A stretch of 64,000 bases of DNA from assembly GCF_016827595.1 (NCBI RefSeq), contig NZ_JAECMS010000005.1, positions 197,277 to 261,276 on the forward strand, in the 5' to 3' direction. The notes beneath the pieces are model-generated. The model was given only the letters and a program-made list of their open reading frames with translations. It did not search any database and was not told where the DNA came from. The number at the start of each line of letters is the position of its first letter. Positions within the stretch are counted from its first letter, which is position 1. The position numbers and the translations under genes are program-made. The DNA is from Luteirhabdus pelagi (lineage in GTDB: Bacteria > Bacteroidota > Bacteroidia > Flavobacteriales > Flavobacteriaceae). Shown here piece after piece: positions 1-64,000 of the stretch.

Positions 1-2456
1 GTGCTCCTGGTAGTGGGTCGGAAATTCGTATTCGTGGCGGTTCTTCCTTATCTGCAAATAATAGTCCTCTGATCGTGGTAGATGGTATTCCATTAGACCA
101 ACGCGGTGTGCAAGGAGTGCGGAACCAATTAAACAGTATCAACCCTAATGAGATTGAAGAGTTCACCATCTTAAAGGATGCTTCGGCTACCGCCATTTAC
201 GGTTCTCGAGCTTCCAATGGGGTAATCCTTATCACCACCAAAAAGGCGAAGAAAGGAACACCCTTCACCATAGATTACAATTTCCAGTTCTCTGTTGAAG
301 AGAAAATAGACAAAGTAGATGTGTTCTCGGCTTCAGAATTCCGCGAGTTAGTAGAAAACAATAGCGATGTAGCTGATGTTACACTACTTGGAAATGCGAA
401 CACCGATTGGCAGGAAGAGATTTATAAAACAGCTACCGGCGGGATTCACGATATTACCTTCTCGCAAGGATTCGAAAATTTCACCTACCGTGTTAACTAC
501 AACAATACGAACAAGGAAGGAATTCTTCGTCGCGACCTGTATAGAAGGAACGCGATTAATCTAAACCTAACCGGAAGTTTGTTCGATGACAACCTGAAGT
601 TATACCTAACGTCTATCGGAAGTTTCGACGATAATTATTACGCCGATGAGGGTGCGATTTCGAATGCAGTGCGATTCGATCCTACACAACCGATATTTCA
701 ACCCGGCAATCAGTTTGGAGGATATTTTGAATATACCAATCCAGATGGTGGTGTAAATACACTTGCGCCTCGAAACCCGGTAGCACTGTTGGAGCAAAAC
801 GATAACAAGGCCCGTAACAAACGAAACATTACAAACCTAAAGGCAGAATACCGTTTTCACTTTTTGCCAGCGTTAAAGTTTACCACGAATGCTGGATATG
901 ATTATTCTGAAATTGACGGAAAGCAGTTTATTTTGGCAGAATCTGCCACCCAACAGGATGGTCTTTATCAAAACTTCTATACCGGCTTCAATAGAAATCA
1001 AAATTTAGATTTATTCCTCAATTATAACAGCAATGTAACTGCCATCAATACTGATGTTGATGCCACTGTGGGACACTCCTATCAGGAATTCTATGTTGAG
1101 TCTGATCTTCAGGTGACTGAAAATGGGGTCTTGGTAACGCGACCTACAACCATTGACAGAAATGCTTTAGAGTCCTATTTTGGGCGCGTTAGTTTAGACA
1201 TCGCAGACAAATACTTGCTTTCCGCTAGTTTCCGACGAGATGGTTCTTCCCGTTTTAGTGAAGACAATCGTTGGGGTAACTTCCCAGCGGCATCAGTAGG
1301 TTGGAAAGTTAAGAATGAACCTTTCTTGGAAGATTTCAATGCCATTTCAAATTTGAAAATTCGCGGTGGTTATGGCGTTACCGGTAACCAAGAAATTGGT
1401 CAGAATTATGGATATCTAGGGGTGTATTCTCCTGGACAACAAACCGCTAGTGTTCAGTTTGGAAATACTTTTGTGAATACCCTTCGTCCCGAAGAATTTG
1501 ATGAAAATTTGAAATGGGAGGAGACCACACAATATAACGCTGGTATTGATATTGGTTTCCTAAACAATAATTTAAATATTTCCTTCGATGGTTACTATCG
1601 TGAAACCGATGACCTACTAGCAACGGTTCCAGTACCAGCTGGTTCGAACCTTTCGGATCAATTGGTTACAAATGTTGGATCTACTACGAGCCGTGGATTG
1701 GAATTGGGTGTTACCGCCAATATCTTCAATACTGAAAATTTTAGTTGGACAATAAATACAAATGCCACTTTACAGGAAGTTGAAATCCAAAGCTTAAACC
1801 TGAGCGACGATGAAGAATTCTTTATCCCTCAGGGTGGAATTTCTGGTGGTGTAGGAAATACGGTTCAATTGTGGAAGCCGGGGTACGATCCCACTACCTT
1901 CTTTGTATTGCGACAAGTCTACGACGATGCCGGAAATCCTATTGAAGGTGCCTACGTTGATGTGAATGGCGACAATGCGATTACAGAAGAAGACAGACAG
2001 CCATATAAAAAGGCTACTCCCGATGTGTATATGGGACTTACAAGTAATATGAGTTATAAGAATTTCAACCTAAGCTTTACGTTTAGGGGCAACTTTGGAA
2101 ACTATATTTATGATAATGTAAGTTCGGCAACAGGTTTCTATCAAGAACTTCTAACACCAAATGGCGATGGATACCTACGAAACGGTAGCCCAGATGTGTT
2201 AAATACGAACTTTCAGTCGGCACAATTCTTTTCAGATTATTATATTAGAAGAGCTGATTTTGTGAAACTTGACAACATTTCCCTCTCGTACAGAATTCCG
2301 TTCGAAACGCTTACCATGACGGCAAGTGTTACTGGCACAAACTTACTGACCATTACAGAGTACGACGGACTAGACCCTGAGATCTTTGGCGGTATCGACG
2401 ATAATTTCTATCCGAGACCTCGAGGCTTCATCTTTGGACTAAACTTTACTTATTAA
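1..2456 (+). CDS. susC: SusC/RagA-type TonB-linked outer membrane transporter (5' truncated)
   Basis: This is the C-terminal part (about 817 residues) of a TonB-dependent outer membrane transporter that imports oligosaccharides together with its SusD lid. The frame is open from base 3, so the start, signal peptide and carboxypeptidase-like domain lie outside the window. The visible part begins in the plug domain (IRIRGGSSL, then [15 protein letters not shown] and [17 protein letters not shown], typical of SusC). The rest is barrel sequence with many aromatic alternating strands, ending in an aromatic terminal strand (FGLNFTY). The SusD gene starts 15 bp downstream, and a SusE/F-like gene and a GH13 enzyme follow, so the likely substrate is starch or another alpha-glucan. 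Family assignment is firm. The substrate is inferred from the neighbours. Confidence 0.95.
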
Positions 2457-2471
2457 TAATAAAGAAACGCT

Positions 2472-4070
2472 ATGTATAAAAATGTAACCAAGTACCTATT
2501 TCTTTTCTTGCTTAGCATGACCTTTGTTGCTTGTGAAAGCGACTTGGAATTGCTTCCAGAAGATGACAGAAATACATCGAACGTCGCGTTTGAAGATCCT
2601 GCTGCTTACCGCGCATTTCTTGCAAAGATTTATGCGGGTCTCTCCCTCAGCGGCCAAATAGGCCCTGCGGGTAATCCCGACCTTATTGGTTTGGACGAAG
2701 GCTTTTCAAACTATTTGCGACTGTATTGGAAAATGCAGCAACTTACCACCGATGAAGCAGTTATCGGTTGGAATGACGGAACGATTCGCGATTTACATGG
2801 GCAAACCTGGACCTCAGGCAATGAGTTTATCAGAACCATGTATACTCGAATCATGTACCAAGTAGCTCTTTGTAATGAATTCTTACGGCAGACCACTTCA
2901 GACGTACTCGATTCCAGAGGTGTTAGCGGTCAACTTCGTGAAGACATTCAAGATTACAGAGCAGAAGCTCGGTTTATGAGAGCGTTAAGCTATTGGCATA
3001 TGATGGATCTGTTTGGCAACCCACCTTTTGTAACAGAGGAAGATCCAATTGGTGCCTTCTTACCACCACAAATACAGCGTACCGAATTGTTTAACTATGT
3101 TGAAAGTGAGTTGCTAGAAGTGGAATCAAATATCATCGAGGCTGGCAATAACGAGTATGGTCGTGCAGATAGAGCCGCTGTTTGGTCATTATTGGCAAAA
3201 CTATACCTGAATGCTGAAGTATATACAGGAACTGCGCGATATGGCGATGTAATTACATATTGTAACAATATCATCAATTCTGGCAACTACAGTATTGCTG
3301 ACGTGCCTTACGGATACTTATTCTTAGCCGACAACGATAGTAATGGGTCACAGGTTGAAACTATCTTCCCTGTTCCTTTCGACGGCTTGAATACGCAATC
3401 GTTTGGAGGTATGACCTTTATGGTACACGCGCCTGTTGGAGGTAGCATGGATCCTTCTTTCTTCGGAATTAATGGAGGATGGTCTGGAATCAGAACGACT
3501 TCAAACTTTGTAGAGCAGTTTCCAAATGAAGAAAATTCTGCCGACGATAGAGCCAATTTCTACACCGACGGTCAAACGAAAGAAATTCAGAATATCGCAA
3601 CATTTACCGATGGATTTGCGGTAATCAAATACCGAAATGTTGACGTAAATGGTAATCCTGGGTCCGATCCAGATGACCATCCCGATACCGATTTTCCAAT
3701 GTTCCGATTGGCTGATGTTTACTTGATGTATGCTGAAGCACATCTACGCGGAGGCGGAGGAAGCGCTGCAACCGCAGTGGCGTATATCAATGAATTACGC
3801 GAACGTGCCTATGGCGATACAAGCGGAAATATAACGAGTGGCGACTTAAACTTAGATTTTATTCTGGATGAGCGCTCACGCGAATTGCATTGGGAATGTC
3901 ACCGAAGAACCGACTTAATTCGATTCGGACAATTCTCCGATCAAGGAATCTGGCCTTTTAAGGGGAATGTACCTCAAGGTACTACTACCGAACCATTCCG
4001 AGATCTGATGCCAATACCTTCAACCGACTTAGGTGTTAATACCAATCTCGTTCAAAATCCAGGATACTAA
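2472..4070 (+). CDS. susD: SusD/RagB family glycan-binding surface lipoprotein
   Basis: This 532-residue lipoprotein forms the substrate-capturing lid of the SusC pore on the cell surface. The N-terminus is a lipoprotein signal peptide ending in FVACESD, with Cys21 as the lipidated residue followed by acidic residues that fit a Bacteroidota lipoprotein export signal. The body shows the SusD helical region (AEARFMRALSYWHMMDLFG) and the usual C-terminus with a PIP motif and final NPGY. It lies between susC and the SusE/F-like gene with short gaps, so co-transcription is very likely. Length is normal for the family. Confidence 0.95.
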   Translation: MYKNVTKYLFLFLLSMTFVACESDLELLPEDDRNTSNVAFEDPAAYRAFLAKIYAGLSLSGQIGPAGNPDLIGLDEGFSNYLRLYWKMQQLTTDEAVIGWNDGTIRDLHGQTWTSGNEFIRTMYTRIMYQVALCNEFLRQTTSDVLDSRGVSGQLREDIQDYRAEARFMRALSYWHMMDLFGNPPFVTEEDPIGAFLPPQIQRTELFNYVESELLEVESNIIEAGNNEYGRADRAAVWSLLAKLYLNAEVYTGTARYGDVITYCNNIINSGNYSIADVPYGYLFLADNDSNGSQVETIFPVPFDGLNTQSFGGMTFMVHAPVGGSMDPSFFGINGGWSGIRTTSNFVEQFPNEENSADDRANFYTDGQTKEIQNIATFTDGFAVIKYRNVDVNGNPGSDPDDHPDTDFPMFRLADVYLMYAEAHLRGGGGSAATAVAYINELRERAYGDTSGNITSGDLNLDFILDERSRELHWECHRRTDLIRFGQFSDQGIWPFKGNVPQGTTTEPFRDLMPIPSTDLGVNTNLVQNPGY

Positions 4071-4094
4071 ACATAATCATCAAAATTTCAGAAA

Positions 4095-5465
4095 ATGAAA
4101 AAACTATCAATATTTTTCCTCGCCTGTGTAGCGGTACTCTCATTCTCCGCTTGTGAAACAGAAGACGATGTGGTTTTTGTAGTACAGGAACCTTCTGAGG
4201 ATATAGTCTTTACGAACACTCCTGCAAGCGAATATGCGTTAACCCAGGAAACATCCGATAACCTTGCAGAGCGATTTGTATGGAACGAACCTGCCTTAAA
4301 TGTTCAAACTCCTATTAGCTACGAGGTTCAAGGCTCTATTTCTAGCGATTTCGAGTCGGTAGATTACAGCTCGAATACCATTACGGAAACAAACCATGCT
4401 GTGAAGGTTGGCGACTTATATGCTATGGCCGAATTACTTGGATTGGATAACGATCCAAATACCAATGGCGACGATGGCAACCCAAATAACGAGGGCACAG
4501 TTTACTTTAGAGTGAATGCCTTCGTTGGGGATACCGGGTCAGAGGTGATCTCAACTTCTGAAACCATGGCACTTTCCATTCGAATCATTGAAATTACAGA
4601 TGATGGTGGAAGTTCTGGTGTTGAAGTTTCTCCATGGGGAATTGTAGGTTCCGCCTATAACGATTGGGGAAATGCCGGTCCCGATGCTCCCATGTACACC
4701 ACAAGCGAAAGCAACGTCTTTGTAGCGTATGTTTTCTTGAAGGATGGTGAAATGAAGTTTCGTGAAAACAACGATTGGGCTGTGAATTATGGCGATACTG
4801 GCGCCGATGGCACAATTGAATTGGACGGAGACAACATCGTTACTACCCAGGGCGATTATAAAGTAACGTTGAATTTGAACGACAATACTTATACAATCGA
4901 GCCATTCTCATGGGGTATAGTAGGATCTGCCTATAACGATTGGGGCGGAAACGGACCCGATGCAAAAACATACTACGACTATACCACCAATACCTTTAAG
5001 GTAGGCGTGAAATTGTTGGACGGAGAAATGAAAATCCGTTTTAACAACGAATGGAATCAAGACTATGGCGATACTGGTGCAGACGGTACATTAGATGCTG
5101 GAGGCGACAATATCGTAGTTACTGCTGGATTCTATATGTTGAGTTTCGACCTAGAAAACCTTACTTACACTATCGAAGAAGCTGAACTTTGGGGAATCGT
5201 AGGTTCTGCATGGAACGACTGGGGGAATGCCGGTCCCGATGCAAACTTAACTGAAGTTAATCCTGATATTTGGGTAATCTCTGGTATTACGTTAATGGAC
5301 GGTGAATATAAATTCCGAATCAATGAAGACTGGGCAAACAACCTAGGTGATACTGGCGCCGATGGTACCCTGGAAGCCGATGGCGATAATCTTATGGCTA
5401 CTGCTGGAGTATATTCTTTCGAAATCGACTTCAGTTCTGGGACGCCTACCTATATCATTCGTTAG
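4095..5465 (+). CDS. SusE/SusF-like outer membrane glycan-binding lipoprotein
   Basis: This 456-residue lipoprotein probably binds alpha-glucan at the cell surface beside the SusCD complex. The signal peptide ends in LSFSACETEDD (Cys20, acidic +1 region). Residues 25 to about 165 resemble the SusE N-terminal domain. Three similar modules of about 90 residues follow, starting at residues 181, 273 and 366, each with WGIVGSA, NDWG, a GDTGADGT segment and a GDN turn, as in the starch-binding modules of SusE and SusF. The gene is 24 bp after susD and is followed by a strong terminator, so it ends the susCDE-like transcript. Lipoprotein status and repeats are seen directly. Starch specificity is inferred. 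Confidence 0.85.
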   Translation: MKKLSIFFLACVAVLSFSACETEDDVVFVVQEPSEDIVFTNTPASEYALTQETSDNLAERFVWNEPALNVQTPISYEVQGSISSDFESVDYSSNTITETNHAVKVGDLYAMAELLGLDNDPNTNGDDGNPNNEGTVYFRVNAFVGDTGSEVISTSETMALSIRIIEITDDGGSSGVEVSPWGIVGSAYNDWGNAGPDAPMYTTSESNVFVAYVFLKDGEMKFRENNDWAVNYGDTGADGTIELDGDNIVTTQGDYKVTLNLNDNTYTIEPFSWGIVGSAYNDWGGNGPDAKTYYDYTTNTFKVGVKLLDGEMKIRFNNEWNQDYGDTGADGTLDAGGDNIVVTAGFYMLSFDLENLTYTIEEAELWGIVGSAWNDWGNAGPDANLTEVNPDIWVISGITLMDGEYKFRINEDWANNLGDTGADGTLEADGDNLMATAGVYSFEIDFSSGTPTYIIR

Positions 5466-5515
5466 AAAACACTATTTAGTTACTAGTACATTCCACTGAT
5501 TAATTTTGTTGACAG

Positions 5516-5548
5516 AAGGAGGGCCATTCAAAACCCTCCTTTTGTTTT
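5516..5548 (+). terminator. Rho-independent terminator after the SusE/F-like gene
   Basis: An 8-bp perfect stem AAGGAGGG / CCCTCCTT with a 10-base loop is followed by TTTGTTTT. It lies 51 bp after the SusE/F-like stop and just before the GH13 gene, so the enzyme is probably transcribed partly by read-through or from its own promoter. Confidence 0.85.
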
Positions 5549-5566
5549 ATACCGAAAAAGAAAAAT

Positions 5567-8380
5567 ATGAAACGATTATTTACAATACTAACGCTACTAT
5601 GCTGTCTTAGCCTTTCGGCACAGATTCAAACCGCTACATTTAGCGTAGATCCACCGACATTCGAAGCTACCGAAGAAATTACGGTCACCGTAACCGATAT
5701 CGACCCAAGTATATGGGGCGTTTCCGATATTTACCTTTGGGCTTGGTACTTCGATCTTGATGACAATAATGCTGGCGATTCGCCTACCAATGGTTCTTGG
5801 ACCAACAGCGATGAGAGTCAGAAGTTTACCGATAATGGCGATGGTTCCTATTCTTACACCTTCACTCCTTCTGTTCTCTATGGAACTTCAGATATCGGAC
5901 GTATTGGAATACTCGCAAAAGCCAAAGATGCCAGCGATATGGGCAATGGAGAACGGAAAACACAGGATCATCTTGTTGAAGTGGGCGGTTTCGAATTGGT
6001 CGTTACGCAACCTTCAACCGAGATCAGCATTGTACCCACGGGCACCAATTTTTCAATTGAAGCGAATACTTCAGAATTGGCAAATTTTGAAGTATTTGCA
6101 AATGGAAACAGTATCGATAACGAAACCAACAGCACTAACTATTCAAACAATTATACCATCAATGAGGACACCTATTTCGAACTCGTTGCAACGGAGGTTA
6201 GCAGTGGTAACCAAAAGACGGCCGCCTTCAATGTAATTCTAACTCCAAACACTCAAAACCTTCCTGTACCCGCAGGAATGGAAGACGGCATCAATTGGGA
6301 TGCCAATAATCCCAATACCGCAACCTTTGTACTTTTCGCCCCGAATAAAGATTTCGTTCACCTGGTTGGAAATTTTAGCGCTAACGAATGGCAACTCTCC
6401 AATGACTATCTTTTGAATAAGGATACGAGTACTAATCGATTTTGGATTACGCTAAATAACTTGGATGAAGCACCAGACGATTTTTTGTTCCAATATGTCA
6501 TTGAGGCCGATATCCGTGTGGCAGACCCTTATGCTACCTATATTTTGGATGAATTCAACGATGCTTTTATTGAAGCAGATACCTTTCAAGACATTCCTGA
6601 ATATCCTAACGGAAAAACCAATCATGCCGTTACCTGGTTCGAAACCAACCCTGAACCCTACAATTGGCAAGTAACGGATTTTGAACGACCGGAACAATCG
6701 GAACTAGTGGTGTACGAACTACTCATTCGTGACTTCGATGCGGACCATAGTTTTGAATCGCTTATCGATCGACTGGAATATCTGGACAATTTGGGTGTGA
6801 ATGCTATTGAACTGATGCCAGTCAGTGAATTCGATGGCAATATCAGTTGGGGCTATAATCCGAGTTTTCATATGGCATTGGACAAATATTATGGTAACAA
6901 AAACTCCTTTAAGGCCTTTGTAGATGCTTGTCACGAACGCGGTATCGCCGTTATTTTAGATGTGGTATACAACCATGCTACGGGTCAAAATCCCTACTTC
7001 CGAATGTATAACGATTGTAATGGTTGTTATGGCGGACAGGCAACGGCTGAAAATCCAATTTTCAATGTTGAGGATCCGAATTCCACATTCTCCTTCTTTA
7101 ACGATATCGACCACGAATCTGTGGAGACGCAGTATTATGTCGATCGCTTAAACAAGTTTTGGCTAGAAGAATACAATATCGATGGCTATCGATTCGATTT
7201 TACCAAAGGGTTCACGAACACACCAGGCGATGGCGGTGCTTATGATGCATCGCGAATTGCGCTTTTGCAACGGATGTATGATGAAATTAGAAGTGTTGAC
7301 CCTTCTGCCTATGTGATTTTAGAACATTTCGCTCCAAACGAAGAAGAAACCGAACTGATTGAATATCAAGCGACATCGAATCCCGATGAACCGGGAATGA
7401 TGGTCTGGAGCAATCATAACTTCCACTATAATGAAGCCACAATGGGCTATAATAGCAATAGTGACTTCTCTTGGATTAACTATCAAAACAGAGGTTGGGA
7501 CACCCCTTCAAATATCGCGTATATGGAAAGTCATGATGAGGAACGCTTGATGTATAAGAATTTGGAATTCGGTAACAGCGAAGGAAGCTACGATGTAACC
7601 GAATTGGCAACGGCTACGGACCGTGTAGAAATGGCGGGGGCTTTCTTTTTCACCATCCCTGGGCCAAAACTGATATGGCAGTTTGGCGAATTGGGATATG
7701 ATTTTAGCATCAATTATTGTGAAGATGGGAGCATCAATAACGCATGTCGGGTAGATCCAAAACCGCTACCCTGGCCGCTTGGATATAACACCCAGCAAGA
7801 TCGAAACGATCTCTACCATGCGTTTCGAACTTTTATCGGACTTCGCCAGCAGAATCCAATTTTTCACACCGATACGTTTAGTTTAGATGTTGGAAATGCG
7901 GATGGGGTCAAAAAGATTCATTTGGAAGACCCTTCAGCAACGGGTGACGAGATTCGATTTGTAACGATTGTTGGGAATTTTAGCGTGTTCGAACAAACCT
8001 TCAATCCCGAGTTTCAGGAAACGGGTACATGGTACAATATGATGGATGGTAGTGTAATTACCGTAAACAACACTAACGAACCCATTACGCTAGCGCCGGG
8101 AGAATATTTCATTTATGCCAATGAAGAATCTGTATTGAATACCTCAAATGTATCGTATAGCACAATTGAAATGTACCCTAACCCTACCGCAGATAGTGTA
8201 TATTTCACTGAAAATGCCACTGAGATTATGATTTTTGATGCGCAGGGTAAAACGCTATTTGTTCAATACAGTTATAATGCAAATTCACCAATAGATCTTT
8301 CAGGATTACCCATCGGACTTTATTTCGCTAAGGCGTTAACTAATAACGGATTAGAATCTTTTAAAATCTTAAAGAAATAA
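5567..8380 (+). CDS. Secreted multidomain GH13 alpha-amylase family enzyme with T9SS sorting domain
   Basis: This 937-residue enzyme hydrolyses alpha-glucans outside the cell or on its surface. A signal peptide (about residues 1-19, ending SLSAQ) is followed by a beta-rich module (about 20-150), an Ig-like stretch, a CBM48-like module (about 245-345, FVLFAPNKDFVHLVGNFS) and the GH13 barrel. Conserved GH13 regions are visible: DVVYNH at 465-470, GYRFDF with nucleophile Asp544, acid/base Glu586 in VILEHF, and MESHDEE with Asp657. All three catalytic acids are present. The last 80 residues form a type A T9SS sorting domain (MYPNPTADSVYF, then GLYFAKA and a basic end). It follows the susCDE-like genes and completes a starch-type locus. 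Exact specificity (amylase, pullulanase or neopullulanase) cannot be read by eye. Confidence 0.93.
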   Translation: MKRLFTILTLLCCLSLSAQIQTATFSVDPPTFEATEEITVTVTDIDPSIWGVSDIYLWAWYFDLDDNNAGDSPTNGSWTNSDESQKFTDNGDGSYSYTFTPSVLYGTSDIGRIGILAKAKDASDMGNGERKTQDHLVEVGGFELVVTQPSTEISIVPTGTNFSIEANTSELANFEVFANGNSIDNETNSTNYSNNYTINEDTYFELVATEVSSGNQKTAAFNVILTPNTQNLPVPAGMEDGINWDANNPNTATFVLFAPNKDFVHLVGNFSANEWQLSNDYLLNKDTSTNRFWITLNNLDEAPDDFLFQYVIEADIRVADPYATYILDEFNDAFIEADTFQDIPEYPNGKTNHAVTWFETNPEPYNWQVTDFERPEQSELVVYELLIRDFDADHSFESLIDRLEYLDNLGVNAIELMPVSEFDGNISWGYNPSFHMALDKYYGNKNSFKAFVDACHERGIAVILDVVYNHATGQNPYFRMYNDCNGCYGGQATAENPIFNVEDPNSTFSFFNDIDHESVETQYYVDRLNKFWLEEYNIDGYRFDFTKGFTNTPGDGGAYDASRIALLQRMYDEIRSVDPSAYVILEHFAPNEEETELIEYQATSNPDEPGMMVWSNHNFHYNEATMGYNSNSDFSWINYQNRGWDTPSNIAYMESHDEERLMYKNLEFGNSEGSYDVTELATATDRVEMAGAFFFTIPGPKLIWQFGELGYDFSINYCEDGSINNACRVDPKPLPWPLGYNTQQDRNDLYHAFRTFIGLRQQNPIFHTDTFSLDVGNADGVKKIHLEDPSATGDEIRFVTIVGNFSVFEQTFNPEFQETGTWYNMMDGSVITVNNTNEPITLAPGEYFIYANEESVLNTSNVSYSTIEMYPNPTADSVYFTENATEIMIFDAQGKTLFVQYSYNANSPIDLSGLPIGLYFAKALTNNGLESFKILKK

Positions 8381-8530
8381 AAATACGTGTATGTACGTAT
8401 GGTGTAGCCTCATTTGTTGCCCTATATTTGAAGGTGTATTAGTGAATAGGTAACGCCTCAGGATTTTTTGTGGGGATAAAGAATTTTGAACGTTACTCTT
8501 TAAAAATTTACTAGTTAGGTTTGTTACTAA

Positions 8531-8558
8531 AGCGTCTCTTTCCAGAGACGCTTTTTTT
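8531..8558. terminator. Bidirectional terminator between GH13 gene and CocE hydrolase
   Basis: A 9-bp perfect stem AGCGTCTCT / AGAGACGCT with loop TTCC is followed by a T7 run on the plus strand. The convergent minus-strand gene ends 6 bp beyond, so the hairpin can serve both strands. Confidence 0.85.
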
Positions 8559-8563
8559 GTGTG

Positions 8564-10411
8564 CTAATTTTTCTGTGGAAGAATTGAAAACTCGATTTTA
8601 GAATCGTGGTACACCGTATGTGTCTGTTTTTTGAAATCGTCTTCAGAAGCTTCAAAAATGTTTGGAACATAGGTTTGCGGATTGATATCGACATATGGAA
8701 ACATCGTACTCTGCACCTGTATTTGAATTTTATGCCCTTTTTTGAAGGTGTGGTGCACATCCTGAAGTTTTACGGTAACCGAGGTTTTCTTGTTGGGTTC
8801 GAATGGTTCCGGTTTACTAAAGTCATTTCGAAACCGACCGCGCATGACTTCACTCCTAACCATCATATGGTAATTGCCCATTTTTAAATATTCTTGCGTC
8901 TCGGGATAGTCTTCCGCATCGGGTGGATACACATCAATCAACTTTATCGCCCAGTCGGCTGCCGTTCCCGTAGTGGCTACTTGTAATTTTGCCATGATAT
9001 CGCCTGCCAGCGTCATGTCATCGTCCAATACCTCCGTTTCATAAACTAACACATCGGTTCTACGGGCAGCGAAGCGTTGATCGTCGGTCATAAACTTTCG
9101 TGGCGTAAATACCATCTTAATATCTTCAGAATAGGGAACTGGTTTTTTTGGATCGCTGATAAAGCTTTCTGAGCCATTTGCTGGTTTTTCAGAAATCAGA
9201 TCCTGATTCCCTCCCAACCAAAAGGTTTTGTTTTGAACAGCTTTCGGTGGCCATTCGGTATATTTCTTCCACTCTCGAGCGCCGGTATCATACATGTACG
9301 CTTCGGGAAAGTCGGTAGTGTTCGATCCAGATCCTTTTAAAAAGTGGTTGAAAAATGGGGTTTCAATATCGCGTTGAAAATGAAGCGAGATATCTTCACC
9401 AAAAAATACATTTCCGATAGCTTGGCGCTTCTTCGTGCGTGCCCAATCGCCATGGCTCCACGGGCCGAAAACAACTGTATTATAATTATCGCTTCGATTT
9501 TCGATGTTCTCATACGTTTCAAAAGGACCGTATAAGTCTTCAGCATCGAACAAACCGCCAACCACCATTACCGCTGGCTTGATGTCTTCCAAATGCTGAA
9601 TAATTCCTCTCGAACGCCAAAATTCGTCATAATTTGGATGCTCTTTTAGCTGTTGCCAAAATACATTCGATTCGTCATAATACTTGTCCAAATTCGATAA
9701 GGGTCCTACATCCAAAAAGAACTGATATTGATCTTCGGTACCCAATTCAGGGAAGTCGTACCAAGCGTCCTTGGTAGGTTCCGTTTTATCATATCCGAAA
9801 ACAGCCGTTGCACGCCAATAGCTCAATAAATACGAACCATTATGATGAAAATCATCAAAATAGAAATCGCCGATACACGCCTGAGGCGACGAAGCCTTCA
9901 GTGCTGGATGCGCATCCAATAAGGAATAAGTGGCATAAAACCCTGGGTACGATATTCCCCAGGTTCCCACCTTACCATTATTGTTCGGCACGTTTTCAAC
10001 CAACCAATCAATTGTATCATAGGTATCGCTTGCTTCATCGGTTTGATCGCCCGTTTTATTCGGAATATAAGCGCGCATGTTATCGTACACACCTTCACTC
10101 ATCCATCGGCCGCGAACATCCTGGTATACTACGATATAGCCATCTTTCATCATAAACTCGTTCGGACCAATCTTCGAACGGAATTGGTCTTCACCATATG
10201 GTTTACAGCTATACGGCGTTCGTTGCATAATGATGGGATATTCCTTGGAAGTATCCTTAGGCGCATAAATAGTAGTGAAGAGCCTAACCCCATCGCGCAT
10301 GGTGATGTAGGTTTCAGTTTTGTCGTAATTATCGCGAACATAATCCTCATCCTGTGCCCAAATCGTATGAACAAACACGACAAGCACTATCCATAAAATT
10401 CTTTTTTTCAT
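8564..10411 (-). CDS. CocE/NonD family serine hydrolase (X-Pro dipeptidyl-peptidase / alpha-amino acid esterase type)
   Basis: This 615-residue secreted alpha/beta-hydrolase has a signal peptide ending in HTIWAQ. The MRDGVRLFTTIYAP and DVRGRWMSEG segments are typical of the CocE/S15 family. The catalytic triad is visible: Ser154 in GISYPG, Asp289 in GGLFDAED and His320 in GPWSHGDW. The C-terminal third is the jelly-roll X-Pro dipeptidyl-peptidase domain. Known relatives cleave N-terminal X-Pro dipeptides or act as alpha-amino acid ester hydrolases and acylases. The substrate cannot be chosen from sequence. It starts 2 bp after the dsbD stop and is the last gene of a minus-strand run from the satD-like gene. 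Confidence 0.88.
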   Translation of the reverse strand: MKKRILWIVLVVFVHTIWAQDEDYVRDNYDKTETYITMRDGVRLFTTIYAPKDTSKEYPIIMQRTPYSCKPYGEDQFRSKIGPNEFMMKDGYIVVYQDVRGRWMSEGVYDNMRAYIPNKTGDQTDEASDTYDTIDWLVENVPNNNGKVGTWGISYPGFYATYSLLDAHPALKASSPQACIGDFYFDDFHHNGSYLLSYWRATAVFGYDKTEPTKDAWYDFPELGTEDQYQFFLDVGPLSNLDKYYDESNVFWQQLKEHPNYDEFWRSRGIIQHLEDIKPAVMVVGGLFDAEDLYGPFETYENIENRSDNYNTVVFGPWSHGDWARTKKRQAIGNVFFGEDISLHFQRDIETPFFNHFLKGSGSNTTDFPEAYMYDTGAREWKKYTEWPPKAVQNKTFWLGGNQDLISEKPANGSESFISDPKKPVPYSEDIKMVFTPRKFMTDDQRFAARRTDVLVYETEVLDDDMTLAGDIMAKLQVATTGTAADWAIKLIDVYPPDAEDYPETQEYLKMGNYHMMVRSEVMRGRFRNDFSKPEPFEPNKKTSVTVKLQDVHHTFKKGHKIQIQVQSTMFPYVDINPQTYVPNIFEASEDDFKKQTHTVYHDSKIEFSILPQKN

Positions 10412-10413
10412 AC

Positions 10414-12429
10414 TTAGTTTCTGTTGGTGATGGCAGTTTTCGCTTCTTCATTAAAGCGCTCCAAGCCCTGAAGCAACCACTGATGATACTCCTCTGAATC
10501 TGGTGTGTACCCAACGGGTTTATTGAGCAGGTTCATCTCGGTATCCATCAAGATATAATAGGGTTGCGAATTGTTTTTGAAGTTGATCGTTTGGAACGTC
10601 GCCCATTTGTCGCCTATAGTTCGGATACGTTTTGTGCCGCCTGTTGGTTTCAAGAAATTAAATTGATCTTCCTCAGCCATTTCTTCTTTATCGTCTACAT
10701 AAAGTGAAATCAGAATATATTCTTCCGATAGGGTTTTGTGTATCTCCGGTTCACTCCACACCTGTTCCTCCATCTTACGGCAGTTTACACAGGCCCAACC
10801 CGTAAAATCGATCATAACCGGTTTACCGGAAGCCTTTGCTGCCTCCATTCCCTTATCGAAATCCTTATAAGCTTCCAAACCGAGCGGTGCCTCCGTATCC
10901 TTATCATAAATACTGTAGAATAAAGGCGGTGGGAAACCACTTAGTAATTTCAGATTAGCATAGCTAGTATTGGTAAGTCCGGGCAACAAATAAAGTAAGA
11001 ATACTACACTTAGTGCACCTACCAAGATATTACCTACTGGCAATTTTTTCTTTTTCGGTCCATCATGCGGAAAGCGAATAAAGCCGAATAAATACAAGGC
11101 TAATCCAAGGGCACACAGAATCCAGATAGCGATAAAGATTTCACGCTTTAAAATACCCCAATGCTCTACTAAATCGGCATTCGATAAAAACTTGAAGGCT
11201 AAGGCCACCTCGGCAAACCCGAGCACCACCTTTACCGTATTAAGCCAACCGCCACTTTTTGGAAGGGAGTTCAACCAATTTGGGAACATGGCGAATAGGG
11301 CAAAAGGCAACGCTAGTGCCAATCCGAAGCCTGCCATTCCCATACTGAGCTGCATGGCACCTCCATCGCTAGTTAACGAGCCTCCCAACAATGAACCGAG
11401 AATAGGTCCCGTACAGGAGAATGATACGATAGCAAGTGTCAAGGCCATAAAGAAAATACCGACAAACCCACCGATGCTATTCGCTTTGCTATCCATTTTG
11501 GCACTCCACGATTGTGGCAGCGTAATTTCGTAGTAACCAAAAAACGAAAATGCAAACACCATAAAAATGATAAAGAAAATGATGTTCAGCGTAACGTTGG
11601 TTGAAATATTATTGAGGATTTCGGGGTCGACCGAATCCAATAAGTGAAACGGCAAACTAAGCAGCACGTAAATCACAAAGATGAAAAAGCCATAAAGCAC
11701 TGCATTGAACATTCCCTTCTTCCGATCTTGCGATCCTTTGGTGAAGAAGGATACTGTTAATGGTATCATAGGAAACACGCATGGCGTTAATAAGGCGATT
11801 AAACCTCCTACAAAGCCTAAAAGGAATAAGGTTAGAAAATCTTTTTCCGATTCTTCGGCATCTGACTTAAATTGATCTTTCCCCTTAATATCGATGGTAA
11901 GGGCGGCCGATTTCTCCAAATCTTCTTGGGTAATTTCTGCTGAAGCTTTCTTTGCCTGACCGGAAGCAAGGTTCAACTTGAAGGTCTTGGTATCTGGTGG
12001 TAAGCACTTTTCATCGTCGCATACCGAATAATAGATTTCCACTTCAATTTCGAGTCCGTCGGGATTGACAACTTCGATGGGTTGAATGAATGTCGCTTTA
12101 TCTTCAAAAAAGATAACATCCAAATCGAATACAGGATCGTGAATGGGCGTCACATCCGGTTCTTGTGTTTCGCCGACCAACGTATAGGTTTCGGGAGTGT
12201 TATTATAAGCGAATTCGGTAGGGATTGGACCTTCAAATTCTTCTCCAAACTGCTTTTGGCTATATAAGTGCCATCCTTCATCGATGGTAGCGGTCATTAA
12301 AATATTATATCGCTCGCCATTTTCTTGTTTAACGGAAACATCCCACTTTACAGGATCTAAAAATTCCTGAGCAGAAAGTGAACCTATGGCCGCGAATACT
12401 ACTAAAAGGGTAAAAAACAATTTTCTCAT
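10414..12429 (-). CDS. dsbD: DsbD-type protein-disulfide reductase
   Basis: This 671-residue inner membrane protein carries reducing power from cytoplasmic thioredoxin to the periplasm. A signal peptide (about 1-21) leads to an N-terminal periplasmic domain with CDDEKCLPP as a putative cysteine pair. A multi-spanning DsbD core follows, with the two conserved membrane cysteines in LLTPCVFPMIP and SFSCTGPILG. The C-terminal thioredoxin domain has active-site CVNC at Cys547 and Cys550 (FTGWACVNCRKM). All three redox pairs are present. It overlaps tilS by four bases (ATGA), which indicates translational coupling. Confidence 0.93.
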   Translation of the reverse strand: MRKLFFTLLVVFAAIGSLSAQEFLDPVKWDVSVKQENGERYNILMTATIDEGWHLYSQKQFGEEFEGPIPTEFAYNNTPETYTLVGETQEPDVTPIHDPVFDLDVIFFEDKATFIQPIEVVNPDGLEIEVEIYYSVCDDEKCLPPDTKTFKLNLASGQAKKASAEITQEDLEKSAALTIDIKGKDQFKSDAEESEKDFLTLFLLGFVGGLIALLTPCVFPMIPLTVSFFTKGSQDRKKGMFNAVLYGFFIFVIYVLLSLPFHLLDSVDPEILNNISTNVTLNIIFFIIFMVFAFSFFGYYEITLPQSWSAKMDSKANSIGGFVGIFFMALTLAIVSFSCTGPILGSLLGGSLTSDGGAMQLSMGMAGFGLALALPFALFAMFPNWLNSLPKSGGWLNTVKVVLGFAEVALAFKFLSNADLVEHWGILKREIFIAIWILCALGLALYLFGFIRFPHDGPKKKKLPVGNILVGALSVVFLLYLLPGLTNTSYANLKLLSGFPPPLFYSIYDKDTEAPLGLEAYKDFDKGMEAAKASGKPVMIDFTGWACVNCRKMEEQVWSEPEIHKTLSEEYILISLYVDDKEEMAEEDQFNFLKPTGGTKRIRTIGDKWATFQTINFKNNSQPYYILMDTEMNLLNKPVGYTPDSEEYHQWLLQGLERFNEEAKTAITNRN

Positions 12430-13757
12430 ACGGAAGGCGTATATGTAATCTGAAGTTTCTGTTTTGTTTTGGGGGTTACCTTAAAGCGGTCGTCGGCACG
12501 ATGGCCAATGACCCAAACTATCGTATCGTTACTGGTAAGCACCCAGATTTTTTCCTTGGCTAACAAAGATAACTTTTCATCCTTAAAATACTTACTCAAT
12601 TTCTTTTTTCCTGACATCCCGAAGGGCTGAAACACATCGCCTTCACGCCATTTCCGAACCTCTAATGGGTACTTCAACAGGTCGGCATCGACGACGATTT
12701 CAGTAGTGGTGGGATTTCCTATTTTTCCGATAGGAGAAAACTTCAAAGCAATCGGATGGGTTATCTGCTTCACCCCTTTTTCAACTAAAAAAGTATCTCT
12801 AGCATCGGTTTCATCGTCATTTTCATCACGTTCCGTAAGTAAAATCACATTTCTATCCTTCAGCAACCGAAACGAATCTGAAAAAATCTGTTTGCCCGAT
12901 TGGGCGGTAAGTAGCTCTGAAATATCTTCCCAAGCTGTAAATCCAAACGGATGCAACAATTCATATAAAATCGCTTTGGTATTCGGTAACTCCTGAAGCT
13001 TATCGATGTGAAGGGTATAGCCATCAAAATTCTCCGTAACTGCCAAGTTATACACCAAAGCCATATAGTCTTCGATCAAGGCCTGACTCTGACGTAAATG
13101 CGATTGTGTTCGCTGCACCGCTTGAAGCAGATCTCCTTTTGCCGCTTTTTTAAGTGGCTGAATTACCTGATTTCGGATTTCATTCCGCAGATAATCATCG
13201 GAAGCATTACTACTATCCTCTCGCCAATACAAGTTTTCCTTTTTGGCATACGTAAGCACTTCGTCCTTGGTGAATGCCAATAACGGGCGCATAATTGTTA
13301 CCTCTTTATCGGGAATACCCGACAATCCCCTAAGCCCCGTACCTCTGGAGAGATTGATCAGAATCGTTTCCAAGGCATCGTCGGCATGATGGGCAGTGAC
13401 CAATACTTCATAGTGCGTATCGACCATCAATTGTGAAAACCACTCATATCGAAGATCACGCGCAGCCATTTGCGTTGAAACCTTCTGTTCCTTGGCATAA
13501 GCCTTTGTGTCGAAGGTTTCGGTGAAAACTGCTACCGATAAGCGGTCGGCCCAATCGATTACAAAGGTCTCATCTTCATCACTTTCTTCCCCACGAAGGG
13601 AAAAATTACAATGTGCCAAGGCGAAATCGCAGCCAATACGTTTCAACAGATGCGATAAAGCAATACTATCCACGCCCCCACTACATGCTAGCACTATTTT
13701 TTTCGACTTCAGTTCTGGGAACTTGGCGTCGATATGACGTTCAAATTTCTTCTCCAT
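12426..13757 (-). CDS. tilS: tRNA(Ile)-lysidine synthase
   Basis: This 443-residue cytoplasmic enzyme makes lysidine at the wobble base of tRNA-Ile(CAU) using ATP and lysine, and is normally essential. The PP-loop motif SGGVDS lies at residues 26-31. TilS hallmarks AHCNFSLRG and TAHHADDALETILINLSRGTG follow. The C-terminal TilS substrate-binding domain contains WREGDVFQPFGMSGKKKLSKY in overlapping pieces. Its length is usual for Bacteroidota TilS. It lies 1 bp after the DUF3307 gene and overlaps dsbD by 4 bp, in the middle of a tight operon. Confidence 0.95.
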   Translation of the reverse strand: MEKKFERHIDAKFPELKSKKIVLACSGGVDSIALSHLLKRIGCDFALAHCNFSLRGEESDEDETFVIDWADRLSVAVFTETFDTKAYAKEQKVSTQMAARDLRYEWFSQLMVDTHYEVLVTAHHADDALETILINLSRGTGLRGLSGIPDKEVTIMRPLLAFTKDEVLTYAKKENLYWREDSSNASDDYLRNEIRNQVIQPLKKAAKGDLLQAVQRTQSHLRQSQALIEDYMALVYNLAVTENFDGYTLHIDKLQELPNTKAILYELLHPFGFTAWEDISELLTAQSGKQIFSDSFRLLKDRNVILLTERDENDDETDARDTFLVEKGVKQITHPIALKFSPIGKIGNPTTTEIVVDADLLKYPLEVRKWREGDVFQPFGMSGKKKLSKYFKDEKLSLLAKEKIWVLTSNDTIVWVIGHRADDRFKVTPKTKQKLQITYTPSV

Positions 13758-13758
13758 A

Positions 13759-14454
13759 TTAAATACTCGTTACCATAATTCCCAATGCTACGGCAATTCC
13801 GAAGCTCAGCATGGTACCGATAAGGACATATTCCGTTTTTAAGGTTTCTTCATCGCGATAGCGAAGAATCGATTTTGCGGCAATTAAAAAGCCAACGGCT
13901 TCATACTGTGAAACCAAGATAAAGGTTAGCGTTAAAAGACGTTCCAAGATTCCGATCAATTTTCCAGCGTTTGGAAGTTCGTTGTCGGAACTGACTTCAA
14001 TATTTGTGGCGGAAAGCACTTCCCGGATTACGATGTTTGCCGGTTTTATACACATCAAGTATGCTGTGACGATAGCCAATGTTTGAAAAGGTGGTCTCCA
14101 ATACGGATGCCATCCTATATAATGATAGAACCCCCAGGTTACCAATACCAAAATAATTACATGAACTGCTTGGTCGATAAAGAAAGCATAGGGTGCCAAA
14201 ACTGACTTTAGTACAAATCGTTTACAGCCATCTACCAAGTAATGCGTTACCGCAATAATTCCCCCAGCTGTTACGAACGCCCAATCGAAGGACAATAACC
14301 ATGAAAGTGAAAACACGATAATGGTGTGCCATACCAATAGCATGGTTCGAAATCCCTTTTTGTCCTTTTTGCGTGCCATCTTTTTGGTCTGCAAAAAGTA
14401 ATCGGCCAGAACATGCGCTAAGAGCTGTAGTACCAGCAAGGTGAATAGTTCCAT
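13759..14454 (-). CDS. DUF3307 family integral membrane protein (SatE-like partner)
   Basis: This 231-residue protein has about six hydrophobic segments. The N-terminus (LLAHVLADYFLQTKKMARKK) matches the DUF3307 signature, in which a membrane Asp-x-x-Leu-Gln element and a later THYLVDGCK element recur. The family has no assigned activity. It lies 1 bp from both neighbours, downstream of the satD-like gene. DUF3307 and SatD proteins are often paired in other genomes, so they probably act together. Membrane location is seen directly and the role is unknown. Confidence 0.8.
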   Translation of the reverse strand: MELFTLLVLQLLAHVLADYFLQTKKMARKKDKKGFRTMLLVWHTIIVFSLSWLLSFDWAFVTAGGIIAVTHYLVDGCKRFVLKSVLAPYAFFIDQAVHVIILVLVTWGFYHYIGWHPYWRPPFQTLAIVTAYLMCIKPANIVIREVLSATNIEVSSDNELPNAGKLIGILERLLTLTFILVSQYEAVGFLIAAKSILRYRDEETLKTEYVLIGTMLSFGIAVALGIMVTSI

Positions 14455-14455
14455 A

Positions 14456-15139
14456 TTATGCTTTTAGGGTGCTTTCAAAATAATTTACGGCGGTTTCAAT
14501 TGCATTCCATCCAACACTGGTGGAATGCTGATTTACCACCGATTGGTTAATACCCAACAGCGATGCGATGGCGTCTTCATTTTTTCCTAGAAGCTTGTGA
14601 AAGACCACTTCACACTGACGTGCCGTTGCCTTGTTTAAAAGTACATCCAACAATTCAAAAATAGCTTTAAAAGTGGCGTCTAAGGCCTCATTTTCAGAAA
14701 TAAAAAACAGGGTATTTTTAATGACCACCCGTTCCTTGTCATGATTCGATTTACCGCTGATAGCACGTCCCGAACGATAAATGGCTGGTCCGTCGACAAT
14801 GCCCTTTTCAGGCTCGAAACGTTTCAGCTCGCCATAGCCAATTGCTAATCGAATTCCGATTTGCTTAAACAGTTTTGCAAGGCTTTTGGTATCCGTATAT
14901 TCGCTTATATCGATATCGATGGTTTTCACATAGGACTTGATAGCCAATGCCACACGCAAGCCTTTTGAAGCATCCGGCACTACACATTCTACATAATCGC
15001 CTTTAATGATACGGCCAAATGTGCTATACTCAGCCTCAAGCTCTTTCAATACAGTTGCCAAGGCGTACTCTAGCTTTTCACGATCCTTTTGGGATAAGCT
15101 TGTGGACGAAACGATATCTCCTGATATAACGCTATACAT
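14456..15139 (-). CDS. SatD family protein, probable DNA-binding autoregulator
   Basis: This 227-residue protein starts with YSVISGDIVSS, the SatD signature, and contains RIIKGDYVECVV and GIRLAIGYGEL segments that resemble nucleotide-cyclase-like folds. The last 60 residues look like a sigma-factor-type helix-turn-helix (CEVVFHKLLGKNEDAIASLL, then GINQSVVNQH). It is the first gene of the minus-strand run to the CocE hydrolase. Its promoter region contains three operator-like palindromes, which makes autoregulation likely. Family assignment rests on my recognition of the N-terminal motif. The HTH reading is by eye. Confidence 0.72.
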   Translation of the reverse strand: MYSVISGDIVSSTSLSQKDREKLEYALATVLKELEAEYSTFGRIIKGDYVECVVPDASKGLRVALAIKSYVKTIDIDISEYTDTKSLAKLFKQIGIRLAIGYGELKRFEPEKGIVDGPAIYRSGRAISGKSNHDKERVVIKNTLFFISENEALDATFKAIFELLDVLLNKATARQCEVVFHKLLGKNEDAIASLLGINQSVVNQHSTSVGWNAIETAVNYFESTLKA

Positions 15140-15163
15140 ATTTTTTTATCAAATATACTAAAA

Positions 15164-15241
15164 TATAGGTATTTAAGCCTATAATTAACATTTATAGGTT
15201 TTTAAGCCTATAAAATATACTTATCGGTGTTTAAACCTATA
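15164..15241 (-). promoter_or_regulatory. Three operator-like inverted repeats with 29-bp period before the satD-like gene
   Basis: Three 20-bp sites occur at 15164-15183, 15193-15212 and 15222-15241. The first two read TATAGG-N8-CCTATA and the third is TATCGG-N8-CCTATA, with TTTAA in every spacer. Start-to-start distance is exactly 29 bp both times. They fill the 109-bp gap between the satD-like start and the pabB stop, the only place for that operon's promoter. Binding by the satD-like protein is inferred. Confidence 0.8.
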
Positions 15242-15248
15242 ACACTTC

Positions 15249-16577
15249 CTATCCTATTGCTGCGACTTCAAGTGCCTCCCGCATGGCTTTCGCCTTTAGC
15301 AGACATTCCTCATACTCGTTTTCAGCAACGGATGCGGCGGTGATGGCCCCTCCTACCGAAAAACTAACATATTTTTTCTCTGAATTATAAAGAATACTTC
15401 GAATAACCACATTAAAGTCGAAATCGCCATTTGGATCGATATAACCTATCGCCCCACTGTACAAACCACGCTTGGTATCTTCAAGTTGCTCGATGATCTT
15501 CATAGCGGAGACCTTTGGAGCCCCCGTCATACTACCCATCGGAAAGGTATGTTTCAAAATTGAAATAGGTGTTATGGTTTCTTCTATTTCACATTGAATC
15601 GTGGAAATTAATTGATGAACCTGTTGAAAGGTATACGGCACACAGAGTTCTTTTACGATAACACTTCCTTTTGACGCAAAGCGCGACAGATCGTTTCTAA
15701 CCAGGTCGGTAATCATGATATTCTCGCTGCGCTCTTTAGAGTCGTTTTGAAGTGCTTGTCGCAGCGAAGCATCCTCGTCTTTATCGGTGGATCGCTTTGC
15801 TGTTCCTTTAATGGGTTGTGAAAGCACCGTATTTCCTATTTTTCGGATATAGCGTTCCGGTGAAGCGCAAAGCGCACAATAATGTTCAAGCTTTAGGAAG
15901 GAGGCAAAGGGTGGTTTCGATATTTCATTTAGGTGAAGAAAGGTGTGCAACGGATCGATGGATACGTCTTCCGCATAAAATTCCTGACAGAAATTAGCCT
16001 CGTAAATATCACCACGTTCTATATGGTGAAGCATTTGGTGAAGCTTATCATAATAGCTATCCTTCGAGGTACGAAGTTTTATTTTGGGTGCGGCCTCCTT
16101 CACCACCGTAGGCTCTACTTCTGATACTTCATGAATGTCTTTCCAATCGTCCTGCATTTCATCTTCCACCATCGGCAGATAGTGAAGACTAACCTCTTCT
16201 TTTGAAAAAAGAAAAACTCGCTTAGGTTGAAAAAAATACAGCGCCGGAAAATTCAGTCCATCGAAATTCCTTGACTCCAGATCTTCTACATCATTTTTTA
16301 GATCATAGCTGAGATAGCCAAAGATCCAATCATCGGTTGTGTTTTGATATTCCTCTAATTGGTCGAAGGCATTTTGGGTATCGCTTCGTAAGGCGGTTAG
16401 GGCATCGACCGCCAGAATGGCTTCATATCGACCATGCTCCCAATCGTAGGAATTGGAGTCTAACCAAACAACCTCTTCAAACTGTTGTGCCCAACGAAGT
16501 ATTTTCTTCTTCAAAGATTCTGCCTCGGAAAATGAAAAAGACCTGACTGCTCGGTTCATATTATAAGCTATTTTCAA
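15249..16577 (-). CDS. pabB: Aminodeoxychorismate synthase component I
   Basis: This 442-residue chorismate-binding enzyme forms 4-amino-4-deoxychorismate for folate synthesis. Family motifs are clear: GDIYEANFCQEF, SPERYIRK, PIKGTAKRS (the PIKGT form typical of PabB), ENIMITDLVRNDLSR and PMGSMTGAPKVSAMKIIEQLE. The N-terminal portion is short, as in other Bacteroidota PabB proteins. No amidotransferase or lyase gene is adjacent. Its start overlaps the end of the upstream FMN reductase gene by 17 bp, suggesting coupled translation. Confidence 0.9.
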   Translation of the reverse strand: MKIAYNMNRAVRSFSFSEAESLKKKILRWAQQFEEVVWLDSNSYDWEHGRYEAILAVDALTALRSDTQNAFDQLEEYQNTTDDWIFGYLSYDLKNDVEDLESRNFDGLNFPALYFFQPKRVFLFSKEEVSLHYLPMVEDEMQDDWKDIHEVSEVEPTVVKEAAPKIKLRTSKDSYYDKLHQMLHHIERGDIYEANFCQEFYAEDVSIDPLHTFLHLNEISKPPFASFLKLEHYCALCASPERYIRKIGNTVLSQPIKGTAKRSTDKDEDASLRQALQNDSKERSENIMITDLVRNDLSRFASKGSVIVKELCVPYTFQQVHQLISTIQCEIEETITPISILKHTFPMGSMTGAPKVSAMKIIEQLEDTKRGLYSGAIGYIDPNGDFDFNVVIRSILYNSEKKYVSFSVGGAITAASVAENEYEECLLKAKAMREALEVAAIG

Positions 16578-17097
16578 ATTGAAGTATAGCCTTTTCGAAA
16601 TCGCCTTTCAGCTCAGTATTAGTAATCTCCGATTTTTCTTCGTCAAAATTATCATTGAAAGAAGGTAAGCGAAAGCTTGCCGTTATCGTTCCGCCATACC
16701 GCGGCAATACCGATTCGCTATATTGAAAGGAGGAAAGCGCACCACGTCTTCCTGTTGAAGTACTCATTAATAAAATCTTTTTGTCTTCGAGAAATTTATA
16801 CTCCAGGCGCGAAAGCCAGTCCATGGTATTCTTATAAAACACTGAGGGCCCACCGTTATGCTCGTTTACCGAAATAATCAATCCGTCTGCTTTACGTATT
16901 TTCTCCAATAATGTATGGAGTATTTGGGGATATCCAGTCGCTGTTTCCAAGTCAACTCCAAATAGCGGAAGTTCATAATCCGTTAACCGTATCAATTCAC
17001 TTGACGATTTCTCTAATTTAGAGACCGCTGTTTCAACCAGTTTGTGGTTGATGGAGTTCTTACTATTACTACCGGCAAAGGCAAGAATATCTTTCAT
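16561..17097 (-). CDS. NAD(P)H-dependent FMN reductase family flavoprotein
   Basis: This 178-residue flavodoxin-like protein starts with ILAFAGSNSKNSINHKL, the FMN phosphate-binding loop. It carries SVNEHNGGPSVFYKNTMDWLSR in overlapping parts, matching the NADPH-dependent FMN/quinone reductase family. It probably reduces FMN, quinones or chromate-like acceptors in the cytoplasm. It is first in a two-gene transcript with pabB (17-bp overlap). A -7-like box TATATTTG (minus strand, 17103-17110) ends only 5 bp before the start codon, so the message may be nearly leaderless. Confidence 0.85.
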   Translation of the reverse strand: MKDILAFAGSNSKNSINHKLVETAVSKLEKSSSELIRLTDYELPLFGVDLETATGYPQILHTLLEKIRKADGLIISVNEHNGGPSVFYKNTMDWLSRLEYKFLEDKKILLMSTSTGRRGALSSFQYSESVLPRYGGTITASFRLPSFNDNFDEEKSEITNTELKGDFEKAILQFENSL

Positions 17098-17102
17098 ATC
17101 AC

Positions 17103-17110
17103 CAAATATA
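17103..17110 (-). promoter_or_regulatory. -7 promoter box before the FMN reductase/pabB genes
   Basis: TATATTTG on the minus strand matches the Bacteroidota -7 consensus TAnnTTTG. The start codon begins 5 bp further on, which would leave almost no 5' leader. No well-spaced TTG was found for the -33 element. Confidence 0.5.
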
Positions 17111-17284
17111 CGGAACCAAATAGTAAGTCCATTTCAATTTTTCATATACGATTTTACGAAAAAAATGCATTTCATCGATTCTAACATACGAATCAACGAA
17201 AAATTAAAGAATTTTCTTACAAATACTTTAGTAGCTTGATTTTCATACCTATACTTGCAGCAGTTAACCCCAAATTGACTACCT

Positions 17285-18460
17285 ATGAACAAGATTATTA
17301 CAGTATTCTTTGTTCTATGCATATCCCCCTACTTATATGCACAAGTTGGCATAGGCACTACGAATCCGAACAGTATGTTGGACATTCCAGCATCCAATCC
17401 GGCATCACCTACTATTACCGATGGTATTTTAATTCCAAGGCTCGATGCATTCCCAGACACCGATCCGGGAGCAGCACAGGATGGAATGATGATATTTTTA
17501 AATTCACCTGTCGGTACCGACGATCGCGGTTTCTACTATTGGGATCATTCGGTGTTTCGTTGGCGCTCTATTGGTGCCGAAGAATGGAAAGATGGCGTGA
17601 ATGGTTCAGGCGACGATTATGTATATGCAACACAAGCCCGCCTCAGCGGAACCGATGTTGTGGTTACGGATGACGGTCGTATCGGATTTGGAACAGACGA
17701 CCCTATAGAACGTTTTGAGTTTAAAGGCCCCGGCGATAATGATTTACAAATTACAAGTGCTAATACCAATCCACCCAACTTTATACTATACAACACAGGA
17801 GGTACGCTAGCAGCCCCCGCTCTGCTAGGAACAAATCAGGAGGTTGGTTCGTTGGTGATTAAAACCCATGATGGTGCCGGTGTTCGTGAAATTGGAGGAT
17901 TCCGTTTCTATATGGATGGAACCCCAACCACGGGGAGCCTACCCTCGCGTTTTACCATTAGCAACACCCCGAACGGTTCTACATCACAGGTTGAACGCCT
18001 TATCATTCGTGAAAACGGTAACACCGGATTAAGCGAATCGAACCCAACCGCAACGCTTCACCTTCGAAGAGGTACCGCATCGGCAAATTCTGCTCCCTTA
18101 AAATTTACCGCAGGTACACGACTTACAACTCCAGAAGCAGGAGCTATGGAATATGATGGCACAGAACTATACTTTACGCCAGGAAGCATGCGACAGGTAG
18201 TAATGAGAGGACTTAAAGGAAGTACTTCAATCGACTTCCCTTCTATCCCAATCAATAGCGCTTCTGATCAAAATATTACGGTTAGTGGAGCCGCGCTGGG
18301 CGATTCTTGTAATTGCTCTCCTCAAGGAGCTATTGAAACAGGAGTTAGCTGGAATTGCTTTGTTTCGGCGGCGAACACGGTAACCATAAGAGTATCCAAT
18401 GTTCGAAACGCATCGATAAATCCGGCCCCTCGTACTTGGAATGTAACAGTTTTCAAATAA
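17285..18460 (+). CDS. Secreted VGIGTTxP-type protein of unknown function
   Basis: This 391-residue protein has a signal peptide ending in SPYLYAQ. Next comes the mature start VGIGTTNPNSMLDI and ILIPRLDAFPD, which define a family of secreted proteins widespread in Flavobacteriia. FGTDDPIERFEF and ATLHLRRGTASA resemble the repeated 'bring-your-own-metadata' segments of phage-tail-like beta structures. The C-terminal 80 residues contain a cysteine pair (GDSCNCSPQ) and an isolated Cys in SWNCFV. No catalytic motif was seen. It has no T9SS domain that I can recognise. Two larger paralogues start alike at 23871 and 25477 (minus strand). The gene stands alone, followed by a strong bidirectional terminator. 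Confidence 0.75.
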   Translation: MNKIITVFFVLCISPYLYAQVGIGTTNPNSMLDIPASNPASPTITDGILIPRLDAFPDTDPGAAQDGMMIFLNSPVGTDDRGFYYWDHSVFRWRSIGAEEWKDGVNGSGDDYVYATQARLSGTDVVVTDDGRIGFGTDDPIERFEFKGPGDNDLQITSANTNPPNFILYNTGGTLAAPALLGTNQEVGSLVIKTHDGAGVREIGGFRFYMDGTPTTGSLPSRFTISNTPNGSTSQVERLIIRENGNTGLSESNPTATLHLRRGTASANSAPLKFTAGTRLTTPEAGAMEYDGTELYFTPGSMRQVVMRGLKGSTSIDFPSIPINSASDQNITVSGAALGDSCNCSPQGAIETGVSWNCFVSAANTVTIRVSNVRNASINPAPRTWNVTVFK

Positions 18461-18483
18461 GTAGTAACACCTTTATTGAAACC

Positions 18484-18516
18484 AAAAAAGGCTCACAAAA
18501 TTGTGAGCCTTTTTTA
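18484..18516. terminator. Bidirectional terminator between the VGIGTTxP gene and lpdA
   Basis: A 15-bp perfect stem runs from 18484-18498 (AAAAAAGGCTCACAA) to 18501-18515, with a 2-base loop. Six-base A and T runs flank it, so it can end both convergent transcripts. Confidence 0.9.
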
Positions 18517-18532
18517 CTAGTTATAATTTCTA

Positions 18533-19939
18533 TTACATATGCAAGGCACGATTATCGGTCGCTGCCAACGCTGCTTCCTTCACCGCTTCTGCATAGGTTG
18601 GGTGTGCATGGCTCATACGAGCAATATCTTCCGCACTAGCACGGAATTCCATCGCCGCTACTGCCTCTGCAATAAGATCGGCAGCTCGAGCACCGACCAT
18701 ATGAACGCCCAGTACCTCATCGGTTTCCTTATCGGAAAGGATTTTAATAAACCCATCGGTATCACCACTCGCTCTACTTCGGCCTAAGGCACGCATCGGA
18801 AATTGTCCGCTTTTGTACTCTACATTATCTTCCTTCAACTGCTCTTCCGTTTTTCCTACGGAAGCTACTTCCGGCCAAGTGTATACGACACCTGGAATCA
18901 AGTTATAATTGATATGAGGTTTTTGGTCGGCCAAGGTTTCAGCAACAAAAACGCCTTCTTCTTCGGCCTTATGCGCGAGCATGGCACCACGAACCACATC
19001 ACCGATTGCGTAAATGTTCTTTACATTGGTCTGTAAGTGCTCATTTACTTCGATCTGTCCGCGTTCGTTCACTTTTACACCTGCATTTTCAGCTTTCAAA
19101 CCGTCGGTAAACGGTCTTCTTCCAACGGAAACCAAACAATAATCGCCAGTGAAGGTTACTTCCTTATCCTTTTTATCGGTTGCGGTAATGGTAACCTCAT
19201 TCTTCTTTCGTTCTACTTTTGAAACCTTATGCGAAAGATTGAATTTCACACCCTGCTTCTTCATCACCTTCATCAATTCCTTACTTTGAGCGGCATCCAT
19301 AGTTGGAATAATTCGGTCCATGTATTCGATAACCGTAACCTCAGCTCCCAATCGGCGATACACCTGACCTAATTCCAGTCCGATGACACCTCCTCCAATA
19401 ACGATCATATGTTTCGGAATTTCCTTTAAGCTTAAGGCTTCCGTCGACGTAATGATCCGCTCCTTATCCAATTCGATAAACGGAAGCGTTGCCGGCTTGC
19501 TTCCTGTCGCGATGATGATGTTTTTGGCTTCTATAGTTTTGTCGTCTTCTCCTTCCGTGGAAACCACGATGTGGGTTTCATCTTTGAAGGATCCTACTCC
19601 CGTAATAACATCGATGCTGTTCTTATCCATCAAGAAATTAATTCCCTTGGTGGTTTGTTCTACTACCGATGCTTTTCGCTCGATCATTTTTTTGAAGTTC
19701 AGCTTCACTTTTCCGGGAAGTTCAATTCCGTGTTCCTCGAAATGCTTGATGGCGTCCTCGTAGTGGTGGGAAGAGTCCAAAAGTGCCTTACTTGGAATAC
19801 AGCCTACGTTAAGGCAGGTTCCTCCGAGGGTGTTATATTTTTCAATGATGGCGGTTTTCATGCCCAATTGGGCACATCGTATGGCCGCTACGTAGCCTCC
19901 TGGGCCCGAACCGATAACGGCGACATCGTATTTTGACAT
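18533..19939 (-). CDS. lpdA: Dihydrolipoyl dehydrogenase (E3)
   Basis: This 468-residue FAD enzyme reoxidises dihydrolipoamide in the 2-oxoacid dehydrogenase complexes and glycine cleavage. FAD-binding GSGPGG is at residues 10-15. The redox disulfide lies in GTCLNVGCIPSK (Cys42, Cys47). The NAD-binding VIGGGVIGLELG and the C-terminal HAHPTYAEAVKEAAL with the active-site His-Glu pair are present. It is full length. It is monocistronic, with a good promoter 5' and a terminator 3', and no E1 or E2 gene nearby. Confidence 0.97.
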   Translation of the reverse strand: MSKYDVAVIGSGPGGYVAAIRCAQLGMKTAIIEKYNTLGGTCLNVGCIPSKALLDSSHHYEDAIKHFEEHGIELPGKVKLNFKKMIERKASVVEQTTKGINFLMDKNSIDVITGVGSFKDETHIVVSTEGEDDKTIEAKNIIIATGSKPATLPFIELDKERIITSTEALSLKEIPKHMIVIGGGVIGLELGQVYRRLGAEVTVIEYMDRIIPTMDAAQSKELMKVMKKQGVKFNLSHKVSKVERKKNEVTITATDKKDKEVTFTGDYCLVSVGRRPFTDGLKAENAGVKVNERGQIEVNEHLQTNVKNIYAIGDVVRGAMLAHKAEEEGVFVAETLADQKPHINYNLIPGVVYTWPEVASVGKTEEQLKEDNVEYKSGQFPMRALGRSRASGDTDGFIKILSDKETDEVLGVHMVGARAADLIAEAVAAMEFRASAEDIARMSHAHPTYAEAVKEAALAATDNRALHM

Positions 19940-19997
19940 GTAGTGAAAGTTTTGGGTTATAGAACGATCCTGAAAATAGCTTTCAGAAATTTAGATG

Positions 19998-20028
19998 CAA
20001 AGGTACGATACTAATCGGCAACAGACAA
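19998..20028 (-). promoter_or_regulatory. Promoter of lpdA
   Basis: On the minus strand, TTG (20026-20028) is followed after 20 bp by TACCTTTG (20005-19998). This fits the Bacteroidota TTG / TAnnTTTG promoter. The start codon is 58 bp downstream. Confidence 0.65.
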
Positions 20029-20031
20029 TTT

Positions 20032-20502
20032 CTATTGAACCGCATGTAATGGCAAGGTAGTAGTATTTTTCACCTCATTGATGCTAAAGCTACTTTGGGT
20101 ACTTCCGATATGTTTCAAAGTGGTCAGTTTGTTCACCATAAACGAGCGAAACTGCTTGATATCCTTCACCAATACCTTCAGGAGGTAATCATAGTCGCCA
20201 CTTACATGAAAACATTCCAACACTTCCGGCAACTGTGCAATTTCATTTTCGAACTTCGTTAGGTATTCTTGGGAATGCTGGACCAACTTAATATGACAAA
20301 AAACAGTAAAGCCTTTATTCACTTTTTCTTTATTCAACAATGCCACATAGTTGGTAATGATGCCTTCCCGCTCCAATTTTTTGATGCGCTCATAGACTGC
20401 GGTAACAGACAAATTCAGTTGAAGCGACAATTGTTTGTTGGTCTGTTTTGAATCCTGCTGAAGCAATTGCAACAATTGAGTATCGATAGCATCCAATTTC
20501 AT
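20032..20502 (-). CDS. Lrp/AsnC family transcriptional regulator
   Basis: This 156-residue regulator has an N-terminal winged HTH (LDAIDTQLLQLLQQDSKQTN, then LSVTAVYERIKKLEREGI) and a C-terminal RAM ligand-binding domain (LPEVLECFHVSGDYDYLLKV). Such proteins sense amino acids. It is divergent from the PLP-dependent lyase gene with an AT-rich 154-bp spacer, the usual arrangement for a regulator of the adjacent amino-acid enzyme. Regulation of the lyase is an inference. Confidence 0.92.
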   Translation of the reverse strand: MKLDAIDTQLLQLLQQDSKQTNKQLSLQLNLSVTAVYERIKKLEREGIITNYVALLNKEKVNKGFTVFCHIKLVQHSQEYLTKFENEIAQLPEVLECFHVSGDYDYLLKVLVKDIKQFRSFMVNKLTTLKHIGSTQSSFSINEVKNTTTLPLHAVQ

Positions 20503-20605
20503 TTGAAAAATTTTCTAAGTTATACTATATAATCTTCAATTTATAAAATTACAATCTATCATAATAATTAAATGCATAAAAATAGTCTAAGAATAATCCA
20601 TATCA

Positions 20606-20636
20606 TTGAAATTTAGCAAACCTTACCTTAGTTTTG
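20606..20636 (+). promoter_or_regulatory. Promoter of the PLP lyase gene, deciding its start
   Basis: TTG at 20606-20608 and TAGTTTTG at 20629-20636 form a -33/-7 pair with a 20-bp spacer. The TTG could be misread as a start codon in frame with the lyase, but it lies in the promoter, so translation should begin at the ATG at 20657. Confidence 0.65.
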
Positions 20637-20656
20637 GAAATCTAAATACACATATT

Positions 20657-21856
20657 ATGAGTTTCAATCCAGCAGACAAGATTCAAGATTTACAATATTT
20701 CGGTGAATTTGGAGGGGTGAATCCTTCCATATCCGATTCGTCAACCTACACCTTCCTTTCTGCGAAGACCATGTTCGACACCTTTGAGGGAAATGCTGAA
20801 GGGTGTTATCTATATTCGCGTCACTCCTCTCCTTCCAACCTATATCTAGGGGAAGCTTTGGCTGCCATGGAAGGAACCGAAACCGCCAACGTAGCAGCAA
20901 CAGGTATGGGCGCTATCGTACCGGCCTTGATGCAACTGTGCCAAGCGGGCGACCATATTGTTTCCAGTAGAACTATTTACGGAGGGACGTATGCATTTCT
21001 GAAAAATTTTGCACCTAGATTGAATATTACAACCTCCTTTGTAGACATCACAAAGCTAGATCAGGTGGAAGCGGCCATCACTCCCGAAACCAAGGTATTA
21101 TATTGTGAGAGCGTAAGTAATCCTTTGCTGGAGGTCGCCGATATCGAAGGCTTATCGAAGCTAGCCAAAAAACATGGATTGAAATTATTGGTCGACAATA
21201 CTTTTTCACCTCTTTCCATCTCTCCAGCCAAGTTGGGTGCCGATGTGGTGCTTCACAGTTTGACCAAGTTTATCAATGGAAGTAGCGATACTATGGGAGG
21301 CGTGATGTGCGGTACCCAAGAATATATCGATGAATTGCGAAATGTGAACGACGGCGCCAGTATGTTGATGGGTGCTTCCATGGACAGCATGCGCGCCGCT
21401 TCCATTTTAAAGAATTTACGAACGCTTCACATTCGGGTGAAACAGCATAGCCGCAATGCGATGTTCTTGGCTAAAAAGTTTGAAGAGGATGGACTGAAAA
21501 CCGTCTATCCGGGCTTGCCTTCACATCCTAGTCATGAACTGTTCAAAAAAATGATGAATGAGGAATATGGCTTCGGGGGTATGCTAACGGTAGATGTGGG
21601 CTCACTCGACAAGGCCAACGAACTGATGGAACTCATGCAAGAAAGAAACCTTGGCTACCTTGCCGTAAGCTTAGGGTTCTACAAAACCTTGTTCAGTGCA
21701 CCTGGCTCATCCACTTCTTCTGAAATTCCAGAGGAAGAACAGAAAGAAATGGGATTGAGCGACGGACTGATTCGTTTCAGCATCGGTTTGGATAATGATA
21801 TCGAGCGTACTTACCGAATGATGAAGGATTGTATGAGGAAAGTGGGGATTTTATAA
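20657..21856 (+). CDS. Cys/Met-metabolism PLP-dependent enzyme (methionine gamma-lyase or cystathionine enzyme type)
   Basis: This is a 399-residue fold type I PLP enzyme. Lys204 in HSLTKFINGSSD binds PLP. RTIYGGTYAF, YCESVSNPLLEVADI and LLVDNTFSPL are hallmark trans-sulfuration segments. The C-terminal RFSIGLDNDIERT completes the family pattern. The residues that separate methionine gamma-lyase from cystathionine gamma-synthase or lyase cannot be judged reliably by eye. I chose the ATG start because an upstream in-frame TTG lies inside the promoter. Divergent from an Lrp-type regulator, so probably induced or repressed by an amino acid. It converges on the next gene with only 2 bp between stop codons. 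Confidence 0.88.
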   Translation: MSFNPADKIQDLQYFGEFGGVNPSISDSSTYTFLSAKTMFDTFEGNAEGCYLYSRHSSPSNLYLGEALAAMEGTETANVAATGMGAIVPALMQLCQAGDHIVSSRTIYGGTYAFLKNFAPRLNITTSFVDITKLDQVEAAITPETKVLYCESVSNPLLEVADIEGLSKLAKKHGLKLLVDNTFSPLSISPAKLGADVVLHSLTKFINGSSDTMGGVMCGTQEYIDELRNVNDGASMLMGASMDSMRAASILKNLRTLHIRVKQHSRNAMFLAKKFEEDGLKTVYPGLPSHPSHELFKKMMNEEYGFGGMLTVDVGSLDKANELMELMQERNLGYLAVSLGFYKTLFSAPGSSTSSEIPEEEQKEMGLSDGLIRFSIGLDNDIERTYRMMKDCMRKVGIL

Positions 21857-21858
21857 TT

Positions 21859-23871
21859 CTAATAAACTTTTTTTACAACCACAGAGGTATCAGTATTCAC
21901 GATAGAAGGTAACGGACTTCCAGGCCCATAATCTGGCAAAAACCGAAAGGTTATATCGTCACCAGCAGAAAATTCAAGGTCTAAACTGTACGTATAGTTA
22001 ATGGCCCTAGAGGCATTAACGGTCGTTTTCTGACTGCTTATTTGTCCTGCTAGAAAACCGTTAACATACACTCGAAAAACACATACTGCGGAGTTTAGTG
22101 GAGATGCAGAAAATAAATAGTTCAGGTTGGCAGTAATTTCGTAAACACCATCATAAGGAATGGTATACGTTCCAGTAGCGGGATCGTGGCTTCCCCCGCC
22201 ATAATTATAAGAAACCGTATTTAGTATTAAGTTGGACTCCACTTCATCAGTGCCTGATGTACTACTCGAAATGCCCATTTTAATGATGGCTTTCTCGCCA
22301 AGGCCTGTCGGTGCTACCCAACTTACATTTCCAGCACCATCGGTTTGCATAATCTGGCCATTGCTGCCTCTTGTAAGTGGTAAGATATAATTGGTGGTTT
22401 GACTATCGCCTATGGCCACTTTTCCTAAAAAATATCCCGCATAACTTACACCTGTACTTCTCAAAACTTCAGCGTAAACACCGTACAGTTCGCCACTAGC
22501 GGTATCTGCAATAAGATTTTTACTACCAAATTTCATAAATCCCGCGCCGTCAAGATAATTTCGCGTGCCTACTTTCTCACCGGTACCAACGCCAGAAATA
22601 ACATTATCTATGCCTATATGCTGTCCCGAACCGGAGCCGCCAAGTAGATTGCTAATACCTCTATGGATTCCATTTCCACTTGCAAGAAACTCATTATTCA
22701 TGCCATATAATTCTAGATTGTTTGGCGATTGAAATTCATTGTATACGCCATATTGAAATGAACCCTTAGAACCCACAAAATTATTATACACACCATAGGT
22801 AAGAGCGCTCGGAGCAACAGGAGGAGAAGCAAATTCTTGATATAACCCGTACTGATTTCCGTCGCCGGACCCGTTCAATAAATGATAACCACCATAGTGA
22901 TCACCATCACCTCCATTCCCAATCAACGTGTACGCTCCGTATAGGTTTCCCGATTCTACTCCTTGCATAGTGGTATAAATGCTATAATTGTTTCCAGAGA
23001 GTGCAGTACTACTGCCAAAACTATTATATACCCCATATAGATCTTGAGAAGCATTTCTGAATCTATTATATAGTCCGTAGCCCATAATAATGTCATAGAA
23101 ATCATTATAATTTCCATAGGCAATCGAACCAACCGTAGGTTGTATTAGGTTATAGACCCCGTAGATATTTGTCAGGTTTCCAGTAAGATGATTATAGGTA
23201 CCATACCCATTACCATTCACTCCGCCAATACAGTTTAGTTCTGAGTAGAAACCATACGCAGTTCCATCCCCACTAAATACAGTAGCATAGTTTCCGTAGC
23301 TAAGCCCAGTGGGATCAAAATTAGATAATTCCATTCTAGATCCATAATTAACTCCATCATTTGCTATCGTGACATACATGCCGTGTGAGGTACCAACGCT
23401 AGCTGTAGTTTTAAATATATTTATAGCACGGTCTGATTCAAAGTTAATGTCCAACGGATAAAAGACTGAAGATTGACCTATACCCACATTACCCAGCGTA
23501 TAAATATCGTCACTTATATCATCGGGGCTTGTAGTAGTGCCCTCTTCATAAAAATCGTGGTCGGTGCCAGAGGTTGAGGTAGACAATCGTTCCCACACGG
23601 TTCCGTCGAAATAATAATATCCTGTGCCAGACCCCCCGGTTACGGTGGCGTTAGTATTAAAAATCAATAGTCCTGTGGCCGCTGTAGTGGTTCCATCCAA
23701 TGAAGTATCGGAAACATCGCTCAAAGATAACCTTGGAATTAATACTCCTTTGTCGGTTGCAGTTATATCTAGCTGTGCAGATGGATCTGGTGATGTAGTT
23801 CCGATTCCGACTTGCGCATGGAAAACGTTAGTAAATACAATAAGCGTGAGAAAAGATAAAATCTTCTTCAT
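21859..23871 (-). CDS. Large secreted VGIGTTxP protein with YGxYN solenoid repeats and C-terminal C1q-like domain
   Basis: This 670-residue protein has a signal peptide (ending NVFHAQ), then VGIGTTSPDPSAQLDI and GVLIPRLSLSD. A YYYFDGTVWERLS motif is followed by about 22 consecutive 13-18-residue repeats centred on YG-x-Y-N (residues about 160-500), for example YGVYNSFGSS and YGLYNRFRNASQ. That pattern predicts a beta-solenoid. The last 130 residues look like a C1q/TNF-like jelly roll (TYTIPYDGVYEITANLNYLF). No catalytic motif was seen. It probably acts at the cell surface or in adhesion, by analogy. It follows another VGIGTTxP gene on the same strand. Confidence 0.78.
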   Translation of the reverse strand: MKKILSFLTLIVFTNVFHAQVGIGTTSPDPSAQLDITATDKGVLIPRLSLSDVSDTSLDGTTTAATGLLIFNTNATVTGGSGTGYYYFDGTVWERLSTSTSGTDHDFYEEGTTTSPDDISDDIYTLGNVGIGQSSVFYPLDINFESDRAINIFKTTASVGTSHGMYVTIANDGVNYGSRMELSNFDPTGLSYGNYATVFSGDGTAYGFYSELNCIGGVNGNGYGTYNHLTGNLTNIYGVYNLIQPTVGSIAYGNYNDFYDIIMGYGLYNRFRNASQDLYGVYNSFGSSTALSGNNYSIYTTMQGVESGNLYGAYTLIGNGGDGDHYGGYHLLNGSGDGNQYGLYQEFASPPVAPSALTYGVYNNFVGSKGSFQYGVYNEFQSPNNLELYGMNNEFLASGNGIHRGISNLLGGSGSGQHIGIDNVISGVGTGEKVGTRNYLDGAGFMKFGSKNLIADTASGELYGVYAEVLRSTGVSYAGYFLGKVAIGDSQTTNYILPLTRGSNGQIMQTDGAGNVSWVAPTGLGEKAIIKMGISSSTSGTDEVESNLILNTVSYNYGGGSHDPATGTYTIPYDGVYEITANLNYLFSASPLNSAVCVFRVYVNGFLAGQISSQKTTVNASRAINYTYSLDLEFSAGDDITFRFLPDYGPGSPLPSIVNTDTSVVVKKVY

Positions 23872-23976
23872 GATAAACAGAAATTAACAGCAGGCGAGGT
23901 CGAAAGCAAGAATGGGTAGCGATCCTAAAGATATAGTAAGCCACCCATTCAAAAAAGCGTTAATTAACTGTTTAAC

Positions 23977-23993
23977 AAAGGGGTAATCCCTTT
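23977..23993 (-). terminator. Weak hairpin at the end of the YadA-head-like gene
   Basis: AAAGGG / CCCTTT (6 bp, loop GTAAT) begins at the stop codon on the minus strand. The following U-tract is short (TTTGTT), so termination is uncertain. Confidence 0.4.
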
Positions 23994-25477
23994 TAATCTG
24001 CTTTTATCAATTCAATATTGAAAAAGGTTCCATCTGCAAGTGCTACCATATTATCGCTGTTAGAGGCATCGGTACAAACATAGAGTTGATCCCAAGCGTT
24101 TAATTGAAGTATTTTTGAGACTTGCACCGTCTGCGTATCACCATTTCCAACATAGGAATAACCACTTGTTCCTGGAATGAAGTTAGAGTTCCAACCTTTT
24201 GCCAAGCGGAAGCGCACATTTGTATCACTTCCCGAGCTGCGTTGAACCGCAACCGCATAGGTAACACGATACGTACCAGCGACGGTAATCTGAAAATTGT
24301 TGTTATTTACGTTAACATTCTCCGAAGCAATCGTGCTCCCAAAATTTACAGGATTCCACGACACTAAATTCTGATTGCTATTAGAGTAGATATCTGCATA
24401 TGCCTGTTGTGAAGTAGCACTCATATCGGCCCAAGAAGTATTTCCATTCGCATCAGAAACCAATACCTTTCCTTCACCATGTGTACCATCGGCCAATTGA
24501 AGCGTACTGTTTTCCATTTTCAATTTTCCTTGCGCGATCCGAATATTTCCGTGTACCTCCAACTTCTCTGTAGGGTTGGCAGTTCCAATTCCCACTTTCG
24601 TTGCGGCCCATTGCGATGCATCCGAGATATCGTTCCCAAGAATAATAGTATTCGGTTGTGTGGCTTCTGCACCGTATCCCAACGCCATGGAATATTGCCC
24701 ACTAGCCGATGAGGATGTTCCTAGTGCCGTACTATTTTCGCCAGTAGCAGTACTATTCGTACCTAAAGCCATTGCATTATTATTACCGCTTGTGGAAGCA
24801 TTTTTACCAATCGCAACCGATTGAAAACTTGTAGCTGAAGCAGAGTCACCCAAAGCAACAGTACTATTTCCGTTACTAGCATTTGCGTTATATCCGATGG
24901 CCGTTGATCGGAAACCTGTTGCTGAAGTAGAAGGCCCTATAGCTACCGCTTCATTACTCGTAGAGGCATTGGCGTCAGTTCCCACAGCTACCGAATTATT
25001 TGGATTTGCTTCTGCGTTAGCACCAAAAGCTACACCACCATTGGGGTGTAGCAATCCCATCTCATTATTATTCACACGAAATTGAAGGGATTGATAATTG
25101 GTGCTACCCAGAAACTCGTTTCCTGTTAAATTGTCGCCGCCTTTTGACCATTTTTCGTCAGAACCACCGCCAGTGTTTCCTGAACCTCCATTTCCAGTAT
25201 TAAAAACGACCCAATCGGCACCATCCCAGAAATAAAACCCAGGCGAAATGCCAATGTCTTCGGTGGTATTATAGACCATCAATCCTTCGGCAGGATTTTC
25301 AATCGTAATAACGTCGGTTGTACTTATTAAGGCAACACGAGGGATTAACATTCCCTTATTAGTAGCCTGAATATCCAAAATACTGGAAGGATCGGGTGTA
25401 TTGGTATTTATACCCACTTGGGCAACACCCATATAAAAAGATAGTAATAGTAGACTGAGGAGCAGTTTAGATTTCAT
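23993..25477 (-). CDS. Secreted VGIGTTxP-type protein with YadA-head-like repeats
   Basis: This 494-residue protein starts at the ATG at 25477, which gives a clean signal peptide (MKSKLLLSLLLLSF to GVAQ). An ATG 39 bases upstream would place 13 polar residues before it. After VGINTNTPDPSSILDI comes an NGGSGNTGGGS linker. Then a run of 14-residue repeats follows, with pattern x-A-x-A-x-G-x-x-A-x-A-S-G, such as STALGTSSSASG and SVAIGKNASTSG, as in trimeric autotransporter heads. GVGTANPTEKLEVHGNI and a C1q-like C-terminus follow. There is no YadA membrane anchor. A trimeric surface fibre is plausible but unproven. Confidence 0.78.
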   Translation of the reverse strand: MKSKLLLSLLLLSFYMGVAQVGINTNTPDPSSILDIQATNKGMLIPRVALISTTDVITIENPAEGLMVYNTTEDIGISPGFYFWDGADWVVFNTGNGGSGNTGGGSDEKWSKGGDNLTGNEFLGSTNYQSLQFRVNNNEMGLLHPNGGVAFGANAEANPNNSVAVGTDANASTSNEAVAIGPSTSATGFRSTAIGYNANASNGNSTVALGDSASATSFQSVAIGKNASTSGNNNAMALGTNSTATGENSTALGTSSSASGQYSMALGYGAEATQPNTIILGNDISDASQWAATKVGIGTANPTEKLEVHGNIRIAQGKLKMENSTLQLADGTHGEGKVLVSDANGNTSWADMSATSQQAYADIYSNSNQNLVSWNPVNFGSTIASENVNVNNNNFQITVAGTYRVTYAVAVQRSSGSDTNVRFRLAKGWNSNFIPGTSGYSYVGNGDTQTVQVSKILQLNAWDQLYVCTDASNSDNMVALADGTFFNIELIKAD

Positions 25478-25765
25478 AAGTAAGTTTAATTTGGGATGAC
25501 AAATGTATGTCACCATAATTCTATTTCATGAAGGATGGAGAAGTTTTCGACAACAACATAAAATCATCGATGAAATGCACTATTTTAAATCAAAAAATCG
25601 ATTAAATACATGATTTGTAGTATTTTCCTACTAAAATGATAGGTTTTATTATACTTAATATACCGGTTGTAGCACCACTCAATAATTGGTAATGCGAACG
25701 ATTCCATTTGGACGATGCTTTACAAAATCGTAACATTACATTTTCTAATCTAACGTAGCCACCGA

Positions 25766-27253
25766 ATGCAAAGTCAAGACATAGACCCAAGGGAACCACA
25801 GGATGAACATATCGTAGAGAATAAGGAACTAAACATCTGGGAAGCCTTGATACCGGTGTTCGCCGTGGTGATCATGCTCTTTTATAACGTATTTTATGCT
25901 TTTGGTGATGATGCCCTCAGTGGTAGCAACCAGTTTATATTACTTCTTGGCGCTGCAGTGGCTGCTATAGTTGGTGTATTTAATAAGGTAGGATTCGAGC
26001 AAATGCTATCGGAAGTTGCCGAAAATGTACAAAGTACCACTGGAGCGATTCTCATCCTACTAATGGTGGGATCCTTAGCGGGAACTTGGATGATTAGCGG
26101 CATTATTCCCACCATGATTTACTATGGCATGCAAGTCCTCAACCCAACCATATTTTTGGCTTCCTGTGTCGTCATCTGTGCTATTATTTCCATTGCTACC
26201 GGAAGTAGTTGGACAACCTCTGCTACCGTAGGTATCGCATTAATAGGAATTGCAGATGCGCTCGGAATTTCACTCGGTATGACGGCAGGAGCAGTGCTTT
26301 CTGGCGCCTATTTTGGTGATAAACTTTCCCCTTTAAGCGACACTACAAACCTGGCACCCGCAATGGCAGGAACGGACCTTTTCACCCATATTCGATATAT
26401 GACGCTCACTACAGTTCCAACCATATCTGTCGCGCTTATTGTATTTATAATTATCGGTCTCGGATTGGAACCGGAAGGAGTTGCGGATACGGCTTCTATT
26501 CTAAATTCTATTGAAGGATCCTTCAATATTAGTCCGTGGTTATTCCTTGTTCCAGTTATCGTCATCTTGATGATTATCAAAAAAACACCTCCGCTTGTAG
26601 CACTCCTAGTCGGAACACTTTTAGGAGGTGCGGCTGCACTTATTTTTCAACCGGAGATCGTACAAACCATAGGTGGCGGTGAAACCTTGGATTTCAAAAC
26701 CGCTTATAAAGGAATCATGAACGCTATAACCGTCGATACCTCAGTAGCCACTGATAATGAAGCATTGAGCGATCTTTTCTCTGCTGGTGGAATGTCAGGA
26801 ATGCTCGGTACCATTTGGCTAATCATCTGTGCCATGGTTTTTGGAGGTGTGATGGATGCCATTGGAGCGCTTTCTGCTATTAGTAAGGCATTGCTTAAGC
26901 TTTTCCATACAACCTTTGGCTTGTTTGCTAGTACGGTAGCTAGTTGTTTGGCACTGAACGTTACGGCTTCAGATCAATACCTTGCCATTGTTGTACCTGG
27001 AAAAATGTATGCGAAGGCGTATCGCGAAAAGGGACTTGCTCCTGAAAATCTTTCGCGAACCTTGGAAGATAGCGGTACGGTAACATCGGTTTTGGTTCCT
27101 TGGAATACCTGTGGAGCGTACCAAAGCGGTGTGCTGGGCGTATCGGTAGCCGATTACTTTTTCTACGCCATTTTCAATTGGCTCAGTCCGTTCATGACCC
27201 TATTGTTTGCTGCTTTTAGCATTAAAATCAGACAATTACGAGAATCGAAATAA
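25766..27253 (+). CDS. nhaC: NhaC family Na+/H+ antiporter
   Basis: This 495-residue membrane protein has about 11-12 hydrophobic helices after a 27-residue polar N-terminus. NhaC family segments include ATGSSWTTSATVGIALIGI, GAYFGDKLSPLSDTTNLA and NVTASDQYLAIVVPGKMY. It probably exchanges Na+ for H+ across the inner membrane, as expected for a marine bacterium. Some relatives exchange malate or lactate instead, so substrate is not certain. The gene stands alone, divergent from the YadA-head-like gene over a 288-bp AT-rich spacer. Confidence 0.9.
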   Translation: MQSQDIDPREPQDEHIVENKELNIWEALIPVFAVVIMLFYNVFYAFGDDALSGSNQFILLLGAAVAAIVGVFNKVGFEQMLSEVAENVQSTTGAILILLMVGSLAGTWMISGIIPTMIYYGMQVLNPTIFLASCVVICAIISIATGSSWTTSATVGIALIGIADALGISLGMTAGAVLSGAYFGDKLSPLSDTTNLAPAMAGTDLFTHIRYMTLTTVPTISVALIVFIIIGLGLEPEGVADTASILNSIEGSFNISPWLFLVPVIVILMIIKKTPPLVALLVGTLLGGAAALIFQPEIVQTIGGGETLDFKTAYKGIMNAITVDTSVATDNEALSDLFSAGGMSGMLGTIWLIICAMVFGGVMDAIGALSAISKALLKLFHTTFGLFASTVASCLALNVTASDQYLAIVVPGKMYAKAYREKGLAPENLSRTLEDSGTVTSVLVPWNTCGAYQSGVLGVSVADYFFYAIFNWLSPFMTLLFAAFSIKIRQLRESK

Positions 27254-27337
27254 TCCAACTCTTTGAAGTATTGGTTTTTTCTATTCTTTGATAAAGTTTT
27301 ACAGTTTTTTTCTCTTTAGAAAGGTGGAGTTGGCTGT

Positions 27338-27345
27338 TATTTTTG
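27338..27345 (+). promoter_or_regulatory. -7 box before the peroxiredoxin gene
   Basis: TATTTTTG matches TAnnTTTG. It lies 60 bp before the start codon. The same ten bases (GTTATTTTTG) precede the tpx gene. No clear TTG was found at -33. Confidence 0.5.
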
Positions 27346-27405
27346 CCGACGAATTCAGGATGGAAAGCATCCACTTAAATTATAAACTTAAAAAAGAGAA
27401 ATTAT

Positions 27406-28041
27406 ATGTCATTAGTTGGAAAACAATTTCCGAACATTACTGTAGACGCCATGGACGAAATGGGCGACACCCTTAAAATCAACGTTCTGGAAGAGGCGAA
27501 AAAAAACAATAAGAAAGTAATTTTATTTTGGTACCCAAAGGACTTCACTTATGTATGTCCTACTGAAATTCATTCTTTTCAACAAGCGTTATCAAAATTT
27601 CAAGACAAGAACACTATCGTAATCGGTGCTTCTTGCGATACTCCTGAAGTACACTTCGCTTGGTTGAATACTACTAAGGACAACGGCGGAATTGAAGGGG
27701 TAACCTATCCTCTATTGGCCGATACGAACCGAAACCTTGCCAACGCACTAGGAATTCTTGATATTGAAGGTGAAGAGTATGATGAAGAACAAGATCTAAT
27801 AACTCTTCGCGGTTCAAATGTAACCTACCGTGCGACTTATTTAATCGACGAGGATGGTAAAATCTTTCACGAGAGTGTAAACGATATGCCATTGGGTCGA
27901 AATGTAAGTGAATACCTTCGACTAATCGATGCCTATACGCACGTTCAGCAGAAAGGTGAAGTGTGTCCGGCAAACTGGGAAGAAGGAAAAGACGCGATGT
28001 TGGCAACCCGTGAAGGTGTAGCAACATATCTTCAAAATTAA
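27406..28041 (+). CDS. Typical 2-Cys peroxiredoxin (AhpC/Prx1 type)
   Basis: This 211-residue cytoplasmic peroxidase reduces hydrogen peroxide and organic peroxides. The peroxidatic Cys51 is in FTYVCPTE and the resolving Cys187 is in GEVCPANW. FWYPKDFTYVCPTEIHSFQ and ATYLIDEDGKI are family hallmarks. A thioredoxin gene starts 6 bp downstream and is the likely reductant. No ahpF is present nearby, which favours thioredoxin dependence. Confidence 0.95.
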   Translation: MSLVGKQFPNITVDAMDEMGDTLKINVLEEAKKNNKKVILFWYPKDFTYVCPTEIHSFQQALSKFQDKNTIVIGASCDTPEVHFAWLNTTKDNGGIEGVTYPLLADTNRNLANALGILDIEGEEYDEEQDLITLRGSNVTYRATYLIDEDGKIFHESVNDMPLGRNVSEYLRLIDAYTHVQQKGEVCPANWEEGKDAMLATREGVATYLQN

Positions 28042-28047
28042 GCACCT

Positions 28048-28362
28048 ATGTTTTTAGAACTTAAAGAAGACGTACTAAAGGAATATGTCGAAGAGGAAAA
28101 AGATGTAGTCGTTCAATTTTCCGCTTCCTGGTGTGGAAACTGTCGTTTGATGAAGCCCAAGTTTAAGAAGCTATCGGGTGAAACCGAAAACTTCAGATTT
28201 GTGATGATCGACGCAGAGAAAAACCCAGAGAGCCGAAAAATGGCGACAGTCGATAACCTTCCTACCTTCGCGACCTTTAAGGATGGAAAATTTGTGAACC
28301 AGGTCCAGACCAATAAAATGGACCCACTTAAGGAATTGATCGATGAAGTTACCAGTAATTAG
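28048..28362 (+). CDS. Thioredoxin-family protein
   Basis: This 104-residue thioredoxin has the active site WCGNC (Cys29 and Cys32) in VVQFSASWCGNCRLMKPKF. The cis-proline element is VDNLPTFATFKDGK. The GN dipeptide replaces the usual GP of thioredoxin, which should shift the redox potential. It is in an operon with the peroxiredoxin (6-bp gap) and overlaps the next gene by 20 bp. It probably recycles the neighbouring peroxiredoxin. Confidence 0.92.
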   Translation: MFLELKEDVLKEYVEEEKDVVVQFSASWCGNCRLMKPKFKKLSGETENFRFVMIDAEKNPESRKMATVDNLPTFATFKDGKFVNQVQTNKMDPLKELIDEVTSN

Positions 28363-28591
28363 ACATCTCCAACGCAATAACAGTTCTGCACAGTTACAAA
28401 ATTGTATTGAAGTGTTGGAATCGTTCAGCGAATACAACCGTATTAGCGATGACGAACTAGATGTTGTGGGAGAACTTATCACAAACCTTTGTGGAGCCGT
28501 AGAGGTTCACGAAATGATCGCAGACGGAATGCCGGAACGCGACGCCGCCAATGCCTTTGCACAAAAGGTACTCGGTAGTATCGACCGGTAG
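28343..28591 (+). CDS. Small conserved protein, DUF6952-like
   Basis: This 82-residue protein (MKLPVIRHLQRNNSSAQLQ, then a helical, acidic body ending VLGSIDR) is predicted all-alpha. It resembles a small family that accompanies peroxiredoxin-thioredoxin pairs in Flavobacteriia, which I recall as DUF6952. Function unknown. It overlaps the thioredoxin gene by 20 bp and is followed by a terminator, so it is the last gene of the redox operon. Confidence 0.75.
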   Translation: MKLPVIRHLQRNNSSAQLQNCIEVLESFSEYNRISDDELDVVGELITNLCGAVEVHEMIADGMPERDAANAFAQKVLGSIDR

Positions 28592-28611
28592 CACGTAGAA
28601 AGTATAGTTGA

Positions 28612-28647
28612 AAATCCCTTGAGCCTTGGGTTCAAGGGATTTTTTTA
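28612..28647 (+). terminator. Terminator of the peroxiredoxin operon
   Basis: An 11-bp perfect stem (AAATCCCTTGA / TCAAGGGATTT) with a 9-base loop runs into a T-rich tail, 20 bp after the last stop codon. Confidence 0.9.
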
Positions 28648-28654
28648 TGTCCAA

Positions 28655-28672
28655 ATCACCCATCTGGGTAAT
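28655..28672 (+). promoter_or_regulatory. Operator-like palindrome, copy 1 (before the sensor kinase)
   Basis: ATCACCC-ATCT-GGGTAAT. The same element occurs at 33499 and 34486. A -7-like TAGCATTA begins exactly 22 bp after it (28695), 78 bp before the kinase start. That -7 match is imperfect, so this promoter may need activation. Confidence 0.75.
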
Positions 28673-28779
28673 GGTATGGCAGCATGATTAATGGTAGCAT
28701 TACAAGTGCGACTTTGGCAAATTTTCGACGAGTCGATACAATTTTGTAGCTTTAAATCAACCAATTAAATCAATGCCGC

Positions 28780-31700
28780 ATGCGATATTGGATTTTTCCT
28801 ATATTGACATTGTTATTTCTGAATGGACATGTTTGGGGACAGCAAACTTCCTATCGATTTCAACGCTATGGGATAAACGAAGGCCTGTCGCAAGTAAGCC
28901 TACGCGATCTGGAAATCGATAAAGATGGCCATGTTTGGATTGCTAGCGACAATGGGGTGAACCGGTTTAATGGCAGCTCATTTATGTCGTTTCAACAGCC
29001 TATCGACACTACTGAAATAGGCTTGATATTTAATGAAGTCGGTCATATTCTTGAAGATTCCGATAGCGTCATCTGGATGGGAACCCGTCAAGGATTATCT
29101 CGATACGATCCGAAAACCGAAACATTTACCAATTTTAAAGAAACGGGCAACTGTGCAAACTGTATCATCCATCCCGCTATTTCCTTTCTGAAAGAGTACG
29201 ACGATTTCATATACATAGGAACGGTGGGTGGTTTGTCCCGGATTCATAAAACCTCCTATCAAATAGATTCTTGGCCTTATGTTGAAGGCAAAGTGAACGG
29301 GCCAAAGCGAACGGCCATTCGTGAAATGGATATATTGGATGATGGCAGGTTACTGATCCTCTCGCAAGTGGGCATTTCACTCTTCAACCCAAAAAATGAA
29401 ACCTTCACACATATTACTACAACCGACGGGCTACCAGAAGACAAATTGCAATCTATTTACAGAGATAGCAACAATACCTATTGGATTGGCTGTGAAACAA
29501 AAGGCCTCTTAAAACTTACGGGAAGTTGGGACAGTCCAAGCTTTAAGCACTATCCGCCAATTTTAGGGGAAGGTCCTTCGCATGGTTTCATTTATGAGAT
29601 TACTGAAGATGACAGCGGAATGCTATGGATGGCAACCTTTAACGGTGTAACCTTATTCAACCCAAAAACGGAAACGTTCGAGTACCTTTTTCATAATCCT
29701 GAAGATGAAGCGTCCTTAAGCTCAAACCAAGTATTCGATATAGAAAAAGATGCCCATAATAGAATGTGGCTTTCCACCATTTCGGGCTTGAACGTTTACG
29801 ATCCATATTTAAATCAATTTCAATTAATGACCTCCAAACAAGGAGAAGGAAAGAGCTTAGCAAGCGATAAGACATTTTCAGTTTTTGAAGACTCCAAAGG
29901 GTTTCTTTGGGTGGGAAATTATGAAAACGGACTAACCGTTCTTCCACCAAAAGGTTCAGAAAAGGAGTTTTTACATATTCAACATGGTGAAGGAAACAAA
30001 AATCTATCCAGCCCGCAAGTCTTAGGTATCGAGGAAGACGATAACGGTCGAATTTGGTTGGCAACCTTTAACGGTATCAACATCATCGATTGGCCCGATA
30101 GAGCGACTGACGATTTCAATATTTCACAACTTGATCTAAGCGCTATTCCGAACAATCCACATCTTTCTCGGTACAACTACTTTGTAAAAAAAGATAGCGA
30201 TGGGGTGATGTGGGTGGGAACCCATGGGGCAGGCTTACTAAGAATTGAAGAAGATGAATCGGTACGGCAGTTCAGTTTTAATGAAAAGCCTACAGGTATT
30301 ACCGAAAACATTATCCTTTCGATGAAAATTGATGAAAAGGGAAGAATTTGGCTCGGCACCACCGTTTTAGGATTTGCGATGGTTGAAGATGAAGAAAACC
30401 AAGATCATTTTAAGCGTATCCCGGGAAATAGCATCATTAGTCAACATGGTGTGCACGGCATTTATACCAAAGGTGAAAAGGAGCTGATCATGACCACGGG
30501 GGCAGGGATCTTTCACTTTTATGACAAGGAAGAACTTTTTAAAAATACAGATGTTCGATATTCCCGCTACACCAAAAAGGATGGCCTAAGCGACAATATT
30601 ACCTATGCACTGGTGAAAACAGACAGTGTTCATTATTGGATCAGTACTGGAAATGGGCTAACACGATGGAATACCAAAACAAATACCTTTACGCCATATA
30701 CTACGATTTTTGGAAACAATAAAATGGACTTCAATCAAGGTGCCGCCTGTCTATCAGGGAACGGTCGTTTGTACTTCGGGTCTTCAGGGGTACTCTCATT
30801 CAACCCTGAAACAATTTATGCCAATGCTGTAGCCCCGAAAGTCTATTTCGAAGACTTACGAATTTTGAATGTTCCGGTTCCTATTTCAGAAAGTAAGGAA
30901 AAGGAATTCACCCTTCCAACATCACTTCGCTTTCAACAAAAGCTTACCCTAAAACCGAAACATAAAATATTTTCGATTAAAATAGCTAACGTCAATCACA
31001 CCCTACCCACGGAAACCCACTATGCCTATAAGTTGGATGGTTTTGATGAGCAATGGACCTACACTAAAGACCCATTAATTACGCGTTCCAATTTGGATCC
31101 CGGCAACTATAAACTTATAGCGAAAGCTGCTAACAATGATGGTGTTTGGAGCGCTCCCATTTCGCTTGCCATCGAAATCTTACCTCCCTGGTATCGCTCC
31201 TGGTGGGCGTATCTGCTTTTCCTACTATTCGGAATTGGATTCGTGTATTTTTTGCTGAAACTACGGGTACTTCAGGAACGAAGGGTGGCATTGGCACGAG
31301 CACAGGAACGGGATATGTTTCGAAAGCGAAGCTCTCGCGACTTTCACGATGAAGCCGGCACTCGAATTACAAGAATTGCGCTCATCACCGAATTGGCAAA
31401 ATTGGAAAGTCAGTCGAATGAAAAACTGGAAGAATACCTCTCGCAGATTGAAGGCAACCTTCAAGAGTTAAACAATGGTATGCGCGATTTCATTTGGACA
31501 CTCGATCCTAGTAAAGACAATGCTTTTGATACCTTGAACAGATTTACGGAATTTGCAAGTTCCTTTTGCGAGTGTGCCGGCATACAGTTTAAAAGCGACC
31601 CGATTTCAGAAAAGTTAAAGACGAAAGAACTCAATATGTCGGAACGCCGCCATGTGCTCCTCATTTTAAAAGAAGCATTGAACAATAGTGTCAAACACGC

Positions 31701-31926
31701 AAAACCAAGTGTCATTCGTTTTCAAGTAACTTCAAAACCGGGTTTACTTGGTGTAACGCTGACGGATAATGGATCGGGATTTGCTACCGAAAAAAATACG
31801 AATGGCAATGGGTTGAAAAACATGAAGGAACGTGCCGATGCGCTTGGAGGCACATTGGATATTTCTTCTTCAAAAGAAGGAACTTCCCTAAAGCTAGTAT
31901 TACAAACCACCCGCTTGGGTAATTGA
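28780..31926 (+). CDS. Propeller/Y_Y_Y sensor histidine kinase
   Basis: This 1048-residue membrane sensor has a signal peptide (ending GHVWGQ), then two seven-bladed-type propeller repeats to about residue 690. The blades carry D-x-x-G-x-x-W-x-G/A-T motifs such as DDNGRIWLATFNG. The Y_Y_Y domain follows (YAYKLDGFDEQW, about 715-785), then one membrane helix (about 790-812). The cytoplasmic kinase has phospho-acceptor His856 in FHDEAGTRITRIAL and the ATPase boxes NNSVKHAKPS, DNGSGF and GNGLKNMKERADALGG. It is a NarX/LiaS-type kinase, not a hybrid. The response regulator follows 32 bp later. Propeller sensors of this kind often bind oligosaccharides, but the ligand here is unknown. Confidence 0.93.
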   Translation: MRYWIFPILTLLFLNGHVWGQQTSYRFQRYGINEGLSQVSLRDLEIDKDGHVWIASDNGVNRFNGSSFMSFQQPIDTTEIGLIFNEVGHILEDSDSVIWMGTRQGLSRYDPKTETFTNFKETGNCANCIIHPAISFLKEYDDFIYIGTVGGLSRIHKTSYQIDSWPYVEGKVNGPKRTAIREMDILDDGRLLILSQVGISLFNPKNETFTHITTTDGLPEDKLQSIYRDSNNTYWIGCETKGLLKLTGSWDSPSFKHYPPILGEGPSHGFIYEITEDDSGMLWMATFNGVTLFNPKTETFEYLFHNPEDEASLSSNQVFDIEKDAHNRMWLSTISGLNVYDPYLNQFQLMTSKQGEGKSLASDKTFSVFEDSKGFLWVGNYENGLTVLPPKGSEKEFLHIQHGEGNKNLSSPQVLGIEEDDNGRIWLATFNGINIIDWPDRATDDFNISQLDLSAIPNNPHLSRYNYFVKKDSDGVMWVGTHGAGLLRIEEDESVRQFSFNEKPTGITENIILSMKIDEKGRIWLGTTVLGFAMVEDEENQDHFKRIPGNSIISQHGVHGIYTKGEKELIMTTGAGIFHFYDKEELFKNTDVRYSRYTKKDGLSDNITYALVKTDSVHYWISTGNGLTRWNTKTNTFTPYTTIFGNNKMDFNQGAACLSGNGRLYFGSSGVLSFNPETIYANAVAPKVYFEDLRILNVPVPISESKEKEFTLPTSLRFQQKLTLKPKHKIFSIKIANVNHTLPTETHYAYKLDGFDEQWTYTKDPLITRSNLDPGNYKLIAKAANNDGVWSAPISLAIEILPPWYRSWWAYLLFLLFGIGFVYFLLKLRVLQERRVALARAQERDMFRKRSSRDFHDEAGTRITRIALITELAKLESQSNEKLEEYLSQIEGNLQELNNGMRDFIWTLDPSKDNAFDTLNRFTEFASSFCECAGIQFKSDPISEKLKTKELNMSERRHVLLILKEALNNSVKHAKPSVIRFQVTSKPGLLGVTLTDNGSGFATEKNTNGNGLKNMKERADALGGTLDISSSKEGTSLKLVLQTTRLGN

Positions 31927-31958
31927 TTATTAGCCTTTTAGATTGTACCTTGCTGTCG

Positions 31959-32591
31959 ATGACCCAAAATCGAATCATAAAAATATGTATCGTAGAGGAC
32001 GATGCCCTCATCCTTAAATCGCTCCAAATGGTCTTAAACCAAGCCGAGGGCTATGCGGTAACGGGAACGTTTTTTTCTGCTGAAGCCGCGTTGGAAAACT
32101 TAAAGGAGCATCATCCCGATGTACTGTTGCTCGATATCGACTTACCTGGAATAAGTGGTATTGAAGCCATTCCTAGGTTGAAGAAACTACAGCCGGAATT
32201 AAATATCGTCATGCTTACCGTTCACGATGAATCAGAATTGGTGTTTGCCGCTTTGCGAAAAGGTGCGGTAGGCTATTTAGTAAAAGGTAGCACCTCCAAA
32301 TATCTGTTGCAGGGCATTTCAGAAGTTATTGAAGGCGGCGCACCGATGAGTCCGAGTATTGCGCGTGCCGTCATAGCTTCTTTCGCCCCTAAAACCGAAA
32401 CCGTCCTTACCGATCGTGAAGTTGAAGTGCTCGAAAAACTCAGCAATGGCACCAACAACAAGCAAATCGCAGAAGATTTGTTTGTCTCTACAAATACCAT
32501 AAAAGCCCATATCAAAAATATCTACAAGAAACTGCATGTGCATTCCCGTGCCGAAGCGGTGACAAAAGCCATAAAAAAAGGGCTTATTTAA
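31959..32591 (+). CDS. LuxR/NarL-type response regulator
   Basis: This 210-residue response regulator has a receiver domain (IKICIVEDDALIL, phospho-acceptor Asp59 in LLLDIDLPGISG, Lys in YLVKGSTSK) and a C-terminal LuxR HTH (LTDREVEVLEKLSNGTNNKQ, ADLFVSTNTIKAHIKNIYKK in part). The ATG at 31959 is preferred to an in-frame TTG at 31923 because the receiver domain starts right after it. It is in an operon with the propeller kinase. Three identical operator-like palindromes nearby are its most likely targets. Its stop codon lies inside a hairpin terminator. Confidence 0.93.
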   Translation: MTQNRIIKICIVEDDALILKSLQMVLNQAEGYAVTGTFFSAEAALENLKEHHPDVLLLDIDLPGISGIEAIPRLKKLQPELNIVMLTVHDESELVFAALRKGAVGYLVKGSTSKYLLQGISEVIEGGAPMSPSIARAVIASFAPKTETVLTDREVEVLEKLSNGTNNKQIAEDLFVSTNTIKAHIKNIYKKLHVHSRAEAVTKAIKKGLI

Positions 32592-32600
32592 AAGCCCTTA
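32572..32600. terminator. Terminator between response regulator and the convergent secreted-protein gene
   Basis: AAGGGCTT (32578-32585) pairs with AAGCCCTT (32592-32599), loop ATTTAA. Read on the minus strand it is followed by a seven-T run, so it should end the minus-strand gene efficiently. It overlaps the response regulator stop codon. Confidence 0.85.
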
Positions 32601-32619
32601 TATCATATTTATACTACTT

Positions 32620-33435
32620 CTACTGACCTGTTCCCGCAGTGGTATCTTCATTTATAACTGCTTCACCTTCACAGAAGCAAAGCTCATCGATAAAAATTTC
32701 GCTTCCATCGGTACTCGGAAATTGCTGTGCCAAGGTTATGGCATCCATACCATAGGGCGGTGTTACTGGAAATCCAGCCCCGACCATTTGAATATACAAT
32801 AACATTTTGGATGGTTGTCGGTCTTCAATTGTGGACAATGGAATTCGAAACGGTTTCCAATCGGTTGTGTTTTCAAAAATAACGGAAGCGGTTTCGCTCG
32901 GTTTTACCCCTCCGGCAGGCATATCGTTTTCCATCGCCATATACGGAAAGACCCAAAGCTTATCGCCTTCCTTAAGGTTCGCTTTATAATAACCACAAAG
33001 TGCCTTTGGTATCTCAGGTAAATCGAAGAAAATATTCTGCCGCATAAACACTTCATTTTGCGCCATCACCGCTGCATCGCAATCGCCCTGACAACTCTGA
33101 ATACTCGCACTAAAAGAACTTTTTCGCAGCTGTTCCTTCACATATTCTGGGAGTCTGGCAAACTCTTGTGGTTTCTTCTCCTTTATAAAATCCAATACCG
33201 ATGCATTTTTTAGATGTAAGCCAAAGCCAACTTTGCCGGGTGCCATAAAAACATTGCGCCATTCATATCCGGTTTGGGCATTCGCACCACCATCGACCCC
33301 TGCGATGTTGGTACTCATCCAATTGGTTGGATCGTCGCCACTCCAGTCTTCAAAATTTCCGTTGGGAATTACACAATCCTGCGCAAAGAGATGGGAAGTA
33401 GCTATAAACAATAGTGCTAGTTGAAGTAGTTTCAT
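32620..33435 (-). CDS. Secreted protein of unknown function, possible PCMD-like carbohydrate-binding fold
   Basis: This 271-residue protein starts at the ATG at 33435, giving signal peptide MKLLQLALLF to HLFAQ. The mature start CVIPNGNFEDWSGDDPTNW is the 'NGxFExW' opening common to carbohydrate-binding-like secreted proteins of Bacteroidota. SCQGDCDAAV and ELCFCEGEA add cysteines that may form disulfides. I do not recognise a catalytic site. Its promoter carries operator copy 2 and a -7 box, so it probably belongs to the regulon of the neighbouring two-component system. Confidence 0.7.
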   Translation of the reverse strand: MKLLQLALLFIATSHLFAQDCVIPNGNFEDWSGDDPTNWMSTNIAGVDGGANAQTGYEWRNVFMAPGKVGFGLHLKNASVLDFIKEKKPQEFARLPEYVKEQLRKSSFSASIQSCQGDCDAAVMAQNEVFMRQNIFFDLPEIPKALCGYYKANLKEGDKLWVFPYMAMENDMPAGGVKPSETASVIFENTTDWKPFRIPLSTIEDRQPSKMLLYIQMVGAGFPVTPPYGMDAITLAQQFPSTDGSEIFIDELCFCEGEAVINEDTTAGTGQ

Positions 33436-33468
33436 TTTATTGATTTTTATCTGGTTATTATACGATTT

Positions 33469-33476
33469 CAAAGCTA
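33469..33476 (-). promoter_or_regulatory. -7 box before the PCMD-like secreted-protein gene
   Basis: TAGCTTTG on the minus strand matches TAnnTTTG. It lies exactly 22 bp from operator copy 2 and 33 bp before the start codon at 33435. Confidence 0.65.
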
Positions 33477-33498
33477 TTACAATCATAACCCCTTATCA

Positions 33499-33516
33499 AT
33501 CACCCGATTGGGTAAT
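33499..33516 (-). promoter_or_regulatory. Operator-like palindrome, copy 2 (divergent tpx / secreted-protein spacer)
   Basis: Plus-strand sequence ATCACCC-GATT-GGGTAAT. On the minus side a perfect -7 box lies 22 bp away, the same spacing as in the other two copies. The tpx -7 box is 62 bp away on the other side, so the minus-strand gene is the more likely target. Confidence 0.75.
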
Positions 33517-33578
33517 TTTTAACAGTGCCATACAAAATAGATTCGAATACTTTCAACAAGAAACTGCTATCGAATTGT

Positions 33579-33586
33579 TATTTTTG
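33579..33586 (+). promoter_or_regulatory. -7 box before tpx
   Basis: TATTTTTG matches TAnnTTTG and its last base begins an in-frame GTG at 33586 that could be misread as a start. The tpx ATG is at 33607, 20 bp downstream. Confidence 0.55.
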
Positions 33587-33606
33587 TGTTTCAAAAAAAG
33601 AGCATC

Positions 33607-34107
33607 ATGGCAACAATCACTTTAGGAGGAAATGAAATAAGTACTTCGGGACAGCTTCCCAAAGAAGGCGAAAAAGCACCTGATTTTAAATTGAAGGCAC
33701 AGGACTTATCTACAAAATCGCTTAGCGACTTTAAAGGATCTAGGGTAATCCTAAATATTTTCCCAAGTATCGATACCAACGTTTGTGCTACTTCGGTTCG
33801 GAAGTTTAATGAAAAGGCAACAGACCTCGAGAATACTAAAGTATTGTGCATATCCCGAGACACTCCCTTTGCGCAAAAACGCTTCGCCGATGATGAAGGT
33901 ACCGACAAGGTCATTAACCTTTCCGATGTAATTGACGGTAGTTTCGGAAAAACCTATGGTGTTACCATGACTAGCGGTGCAATGGAAGGGTTTCATTCCA
34001 GAGCCGTGGTAGTATTGGATGAAGAAGGAAACGTTATTCATTCACAACAAGTACCCGAGATTGCCGACGAACCTGACTATCTCTCCGCTTTAAAAACCTT
34101 GTTATAA
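33607..34107 (+). CDS. tpx: Thiol peroxidase
   Basis: This 166-residue atypical 2-Cys peroxiredoxin begins MATITLGGNEISTSGQLP, typical of Tpx. The peroxidatic cysteine is in FPSIDTNVCATSVRKF and the resolving one in TKVLCISRDTPFAQKRF. It reduces peroxides with thioredoxin. I placed the start at the ATG because the upstream GTG falls within the -7 box. Its stop overlaps the dgkA start by one base (TAATG), so the two genes are translationally coupled. Confidence 0.95.
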   Translation: MATITLGGNEISTSGQLPKEGEKAPDFKLKAQDLSTKSLSDFKGSRVILNIFPSIDTNVCATSVRKFNEKATDLENTKVLCISRDTPFAQKRFADDEGTDKVINLSDVIDGSFGKTYGVTMTSGAMEGFHSRAVVVLDEEGNVIHSQQVPEIADEPDYLSALKTLL

Positions 34108-34466
34108 TGTGGGACTCGTACCTGGGTAAACGTTTGAAAGGATTCCGCTATGCTACGATTGGTGCCATCAAATTGTTACGCTATGAGCATAGTATTCAAG
34201 TACAGGCGGTTATTGCCGTTTTAGTAACCATCGCTGGATTTTACTTCGACATTTCTTCAACCGAATGGATGCTTCAGGTATTGGCCATCGGTCTCGTAAT
34301 GGGAATTGAAGGCGTGAACACGGCAGCCGAGGAAATTGCGGATTTTATTCACCCCGACTTTCACAATAAAATAGGATACATCAAGGATGTTGCTGCTGGA
34401 GCGGTATTTTTTGCGGCCATCGCTGCGGTTGTAGTTGCCTGTATCATCTACATTCCAAAATTTTAA
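34107..34466 (+). CDS. dgkA: Diacylglycerol/undecaprenol kinase family protein
   Basis: This 119-residue inner membrane kinase has three membrane helices and the signature EGVNTAAEEIADFI with the catalytic glutamates. LKGFRYATIGAIKLLRYEHS is the amphipathic N-terminal part. Small Bacteroidota proteins of this type are diacylglycerol kinase or undecaprenol kinase, and the lipid substrate cannot be told by eye. It shares one base with the tpx stop codon. There is no obvious functional link with tpx. Confidence 0.9.
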   Translation: MWDSYLGKRLKGFRYATIGAIKLLRYEHSIQVQAVIAVLVTIAGFYFDISSTEWMLQVLAIGLVMGIEGVNTAAEEIADFIHPDFHNKIGYIKDVAAGAVFFAAIAAVVVACIIYIPKF

Positions 34467-34485
34467 AAAGTATCTTTTCTTTTAA

Positions 34486-34503
34486 ATCACCCAATCGGGT
34501 AAT
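34486..34503 (+). promoter_or_regulatory. Operator-like palindrome, copy 3 (before the VWA operon)
   Basis: ATCACCC-AATC-GGGTAAT. A -7 box TAAGTTTG (34526-34533) starts exactly 22 bp after it, with a VWA start at 34568. The operator centre is about 45 bp before the expected transcription start, which suits an activator. Confidence 0.78.
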
Positions 34504-34525
34504 TGACTTCGCAACTCATTGACAG

Positions 34526-34533
34526 TAAGTTTG
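34526..34533 (+). promoter_or_regulatory. -7 box of the VWA operon
   Basis: TAAGTTTG matches TAnnTTTG. Located 34 bp before the VWA gene start and 22 bp after operator copy 3. No proper -33 TTG is present at the usual distance, again consistent with an activated promoter. Confidence 0.6.
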
Positions 34534-34567
34534 TTCTGAATTATTTCATACCTTAGAACAACCAAAT

Positions 34568-35968
34568 ATGTCAATTATGAAAAAAGCAATACTTTCTCTA
34601 TTGTTGCTATGTTTCGCCTATTCAGCGATGTCACAAAGCAATGATGCGCCCGCTCCCATCATGTTTATCTACGATGCCAGTGGCTCGATGTGGGGCCAAA
34701 TGAGTGGAAAGACCAAAATGGAAATCGCTTCGGAAGTGCTTTCGGAATCGGTGGATAAACTACCGGAGAATCAAAAAGTCGGCTTGGTCGCCTATGGCCA
34801 CCGCGAAAAAGGTAATTGTAAGGATGTTGAGACCTTGGTAACGCTCGACAATGCTTCAAAAGCATCAGTAACCTCAGCCATTAAAGGCATTAAGCCGTTG
34901 GGAAAAACTCCACTTGCCTATTCTGCTGAAATGGTCATCGACCAATTGCGAAAAGCAAAAAACCCCGCAACGATTATCTTGATTACCGATGGAATCGAAT
35001 CTTGTAACGGCAACATCTGCGATGTGGTGAAAGCCGCTAAAAAAGAAGGCATCGACTTCAAACTTCATATCGTAGGCTTCGGTCTTAAAGATAGCGAAAC
35101 CGGTCAGTTGAAATGCGCTGCCGAAGCTGGGGATGGCAACTATTACGATGCCGCCGATGCGGGTGGCTTAAGTGAAGTGATGAATGAAGCGGTGGCGGAA
35201 ACAATCGACAAAAAAGAGGGTAATTTTGGGGTGTATGCAATCAAAAACGGTCAGGCTATTGATGCCTATGTAACGGCGTATAAAGCAGGAACCGAAGAAA
35301 GCGTTAATTCCCTTCGTACCTATGGTGAAACACGGTATATGTATCTTCCCGAAGGAACGTACGATTTAGTTGCGTACCCACTAGGTAGCAGCGTGGAAGC
35401 CATAAAATTTCCAGGTGAAAAAAGCCTGGAAGATCAAAAAACGGAGCGAACCATTAGCTTCGATGGTGGGAAAGTTGCCATCAATCCTACTAACAATGGC
35501 GAAAATTGGGATTGTACTGTTTCAATCGTAAACAAAGAAGGGAAACGCGTAGCTGGCGGACGTACCTACACCCGAATTAAAGAGATTGAAGTTAATCCAG
35601 GCACCTACGATATACACTTGCAAGCCTTGCAAATTAAGGGAATGCATACCAATACAATATTGGAGGATGTGGTTATTAAAAGTGGGGAAACGACACCCGT
35701 CACCTACGATTTTACTTCTGGGAATTTCAAAGTTCATGTAATGGTGAACGGGGAGCACGTAGACTCGATGGTGCAAATTGTGGATGTCGATACCGATAAA
35801 AGCGTGGTCGGCGGCCGTACCTATAATCGGGGTGTCGACTTTATCATGAATCCAGGCAACTATGAAGTCACCGTTACGCCAATAAGCATTTATAAGCACC
35901 TTCCTAAAAAGAAGTTTTCATATTCCTTGAAACAGGGTGAAACCCATACTGAAACCGTTAACTACTAA
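34568..35968 (+). CDS. Secreted von Willebrand factor A domain protein
   Basis: This 466-residue exported protein has a signal peptide (ending AYSAMSQ). A VWA domain (about 30-220) shows a complete MIDAS: DASGSMWGQ, then TPL in GKTPLAYSA and ITDGIESC. Cysteines in GNCKDVET and SCNGNICDV may pair. The C-terminal half contains two similar beta modules, each with a GGRTY motif followed by PGTYDI or PGNYEV, resembling PEGA-type surface-binding repeats. It heads an operon with two paralogous genes (gaps of 2 and 1 bp) and is preceded by operator copy 3. Starting at a second ATG three codons on would make no difference. Function unknown beyond metal-dependent protein binding. Confidence 0.85.
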   Translation: MSIMKKAILSLLLLCFAYSAMSQSNDAPAPIMFIYDASGSMWGQMSGKTKMEIASEVLSESVDKLPENQKVGLVAYGHREKGNCKDVETLVTLDNASKASVTSAIKGIKPLGKTPLAYSAEMVIDQLRKAKNPATIILITDGIESCNGNICDVVKAAKKEGIDFKLHIVGFGLKDSETGQLKCAAEAGDGNYYDAADAGGLSEVMNEAVAETIDKKEGNFGVYAIKNGQAIDAYVTAYKAGTEESVNSLRTYGETRYMYLPEGTYDLVAYPLGSSVEAIKFPGEKSLEDQKTERTISFDGGKVAINPTNNGENWDCTVSIVNKEGKRVAGGRTYTRIKEIEVNPGTYDIHLQALQIKGMHTNTILEDVVIKSGETTPVTYDFTSGNFKVHVMVNGEHVDSMVQIVDVDTDKSVVGGRTYNRGVDFIMNPGNYEVTVTPISIYKHLPKKKFSYSLKQGETHTETVNY

Positions 35969-35970
35969 AG

Positions 35971-36612
35971 ATGAAAGCACTCAGAAATTCGCTTATCATT
36001 CTTGCAATAGGATTGTTGGCCGCTACACCTTCCGCTGGTCAGAATGAGGTGATGCCCATCGGTTTTTTCGCTCCAGAATTTTCAGAAGGTCATACTATCT
36101 ATCTTTTTAACCTAGAAGAAACGAAAACGAAAATATCAGGGCTGGAAAAACCAATCGATAGCCTCACGTTTAAAAAGCTCGGGTATAACATGGTAATTGA
36201 TTACGCACCCTCGTGGTTCGAACCTGTGTTCAACAAATTGGACTATGGTATTTTCTATATTGGTGTGAAACGACTGGGCTCAGAATATGTAGAGGTAATT
36301 GCCAATGAAGAAACTGGAAAAACCATTTATATGAAGCGGCATGCAGGAGAGTTTGTTTCTTGGGAAGAGTTTTTGTTATCGATGCATTCGGTGGAATTCG
36401 ATACCGAAGGTCAAAAAGTCTATGATCATTGGATGGTAAAGTCGGCTGGAAGGGTGTACGATCGGAATACTTTCTTCCGACCGAAGTATATGGAAGGCGA
36501 TTGGATGGAGGTTGAAATTCTCGATAATGATTTTCGAGCGACTGGAAAAACTGGTTGGATTCGCTGGCGAAAGGATGGCAAATTATTAATTCGATATAAC
36601 TTACTCTCTTGA
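35971..36612 (+). CDS. Secreted protein of unknown function, paralogue of the next gene
   Basis: This 213-residue protein has a signal peptide ending in TPSAGQ. I do not recognise the family. It is mostly beta-strand, with a segment WFEPVFNKLDYGIFYIGV and an ending GWIRWRKDGKLLIRYNLLS. The downstream protein shares the same layout and ending (GWLRWRKDQKLLIDYSISH), so the two are tandem paralogues. MKRHAGEFVSWEEFLL corresponds to VDKNAGELLYWPSFLL in the paralogue. It lies 2 bp after the VWA gene, so all three probably form one system. An SH3-like fold is possible but not shown. Confidence 0.72.
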   Translation: MKALRNSLIILAIGLLAATPSAGQNEVMPIGFFAPEFSEGHTIYLFNLEETKTKISGLEKPIDSLTFKKLGYNMVIDYAPSWFEPVFNKLDYGIFYIGVKRLGSEYVEVIANEETGKTIYMKRHAGEFVSWEEFLLSMHSVEFDTEGQKVYDHWMVKSAGRVYDRNTFFRPKYMEGDWMEVEILDNDFRATGKTGWIRWRKDGKLLIRYNLLS

Positions 36613-36613
36613 T

Positions 36614-37606
36614 ATGAAAAAGCTTATCAAACCGGCAAGTATTGCGTTTTATATATTAATCGCACTGGTTTTTTTTATCATCGGATTGTACTTCGCTGGT
36701 TTTATAGGAGCCGGCAAGAATCAAGGATTGGCAGGAGGAGCAATCGTCTTGGGGTATGGTGTTCTATTTGGCGGACTCGCGTTTATAGGTTCCTTCTTTA
36801 TCGCTTATCATGTAGCACATAAATGGATTGTTCGCTGCAACTGGATAGTATTGGTTATATTAGCCATGACATACGGTATCACCCATTACCGATTCCTTCA
36901 AAATAAAAAGGATAAAGCTCCTGTGCAAACCACTCCTCCAGTCAAAACCACCGAACCCATTTCTTTCCTGTCAACAACCGCAAGTAGGTCTCGGTCGCTT
37001 AAAACTTCAATAAAAAGAGATATACTCAATACCGATTCTTCTTCAGCAATAGGCCTCGGCTTCTTCAAACCAAATTTTTATGAGTATTCCACGCTGTATT
37101 TCTATGGAAACATCAACTGGGAAAAAGGTTTTGCGGAACATTTACCCCAAGATAGTATCTCACTACAACAAAATCAGACTGGAGGTTTCGACCTAAGAAG
37201 TGCGCCTCCCTATCTTTGGCCAGCATACCATAACACCGAATATGGTGAATTCTATTTTAAGGTTTTTGCCGTTGGTTACGATTTCATAACGGTGGAAGTG
37301 AATACCAAAACCCAACAAAAAGTCTATGTCGACAAAAATGCTGGCGAATTGCTGTATTGGCCTTCCTTTCTCCTTCAATTGAATACGGTTTCGATGGTTG
37401 AAGAGCATTCGCAGCCCATTCGCATAAAACCCTTAGCTCATGCCGGAACCGTTGCGCAGGATTTCAAATCCTTACGTCCGCTGACTGTTGAAGGCGATTG
37501 GCTTCAGGTAGCGCTGAAAAACGAAAAAAACCAGACCGTCGCTACTGGATGGCTTCGATGGCGAAAGGATCAAAAACTGTTAATCGACTATTCCATTTCA
37601 CACTAA
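36614..37606 (+). CDS. Membrane-anchored paralogue with C-terminal domain like the preceding gene product
   Basis: This 330-residue protein has three hydrophobic helices in the first 95 residues (including FYILIALVFFIIGLYFAGFI and a WIVLVILAMTYGI segment), then a proline/threonine linker (APVQTTPPVKTTEPI). A periplasmic C-terminal domain (about 140-330) follows. That domain aligns by eye with the previous gene product (IGLGFFKPNF against PIGFFAPEF, YGEFYFKVFAVG against YGIFYIGVKRLG, and the shared WRWRKD-type ending). It starts 1 bp after the previous stop. The function is unknown. It may anchor the same kind of module to the inner membrane that its neighbour exports. Confidence 0.72.
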   Translation: MKKLIKPASIAFYILIALVFFIIGLYFAGFIGAGKNQGLAGGAIVLGYGVLFGGLAFIGSFFIAYHVAHKWIVRCNWIVLVILAMTYGITHYRFLQNKKDKAPVQTTPPVKTTEPISFLSTTASRSRSLKTSIKRDILNTDSSSAIGLGFFKPNFYEYSTLYFYGNINWEKGFAEHLPQDSISLQQNQTGGFDLRSAPPYLWPAYHNTEYGEFYFKVFAVGYDFITVEVNTKTQQKVYVDKNAGELLYWPSFLLQLNTVSMVEEHSQPIRIKPLAHAGTVAQDFKSLRPLTVEGDWLQVALKNEKNQTVATGWLRWRKDQKLLIDYSISH

Positions 37607-37661
37607 AAACACTTAAAATTCACCATTTAGAGGAATTGCGTTTTCAAAATAATTATGTAGC

Positions 37662-37688
37662 TTGTACCGTTACATTATTGTACTTTTG
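37662..37688 (+). promoter_or_regulatory. Promoter of ftsK
   Basis: TTG (37662-37664) and TACTTTTG (37681-37688) are 16 bp apart. The ATG is 22 bp after the -7 box. Confidence 0.6.
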
Positions 37689-37710
37689 CTGAAAAACCTA
37701 CCGATTCCGC

Positions 37711-40098
37711 ATGGCGCGAAAAAAGAAGAAAACTTCAAAAAAATCCAAGACCCCAAGGAAAAAGATTTCGCTTTCGCTTTCCAAACAACAGCAAATTGTT
37801 TTGGGCGGATTTTTGTTTTTTCTAGGGTTGGCACTATTGCTTTCGTTTGTTTCCTATTTCTTCACTTGGCAAGCCGACCAGAGTGAAGTCGGCATGCTCG
37901 CCGAACGCGAACTTCAAACCGAGAATTGGTTAAACAAATTCGGTAGTAATGTCGGACACTTTTTCGTGTACGATGGCTTCGGAATCGCAGCCTTTATCCT
38001 CGCCTTTCTTATCACGCTTTCCGGTGTGTATCTGTTCTTCAACTATAACAAGAAACCCTTACAAAAGTTTTGGTTTTGGGGCTTATTGGTAATGCTATGG
38101 TTGGCCGTATTTTTAGGATTTTTTGTTGAAAAACATACGCTTTTCAGCGGTGTGGTTGGATATGAAGTAAACGATTGGATGCAAGACTACATCGGTTTAG
38201 CAGGTGCTATTTTAGTGATGGCATTTTTAGCTATTGTCTATTTTGTGATACGATTGAAAGTAACTCCTGAAGTGGTCGGAAGTTTCTTCAGTAAAACGAA
38301 AAAAGAGATTGCAGCCGATTTCAATGCTGAAGAAGCATACGAAGATCTTGAACAAAGTGATTACGAAAAAACGGTAGTTGATGCTGTTACCACTCCTGAA
38401 ACGGCAACGGTTGCGATGGATATCAACGAAACGGAAGAGGAAGATATCGAACCCACGCTGAAATCGGACAATTCTGAAACCAAAAAAGTGGAGGACGATG
38501 TACAAATGGAAGTGGAGCAGGCCGAAGAGGAGGAAACGGATGAAGATAACATCAGCAACAAACTGGTAGCTGACTTTGGTGAATTCGACCCCACCCTTGA
38601 ACTGAGCAACTATAAACTCCCTCCCATCGATTTGTTGAAAGACTACACTGGTGGAAAGGGCATCACCATCAACCAAGAAGAGCTAGAGGAATATAAAAAC
38701 CGAATTGTTGAAACCCTGAGCAACTATAAAATTGGGATTCAAAATATAAAAGCGACGGTTGGTCCAACGGTGACCTTATATGAAATTGTTCCAGAAGCCG
38801 GAATTCGAATTTCAAAAATCAAAAATCTGGAAGACGATATTGCACTTTCGCTTTCGGCATTAGGCATTCGAATCATAGCACCAATTCCGGGTCGTGGTAC
38901 TATCGGAATTGAAGTTCCTAACAAGGATGCGCGCATCGTATCGATGCGTTCGGTAATCGCTTCGCCTAAGTTCCAGAAAGCGGAGATGGAATTGCCGTTG
39001 GCAATGGGGAAAACCATCAGCAATGAAACCTTTGTGGTCGATTTAGCAAAAATGCCCCACTTGTTAATGGCAGGTGCTACAGGACAGGGTAAATCGGTTG
39101 GCTTGAACGCTATTCTTACCTCACTTCTCTATAAAAAACATCCTGCAGAAGTAAAATTTGTATTGGTCGACCCTAAAAAAGTGGAGCTGACGCTTTTCAA
39201 TAAAATTGAACGCCATTATTTAGCGAAGCTTCCCGATACCGAGGAAGCCATTATTACCGATACCAACAAAGTGATTAATACCCTGAATTCGCTTTGTATT
39301 GAAATGGACGAACGCTACGATTTGTTGAAAGACGCCATGTGCCGAAATATCAAAGAGTACAACGTAAAGTTCAAAAAACGAAAACTGAATCCAAATGACG
39401 GTCACCGCTACCTCCCCTACATCGTTCTAGTTATTGACGAATTCGCCGACCTGATCATGACGGCCGGAAAGGAGGTAGAAACCCCTATCGCACGCTTGGC
39501 ACAGTTGGCACGGGCGATTGGAATTCACTTGATTATCGCTACCCAACGACCTTCGGTAAATGTTATTACGGGTATCATAAAGGCGAATTTCCCGGCGCGT
39601 ATAGCTTTTCGAGTGACCAGCAAGATCGATTCGCGCACCATTTTGGATAACAGCGGCGCCGATCAGTTGATCGGTCGTGGCGATATGTTGTACACCCAAG
39701 GAAACGACCTTACCCGATTGCAATGTGCCTTTGTAGATACGCCTGAAGTGGGCGATATTACCGACTATATTGGATCGCAAAAAGCCTACCCAGATGCCCA
39801 TCTCCTGCCAGAGTATGTAAGCGATGAAGGTGGCACAACTCTTGATGATATTATCGAGGAAAGGGATAAACTGTTTCGAGAAGCTGCGGAGGTATTGGTG
39901 ACGGCCCAACAAGGTTCGACCTCCCTCCTACAGCGAAAACTGAAATTAGGGTACAATCGTGCCGGAAGAATTATCGATCAATTGGAAGCCGCAGGCATTG
40001 TAGGCCCGTTTGAAGGAAGTAAAGCACGACAAGTATTGGTCCCAACCATTGAAGCGTTAAACGAACATTTAGAAAACGAACATAATCAAAACGATTAA
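37711..40098 (+). CDS. ftsK: FtsK/SpoIIIE-type DNA translocase
   Basis: This 795-residue protein resolves and clears the chromosome terminus at the division septum. A basic N-terminal stretch is followed by four membrane helices to about residue 185, then a short acidic linker rather than a long one. The motor domain has Walker A GATGQGKSVGLN and Walker B LPYIVLVIDEFADL. The C-terminal gamma domain (SLLQRKLKLGYNRAGRIIDQ) binds KOPS-like sequences. It is the first gene of a set with the LolA-like protein and the LptF/G permease (gaps 4 and 18 bp), which joins division and envelope functions. Confidence 0.96.
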   Translation: MARKKKKTSKKSKTPRKKISLSLSKQQQIVLGGFLFFLGLALLLSFVSYFFTWQADQSEVGMLAERELQTENWLNKFGSNVGHFFVYDGFGIAAFILAFLITLSGVYLFFNYNKKPLQKFWFWGLLVMLWLAVFLGFFVEKHTLFSGVVGYEVNDWMQDYIGLAGAILVMAFLAIVYFVIRLKVTPEVVGSFFSKTKKEIAADFNAEEAYEDLEQSDYEKTVVDAVTTPETATVAMDINETEEEDIEPTLKSDNSETKKVEDDVQMEVEQAEEEETDEDNISNKLVADFGEFDPTLELSNYKLPPIDLLKDYTGGKGITINQEELEEYKNRIVETLSNYKIGIQNIKATVGPTVTLYEIVPEAGIRISKIKNLEDDIALSLSALGIRIIAPIPGRGTIGIEVPNKDARIVSMRSVIASPKFQKAEMELPLAMGKTISNETFVVDLAKMPHLLMAGATGQGKSVGLNAILTSLLYKKHPAEVKFVLVDPKKVELTLFNKIERHYLAKLPDTEEAIITDTNKVINTLNSLCIEMDERYDLLKDAMCRNIKEYNVKFKKRKLNPNDGHRYLPYIVLVIDEFADLIMTAGKEVETPIARLAQLARAIGIHLIIATQRPSVNVITGIIKANFPARIAFRVTSKIDSRTILDNSGADQLIGRGDMLYTQGNDLTRLQCAFVDTPEVGDITDYIGSQKAYPDAHLLPEYVSDEGGTTLDDIIEERDKLFREAAEVLVTAQQGSTSLLQRKLKLGYNRAGRIIDQLEAAGIVGPFEGSKARQVLVPTIEALNEHLENEHNQND

Positions 40099-40102
40099 AC
40101 CC

Positions 40103-40750
40103 ATGAAAAAGATAGCCCTAGTAACGGTATTACTGTTTTTCGGAAGCATACTATCCGTTTCGGCGCAGGAAGCCAAAAGCCTGTTAAATGAAGTCTCCCA
40201 AAAGGCTCGAAGCTACGATAATATTGAAATTGACTTCAAATACAATCTTAGCAATACCAAGGAAAATGTAAATCAGGATACACGTGGCGATGTTACTATC
40301 GATGGAGAGAAGTATGTGCTTCATATGTTAGGAACCACGACCATGTTCGATGGAAAGAAAATATATACGATCGTGCCGGAGGATGAAGAAGTGACGATTT
40401 CGACCTACGATTCTAGTCAAGATAAGCAGATTACCCCTTCGAAGATGTTGACATTTTATGAAAACGGATATCGCTATAAGATGGATATCACACAAAACGT
40501 GAAGGGTCGAAAAATTCAATATGTAAAATTGATTCCTATCGATTCAAATGCTGAAATTAAGGATATCCTTCTAGGGATCGATGTTCAAACGAAGCATATA
40601 TATAAGTTGATTCAAACCGATGATAATGGCACGAAATACACCATTACGGTAAATTCCTTTAAGACCGATCAACCCCTTTCGAAAAACCTTTTTGTTTTTG
40701 ATGAAGGAAAATATGAAAGTGAAGGATACTACATCAATAAACTCGACTAA
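40103..40750 (+). CDS. lolA: LolA-like outer-membrane lipoprotein carrier protein
   Basis: This 215-residue periplasmic protein has a signal peptide ending in LSVSAQ. The LolA-type half-barrel pattern is visible: EAKSLLNEVSQKARSYDNIE, then strands with MLGTTTMFDGKKIYTIVPED and a final strand pair. It should ferry lipoproteins from the inner to outer membrane. Bacteroidota LolA proteins are distant from the E. coli form, so the assignment is by pattern. It sits between ftsK and an LptF/G permease, an envelope context. Confidence 0.85.
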   Translation: MKKIALVTVLLFFGSILSVSAQEAKSLLNEVSQKARSYDNIEIDFKYNLSNTKENVNQDTRGDVTIDGEKYVLHMLGTTTMFDGKKIYTIVPEDEEVTISTYDSSQDKQITPSKMLTFYENGYRYKMDITQNVKGRKIQYVKLIPIDSNAEIKDILLGIDVQTKHIYKLIQTDDNGTKYTITVNSFKTDQPLSKNLFVFDEGKYESEGYYINKLD

Positions 40751-40768
40751 GCAAAATAGCCGAATTTC

Positions 40769-42790
40769 GTGAAAATACTGGATCGCTATATCCTGGTTTC
40801 CTATTTGAAGACGTTCATCAGCGTCTTCATTATTTTGATGTTTATTTTCGTCTTACAGACCATCTGGCTCTACATTTCGGAATTGGCAGGAAAGGATTTG
40901 GATATATGGATCGTATTGAAATTCCTGTGGTACGTTTCACCACGATTGATGCCGTTGGTATTACCACTTACCATTTTGGTAACCTCCTTAATGGTGTTTG
41001 GAAACTTTGCTGAAAAATATGAGTTCGCCGCCATGAAGAGTACGGGTATTTCGCTTCAACGGGCGATGCGTGGTCTTATGGTTTTTATCGGGATTCTTTC
41101 TATTACAGCTTTTTTCTTTGCCAACAACGTTATTCCCTATTCTGAATACAAATGGCAAAACCTTCGGCGGAATATTGCACAATTGAAACCTTCGATGGCG
41201 ATTACCGAAGGGCAATTCAGTCAGGTAGGTGACGCTTTCAATATAAAGGTTGAAGAAAAATCTGGGGATCGCGATCAGTTTTTGAAGAACGTTGTAATTC
41301 ATAAGAAAAATCCAGACCGACCCAATGGAAATTACACGGTAATTATTGCTGAGGATGGTGAATTGGTAGGTGAAGAAAACAGCAATACACTTTCCCTTAT
41401 TCTGAATAACGGAAATTACTACGAGGATGTTCAGGTAAACGACCTAAAACAACAGCGGCGCAGGCCTTTTGCGAAAAGCGAATTCGTGAAGTCGACCATC
41501 AATATCGATTTAACCGAATTCAACAGTGCTGATTTCGATAAGGACAATAACTACAATAATCAGAACATGTATAATGTAGGTGAATTGAATTTTGAAATCG
41601 ATTCGCTTTCTAGAAGTTATACAAACGATATTGAAGCATTCTCGAAAAACATGTACTTCCGTAGTGGTATCAATAAATACAACTATACCGAAAGTGCAGA
41701 CGATACCCTTACAGTCGACATGGATACTGTGCCATCGATTGTAGACCTCTTTGACGAATCCATAAAAAAACAGCGGCTGATAGATTTAGCGCTGAACAAT
41801 GCAAATGGTACGTTACAGTCTATCGCAGCCAAACAAAACGAGTTCAAAAACAAAACCAAGCGTTTAAATAAATTTGAAATTGCCCTACACGAAAAGTTTG
41901 CGTTGGCCGCTGCATGTATAATCTTATTTTTCGTAGGCGCTCCATTGGGAGCAATCATTCGGAAAGGAGGAATGGGCTTGCCGATGGTAGTGGCCGTTTT
42001 GCTATTTCTAACGTATCATTTTATTGGAATTTTCGCCAAGAACAGCGCCGAGGATGGTACCATGCACCCGTTTATCGCAACATGGTTGAGTACTGCTATT
42101 ATGCTTCCCCTGAGTATTTGGCTTACCTATCGCGCCACCACCGATCAAGGAATTATTGATATTGATGCCTTCTTCCAGCGTATTGCAAAATTATTTGGAA
42201 AAAAGGAGGAGGAGGATGCAGCGGCTGTCATTGAAAAGGCGCCACTCATTTTAACACAACATGAGAAGTCGATACTGAAAGGGCGAAACATTTCACAGCT
42301 AAAAGACATTTTCAAAAATTATCGTCAGTATGGTTATTCGGAGGAACTAAGGGCCGCTGTCCTGATGAAGTTAAAGGAAATGAATGTTTCCGAAATGGAG
42401 CTGAAAGCTACGGGCGATTTTGAAAATCGGAATTATACGGAAGCAAAGAGCTTTTATGATGGATTCTGTAAAAATTCTAAAAACGCGTTGCTAGCTTACA
42501 CTTTTGTTTTGTTGGGTGTTGTGGGGTCTACTTATTTCGACTACGCAAACATTTCAATGGCTGAGACCGGTCTAATTGCTGGACAAGCTATTTTTATAAT
42601 TTCAACATTAATCTTCTATTATTTCGCAATTAAATCGGTTATAAATTATACTTCCTTTCAAAAGTTGGTGGCGAAAAAGGATGAAATCGGCATTTGGCTT
42701 TTGGTATTTGTTGCAGGACTTCTAGTATATGTAATACTTCATTTTTCACTTAAAAATAAAATGAAGGAAGAGTTAGAAACCATCCGCTGA
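40769..42790 (+). CDS. LptF/LptG family LPS-export permease with C-terminal extension
   Basis: This 673-residue protein begins MKILDRYILVSYLKTFISVF, the standard LptF/G opening. The core has three N-terminal helices, a periplasmic beta domain (about 125-350) and three C-terminal helices (MGLPMVVAVLLFLTYHFIG). A further 190-residue extension follows, with a helical cytoplasmic piece (KSILKGRNISQLKDIFKNYR) and three more hydrophobic segments. LptF/G work with LptB to move LPS out of the inner membrane. The start codon is GTG at 40769. No ATG is suitably placed upstream, and the family start fits this one. Which of LptF or LptG cannot be decided. Confidence 0.88.
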   Translation: MKILDRYILVSYLKTFISVFIILMFIFVLQTIWLYISELAGKDLDIWIVLKFLWYVSPRLMPLVLPLTILVTSLMVFGNFAEKYEFAAMKSTGISLQRAMRGLMVFIGILSITAFFFANNVIPYSEYKWQNLRRNIAQLKPSMAITEGQFSQVGDAFNIKVEEKSGDRDQFLKNVVIHKKNPDRPNGNYTVIIAEDGELVGEENSNTLSLILNNGNYYEDVQVNDLKQQRRRPFAKSEFVKSTINIDLTEFNSADFDKDNNYNNQNMYNVGELNFEIDSLSRSYTNDIEAFSKNMYFRSGINKYNYTESADDTLTVDMDTVPSIVDLFDESIKKQRLIDLALNNANGTLQSIAAKQNEFKNKTKRLNKFEIALHEKFALAAACIILFFVGAPLGAIIRKGGMGLPMVVAVLLFLTYHFIGIFAKNSAEDGTMHPFIATWLSTAIMLPLSIWLTYRATTDQGIIDIDAFFQRIAKLFGKKEEEDAAAVIEKAPLILTQHEKSILKGRNISQLKDIFKNYRQYGYSEELRAAVLMKLKEMNVSEMELKATGDFENRNYTEAKSFYDGFCKNSKNALLAYTFVLLGVVGSTYFDYANISMAETGLIAGQAIFIISTLIFYYFAIKSVINYTSFQKLVAKKDEIGIWLLVFVAGLLVYVILHFSLKNKMKEELETIR

Positions 42791-42801
42791 TTAAGTTTCT
42801 G

Positions 42802-42809
42802 TATCTTTG
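42802..42809 (+). promoter_or_regulatory. -7 box before ribB
   Basis: TATCTTTG matches TAnnTTTG, 18 bp before the ATG at 42828. An in-frame TTG at 42807 lies inside it and is not a credible start. No clear TTG exists at -33. Confidence 0.6.
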
Positions 42810-42827
42810 TACCAATTTCTTACCGCT

Positions 42828-43976
42828 ATGATTACACAAGAAAAAGATACTGCCGTACAGCTAAATACCATTGAAGAAGCCATTGAAGATATTAAGAATG
42901 GAAAGGTAATTATCGTTGTAGACGATAAGGATCGTGAAAATGAAGGTGATTTCCTCGCGGCTGCAGACAATATTACTCCTGAAATCGTAAACTTTATGGC
43001 GAAGCACGGAAGAGGCCTTATCTGTGCTCCCTTAACGGAATCGCGTTGTAAGGATTTACAGCTGGAAATGATGGTAGGAAACAATACGGATCCTATGGAA
43101 ACGGCCTTCACCATTTCTGTCGATTTAAAGGGAAATGGCGTAACTACAGGTATTTCAGCCTCCGATCGCGCAAAGACGATACAAGCGCTTATCGATTCGA
43201 AGACTAAACCACACGATTTAAGTCGCCCAGGGCATATTTTTCCCCTAAAGGCGAAGGAAGGGGGCGTTCTAAGAAGAACTGGACATACCGAAGCTGCCAT
43301 CGATTTTGCTCGCTTGGCAGGATTACAACCAGCTGGTGTAATTGTTGAAATCATGAACGAGGACGGTTCCATGGCGCGCTTACCGCAACTCATGGAAGTG
43401 GCCAAGAAATTCGATTTGAAACTGGTTTCTATTGAAGATTTGGTGGCCTATCGTATGGAGCATGACTCTTTAATTGAAAAGAAACAGGATTTCGATATTG
43501 AAACCAAGTTCGGAACTTACCGATTGCGTGCTTATAAGCAAACTACAAATGATCAAGTTCACATTGCACTAACCAGAGGACACTGGAAGGCAAACGACCC
43601 TGTATTGGTTCGGGTTAACAGTACTTTGGTAAATCATGATATTCTAGGAACGCTAACCAACAATGCCGAACAGAAGTTAGACGATATGTTTCGAGTTGTT
43701 AATGAGGAAGGTGCCGGTGCGATTGTATTCATCAATCAGCAAAGTCAGTCCCTCAATTTGTTAAACCGACTGAAAGAACTTGAGGCGAATCAGCAGCCTG
43801 GAGAAGTAACGAAAGCACCTCGCATTTCGATGGATGCAAAGGACTTTGGAATAGGTGCACAAATCCTTCACGATCTGGGGATTCATAAAATTAGATTGGT
43901 ATCCAATAGCAAGCAAACCAAGCGGGTCGGAATGATCGGTTATGGATTGGAAATATTGGAATACGTATCCTATTAA
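42828..43976 (+). CDS. ribB: 3,4-dihydroxy-2-butanone-4-phosphate synthase with degenerate GTP cyclohydrolase II-like domain
   Basis: This 382-residue protein makes the four-carbon riboflavin precursor from ribulose 5-phosphate. The N-terminal domain has the acidic loop VDDKDRENEGD (32-41) and later RRTGHTEAAIDFARLAGL with the catalytic His. The C-terminal 170 residues are laid out like GTP cyclohydrolase II but lack the zinc-binding Cys pattern C-x10-C-x-C. The corresponding segment reads RVNSTLVNHDILGTL. It should therefore be inactive as RibA, and a true RibA must be encoded elsewhere. I chose ATG 42828 because the earlier TTG lies in the promoter. A terminator follows. Confidence 0.92.
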   Translation: MITQEKDTAVQLNTIEEAIEDIKNGKVIIVVDDKDRENEGDFLAAADNITPEIVNFMAKHGRGLICAPLTESRCKDLQLEMMVGNNTDPMETAFTISVDLKGNGVTTGISASDRAKTIQALIDSKTKPHDLSRPGHIFPLKAKEGGVLRRTGHTEAAIDFARLAGLQPAGVIVEIMNEDGSMARLPQLMEVAKKFDLKLVSIEDLVAYRMEHDSLIEKKQDFDIETKFGTYRLRAYKQTTNDQVHIALTRGHWKANDPVLVRVNSTLVNHDILGTLTNNAEQKLDDMFRVVNEEGAGAIVFINQQSQSLNLLNRLKELEANQQPGEVTKAPRISMDAKDFGIGAQILHDLGIHKIRLVSNSKQTKRVGMIGYGLEILEYVSY

Positions 43977-43991
43977 AAAAGCTAGTAAAAA

Positions 43992-44022
43992 AAAAGCGGA
44001 GTTTCTACACTCCGCTTTTTTT
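43992..44022. terminator. Bidirectional terminator between ribB and the transglutaminase-like gene
   Basis: An 11-bp perfect stem AAAAGCGGAGT / ACTCCGCTTTT with a 6-base loop is flanked by A and T runs. It separates two convergent genes. Confidence 0.9.
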
Positions 44023-44026
44023 GTTC

Positions 44027-47000
44027 TTATTTATAGGCTAAGAATTGTTTTCGAGATTCTAGCACTTCTTTTACATATTCCTTGAATCCTGGATATTCGC
44101 TGGGTTCAATATTGGAACCGCCGGGGACTATCTTAATTTTCACTTCCAATTTATTGTCGGCTACCTTTTTATAATTGACCGAATAGGAATGATCCTTAAA
44201 TGTCAGCGACTTATTCTCTGGGATTTCGATGAAGGACTTGCCCTCTTCAAGTGAGATCATGAAGGTCTCTTCATAGCCATCGGCTGTTTCATATTGCTTA
44301 TAGTCGATAGGATACTGACGCTCTTCCAATGAAACAATAGATTGTGTGTAGGGAGTCGTAAAATGAGGAATCTGAAAGGTTTTAAAGGAACCGATACTAT
44401 GTGGTTTCTCGTTCCATTTTATATCAGTGGTATAACCAACGGTTCCATCTTCTTCAATCGTAACATCCTTAATATCCTGAAGCGAATAATCTTGATCATT
44501 TCTGGTCTTTAGTTCCTCAAATACGTCTTCTTTCAACACCTCTTCATTTTGTTCTTCAAACATTTGAATGTAATAGGTGCTAAGGTGTCCGCTCGTTGAT
44601 GTATGCAAGGATATGTCGGTTTCTTCATCGGTTACAAGCATCGTACTTTTGGTCTTCATAACAGCAGACTTTCGCGCCACATCATCCAAAAAGAATAGAT
44701 CGCTTTTACCATTTGGATCCGCGTCGTATGGAATTTCCAATGCAATGGCGTGACGCAGGGTAACTGGTAACGCCGCATATGGCATGTACTTATCGGTTAA
44801 TTCCAGATATTGTGGCTTTCCATCGATAGTAACTTTAATAATACAGTGATTAAAATCGGTACTTGGCACTACTAATGCATTTTCCCCATTATCGGAGGTA
44901 AGGATAAGCACCAAGTTTGCATCCAGTTCTGCTTGTCTCGCGAGTGTTAGGTACAAAGTTGAAAAGTCCTTACAATCTCCCAGTTTGGTGCGAATTGTCT
45001 TGGCTGGCTTTTGAGGCACGAACCCGCTTTGCTTAAAGCTTACATAGCTATACGAAAAATCGTCGGTAACGTATTTGTAGATACGTTTTGCTTTTTCCTC
45101 CTCACTCAAACCAGATACACCGTTCGGGAAAATTTCATCGAAAGCGGCTTCGACCGTTTCATCGTATTCCACTTGAATGCGAACCAAATCGGAGTACCAA
45201 TTTGCGATATCATTCCAGGAGCCGATAGTACTGATGTTCACATGCGGTGCCACATCGGTAAATTGTGGCATAAAGTCTTCATATACTTCGAACCCGGTAT
45301 CATTGCTGTAGGTCCATTTATAGCCATGTAGTCCATCCTGTTTAAACCGCTCCAACGGTACTTCTTCATTCGTAAAAGTGAACGGAAGATTTTTATTTGG
45401 ACTTAACAATATATACTCTTCTTCAACCACAGGATGATAGCTTCCGAAGGAATGAACATCTATAAACTCCTTAAACCAACGTCCCGTTTTTACAAAATTC
45501 GTTTCATAAGTAACATAGACCACATCTCCTATCGACAAGCCGTTGAACACCAAGCTAGACCCGCTCCTTTCGGCTGGCACCAGCGAACCATCTTCTTTGA
45601 TAATTTCAGATTTAAAAATGGTATAATCGCCATACAGTCCGAGATTATATTCTTTGATGTTCTCGATTCCCTTTTGGGACGTTACTTCAAACATTTCATA
45701 CTGTCGGTAACGGCCACCACCATTTTCATATTGCAACAAATGGATTTGGTGCAACAGAACGTTTAAACCGTAATTATTGGTAGTAATCTTATTTCGAGCC
45801 TTTTTGGCATACTCGTAATAATCGTCTTTTTTCAATTTTTCCAGCGGATCCTTCATTTTTTTAAGGTCCAAAATTCGCTTGCGCAACCCTGTATCGCCAC
45901 TATTTCGAAGAATAGCTTTTTCGAAGCATGTAACTGCCTCCTCGTTACGATCCAATTGCTGAAGTGCCTCGCCCTTCAGTTTTTGAAAAACAAAAGAGTC
46001 AGGGAAGTTTTGAAGTGCCTTATCTATATAAGCAAGTGACTTTTCGTACTGGTTAAACTCGTGAAGCAGTTGTATATACCGATAGAGTATATCGTTATCG
46101 TACCCCAGTTTCTTCAATGGTGTTTGATACAACGCAATGGCATCGTCTTTTCTATCTTGTTTCTTATAATAATAGATAAGATAGGTAAGCGCCTCGAAGT
46201 TAAAGCTTTCATTCAACGTTTTTTCCAAGGTTGTTATAGACTTGGCCTCATCGCTAAGGATATTTGAATAGAAATCGGCGAAGGTAGGGATTATGCTAGA
46301 AGGTAGTGCCTCGTGTGAAATCATTTCATCCAAGGATTTTTCCACTTCCTGTAAATTGTTTCTTCTAAGCGCGATAAACAATTCAGTTGCATCTTGGATG
46401 TAGGGGTAATCGATGGCTTCGGCAATATTATGAAGAGTCGATTCATATGTTTCGATGTCGAGTTTCATCAACTCTTCGAAATCTTGAAATTTATTCATTA
46501 GTGAAGCATAATAATTTGGATCGTCGTTAACGATATTTTCCGAAATCTCAGCCCTTCTTACCTCATCGCCACTAGTTGAATAAGCTGTTGCTAAAGCGGA
46601 ACGCAGCAACGTGCTTTTTGGATATTCCTCAAGCCAATTCAAAATTATACGCTTTGCCTTGTCGCTCTCCATATTTCGCATATAGGCCATAAACAGGCTT
46701 ATGTCGGCCATATAGCGCTCGGCTTTGGTATTTCTTGGAGCATCCTCAAAATAAGCGATATGCGGATGCCTTTTTATAGCTACATCAATTGCAGCCTCGG
46801 TAGACTGCTTGTAATTTTTATTTTTTATGGACGATTGTATTCCGGATAGTGGATATCCTTTTTCATCGGTAACCCTAAGGATAAAATTTGGGGTTGTAGC
46901 AGATGATGCAATTTTTACTAAGATGCGATTGTTCCCTTTTGAAAGGTTTACGGCTATGGTGTGAGCATCCATTTCGGTAACTACATCCTCGGTATCTTCA

Positions 47001-47773
47001 AATATTAACACATCATTCAACCAAACACGAATAATTCCGGATTTTCCCAATCGCAAATAGGCTCGTTGAGCCGAATCGGATTGTAAAAAGGTTTGGGCAT
47101 AGCTAATACCCGCTCCATATTCATCGTGGTTGCTGAAAAACTGATAAGGTTCCGGATTGTCTTCAGGTGTATACCACGATACATACCCATTACTTCGCGC
47201 ATAGAACGGTTTTTCTGAAACCGCTTTCTCCTCTGGTGGGTAAGGTGTTACCAATCCGCTTTCATTCAGGTTCTCGAAGGCACCGCAATATTCCCATGTA
47301 TCCAGGGCAGGAATAGACCTACTTAATTGCTCGTAACGCTCCCAATCGTTTTCGTATCGCTTTGCTATCGCTTGCAGATAAATTAATGAATTCTTTAGCC
47401 CTTGCGATTCAATACGATCGCTATCCATATTCGTAATAGCATCGCTTAGCGTTTTGCTAAACCCTGAGCCCAGGTAATCTTCAAAAATGTAGGGATTATT
47501 CCAATGGGCAAACAAGTAGTGCTCGTAATTAGGATATTGCTGAAAGCGTGTTAAAAAGTCTTTCTCAGACATCAAATGGCCGTTTTCCATACGGACAATC
47601 TGTTTTAGAATAGCGGTTTCAACATCTTTTTCGAAGCCTGGTGTCATTACCAGTTCTAATGCCTTTTCCCGGTTATTGGACAGCAGTTCCTGCCATATTT
47701 CATCTTGATTCTGAGCGTATAAGCAGGTGTGGAATAGATTAAAAACTATTAGAGCGAAAGATAGGCGTTTCAT
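44027..47773 (-). CDS. DUF3857/transglutaminase-like protein with TPR-like repeats
   Basis: This 1248-residue exported protein starts at the ATG at 47773, whose signal peptide runs MKRLSFALIVF to LYAQ. An upstream ATG would precede it by 16 residues. The N-terminal half contains several TPR-like helical pairs (about 350-640). The central part has the DUF3857 domain. The transglutaminase-like core has Cys in LGDCKDFSTLY, His in DFNHCIIKV and Asp in LTDKYMPYA, so the Cys-His-Asp triad is complete. The C-terminal DUF3858-like beta domain ends VKEVLESRKQFLAYK. It probably acts in the envelope. Proteolysis and peptide crosslinking are both possible. Confidence 0.85.
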   Translation of the reverse strand: MKRLSFALIVFNLFHTCLYAQNQDEIWQELLSNNREKALELVMTPGFEKDVETAILKQIVRMENGHLMSEKDFLTRFQQYPNYEHYLFAHWNNPYIFEDYLGSGFSKTLSDAITNMDSDRIESQGLKNSLIYLQAIAKRYENDWERYEQLSRSIPALDTWEYCGAFENLNESGLVTPYPPEEKAVSEKPFYARSNGYVSWYTPEDNPEPYQFFSNHDEYGAGISYAQTFLQSDSAQRAYLRLGKSGIIRVWLNDVLIFEDTEDVVTEMDAHTIAVNLSKGNNRILVKIASSATTPNFILRVTDEKGYPLSGIQSSIKNKNYKQSTEAAIDVAIKRHPHIAYFEDAPRNTKAERYMADISLFMAYMRNMESDKAKRIILNWLEEYPKSTLLRSALATAYSTSGDEVRRAEISENIVNDDPNYYASLMNKFQDFEELMKLDIETYESTLHNIAEAIDYPYIQDATELFIALRRNNLQEVEKSLDEMISHEALPSSIIPTFADFYSNILSDEAKSITTLEKTLNESFNFEALTYLIYYYKKQDRKDDAIALYQTPLKKLGYDNDILYRYIQLLHEFNQYEKSLAYIDKALQNFPDSFVFQKLKGEALQQLDRNEEAVTCFEKAILRNSGDTGLRKRILDLKKMKDPLEKLKKDDYYEYAKKARNKITTNNYGLNVLLHQIHLLQYENGGGRYRQYEMFEVTSQKGIENIKEYNLGLYGDYTIFKSEIIKEDGSLVPAERSGSSLVFNGLSIGDVVYVTYETNFVKTGRWFKEFIDVHSFGSYHPVVEEEYILLSPNKNLPFTFTNEEVPLERFKQDGLHGYKWTYSNDTGFEVYEDFMPQFTDVAPHVNISTIGSWNDIANWYSDLVRIQVEYDETVEAAFDEIFPNGVSGLSEEEKAKRIYKYVTDDFSYSYVSFKQSGFVPQKPAKTIRTKLGDCKDFSTLYLTLARQAELDANLVLILTSDNGENALVVPSTDFNHCIIKVTIDGKPQYLELTDKYMPYAALPVTLRHAIALEIPYDADPNGKSDLFFLDDVARKSAVMKTKSTMLVTDEETDISLHTSTSGHLSTYYIQMFEEQNEEVLKEDVFEELKTRNDQDYSLQDIKDVTIEEDGTVGYTTDIKWNEKPHSIGSFKTFQIPHFTTPYTQSIVSLEERQYPIDYKQYETADGYEETFMISLEEGKSFIEIPENKSLTFKDHSYSVNYKKVADNKLEVKIKIVPGGSNIEPSEYPGFKEYVKEVLESRKQFLAYK

Positions 47774-47851
47774 GCCCAAAAATATGAGATTCATTGAAGT
47801 AGAATAAAATTTGGTTTTCATTGAGTAGAAACAAAGAAACCAAATTTATAC

Positions 47852-49036
47852 TTATTTCAAAATATTCTTTATCGTATTCGCTCGAGAGCGCATGGTTTCT
47901 TCGTCCCAATTCAACTTGATAAGCATTGAAATAGCTCTTCCCATATATGCATCGCTTTGTGAAAAATCTTTCTGGCAAACTTCTTTCAGCCTATCTTTTA
48001 CCTCAGCAGGCAACTTTCCTAAGCTTTTCTGTTCCAATAGATGTTCCCAACCTCTTACATAGTGCCAATTGTTGGAAAACCAATAGAAACATGCATCGAT
48101 ACCCCCTTCAACCAAAGCACGGTGCGCATTTTCGGCAGCACTTGCTGTAGGAAGATAAAACGTAAGAAATGAATAATTCTCCACACCACCTTCCGGAACA
48201 GTACGAAAGCTTACACCTTCAATTTCTAAAAGCGTCTCTCGAAGTATTTGGTAATTTCGTTTCTGAAGCGAAACAAAATGTTCCAGTTTTCCTAACTGTC
48301 CGAGTCCTACTGCGGCATGCAGTTCTGAAATACGATAATTATAACCCAAGTGCGGATGGGTTTCCGCACCACGATCAGATCCAATGTGGTCGTGACCATG
48401 ATCTTGATAACGATCTGCATTTTCGGCAAACTTTTTTGTATTCGTAACAACAGCGCCGCCTTCACCACAGGTAATGGTTTTTACAAAATCGAAGGAAAAG
48501 CATCCTAAATCGCCATAACTCCCCAATGGGACACCCTCGAAGGAACCACCAATCGCTTGACAGGCATCCTCTAATAAAATAAGATTATGTTTTTCGCAGA
48601 TTGCTTTTAACGAACGAAGATCTGCCATAGAACCACACATGTGGACTGGCATGACACACTTTGTTTTTGGTGTGATAGCCGCTTTCACCGCTTCAGGATC
48701 CAGGGTTAGCGTATCGTCGATATCGACTAAGACCGGGATGGCACCAATTTGAAGAATGGATTCAAAACTCGCTACAAAGGTGAAGGTTGGCATAATAACC
48801 TCATCGCCGGCTCCAATTCCTGCTGAAGCGAGTGCAACGGTTAAAGCAGCGGTGCCACTTGAAACGAGCTGACAGTAATCAGCTTTCATTTTGTGTGCAA
48901 ATGTTTGTTCAAATTCCTTTGCTTTCCAATGGCCATTTCGAAGATTGTCGAAACCATATCGCATAAGAATTCCACTATCTAATACATCATTTACCTGTGT
49001 GCGCTCTTCGTCGCCAAACTGTTCAAATCCGGGCAT
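47852..49036 (-). CDS. DegT/DnrJ/EryC1 family aminotransferase, KdnA-like
   Basis: This is a 394-residue PLP aminotransferase that acts on sugars. PLP Lys lies in FDFVKTITCGEGGAVVTN. The N-terminus MPGFEQFGDEER, SSGTAALTVALASAGIGAGD and VHMCGSM resemble Shewanella KdnA as I recall it (8-amino-3,8-dideoxy-manno-octulosonate synthesis), and HGHDHIGSDRGAE is shared too. That relation is from memory and needs checking. No KdnB or Kdo8N glycosyltransferase gene is adjacent, so a general sugar aminotransferase for surface polysaccharide is the alternative. It has its own -7 box at 49059-49066. Confidence 0.82.
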   Translation of the reverse strand: MPGFEQFGDEERTQVNDVLDSGILMRYGFDNLRNGHWKAKEFEQTFAHKMKADYCQLVSSGTAALTVALASAGIGAGDEVIMPTFTFVASFESILQIGAIPVLVDIDDTLTLDPEAVKAAITPKTKCVMPVHMCGSMADLRSLKAICEKHNLILLEDACQAIGGSFEGVPLGSYGDLGCFSFDFVKTITCGEGGAVVTNTKKFAENADRYQDHGHDHIGSDRGAETHPHLGYNYRISELHAAVGLGQLGKLEHFVSLQKRNYQILRETLLEIEGVSFRTVPEGGVENYSFLTFYLPTASAAENAHRALVEGGIDACFYWFSNNWHYVRGWEHLLEQKSLGKLPAEVKDRLKEVCQKDFSQSDAYMGRAISMLIKLNWDEETMRSRANTIKNILK

Positions 49037-49058
49037 ATAAAATTTTTGAGGGTTTGAA

Positions 49059-49066
49059 CAAAAATA
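49059..49066 (-). promoter_or_regulatory. -7 box before the KdnA-like aminotransferase
   Basis: TATTTTTG on the minus strand matches TAnnTTTG. It is 22 bp before the start codon and 7 bp past the nitroreductase stop, so the two genes can be transcribed separately. Confidence 0.55.
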
Positions 49067-49072
49067 GGAAGT

Positions 49073-49705
49073 TTAGCGTTCAATCACTACCGAATCGACA
49101 CCTCTTCTAACCTTTTTCAAACTAGCGAACATATCGTCCTCTGCTCGATAACCTACTGCCATCACCAATACCGAGCGCAAGCCTTCTTTTTCGAGTTCTA
49201 GGAAAGCATCGTATTTCTTGGGCTCGAAACCTTCAATAGGACAGGCATCAATCTCTTCCATAGCACAGACGGTAAGTAGATTACCAAGAGCGAGATAGGC
49301 CTGTTTTTCCATCCATATTTTGATCTCTTCGGAAGGTTTTTCGGAAAAACTTTCCACTAAAAAGCTTTCAAAGGGATGCAGAATTTCTGAAGGAGTATCA
49401 CGTACTTCCTGTACTTTTTTGAAATAGGAGCGGATATAAGACGAATCGATTTTTTCTTCAACACACAGCACCAGCACATGAGAAGCATCACGTACTTGTT
49501 CTTGGTTCATCGTATGGGACACCAAGGATTCTTTTGTTTCCTGTTCACTTATAACAATAAGCTTTAAGGGTTGAAGCCCATAGCTGGTAGCGGTAAGGTT
49601 AAAAGCATGCTTTAGCGTATCCAACTTTTTTGCTTCCAGTTTCCGGGTCGAATCAAATTTTTTGGTTGCGTAGCGCCATTTGAGTTGTTTCAGAATATCT
49701 GACAT
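49073..49705 (-). CDS. Nitroreductase-family NAD(P)H-dependent oxidoreductase
   Basis: This 210-residue FMN enzyme begins MSDILKQLKWRYATKKFD, and RYATKKFD is the usual N-terminal nitroreductase element. TSYGLQPLKLIVISEQE and the CPIEGFEPKKYD segment belong to the NfsB-like group. It probably reduces quinones, nitroaromatics or flavins in the cytoplasm. An earlier ATG six codons upstream is possible, but the motif begins here. A -7 box TACCTTTG is at 49721-49728 on the minus strand. Confidence 0.87.
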   Translation of the reverse strand: MSDILKQLKWRYATKKFDSTRKLEAKKLDTLKHAFNLTATSYGLQPLKLIVISEQETKESLVSHTMNQEQVRDASHVLVLCVEEKIDSSYIRSYFKKVQEVRDTPSEILHPFESFLVESFSEKPSEEIKIWMEKQAYLALGNLLTVCAMEEIDACPIEGFEPKKYDAFLELEKEGLRSVLVMAVGYRAEDDMFASLKKVRRGVDSVVIER

Positions 49706-49720
49706 GTGTACGATTTTCTG

Positions 49721-49728
49721 CAAAGGTA
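49721..49728 (-). promoter_or_regulatory. -7 box before the nitroreductase gene
   Basis: TACCTTTG on the minus strand matches TAnnTTTG and is 15 bp before the start codon. No well-spaced TTG is visible upstream. Confidence 0.5.
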
Positions 49729-49830
49729 GGGCGTAGCAATGGAAAACATCAGCTTACACCCTTCCAATTCGGTTATGTATCTATAGGTTATGTCTATTAA
49801 ATGTCAGAATTAAAAATGAGGATAAATACT

Positions 49831-49871
49831 TAAAAAAGGCTTTCACAAATTAAAAAAGGCTTGTATATTTG
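49831..49871 (+). promoter_or_regulatory. tRNA-Ser promoter with tandem 12-bp direct repeats
   Basis: The -7 box TATATTTG is at 49864-49871. Two identical 12-mers TAAAAAAGGCTT stand at 49831-49842 and 49851-49862, 20 bp apart, and the second abuts the -7 box. They may mark the -33 region or an upstream regulatory site. Confidence 0.55.
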
Positions 49872-49930
49872 CACCCGCCTACGCAATGTATCCATTGTTT
49901 CGGCGTACAAGCCTGCAAAGGCAACTTAAA

Positions 49931-50015
49931 GGAGAAATGGCAGAGTGGTCGAATGCGGCAGTCTTGAAAACTGTTGAGGGTCACACCTCCGGGGGTTCGA
50001 ATCCCTCTTTCTCCG
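49931..50015 (+). tRNA. tRNA-Ser (anticodon TGA)
   Basis: An 85-base cloverleaf with acceptor stem GGAGAAA / TTTCTCC, discriminator G, anticodon loop CTTGAAA (TGA at 49965-49967), a long variable arm (class II) and T-loop GTTCGAATC. The CCA tail is not encoded. A tyrosine integrase gene starts 240 bp downstream, so this tRNA is the probable attachment site of the island that follows. Confidence 0.97.
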
Positions 50016-50040
50016 CGGAAAGTCCTACAAAAGGCGCTAA

Positions 50041-50080
50041 AAACCCTGTAATCAATTGATTTACAGGGTTTTTTATTTTT
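50041..50080 (+). terminator. Terminator of tRNA-Ser
   Basis: An 11-bp stem AAACCCTGTAA / TTACAGGGTTT with an inner TCAATTGA palindrome as loop is followed by TTTATTTTTTTT. Confidence 0.85.
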
Positions 50081-50151
50081 TTTGATTTCATTTGATATTA
50101 AATAATATCATTCTAAAAGGGGCAAATTCGGTGTCACTTCAGGGTTCCATA

Positions 50152-50241
50152 AAAGTTCCACCAGAAGTATATAACTATTTGAATATAAGTATTTTGAGTT
50201 TATTTTGATGTACTGTTTTTTTAGTACATTGGTGGAACTTT
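50152..50241. repeat. 12-bp inverted repeat upstream of the integrase gene
   Basis: AAAGTTCCACCA (50152-50163) and TGGTGGAACTTT (50230-50241) are perfect inverted copies 66 bp apart, and a further GTTCCA occurs at 50144. A second small inverted repeat, TGTACT / AGTACA, lies at 50209-50228. Integrase arm-type binding sites or the regulatory region of int are the likely roles. Confidence 0.6.
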
Positions 50242-50255
50242 AATCACCAATTATT

Positions 50256-51467
50256 ATGTCACTTGCATTATCACTCCTATTCTATATCAAAAAAAGTAAA
50301 GCGGATCGTAACGGAAAGACCAACATCTACCTAAGAATCACGCTTGGTGGAAAACGTACAGAGTTTAGCATTCATCGAAAAATCCATGTAAATGAATGGA
50401 ACTCCAAAACCCAACAGGCAGTTGGAAGATCTCAAGAAATTGAAGAAATCAATAAGCATCTAAGTGTGTTGAAAAATAATGTTTATTCCATTCAACAAAA
50501 TTTTGAAAGGGAACGCGCATCGTATTCTGCACAAGATTTACGAGATGTTTTACTCGGAAATGATAAATCCAACAAAATGCTTCTAGAGCTTTTCCAGGAA
50601 CATAATGATAAAGTAGATAGTCTGGTAGGAAAGGATTTCGCCGCCGGAACCGCTGAACGTTATCGTACCTGTAAAAACCACGTGGCAGGCTTTATAAAAA
50701 AGGAGTACAACAAAAATGATATTCCCGTTAAGGATGTAGACCATAAATTTATTACAGGTTTGGAATACTACCTCAAAACCACTCGAAAGTGCGCCCACAA
50801 CTCTGCTATAAAATATATTACCAACTTTAAGAAAATTATTCGCATTGCACATGCGAACGATTGGATTGACAAAGATCCTTTCCTTCACTGGAAAGCGAAG
50901 CTCAAAACCGTGGAACGTGAATTTTTAACGGAAGCGGAAATCCAGAAAATTATTGATCTTAATTTTCGCGTACAGCGGCTTGAATACGTGAGGGATATCT
51001 TCATATTCTGCTGCTTTACTGGATTGGCCTATGCCGATGTAAAAAAGCTCTCCTACAATGATATTGTTGTTGGAATGGATGGTGAAGAATGGATAAAAAC
51101 CAAACGGACTAAAACCGATACGCGGAGTAATATCCCAATACTTCCTATCGCTAAAATGATAATGGATAAGTACAAGGATAGTGAGCAGTTGAAGGAAAAA
51201 AACTTGGTGCTTCCTGTATTGAGCAACCAAAAAATGAACTCTTATATAAAGGAGATTGCGGATCGGGCAGGAATAATGAAGAACCTAACCTTCCATCTCG
51301 CGCGACATACCTTCGCTACTACTGTAACCTTGAGCAACGGCGTACCTATAGAATCGGTAAGCAAAATGCTTGGGCATACCAACTTAAAAACGACCCAACA
51401 TTACGCAAAAATTTTGGATATGAAGGTAGGACGCGATATGGCAATTTTAAAGTCGAAATTTAAATAA
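50256..51467 (+). CDS. Tyrosine-type site-specific integrase of a genomic island
   Basis: This 403-residue recombinase has an arm-type/SAM-like N-terminal region and a catalytic C-terminus. Visible active-site parts are His347-x-x-Arg350 in HLARHTFAT, a later His in MLGHTNLKTTQ and nucleophile Tyr383 in HYAKI. The first catalytic Arg region reads CFTGLAYADVKKL, so the usual Arg is replaced. The same loss is known in Bacteroidota integrases such as IntDOT. Its position 240 bp after tRNA-Ser and before accessory genes points to tRNA-targeted integration. The left attachment site should lie between the tRNA end and this gene. No right-hand copy is in the window. Confidence 0.93.
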   Translation: MSLALSLLFYIKKSKADRNGKTNIYLRITLGGKRTEFSIHRKIHVNEWNSKTQQAVGRSQEIEEINKHLSVLKNNVYSIQQNFERERASYSAQDLRDVLLGNDKSNKMLLELFQEHNDKVDSLVGKDFAAGTAERYRTCKNHVAGFIKKEYNKNDIPVKDVDHKFITGLEYYLKTTRKCAHNSAIKYITNFKKIIRIAHANDWIDKDPFLHWKAKLKTVEREFLTEAEIQKIIDLNFRVQRLEYVRDIFIFCCFTGLAYADVKKLSYNDIVVGMDGEEWIKTKRTKTDTRSNIPILPIAKMIMDKYKDSEQLKEKNLVLPVLSNQKMNSYIKEIADRAGIMKNLTFHLARHTFATTVTLSNGVPIESVSKMLGHTNLKTTQHYAKILDMKVGRDMAILKSKFK

Positions 51468-51609
51468 TTAGTCAATCTTGATTTCCAATAACTCTAATAG
51501 AAAATGTAACCAAATAAAAGTTTTCGCTTATTTTATTCTTCACCGTCTGAATGAATTCATATAAGTTATCTCTTCAATGCTTTGGATCATATAAACGATA
51601 TAAAAGATA

Positions 51610-52212
51610 TCATTCACTCTGTTCTCCATGATACTCACTTTCATAATAGCCATCATATTCAAAGAATTTAAGCCCCCCATATATTGCAAGAGCTCCTATC
51701 GCAATTCTTCCTAAATCTCTCCAACTATTTTGACGTTTAATCTCCTCTGCTTTTTGATAAGCATTATTTAGCAAAGATCTAATGAGATTAAGTTGACTGT
51801 CTAAGTTTCTCTGTGTTCCGTCAAGTGATATATACTGAGTAATTGAGGGTATAAAAGTTCCTACATTAGTTCCTTCTTGAACAAATACTACTACTGGTTT
51901 CGAATTTGCAAATGCCATTCCAGTCTCTGTATGGATCATTTCTGAAATTGTATTTGATGATTTTCCATTATTGTTATCTCTTGAAAAGTAACGTGGAGTT
52001 GCAATAACTACAACAAAATCAGATTTTTCAATATTATCTTTCATTAAAGTCACTGGATTGTCAGTTGAAGCATCGTGTAAACCAACTGTACCAAAAGGCA
52101 AGATTTGATGATAATGAAGAATATTCGACACAAAATCAACGAATTTTTCATCCTCTCTTCTCAAGCTACAACTAATAAATGCTTTGGCTATGTATTTTAT
52201 ATTGTTTTCCAT
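51610..52212 (-). CDS. TIR-like domain protein with C-terminal membrane segment
   Basis: This 200-residue protein has an N-terminal Rossmann-like domain of TIR or SEFIR type. Strand A is AKAFISCSLRRED (residues 10-22), a further strand is SDFVVVIATPRY, and SEMIHTETGMAFANSKPVVV carries candidate catalytic Glu91 or Glu96. A single hydrophobic segment at 168-185 (GRIAIGALAIYGGLKFF) suggests membrane anchoring near the C-terminus. TIR proteins in defence systems usually cleave NAD+ or signal by cyclic nucleotides. The catalytic Glu is not certain. It lies 80 bp downstream of the HD/Hsp90-like gene on the same strand and is probably its effector. Confidence 0.6.
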   Translation of the reverse strand: MENNIKYIAKAFISCSLRREDEKFVDFVSNILHYHQILPFGTVGLHDASTDNPVTLMKDNIEKSDFVVVIATPRYFSRDNNNGKSSNTISEMIHTETGMAFANSKPVVVFVQEGTNVGTFIPSITQYISLDGTQRNLDSQLNLIRSLLNNAYQKAEEIKRQNSWRDLGRIAIGALAIYGGLKFFEYDGYYESEYHGEQSE

Positions 52213-52236
52213 TAAGATTAAAATTATTACCGGTTG

Positions 52237-52265
52237 GCTATGCGCAGTGTTCCGCAGGGCATAGC
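52237..52265. repeat. Hairpin in the spacer before the TIR-like gene
   Basis: GCTATGC (52237-52243) pairs with GCATAGC (52259-52265), and an inner TGCG / CGCA can extend it with shift. G+C here is well above the flanking genes. No poly-T follows on the minus strand, so it is a poor terminator and may be a mobile or boundary element. Confidence 0.5.
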
Positions 52266-52292
52266 TTATAGGTATTGTTATGTTATCGTGTT

Positions 52293-54710
52293 TTATTTCA
52301 ATTCATTTAGAGCTCTTTTGAAATTTTCGCTACTGTTTGAGCTATTGAATATTTCAAATAGCTTGTTCCAATATTCTATTTCAACGGAATCCTTAATATG
52401 TTGACAAACAATATGTGCTAATTGCTCCTCAAAATCAGTCCATTTCTCACTTATTATTATTTCTGTTCTTGGAGAGTTCAAGTCTAAGTCTCGATTCCCG
52501 CAAACATCGATTACGATTATTAGCGGAAATGGCCAATTAATTTTCACTTGATTGTTTTTCATTCTCCATCTTTCTGGAAATAGACTTGAAGGAATTTCAA
52601 TGCCATGTAAAGAAATTTTAGAATTTGAACTTGCCAATTTACTGTACGAATCATCTGTTCGAATATCTCCATTATCACTAATTGTGATTGTCTTGGATGA
52701 TTCTTTTATAGAGTTAACATCAATTTTAAGTTCTCGTTCTAAGGTATAAGATTCTCCTTCTATTTCAACATCTCTAGAGTTCAATTCAATTCTTTCAACA
52801 GGCTTATTTTTACTTTCTAAAATAGCAACAGTTGCAGATCCTACCAAACCTATATCATTTCTATCAATAGGAATATCTATAAATTTAATATTCTCATTTC
52901 CTTGCCAAGTATAATCTTTAAGAGAGTATGAAGTTATTTCCTTAAAGCTATTTTCGTCTCTTTTCTTGCTATGAGATTGCGTTTCAATGCTTATTTGAAA
53001 TGGTGGATTTGGGATAACATTTTCAACATTCTCAATAAACTCATTTTCTGTCATTCTTTCCCATGGATTATGACTTTTTCGCAGGATTAATCGAGTTGAT
53101 GTTCCTGGTATTTCACGTGTTCCAGATTTTATCCAAAATATACTTTCTTGGCCTTCAACAGTAATGTTCAATGCGTCGCTTGATTTGTGAGGCCCATATA
53201 CTCTTTTCGTGTCTACAATTAAAACATCTGAAATCATGAAGGATGAGAGAATGCCTATACCAAATCTAGATGTGGGTGAAAATGCCGCATTGGATTCAGC
53301 TTTTAGACTGTAAAAATCTTTAGACTTATAAAACGATGAGCCAATTTTGGAATAATAATTATCTATAATGTACTCATCCATTCCTGTTCCGTTGTCTATT
53401 ACTTCAAGAATATCTTCCTCATTTTCAGTGTAATATTTGACAATAATTCTGGGCTCATATAAATTACCCCATTTTTCCTCTTGTGCTTTACGAAGTAAGC
53501 AGGCATCAATTGAGTTTTGCAACAGTTCTCTTAATGCGACTTCAGGATTTCCATAAAGTTTTGTACCCATTAAAAGTTCAATTACTTGAGTCTTGCTTAA
53601 ATTGAATTTAGTGTCTTTATAGATGTAAACCGGTCTGTTTTTGATATCTGTTTTTGTTCTTATTTTTTCCCTATTTACTTTGAGAGGCAACCTGATTTGT
53701 AGGTTTCTATCTTGTGTTGCATGAAACTCGTTTAGTGTGGAGATGATGTTATTTGCCAAACTTAGTTCATGGTCAATCATAGAACAGAATTCATGTATCG
53801 ATGACTCCACAACTGGATGCGTACATTTAGCACTAAATTGAATTAAATCAGGATTAATATCCCAAGCTTCTATTGCTCTATGTTTGTTCCATTCTTTAAT
53901 TGAAATAGGATCTCTAACATATAAATGTGAGAAAAGAACTGAAGGAGTTCGTTTTCCATCGAAATCTATAATATCAGCTAACCTTAAAATCACACCGACA
54001 AGTGGTAAACAAGCATAAATTCCTGAACCACAAAGTAGGTTTTTGTCTAAATCCAATAGATTTAACGCGTCTTCATTGTGGCTGTAGCATATTTGGGCTA
54101 ATTCAACGGTTAAGTCAGTATCTCTAAATCTAATTTTCTCCGACCAATCTTTCTCAATTATATCTCTTGCTCTTTCGGCATGGGTTTGACGGATATATTC
54201 AGTAATGAGATATGATTTTATCGTGTCTGCTTGTGAAAGATTTCCTTTAGATATTAAATCTTTTAATCTTTTTCCATCTTCTGGTCTAGAATTGAAAAAT
54301 CTTTTGAAATCATTAAATGTGTTTTGCTCATTCTCTTCTATTATCGGTTCGATATCCCAAACTTTCTTCCACACCAAAACCTCTTTTTCATCAGGAGCCA
54401 TTCCAATGTCATGAAAAAATGCACTGATAATGAGTAATAATAACTCAGGACTAGTGAGTTCATTAATTGATTCTTTAGGAACCAATCGCTCCATTAAGTT
54501 TAAAACTCTAAAAAGATGGTCGCCATCATGAAGGGTAAATTCCCCCATGTGTCTTACAATTGTCTTGGTCCTTTGAAAAGCATATGAAGCACAATCTTCT
54601 ACTAATGATATTGCAGCAGTGTCTTTATCTGAACATTTTTTATTTAGAACTCTAAATAATTCACTTTTATGGAGTCTAGGTAAAAACTCGTCTTTATAAT
54701 CATCATTCAT
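52293..54710 (-). CDS. HD phosphohydrolase-like domain fused to Hsp90-type (Bergerat) ATPase
   Basis: This 805-residue protein has two recognisable parts. The first is an HD-type helical domain (about 50-260): HDGDH at 61-65, FFHDIG with His100-Asp101 and LADIIDFD with Asp246. The second is an Hsp90/histidine-kinase-like ATPase (about 375-500): N box RELLQNSIDAC (394-404), DNGTGMDEY (439-447) and SRFGIGILSSFM (481-492). The C-terminal third (500-805) is not recognised. HD-Hsp90 fusions have been proposed in conflict systems (the HD-CE type, as I recall). It lies 15 bp after an OLD-family gene and 80 bp before a TIR-like gene, which suggests one immune module with this as sensor or switch. Confidence 0.72.
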   Translation of the reverse strand: MNDDYKDEFLPRLHKSELFRVLNKKCSDKDTAAISLVEDCASYAFQRTKTIVRHMGEFTLHDGDHLFRVLNLMERLVPKESINELTSPELLLLIISAFFHDIGMAPDEKEVLVWKKVWDIEPIIEENEQNTFNDFKRFFNSRPEDGKRLKDLISKGNLSQADTIKSYLITEYIRQTHAERARDIIEKDWSEKIRFRDTDLTVELAQICYSHNEDALNLLDLDKNLLCGSGIYACLPLVGVILRLADIIDFDGKRTPSVLFSHLYVRDPISIKEWNKHRAIEAWDINPDLIQFSAKCTHPVVESSIHEFCSMIDHELSLANNIISTLNEFHATQDRNLQIRLPLKVNREKIRTKTDIKNRPVYIYKDTKFNLSKTQVIELLMGTKLYGNPEVALRELLQNSIDACLLRKAQEEKWGNLYEPRIIVKYYTENEEDILEVIDNGTGMDEYIIDNYYSKIGSSFYKSKDFYSLKAESNAAFSPTSRFGIGILSSFMISDVLIVDTKRVYGPHKSSDALNITVEGQESIFWIKSGTREIPGTSTRLILRKSHNPWERMTENEFIENVENVIPNPPFQISIETQSHSKKRDENSFKEITSYSLKDYTWQGNENIKFIDIPIDRNDIGLVGSATVAILESKNKPVERIELNSRDVEIEGESYTLERELKIDVNSIKESSKTITISDNGDIRTDDSYSKLASSNSKISLHGIEIPSSLFPERWRMKNNQVKINWPFPLIIVIDVCGNRDLDLNSPRTEIIISEKWTDFEEQLAHIVCQHIKDSVEIEYWNKLFEIFNSSNSSENFKRALNELK

Positions 54711-54725
54711 TTAATAGAGTGTTTT

Positions 54726-56549
54726 TTAACTTAATAGCTCGTTTATTTTTTCAAACCAACCTTTGACTTCCCCCACCGCGTCTCTCTCTTCAATCATTTC
54801 AGCTGTCATATTTGGAAATGCCCGTTTTGCTAAAAACTTCTTCGCTCTTGTATCTCTAATAGGATTTTGAAGACCAAATTTTTGTGAATAAGCTTCTGCA
54901 AAAATTCTTGGTGTCGCTTTTCCATCATCAGATAGTTGGTCAGGTATTTCGATTTCAATATCGAATCCTGCAATAATCGCATCCTTATGTAAATAGCTTT
55001 CTATTTCAAGTTTCTGAGTAAGTTGTCCACAAGAACTATCGGCTCTATTATTTACTTGGTCGATTGATTGCTGGTATGCGTTAACGTCATTATCGTACAA
55101 GTGAAACTCAGGTTTTCCAAGCTCTTTCAAATAGTTTTGATCTACCCAATGCTTAAGAGTAGAGCCGCCCATTAAAATAAATGCAACTCTATGATCAGTT
55201 GTTAAGTCAGGCAGTTCGGAATACTTCTTATTCATTGCTTTACTTAAAGAGCAAAGCGCCTCAACATCAGTGGGACCTTCAACGCAAAATAAGACCTTAA
55301 CTCTACTGTCAGGAGTCACTCCCAAAGTCTGGGCAATTTTTGGAAAAACACCTTCTCCATGTTGAATTTTTAGATTGCGCGAATCATGATATACAAATCT
55401 TAGACTCTCAATTGGTAATTCTGAAGCCAAACCTGGACTGTGTGTGGTAAGAATAATTTGACATTCACTTTCATTAGCTAAAGATTTAAACGACTCTACT
55501 AACACCCTTTGATTATTTGGATGTTGGGCTGTTTCAGGCTCTTCAATTGCATAAATGATATTCTGCTTTGAAGATGATTTTAAGCGTCTTTCTGCTTCTG
55601 CTTTAAAAAAACTTACGAGAATCATTCTCCTTACTCCGCTTCCCCTTTTATTTAAAGGAATTCCATCATCTGTATCTAATTGAATGGAAAACAATCCATT
55701 CCATTTAGCAGGAGTTGGTGGATTAAACTTGGGGTCTAATTTGCTGGCTAAGGTTTCATCAATATCTTTTAGAGCATTGTGAGTGTTTGTAGCTATTTCC
55801 TCAGCTTTTTCTTTAACCTTTTTTTGAATGTCATTTATTTCTTTTTGAACTTCTGATATTGCAGTAGCAATCGCTGCTTTCATTGGGTCTTGAACTTCAT
55901 TGTCAGAATCACTGCTACTTCTGTCGCTTTGGAATAAGGCAAATATTGGAAGATACCCGTCTATCTGTTCCCAAATCCTTTTAGCATCTTCTTTGGGTTT
56001 TGAAACAGGAATTTCAATTATTTGAAGTTTTAGGTCGTCGACCGATTCCCAAATTGCCTTACGCATTGTCGGGTTTCCTTTTAATTTGGAATCCAAGGAT
56101 TTCGATTTAATTATTGCCTGGAGCTCCTTTTCTTTTAGCTCTAAAAGATTAGATACTTCTTTTTTAGTCGGGTGGTTAGCGACAATAAAAATATCTACAC
56201 TTGGTGTTTTCTTTCCACAATCGAATTTTTTCTTAATAACAAGTGTCTCATCAATTGATAATAGGAATTCATCTTTCAGGTTAGTCGGAGAGGAGGTGTC
56301 AATTGACATTTCCGATGGATAATCGGTAAACTCACAAGTAATCTCAACGATTTTTGAAGTGGAATGAATATTAGCATCTGAGGAGTCAATCTTAACTGTT
56401 TGGTTGTTGAAGAATATTTCTAACGCTTCAAGAATTGTAGATTTCCCGATATCATTTTTTCCAATAATAGTCGTTAGTTGGTCAAATTCAATTTTTGTTT
56501 CAGATTGATAAGCTCTGAAATTTCTTATTGTAAGCGATTTTAGATTCAT
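54726..56549 (-). CDS. OLD-family ATP-dependent endonuclease (AAA plus TOPRIM)
   Basis: This 607-residue protein starts at the ATG at 56549, where MNLKSLTIRNFRAYQ begins the family fold. An ATG nine codons upstream is possible. The ABC-type ATPase has Walker A IIGKNDIGKSTILE, signature RGSGVRRMI, Walker B AIEEPETAQHPNN and H-loop LTTHSPG. The TOPRIM nuclease follows (VLFCVEGPTDVEAL, then FILMGGSTL and HLYDNDVNAY). No helicase such as GajB follows, so it looks like class 1 OLD, or a nuclease partner of the next gene. It heads the minus-strand cluster with HD/Hsp90 and TIR-like genes. Low G+C relative to the core genes suggests transfer. Confidence 0.88.
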   Translation of the reverse strand: MNLKSLTIRNFRAYQSETKIEFDQLTTIIGKNDIGKSTILEALEIFFNNQTVKIDSSDANIHSTSKIVEITCEFTDYPSEMSIDTSSPTNLKDEFLLSIDETLVIKKKFDCGKKTPSVDIFIVANHPTKKEVSNLLELKEKELQAIIKSKSLDSKLKGNPTMRKAIWESVDDLKLQIIEIPVSKPKEDAKRIWEQIDGYLPIFALFQSDRSSSDSDNEVQDPMKAAIATAISEVQKEINDIQKKVKEKAEEIATNTHNALKDIDETLASKLDPKFNPPTPAKWNGLFSIQLDTDDGIPLNKRGSGVRRMILVSFFKAEAERRLKSSSKQNIIYAIEEPETAQHPNNQRVLVESFKSLANESECQIILTTHSPGLASELPIESLRFVYHDSRNLKIQHGEGVFPKIAQTLGVTPDSRVKVLFCVEGPTDVEALCSLSKAMNKKYSELPDLTTDHRVAFILMGGSTLKHWVDQNYLKELGKPEFHLYDNDVNAYQQSIDQVNNRADSSCGQLTQKLEIESYLHKDAIIAGFDIEIEIPDQLSDDGKATPRIFAEAYSQKFGLQNPIRDTRAKKFLAKRAFPNMTAEMIEERDAVGEVKGWFEKINELLS

Positions 56550-56686
56550 AGATTCAGTTTTTTCAGCATGAAGCACAACCAGTTACATGCCAATTAAAGT
56601 TACTATTTCCCATCCCTCAAAGCCAGCTTTCCAGCTAATCGGCTCTAAATTTACCACACCTACCGTCCCTTCCCTTAGGGTGACCA

Positions 56687-56726
56687 GTAAAAAAGCCCTA
56701 TCCAGACCATTATTGGGGATAGGGCT
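56687..56726 (-). terminator. Terminator of the XRE regulator gene (minus strand)
   Basis: A 10-bp perfect stem AGCCCTATCC (56694-56703) / GGATAGGGCT (56717-56726) is followed on the minus strand by TTTTTT. It lies 29 bp past the XRE stop and before the OLD gene, so the two are separate transcripts. Confidence 0.85.
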
Positions 56727-56754
56727 AACATGTATTAGTGCGCAGGGGCAACGC

Positions 56755-57141
56755 TTATTTTTTCTTTAAAAGGTCTTCCAAGTACTTCACCTTATCTTTC
56801 TCAGCCTCAACTAGACGTTCATAAAGTTCAACGATTTTTTCAATCGGATTGATTGTACAGAAATAGTTGTTATTATTTGCACTATTATCTTTAAAGGTAT
56901 TATCCATAATATTAAAAACCGCTTCCTCGCTGAAATGCTTAATAGCTTCAGGAGAGACTTTCAAAACCTCAGCAACTTTGCTTAGCATTTCATCATCAAT
57001 CGTTTCGTTCTTTTCAATCTTAGAAACACCCTGTTGGCTAATGCCCAATTCCTCGGCAAGGGTCTCTTGTTTCATACCACGCAGCTCGCGGATGCGGCTG
57101 ATCTTTCTTCCGATATGGTTGGTCTTTGCTGTTGTGCTCAT
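56755..57141 (-). CDS. XRE-family helix-turn-helix regulator
   Basis: This 128-residue protein has an N-terminal HTH (IGRKISRIRELRGMKQETLA, then GISQQGVSKIEKNE) and a C-terminal helical part (VELYERLVEAEKDKVKYLED) that may form a coiled coil. Such regulators often sit in mobile elements in Bacteroidota. A -7 box TACTTTTG (minus, 57146-57153) lies 4 bp before the start codon, which suggests a nearly leaderless message. It is next to, but divergent from, the unknown high-G+C pair. Confidence 0.9.
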   Translation of the reverse strand: MSTTAKTNHIGRKISRIRELRGMKQETLAEELGISQQGVSKIEKNETIDDEMLSKVAEVLKVSPEAIKHFSEEAVFNIMDNTFKDNSANNNNYFCTINPIEKIVELYERLVEAEKDKVKYLEDLLKKK

Positions 57142-57145
57142 ATCC

Positions 57146-57153
57146 CAAAAGTA
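57146..57153 (-). promoter_or_regulatory. -7 box before the XRE gene
   Basis: TACTTTTG on the minus strand matches TAnnTTTG and lies 4 bp before the start codon. No well-spaced TTG was found. Confidence 0.4.
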
Positions 57154-57287
57154 CGTATTTTTTTCAATTTATGCGTCCGGCTCACCCTCTGGGGTAAAAA
57201 ACAATCCGCCAGTGGTAATTTACTACTTTTTTTGGTGGGGTACCTCCCCTTCTTTTCCAAACTTCATGGCAACAAAAGAATAGGCCC

Positions 57288-58136
57288 ATGGAAACAAGCG
57301 AACACACAAAACGGAACATGGAGGTGGCACTCACCGCCATAGCCTCCACCATCAACGAATATATAGAGGCCATCAGCATCCATTGCTTTGGGGTCGTACA
57401 CGACGCATCTTCCTTCCTTGACCTCACCCAGAGCGGTCGGGACCGGCACCACTTGCACTGCCGTTTCTACCTACTGGTCCTGGCCGAGCGGTACCGAAAC
57501 AATGCCCTTGCCGATATCATGGACCTGGTCGAGAAGAGTAGTGATGGGCGGCACTCGGTGACCGCCATCCTACAGAGTGTAAAGCAGGTCACCAGTACCA
57601 ACGATGGCCACCGGCATTTCTTCAAGGGGATATTGGAATCGGGATGGCTAGTGGACGGCAAGTCGCCTTCATTGGAGGAACTAAGGTTGTTGGACATTCC
57701 CGATGTGGATGGGGAGAGTATCGATAGCTATACCAGTGCCAGGCTGGACGTTGCCAGGGACTGTCTATCAAGGGTTGGCGAGAATGGCTGTGCCCTCTTT
57801 GGTTCCCACCTCCTGCGCCTGGCTATGGAACAGCTATTCCTTGGTCTCCTTTATGGAAAGCTGCATTTCCGTCCCGACCATTTCAATCTGCGGTACCTCT
57901 ACCACCTTTCTAATTTTGCCGTGGCGATACCTAATGAAGTGTTCCTCGAACTACTGTTCGACCACCAAAGGTATGGTGCCATCCTCAGCGCCAGCCACAG
58001 TGAGCTGCGCTACCGTGGTACCGACCTATACAGCATGGAGGATATTGGCGTGTTGAACCGCTACTGCCAATCCCTGTTGGAGTACCTTGCTCCCCTCCTA
58101 TCCACTACAAAAACTAAGGGCAATGGAAAACGATAG
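57288..58136 (+). CDS. Unknown protein, high G+C, first of a gene pair
   Basis: I do not recognise this 282-residue protein. It is largely alpha-helical and histidine-rich near the start (SGRDRHHLHCRFYLLV). AMEQLFLGLLYGKLHFRPDH is a hydrophobic helix that could be a HEPN-like fold, but no Rx4-6H motif is convincing. G+C is visibly higher than in the flanking genes (about 52% in the stretch 57301-57360). It overlaps the next gene by 14 bp, so they are translated together. The ATG at 57288 follows a CCC and lacks a clear RBS, as is usual in this phylum. The origin by transfer is likely. Confidence 0.6.
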   Translation: METSEHTKRNMEVALTAIASTINEYIEAISIHCFGVVHDASSFLDLTQSGRDRHHLHCRFYLLVLAERYRNNALADIMDLVEKSSDGRHSVTAILQSVKQVTSTNDGHRHFFKGILESGWLVDGKSPSLEELRLLDIPDVDGESIDSYTSARLDVARDCLSRVGENGCALFGSHLLRLAMEQLFLGLLYGKLHFRPDHFNLRYLYHLSNFAVAIPNEVFLELLFDHQRYGAILSASHSELRYRGTDLYSMEDIGVLNRYCQSLLEYLAPLLSTTKTKGNGKR

Positions 58137-58485
58137 ACTGTTACGGGCACTGGAGACCATCCGCGAGCGGAACCTGACCTTCCTGGCACCAAAGCAGGAC
58201 AAAAACGGAAAGCACTATGAGGTAACGTTTGCGGTGGATAGTCACCTACGGCTGATGTTCCTTGTCACCAACCTGATAAAGGTATGCATCTGCGCCCTCG
58301 ACCGGGCCGAGGGACCCATCGGCAGGGATATCCCCGATCCGGTCCACAACGTACAGGAAGTTCTGCTCCATGCCCTTTCGATCATTCCCATCGAAGAGCA
58401 CCGATTTGTTGACGAGGTTTTAGAGCTCTTGGTAACGGAAAGGGAGGAAAAACCCAAAGAAGCAAAAACGGAGAAAAACGGCTAG
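58123..58485 (+). CDS. Small unknown protein, partner of the preceding gene
   Basis: This 120-residue protein begins MENDRLLRALETIRERNLTF at ATG 58123, and a TTG at 58087 is also in frame but less likely. It contains FAVDSHLRLMFLVTNLIK, a hydrophobic segment, and an acidic/lysine-rich end (EREEKPKEAKTEKNG). I do not recognise the family. It overlaps the preceding gene by 14 bp. After the stop, another frame stays open to 58661 and may be a frameshifted extension. Confidence 0.55.
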   Translation: MENDRLLRALETIRERNLTFLAPKQDKNGKHYEVTFAVDSHLRLMFLVTNLIKVCICALDRAEGPIGRDIPDPVHNVQEVLLHALSIIPIEEHRFVDEVLELLVTEREEKPKEAKTEKNG

Positions 58486-58634
58486 GCTGGCTGGCAGAAA
58501 TTGATTTTTACGTCAAATACGGGACGGTTTTACTGGGCTGGCAACGCATTTACGTTAAAAAGGAACAGTTTGGGCTAAAATCGCTAAAAATGGTAAAACT
58601 ACTCTATCCCTTTGAGTACCTGCCATGGGACGAT

Positions 58635-58738
58635 AATTTGAGTGACTGTAACACCGCGTAGCGTGTTACCCTCTTGCTACTCAAATTCCACACTCACGTG
58701 TGAAAATTTCGAACGGTGGGACGCCGGTAAATTTTACA
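58635..58738. ncRNA. Candidate structured RNA or DNA hairpin cluster
   Basis: Three stem-loops in about 100 bp. The first pairs AATTTGAGT (58635-58643) with ACTCAAATT (58679-58687), enclosing GTAACAC / GTGTTAC with an inner CGC / GCG. The second pairs CACAC with GTGTG at 58689-58702. The third pairs TGTGAAAATTT (58699-58709) with AAATTTT-A-CACA (58729-58740). No coding frame explains them. Role unknown. Confidence 0.5.
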
Positions 58739-58827
58739 CATCCAAAAAAACAGATTAAAAAATTAAACCTATTTACGATGTATTTTCTTTACGCATCACA
58801 AAAAAATAGATCAACAATCCAACCCCA

Positions 58828-58956
58828 TCACCTTTCCAACCACTTACTTATTATATCCAGAGCGTTTTCCTTTTCAAAATATATTGGATTCGGAAATCTA
58901 TACAATCCATTTAGAACCTCAGCAAAATGATACAGTGGACTGCCAATTAATTTCAA
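58828..58956 (-). pseudogene. Possible gene remnant (42 codons)
   Basis: A minus-strand frame after an in-frame TGA reads protein-like sequence ending ENALDIISKWLER. It contains GSPLYHFAEVLNGLYRFPNP. There is no ATG. I do not recognise the source family. It may be the 3' end of a gene lost in rearrangement. Confidence 0.3.
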
Positions 58957-59098
58957 TCACTTACTTCCCATAGTGCCGTCGCTATTACCTTTTCGGAACC
59001 GAAACAAAAATGCTGGAAGAGTAAGAACTTATAAAAGAGAAGCCCGCCCATTACTACATAGATCAAAATAAACTTTATCGAAGGGAGGGCGAACGGTT

Positions 59099-59272
59099 AT
59101 GCAGTTCGTCTCGATCAGCATTTTAAACTTTGTGAAGGATAGGTTGCAGGGGATCTGTTTGCCAAGCGAACGCTGTCGCTGTTTCAGCGACTGGGTTCAA
59201 GAGAATTTAGTGAACCGCATTCCCAATAGTGGAGTCTTGCGGAACGAAGGGAATGGGGTGGAACGGGTTTGA
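59099..59272 (+). CDS. Possible small protein, 57 codons
   Basis: An ATG-started frame (MQFVSISILNFVKDRLQGIC, Cys-rich middle, ending EGNGVERV) is followed by a terminator-like hairpin 23 bp later. It is short and matches nothing I know. Composition is uneven, so it may be part of a repeated non-coding element instead. Confidence 0.25.
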   Translation: MQFVSISILNFVKDRLQGICLPSERCRCFSDWVQENLVNRIPNSGVLRNEGNGVERV

Positions 59273-59294
59273 AAGTACTATGCCGATTTGATAT

Positions 59295-59338
59295 TATGAG
59301 CTGATTAAGAATGATATTCGGCTCATATTTTTGTTTTT
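59295..59338 (+). terminator. Terminator-like hairpin
   Basis: TATGAGC (59295-59301) pairs with GCTCATA (59321-59327) around a 19-base loop, followed by TTTTTGTTTTTTT. A plus-strand transcript probably ends here. Confidence 0.6.
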
Positions 59339-59398
59339 TTGAGGTGATTAAATTTTTAAATATTGCTCGTGGTATATTATAATTAATAGCTTTGCAAA

Positions 59399-60283
59399 AT
59401 GTTTTATAGAAGGAAAATTGTATTCGCTTTATTGGAGAATTTTGTAGATGGTCTGGAAAGTACACGTTTGCAGAAAATGGTTTTCTTACTCACTCAAATG
59501 CAGAAAGAAGCTAATTACGACTTTGTGCCTTACAAATATGGATGTTATTCCTATTCCTTAAAAGCTGATCTTCAGGCAATGGTAAAGCGAGATTGGATTT
59601 CTGAAAACGAAAAAACCTATCAAACACAAACCAAAAAAAAGTATTTCAAAGAGCTTACCCCTAAAGATCAAAAATTGGTAGTTGAAACTATTGCGCGTTA
59701 CGGCGATATGACAACTGATGCCATTACAAGACATACCTATCTCAATTTTCCATATTACGCAACTAACAGTACAATCGCTGAAAGATTACTACCAGAAACC
59801 TACCTTAAAAAAGTAGTTGACGCACGCCCTAAAGATGATAGTGTAGCATTATTTACGATAGGTTACGAAGGGATTTCGTTGGAAGAGTATTTAAATCGAT
59901 TGATCAAAAATAGCGTAAAACTACTGGTAGACGTTCGCAAGAATCCGTTAAGTCAAAAATACGGGTTCAGCAAATCCTCATTGACAAGATATTGTGGGAA
60001 TCTCGGTATTGACTACATTCATATCCCAGAAGTAGGTATCGATTCGAGCAAACGCAGGGAGCTTAATGATCAATCTGATTATGCTGAATTATTTGCAGAG
60101 TATCGCAATACTGTTTTAGTTGAAACAACAGAAACTCAAAATCGAATTGTCGCCTTACTTGAACAGTACAAGCGAATTGCGCTTACCTGTTTTGAAGCTG
60201 AAACCTGTCAGTGCCATCGTACCCATCTTGCAGAAAAACTCAAGAATTCCCCTAATTTTAAATATCCATTAATGCACATTTAA
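59399..60283 (+). CDS. DUF488 protein with N-terminal SocA/Panacea-like domain
   Basis: This is a 294-residue two-domain protein. The N-terminal part (LQKMVFLLTQMQKEANYDF, VPYKYGCYSYSLKADLQ) resembles the SocA/DUF4065 (Panacea) family of antitoxin-like adaptors. The C-terminal DUF488 domain (about 145-294) begins ALFTIGYEGISLEEYL, with DVRKNPLSQKYGFSK and the Cys-x-His-Arg signature in FEAETCQCHRTHLA. DUF488 domains are suspected to act on nucleic acid or modified nucleotides. The next gene starts 3 bp downstream and is probably its partner. Low G+C and the defence setting suggest a conflict role. Confidence 0.78.
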   Translation: MFYRRKIVFALLENFVDGLESTRLQKMVFLLTQMQKEANYDFVPYKYGCYSYSLKADLQAMVKRDWISENEKTYQTQTKKKYFKELTPKDQKLVVETIARYGDMTTDAITRHTYLNFPYYATNSTIAERLLPETYLKKVVDARPKDDSVALFTIGYEGISLEEYLNRLIKNSVKLLVDVRKNPLSQKYGFSKSSLTRYCGNLGIDYIHIPEVGIDSSKRRELNDQSDYAELFAEYRNTVLVETTETQNRIVALLEQYKRIALTCFEAETCQCHRTHLAEKLKNSPNFKYPLMHI

Positions 60284-60286
60284 ATT

Positions 60287-61108
60287 ATGGCGCTTACCAA
60301 AGTTTTGATAACTGTAAAAACTTACCCCACATTTTCATCTACCTATGGTGAGTTGGTTTGTACCGCTGGATTTTTAGAAGATGGTAGTTGGATTAGATTG
60401 TATCCCATACCATTTAGAAAGCTCAAGACGAACGAACAGTATAAAAAGTATCAATGGATAGAGTTGGATATTGTTAAAAACGATAAAGATTTTAGACCGG
60501 AAAGTTTTAGACCAGCCACGATAGACACACCTATAAAGTTGCTTGATAGAATTGATACGAAAAACAATTGGTTTCTAAGAAAGCAAATAGTATTGAATGA
60601 AGTGCATACTGATATGAAGCAATTGATATCTCAGGCTCACGATAAAAATCATTGCAAGTCACTTGCTGTTTTCAAACCAACTGGTGTAAAGAATTTTAAA
60701 GTTCAAAAGATTGATGGCGAATACGATAAAAAGAAATTGGATCAATTACAAGCGCTTTATGACCAGCAGAATCTATTCGAAATGGAAGATCTTAAATTTG
60801 AGCTTGCAGAAAAACTTCCCTACAAGTTTTCTTATGAAATAGAAGATGACAAAGGTGTTTCCAGCACGATGATGATTGAAGACTGGGAAATAGGTCAACT
60901 CTATAGAAATACACTTGCCGCCGCGGAAGGTAATGAGGCAATCGCGGTAGAAAAAGTGAAGGAGAAGTACTTTGATGACTTTGCTAAAACAAAAGATTTG
61001 CATTTGTTTTTAGGCACTACAAAAAGCTTTCATTATCGTTCCAAAAATCCATTTATGATAATTGGAACCTTCACTCCTAAAATAGACATACAAACCAGTT
61101 TATTTTAA
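60287..61108 (+). CDS. Unknown protein, partner of the DUF488 gene
   Basis: I do not recognise a named family for this 273-residue protein. It starts MALTKVLITVKTYPTFSSTY, and ELVCTAGFLEDGSWIRLYPI is a beta-rich element with a conserved look. The C-terminus contains DLHLFLGTTKSFHYRSKNPF and ends in beta-strands (FMIIGTFTPKID). It lies 3 bp after the DUF488 stop, so the pair is co-transcribed. It may bind modified DNA or RNA, but nothing in the sequence proves it. Confidence 0.6.
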   Translation: MALTKVLITVKTYPTFSSTYGELVCTAGFLEDGSWIRLYPIPFRKLKTNEQYKKYQWIELDIVKNDKDFRPESFRPATIDTPIKLLDRIDTKNNWFLRKQIVLNEVHTDMKQLISQAHDKNHCKSLAVFKPTGVKNFKVQKIDGEYDKKKLDQLQALYDQQNLFEMEDLKFELAEKLPYKFSYEIEDDKGVSSTMMIEDWEIGQLYRNTLAAAEGNEAIAVEKVKEKYFDDFAKTKDLHLFLGTTKSFHYRSKNPFMIIGTFTPKIDIQTSLF

Positions 61109-61120
61109 TCCTATTCCTTA

Positions 61121-61139
61121 CGCTTTCGCTAAAGCGAAA
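61121..61139. repeat. CGCTTTCGCTAAAGCG-type palindrome
   Basis: CGCTTT-CGCT-AAAGCG and the overlapping TTTCGC-TAAA-GCGAAA both form hairpins, 12 bp after the DUF488-partner stop. Flavobacterial genomes often carry similar short palindromes, so this is probably a dispersed repeat. Copy number is not known. Confidence 0.45.
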
Positions 61140-61212
61140 ACCCAACAAACATCATCACACACAATTCCTGTATGGCTACCTCAAGCCATTGCTATAAATA
61201 CCACCTTTCCAC

Positions 61213-61235
61213 AATACACTAAAAAACAGTGTATT
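61213..61235 (+). promoter_or_regulatory. Inverted repeat before the mod-linked regulator
   Basis: AATACACT (61213-61220) pairs with AGTGTATT (61228-61235), loop of seven bases. It lies 44 bp before the XRE gene that precedes mod and could be its operator, or a weak terminator of the upstream pair. Confidence 0.5.
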
Positions 61236-61278
61236 TTAACCACAAATCTTATATATTTATCGTTTCTAAAATGGAACG

Positions 61279-61479
61279 ATGAACCGGATAAAGGAGATCC
61301 TCGAGAACAAGGGCATTAAACAAGTATGGCTGGCAGAAAAGCTGGGCAAGAGCTACAATGTGGTCAACGGCTATGTGCAGAATCGCGCACAGCCCAGTCT
61401 GGAAGTACTTTATGAAATCGCACGGATACTAGATATTGATCCTAAAGAACTATTAATTACCCCTAAAGAGCAACAATAA
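61279..61479 (+). CDS. Small XRE regulator of the type III R-M locus
   Basis: This 66-residue helix-turn-helix protein (MNRIKEILENKGIKQVWLAE, then GKSYNVVNGYVQNRAQPSLE) resembles the controller proteins found before mod genes in Bacteroidota. It lies 3 bp before mod. It probably limits early expression of the modification and restriction genes. An upstream inverted repeat is a candidate operator. Confidence 0.85.
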   Translation: MNRIKEILENKGIKQVWLAEKLGKSYNVVNGYVQNRAQPSLEVLYEIARILDIDPKELLITPKEQQ

Positions 61480-61482
61480 GAG

Positions 61483-63444
61483 ATGGACGGTACAAGCCTT
61501 ACACCACAGGAAATAAAACTACAGCAACTCAAGGAGCTGCTGCCTGAAGCCTTTAGCGAGGGAAAGATAGACTGGGAAAAGCTGCAGCTCACGCTGGGCA
61601 GGGACATTGACCTGCGCAATGAGCGCTACGTGCTCAACTGGGCAGGAAAGAGCGATGCCTTTAGAGCATTGCAAACACCGGCCACGCAAACGCTCATACC
61701 TCTCAAGGAAGAAAGTATCAACTTTGACGAGACCGAGAATATTTTTATCGAAGGCGAGAACCTTGAGGTGCTCAAGGTTCTGCAACGTAGCTATTTCAAT
61801 AAGGTCAAGATGATCTATATAGACCCACCTTACAATACGGGTAACGATAGTTTTATCTATCCAGATAAATTTAGCGAGACAAAAGAAGATTATCAAAAAC
61901 GTGTGGGCGATAAGGATGAGGACGGTTATATGACTAAGGAAGGCCTCTATCACAAAAACAGCAAGGAAAACGGCCAGTACCACAGCAACTGGCTCAATAT
62001 GATGTACCCACGCTTGTTTCTCGCAAAAAACCTCTTAAAGGATGACGGCGTGATTTTCGTATCAATTGACGATCATGAGGTGCATAATCTCAAACTTTTA
62101 ATGAATGAGATCTTTGGAGAGGAAAATTTCATAGAATGTATTACTTGGAATAAGCGTGTCCCGAAGAATGACAAAGGAATAGGAAATATTCACGAGTATA
62201 TTTTTATATACGCAAAGAATTCAAATCTCAAACACGAATTTAAAATGCCAAAAGAAGGGCTGGATGAGATCAATGAATTGAGAAAAAAATTAAAAAGAAA
62301 AGGTGTTTCAATAAGTGAAGCTGAAAAACAAATTCGAAAACTATACGAAAAGAAAGGATACGATAGAGGTATTACACTTTACAATAATCTCGACAAAGAC
62401 TATCGTTTATGGGGGAAAATTAATATGAGTTGGCCAAATTCAAATACATTTGGTCCAACCTACGAAGTTTTACATCCACTTACTAAAAAGCCCGTTAACA
62501 TACCTGATAGAGGTTGGCGCTGGAAAAAAGACACATTTGAAGAAGCATTAGATGTTGATAATATTGAGATTCTTCCAAATGGCTCCGTATTATGCGGAAG
62601 AATTTGGTTTGACAAAGATGAAAACACCCAGCCAAGTTCTGTCTTATACTTGGATGTCGTTGATAGTTTACTATTACGATCTATACTTTCCCTTAAAAGT
62701 GATGGCGGTATTGAAGTTGAAAAACTTTTTGATGGTAAAAGCTATTTCTCTTATCCAAAACCTACTTCAATTATTAAAATGTTGGTCAACTCCATCAGTC
62801 CAGTTGAAGATGGAGAAATAATATTAGATTTCTTTGCAGGGTCAGCAACCTCAGCACATTCGGTTCTTAAGTCAAACTCAGAAAATAATTATAATAGGAA
62901 ATTTATTTGCGTTCAGCTCGCTGAAAAAACAGATAAAAATAGCGCAGCAGCTAAGGCTGGATATAAAAATCTTTCTGATGTGGCGAAGGAAAGAATTAAA
63001 CTGTCATCACAGAATATTAAAGAAGAAAACCCAGACTACAAAGGTGACCTTGGTTTTAAAGTCTTAAAACTATCAGACAGTAACTTCAAACAATGGCGCC
63101 AGTTGGATGTCAAGGATGAAAAGGCTCTGGAAAAACAGCTGGATATGTTTGTGGATCCGGTTAGTGAAAATGCCGTGATAGAAAATATGGTGTACGAGTT
63201 ACTGCTCAAGTCAGGTAAGGACCTCAACAGTAAAATAAACCACAAGGATAGTCTGTATATCATTAATGACAATGAGATGGTTCTGATGCTGGAGCAGGCC
63301 ACAGAAGAAACGGTAAAGACAGCCATCAATCTCAAACCTATCAAAGTAATTGCATTGGATAGGTTGTTTAAAGGCAATGACCAGTTAAAGACAAATACTG
63401 CCCTACAAATGAAGGATGCAGGTATTGAATTTAAAACCATATAA
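61483..63444 (+). CDS. Type III restriction-modification DNA methyltransferase (Mod)
   Basis: This 653-residue beta-class methyltransferase adds a methyl group to adenine in DNA. The catalytic motif DPPYNTG is at residues 114-120 and the AdoMet-binding motif DFFAGSATSAH at about 449-459, the order expected of the type III Mod subunit. The region between (about 120-445) includes the target-recognition domain. G+C is about 48% at 61501-61560, only 23% at 62281-62340 and 43% at 63121-63180, so the middle has probably been exchanged. An ATPase gene, not a Res gene, follows within the window. Confidence 0.9.
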   Translation: MDGTSLTPQEIKLQQLKELLPEAFSEGKIDWEKLQLTLGRDIDLRNERYVLNWAGKSDAFRALQTPATQTLIPLKEESINFDETENIFIEGENLEVLKVLQRSYFNKVKMIYIDPPYNTGNDSFIYPDKFSETKEDYQKRVGDKDEDGYMTKEGLYHKNSKENGQYHSNWLNMMYPRLFLAKNLLKDDGVIFVSIDDHEVHNLKLLMNEIFGEENFIECITWNKRVPKNDKGIGNIHEYIFIYAKNSNLKHEFKMPKEGLDEINELRKKLKRKGVSISEAEKQIRKLYEKKGYDRGITLYNNLDKDYRLWGKINMSWPNSNTFGPTYEVLHPLTKKPVNIPDRGWRWKKDTFEEALDVDNIEILPNGSVLCGRIWFDKDENTQPSSVLYLDVVDSLLLRSILSLKSDGGIEVEKLFDGKSYFSYPKPTSIIKMLVNSISPVEDGEIILDFFAGSATSAHSVLKSNSENNYNRKFICVQLAEKTDKNSAAAKAGYKNLSDVAKERIKLSSQNIKEENPDYKGDLGFKVLKLSDSNFKQWRQLDVKDEKALEKQLDMFVDPVSENAVIENMVYELLLKSGKDLNSKINHKDSLYIINDNEMVLMLEQATEETVKTAINLKPIKVIALDRLFKGNDQLKTNTALQMKDAGIEFKTI

Positions 63445-63466
63445 GGATGAATCTAATTCAGAAATT

Positions 63467-64000
63467 ATGTTGAAAAACATCAAAATAGAAGGCTACAAGT
63501 CTATCAGGAGGTTGGATCTCGATCTGGGTATGATCAATTTGCTTATAGGGAGCAATGGTGTTGGTAAAAGTAACTTCATTTCATTTTTCAAATTCATCAA
63601 TAATATTTATGAATTGAGATTGCAAAAATATGCGTTGACTCAAGGAGCAGATAATCTTTTGTATTATGGCAGAAAAAATACGGATCAAATAAAAGGATAT
63701 TTAGGTTTTGGAGACAATGCTTATGAAGTGATCTTAGAGCCAAGCGAAAATGGAAGTCTATTTATTGCTACTGAAAAAAGCTATTATTATCCAGCAAGAA
63801 ACAACACCTATTTTGATGAGTTCAACCTTCAAGAAAGTTGGATTAAAAATAGTAGTACAAAAAGAAATGATTATCTGAGATATCACTTAAGTACGTTTAA
63901 GATCTACCACTTCCACGATACCAGTCCAAGCGCCCCATTACGAACGCCAGCAAATATTAATGATAACAGAATATTAAAGGAAAACGGCGATAATCTTGCA
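63467..64000 (+). CDS. AAA/ABC-type ATPase, 3' truncated by the window edge
   Basis: The first 178 residues of a RecF/SMC-like ATPase. It begins MLKNIKIEGYKSIRRLDLDL and has Walker A LLIGSNGVGKSNFISFF. The rest of the visible sequence is not a known motif. Its ATG lies 22 bp after mod. Such ATPases occur beside restriction or OLD/TOPRIM-type nucleases, so the next gene could be a nuclease or the Res subunit. The C-terminal half is outside the window. Confidence 0.82.
   Translation, partial: MLKNIKIEGYKSIRRLDLDLGMINLLIGSNGVGKSNFISFFKFINNIYELRLQKYALTQGADNLLYYGRKNTDQIKGYLGFGDNAYEVILEPSENGSLFIATEKSYYYPARNNTYFDEFNLQESWIKNSSTKRNDYLRYHLSTFKIYHFHDTSPSAPLRTPANINDNRILKENGDNLA

Follow-up and report, generated by a model that had tools for sequence, protein, structure and literature searches.

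Hybrid two-component systems (HTCS) of Bacteroides carry a sensor part with Reg_prop and Y_Y_Y domains, in one protein with a receiver and an AraC-type DNA-binding domain. DesR and VraR are response regulators of Firmicutes, whose operators and signals differ from those considered here. NarL, the response regulator of the Escherichia coli NarX/NarL system, combines a receiver with a GerE domain and recognizes two inverted 7-base elements placed 2 bp apart. At promoters such as ogt and yeaR, NarL activates from a single site just upstream of the -35 element, at -44.5 in the case of ogt (PMC7419079). ComA of Bacillus subtilis, another member of the NarL family, prefers inverted hexamers with a 4-bp spacer (PMC4797271).

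The locus studied here lies in a window (the whole stretch of DNA that was analysed, 64,000 nucleotides) of Luteirhabdus pelagi, genome G000. It comprises a two-component system, genes for exported proteins and four copies of a candidate operator:

28655..28672, + strand: candidate operator copy 1, before the kinase gene, exact match
28695..28702, + strand: weak -7-like box TAGCATTA, 22 bp from copy 1
28780..31926, + strand: sensor histidine kinase gene (Reg_prop, Y_Y_Y, HisKA_3, HATPase_c)
31906..31923, + strand: candidate operator copy 4, last six kinase codons, 1 mismatch
31946..31953, + strand: -7-like box TACCTTGC, exactly 22 bp from copy 4, beside the regulator ATG
31959..32591, + strand: response regulator gene, proposed binder (receiver and LuxR-type, GerE, domain)
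32620..33435, - strand: gene of an exported PCMD-like protein (export read from the N-terminus)
33469..33476, - strand (read 33476-33469): -7 box TAGCTTTG, 22 bp from copy 2
33499..33516, - strand: candidate operator copy 2, exact match upstream of the gene for the PCMD-like protein (most relatives have an OmpA-family gene there)
34486..34503, + strand: candidate operator copy 3, before the VWA operon, exact match
34526..34533, + strand: -7 box TAAGTTTG, 22 bp from copy 3
34577..35968, + strand: VWA-domain protein gene, first in the target operon
35971..37606, + strand: two further genes of the VWA operon (213 and 330 aa)

The kinase has the Reg_prop and Y_Y_Y sensor part in common with the HTCS, but here kinase and regulator each have a gene of their own, and the regulator's DNA-binding domain is of the LuxR type, not the AraC type. 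The regulator has the NarL/FixJ (LuxR-type) architecture, a receiver followed by a GerE/LuxR helix-turn-helix (PF00072, E 2.5e-27; PF00196, E 4e-22; both over the cut-off). By sequence, its closest solved structures are those of DesR (4ldz, E 6.4e-29) and VraR (5hev, E 4.2e-27); the NarL structure 1a04 was matched at E 5.7e-26. Its D59, invariant in three aligned orthologues, is the putative phospho-acceptor, as read from the LLLDxxLPG context. Among the best 25 of 118 matches to named NCBIfam response-regulator equivalogs (MctR, MadR, NarL, GacA and others), none exceeded its cut-off; the best score was 156.4 for MctR against a 300-bit cut-off, and the NarL model gave 127.7 against 250 bits.

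The initial annotation had described three copies of ATCACCC-N4-GGGTAAT (18 bp) sharing all 14 fixed bases, each 22 bp from a -7 position. All three were recovered, with a TA exactly 22 bp downstream of each copy, and the box of copy 1 is as weak as had been claimed. The genome scan yielded only three exact matches in 3,394,992 bases, all at promoters in the window, whereas about 0.025 would be expected by chance (arithmetic from base counting alone). The three copies are not the whole set, since a fourth, ACCACCCGCTTGGGTAAT, with one mismatch and located within the kinase gene, had been overlooked. Matches with at most two mismatches (22 forward and 14 reverse, versus 15 and 6 for the reversed pattern) are not far from background, and were therefore dropped as a class of regulon members. 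Of 26 loci around the one- and two-mismatch matches, two have a box at 22 bp, defined as TA plus four or more of the six consensus bases, namely copy 4 and a two-mismatch site outside the window (G000:C22:700725-700742), which has TATCTTGG at exactly 22 bp and lies upstream of a putative lipoprotein gene. A scan of viral contigs with part of the motif gave 49 stretches, with one match apiece.

Comparison of 14 orthologous loci demonstrated conservation of both the element and its spacing. It precedes the OmpA/PCMD-like genes and the VWA genes in 13/13 loci each, every time with a TA exactly 22 bp away. The element at the kinase/regulator junction has at most two mismatches in 12 of the 14 loci and three in the other two. 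The kinase promoter copy (copy 1) is the least conserved one, with at most two mismatches in nine loci and at least three in five. The consensus over 46 elements is YYACCC-N4-GGGTRA. This is not the NarL operator class, as the halves are hexamers of another sequence and are separated by four variable bases, compared with the 7-2-7 arrangement of NarL sites. With ComA, the consensus shares the operator geometry alone; the ComA hexamer is TTGCGG instead of YYACCC, and ComA promoters have an additional direct-repeat site, none of which was seen at the window promoters.

The element is most likely the docking site of the regulator, through which the latter would control itself and a few cell-envelope genes: four promoters in the neighbourhood have it at the same spacing, and so do related marine bacteria with the sensor and regulator genes. 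The proposal of the initial annotation that the LuxR-type regulator is the binder is the best reading, and from the sequence comparisons we infer that this protein is phosphorylated, binds the element and activates its targets. In the proposed mechanism, (i) the kinase would sense a signal outside the cytoplasm and phosphorylate the regulator, (ii) a regulator dimer would bind the inverted hexamers with their 4-bp gap, in a site that is centred at about -43.5 and reaches the TTG at -33, and (iii) the bound dimer would most likely recruit RNA polymerase. The regulator is predicted to act on the kinase gene, on its own gene via a promoter of that gene, and on genes of exported proteins, namely the OmpA family (in relatives), the PCMD-like protein and the VWA operon, with the unlinked lipoprotein gene as a further target in most relatives. 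We assign a probability of roughly 0.75 to the reading that the element is the operator of this regulator, which activates its own genes and those of exported proteins.

Copy 4 occupies the last kinase codons. Its box places the predicted transcription start 1 nt ahead of the regulator ATG, and the copy probably provides the regulator with an own near-leaderless promoter. Protein coding alone was rejected as the cause of this copy, because in two relatives (G120 and G400) a different kinase-end peptide is encoded over the same DNA element and the synonymous element codons are nevertheless frozen.

The label 'PCMD-like' of the initial annotation drew no Pfam family at E 0.1; a modest model (pLDDT 64.7) suggests a weak fold resemblance, as the structure search first returned BT3745, BT_2081 and BVU_0247 (E 2.9e-6 to 4e-4, query TM-score 0.31-0.36), which we take to be structures of PCMD proteins. 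Copy 2 was also considered as pointing towards tpx, and this was rejected: 22 bp away on that side is AGATTCGA, no box. The 213- and 330-aa proteins of the VWA operon matched no Pfam family over its cut-off, and the model of the former is of low confidence (pLDDT 55.3).

The flavobacterial sigma-A pattern (TAnnTTTG at -7) was found in two of the four promoter classes. It stands at 22 bp in 13/13 OmpA/PCMD promoters; at the VWA promoters, 5/13 loci have TAnnTTTG and 8/13 have TAnnTTTA. A TTG extends across the element end in 12/13 promoters of either class, and therefore these promoters may not need an activator. Repression by the same regulator at the same element, relieved by the signal, is accordingly a reading with some weight, if an unlikely one: the -33 TTG of promoters that are good in other respects overlaps with the operator end, and consensus -7 boxes with this TTG at the OmpA/PCMD promoters would suit a repressed strong promoter as well. 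However, the kinase and regulator boxes are weak, with TAnnTTTG at 22 bp in none of 10 kinase and 14 regulator elements, which fits dependence on an activator. The TTG is absent from 10/10 kinase elements; among the 10 kinase promoters whose element has no more than three mismatches, TA lies at 22 bp in eight and at 21 bp in one. Moreover, the slot near -43.5 resembles the activating NarL site.

The distribution of the element fits the regulator as its binder. A 46-bp composite pattern, drawn up after viewing the loci of seven of the genomes concerned, occurs at least twice in 9/397 Flavobacteriaceae genomes, and the identical nine encode the regulator. The sole composite match outside these nine, in G169, was judged to be due to chance; this genome lacks the regulator at E 1e-55, and the 10 kb examined around the match contain only a thioredoxin-family match to the genes of the window locus. 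The boxed element precedes the VWA gene in 9/9 genomes with the regulator and in 3/18 without it; the three exceptions carry a paralogous regulator, and the other 15 lack the paralogue at E 1e-40. In genomes without the kinase-regulator cassette, the element is missing before the VWA gene. Empty sites, with neither cassette nor element, were found in G070 and G043, and the empty-site genomes retain nhaC, prx, trx, DUF6952, tpx, dgkA and VWA.

For the most part, this co-occurrence reflects linkage. The lipoprotein gene is informative here: in seven of the nine regulator-bearing genomes (all but G120 and G400) it has the element although it lies on another contig, so the regulon is not purely local, contrary to the initial annotation. 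The site is also present in 3/3 of the VWA-exception genomes with the paralogue only, and in two of the remaining 15. Of four further regulator-bearing genomes with the lipoprotein gene, one has the site with three mismatches and two lack it; G171 lacks it and has a paralogous regulator.

Binding of a different transcription factor, with the response regulator a mere neighbour, we regard as improbable. It would account for G316 and G380, which keep a two-mismatch lipoprotein site although they lack the window's regulator (E 1e-55), but it is at odds with the presence of regulator and composite pattern in the identical nine genomes, with the empty-site genomes that keep the neighbours and yet lack the element, and with the paralogous kinase-regulator operons, which carry a related operator at equivalent places. 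That the promoters share only ancestry or linkage, the element telling nothing about the regulator, is very improbable: all window sites do lie within 6 kb and travel with the cassette in related genomes, but the unlinked lipoprotein site tracks the regulator (7/9 vs 2/15), and both halves are nearly constant, whereas variation is seen in N4 and in most of the 22-bp spacer. That the inverted repeat is a dispersed repeat, or acts in RNA as an attenuator or terminator hairpin, rather than being a protein site, is scarcely credible, as only three exact copies exist genome-wide, none of the four window copies is followed by a T run, and the element lies upstream of the predicted starts and outside the mRNAs concerned, even though CCC-N4-GGG could pair and copy 4 is transcribed within the kinase mRNA.

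The regulator's proposed operator can be compared with those of paralogous kinase-regulator-OmpA operons in five genomes (G213, G105, G307, G171 and G120). Like the window locus, these operons have the kinase-regulator order; an OmpA-family gene lies behind it in 4/4 loci extending that far, an element stands at the kinase/regulator junction in 4/5, and an 18-bp element 22 bp from NANNTTTG precedes the OmpA gene in 4/4. They differ in having a related operator, ATACCCC-ANNN-RRGSGAT, and in the recognition helix, KTHIKNIYSKL or KTHIKNIYGKL versus KAHIKNIYKKL in the window regulator. The regulator of G213, G105 and G307 is 45-50% identical to that of the window and was rejected as a plain orthologue, because G120 has both types. 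It can safely be called a paralogue but not the nearest sister: support is 53/8 for the branch that links it with the window's clade, and the long-branched G079a and G224par2 join that clade earlier (90/89), in joins of a kind that the program warns may be false.

At least three operator classes were distinguished: YYACCC-N4-GGGTRA, ATACCCC-N4-GAGCGAT and ATCCCCC-N4-TCGGTAT. Tentatively, and at somewhat less than even odds, they may belong to a clan of paralogous flavobacterial two-component systems with a fixed promoter geometry (18-bp operator, 22 bp, -7 box), an operator also at the kinase-gene end that would yield a near-leaderless regulator mRNA, and an operator sequence and recognition helix that diverge together; the paralogue of the G213/G105 lineage apparently took over the VWA and lipoprotein promoters.

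Among the papers listed in a literature search, for the motif in four spellings and for the kinases, regulators and regulons, none describes such an operator or regulon. The locus offers a precisely defined candidate operator that can be tested, its presumed regulator, a list of targets and, as natural controls, genomes without the regulator. The paralogues with diverged operators and fixed geometry would reveal the recognition-helix residues that set specificity. The operator inside the kinase codons, together with the predicted near-leaderless regulator mRNA, constitutes a compact and directly testable feedback design.

The initial annotation had proposed three exact copies of the candidate operator ATCACCC-N4-GGGTAAT, each 22 bp from a -7-like promoter box. 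This was borne out: the copies lie at 28655-28672, 33499-33516 (minus strand) and 34486-34503, they are the only exact matches in the genome (3,394,992 bases), and TA begins exactly 22 bp beyond each of them (TAGCATTA, TAGCTTTG, TAAGTTTG). A fourth copy, ACCACCCGCTTGGGTAAT, was found at 31906-31923, with TACCTTGC at the same distance. With up to two mismatches allowed, the genome scan gave 36 matches vs 21 for the reversed pattern, which is near background. Copy 1 directly follows a terminator-like inverted repeat and T run (28617-28647, read from the sequence) that ends the upstream operon. The locus encodes:

28780-31926, sensor kinase (Reg_prop, Y_Y_Y, HisKA_3, HATPase_c)
31959-32591, response regulator (receiver and GerE domains)
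33607-34107, redoxin/AhpC-TSA protein, named tpx here
34107-34466, DgkA-type kinase
34577-35968, VWA protein, with two more genes behind

The product of the remaining gene, 32620-33435, matches nothing in Pfam at E 0.1, and its modest structural model (pLDDT 64.7) retrieved Bacteroides BT3745, BT_2081 and BVU_0247 as top structures, with low TM-scores. We take these to be PCMD proteins; the N-termini, as we read them, resemble export signals. The PCMD-like gene of 271 aa stands alone in the window (32592-33435), and L061 carries a longer one of 518 aa. In most relatives, an OmpA-family gene lies between copy 2 and the longer PCMD-like gene; no match to it was found in the ORF list of the window, in T. 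salinum, or in loci L071 and L072.

Scanning of named genomes with the regulator yielded 15 loci, of which 11 are orthologous (L062-L072, 75-98% identical; Thermobacterium salinum, Altibacter, Marinirhabdus, Aequorivita and MAGs) and four, at 26-28%, were left out. Adding the window and the more diverged loci of G120 (67%) and G400 (62%) gave 14 loci; L062 nearly duplicates the window. Their comparison revealed that (i) the best element before the kinase gene has at most two mismatches in 9 of 14 loci, (ii) the one at the kinase/regulator junction has at most two in 12 and three in the other two, with TA at 22 bp in seven loci and at 21 bp in six, (iii) the OmpA/PCMD promoter has at most one mismatch, and TAnnTTTG at 22 bp, in 13/13 loci, and (iv) the VWA promoter has at most two mismatches in 13/13, followed at 22 bp by TAnnTTTG in five and TAnnTTTA in eight. 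The locus missing from (iii) and (iv) is L069 (MAG Co_bin.74), where kinase and regulator occur and the other locus genes are absent nearby; two elements stand 47 bp apart before its kinase gene (6605-6669). In the pool of 46 elements (L062 left out), the commonest offset of TA is 22 (37 elements), followed by 21 (seven), and each remaining offset between 17 and 27 accounts for six at most; both halves of the element are near-constant, and N4 and most of the spacer vary.

The junction element coincides with the last kinase codons, encoding TTRLGN in 11/14 loci, TTRLSK in L063 and TTQEGK in G400 (L098); in G120 (L097) it encodes ITQMGD, six residues still to come. For the second Thr, all 13 rows showing that residue use ACC (usage 41%); where Leu is present (12 rows), its codon always ends in TG; and the Gly codon is GGT, the only exception being L069. 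In F. psychrophilum, promoters have the box at -12 to -5 and 5.5% of mRNAs are termed leaderless (PMC9723704). With the box so placed, transcription is predicted to start 1-5 nt ahead of the regulator's ATG in 12 of the 13 loci that have a box (14 nt in L064). In 6/13 loci the junction box conforms to TAnnTTGY, termed SM5 in the same F. psychrophilum study. The window's own box, TACCTTGC at 31946-31953, belongs to this class, which the authors consider most likely to depend on an alternative sigma factor (PMC9723704).

On the same numbering, the element would span -52 to -35, centred at -43.5. TTG lies under its end in 12/13 OmpA/PCMD promoters, 12/13 VWA promoters, 7/14 junctions and 0/10 kinase elements. 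The main rival to activation is that the regulator represses instead. Activation, with positive autoregulation, is favoured because NarL activates ogt from a site at -44.5 (PMC7419079), close to the predicted centre at -43.5 here, and the preferred site of ComA is a pair of inverted hexamers with a 4-bp gap (PMC4797271). The regulator would activate from an element near -43.5, and the weaker kinase and regulator boxes fit activator dependence. The motif, in four spellings, had no match in the literature searched, and searches on such regulators and kinases gave no such regulon among the matches listed; as far as these searches go, the regulon is undescribed and its kind well known.

Among 397 Flavobacteriaceae genomes, the composite pattern YACCC-N4-GGGTRAT-N22-TAnnTTTR occurs in 10, at least twice in nine, and its reversed form matched once. 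The regulator (E up to 1e-55) was found in exactly these nine. Seven of the nine loci (the window's and those of G001, G013, G258, G089, G116 and G299, i.e. L062, L063 and L065-L068) had been seen before the pattern was drawn up; G120 and G400 were new. This co-occurrence is partly linkage, and therefore two separable targets were tested, the VWA gene and a putative lipoprotein gene.

The VWA gene was found in 27 genomes, and element plus box at 22 bp precede it in 9/9 genomes with the regulator and 3/18 without (G105, G307, G213). Those three have a paralogous regulator (45-50% identity) away from the VWA locus, which was not found at E 1e-40 in the other 15 regulator-less VWA genomes. For G379, the locus covers no more than about 196 bp ahead of the VWA gene; a match with two mismatches and no box lies 0.65 kb upstream in G294 and 1.07 kb upstream in G079. 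The lipoprotein gene, likewise in 27 genomes, lies on a different contig from the window in the window's genome. An element with at most two mismatches within 200 bp upstream, a criterion set after 14 of these genomes had been seen, occurs in 7/9 genomes with the regulator, 3/3 of G105, G307 and G213, and 2/15 of the remainder (G316, G380), which includes G171, with the paralogous regulator and no lipoprotein element; shuffled upstream regions gave 14/10,800. Five more genomes carry the regulator: one lacks the lipoprotein gene at E 1e-40, and the other four show one mismatch in one, three in one and no element in two. The accompanying Fisher tests ignore relatedness.

The gene of the paralogous regulator shares an operon with a kinase gene, and an OmpA-family gene follows the pair. 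A related operator, written as ATACCCC-ANNN-RRGSGAT after reading off these loci, occurs before the kinase gene in 2/5 loci (an opposite-strand 2-mismatch match in a third was left out), at the junction in 4/5, and before the OmpA gene in 4/4 loci holding that gap, with GAGATTTG, GATATTTG, GAGATTTG or GACTTTTG exactly 22 bp away. These boxes open with GA, not TA, in 4/4 loci (GANNTTTG, L132 8004-8030), an unusual -7 box. A third operator type, found by eye behind the regulator gene, reads TTCCCCTATTTTCGGTAT in G316 and ATCCCCCGTTTTCGGTAT in G400; both have CAATTTTA at 22 bp. In G316 (L263 7344-15000), the third-type pair lies just upstream of nhaC-prx-tpx-dgkA; ftsK follows dgkA, with no match to VWA operon genes between. 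The recognition helix is KAHIKNIYKKL in the window's regulator; regulators of the second type have KTHIKNIYSKL or KTHIKNIYGKL, and a common paralogue has RKHIENIYKKL. The regulator tree leaves the joining of the types unsettled.

Two genomes, G070 and G043, have the gene order DUF6952-tpx-dgkA-VWA, with kinase, regulator and PCMD-like gene all missing between, and no element was found in their VWA promoters. Thus, the VWA operator is gained or lost together with the kinase-regulator cassette.
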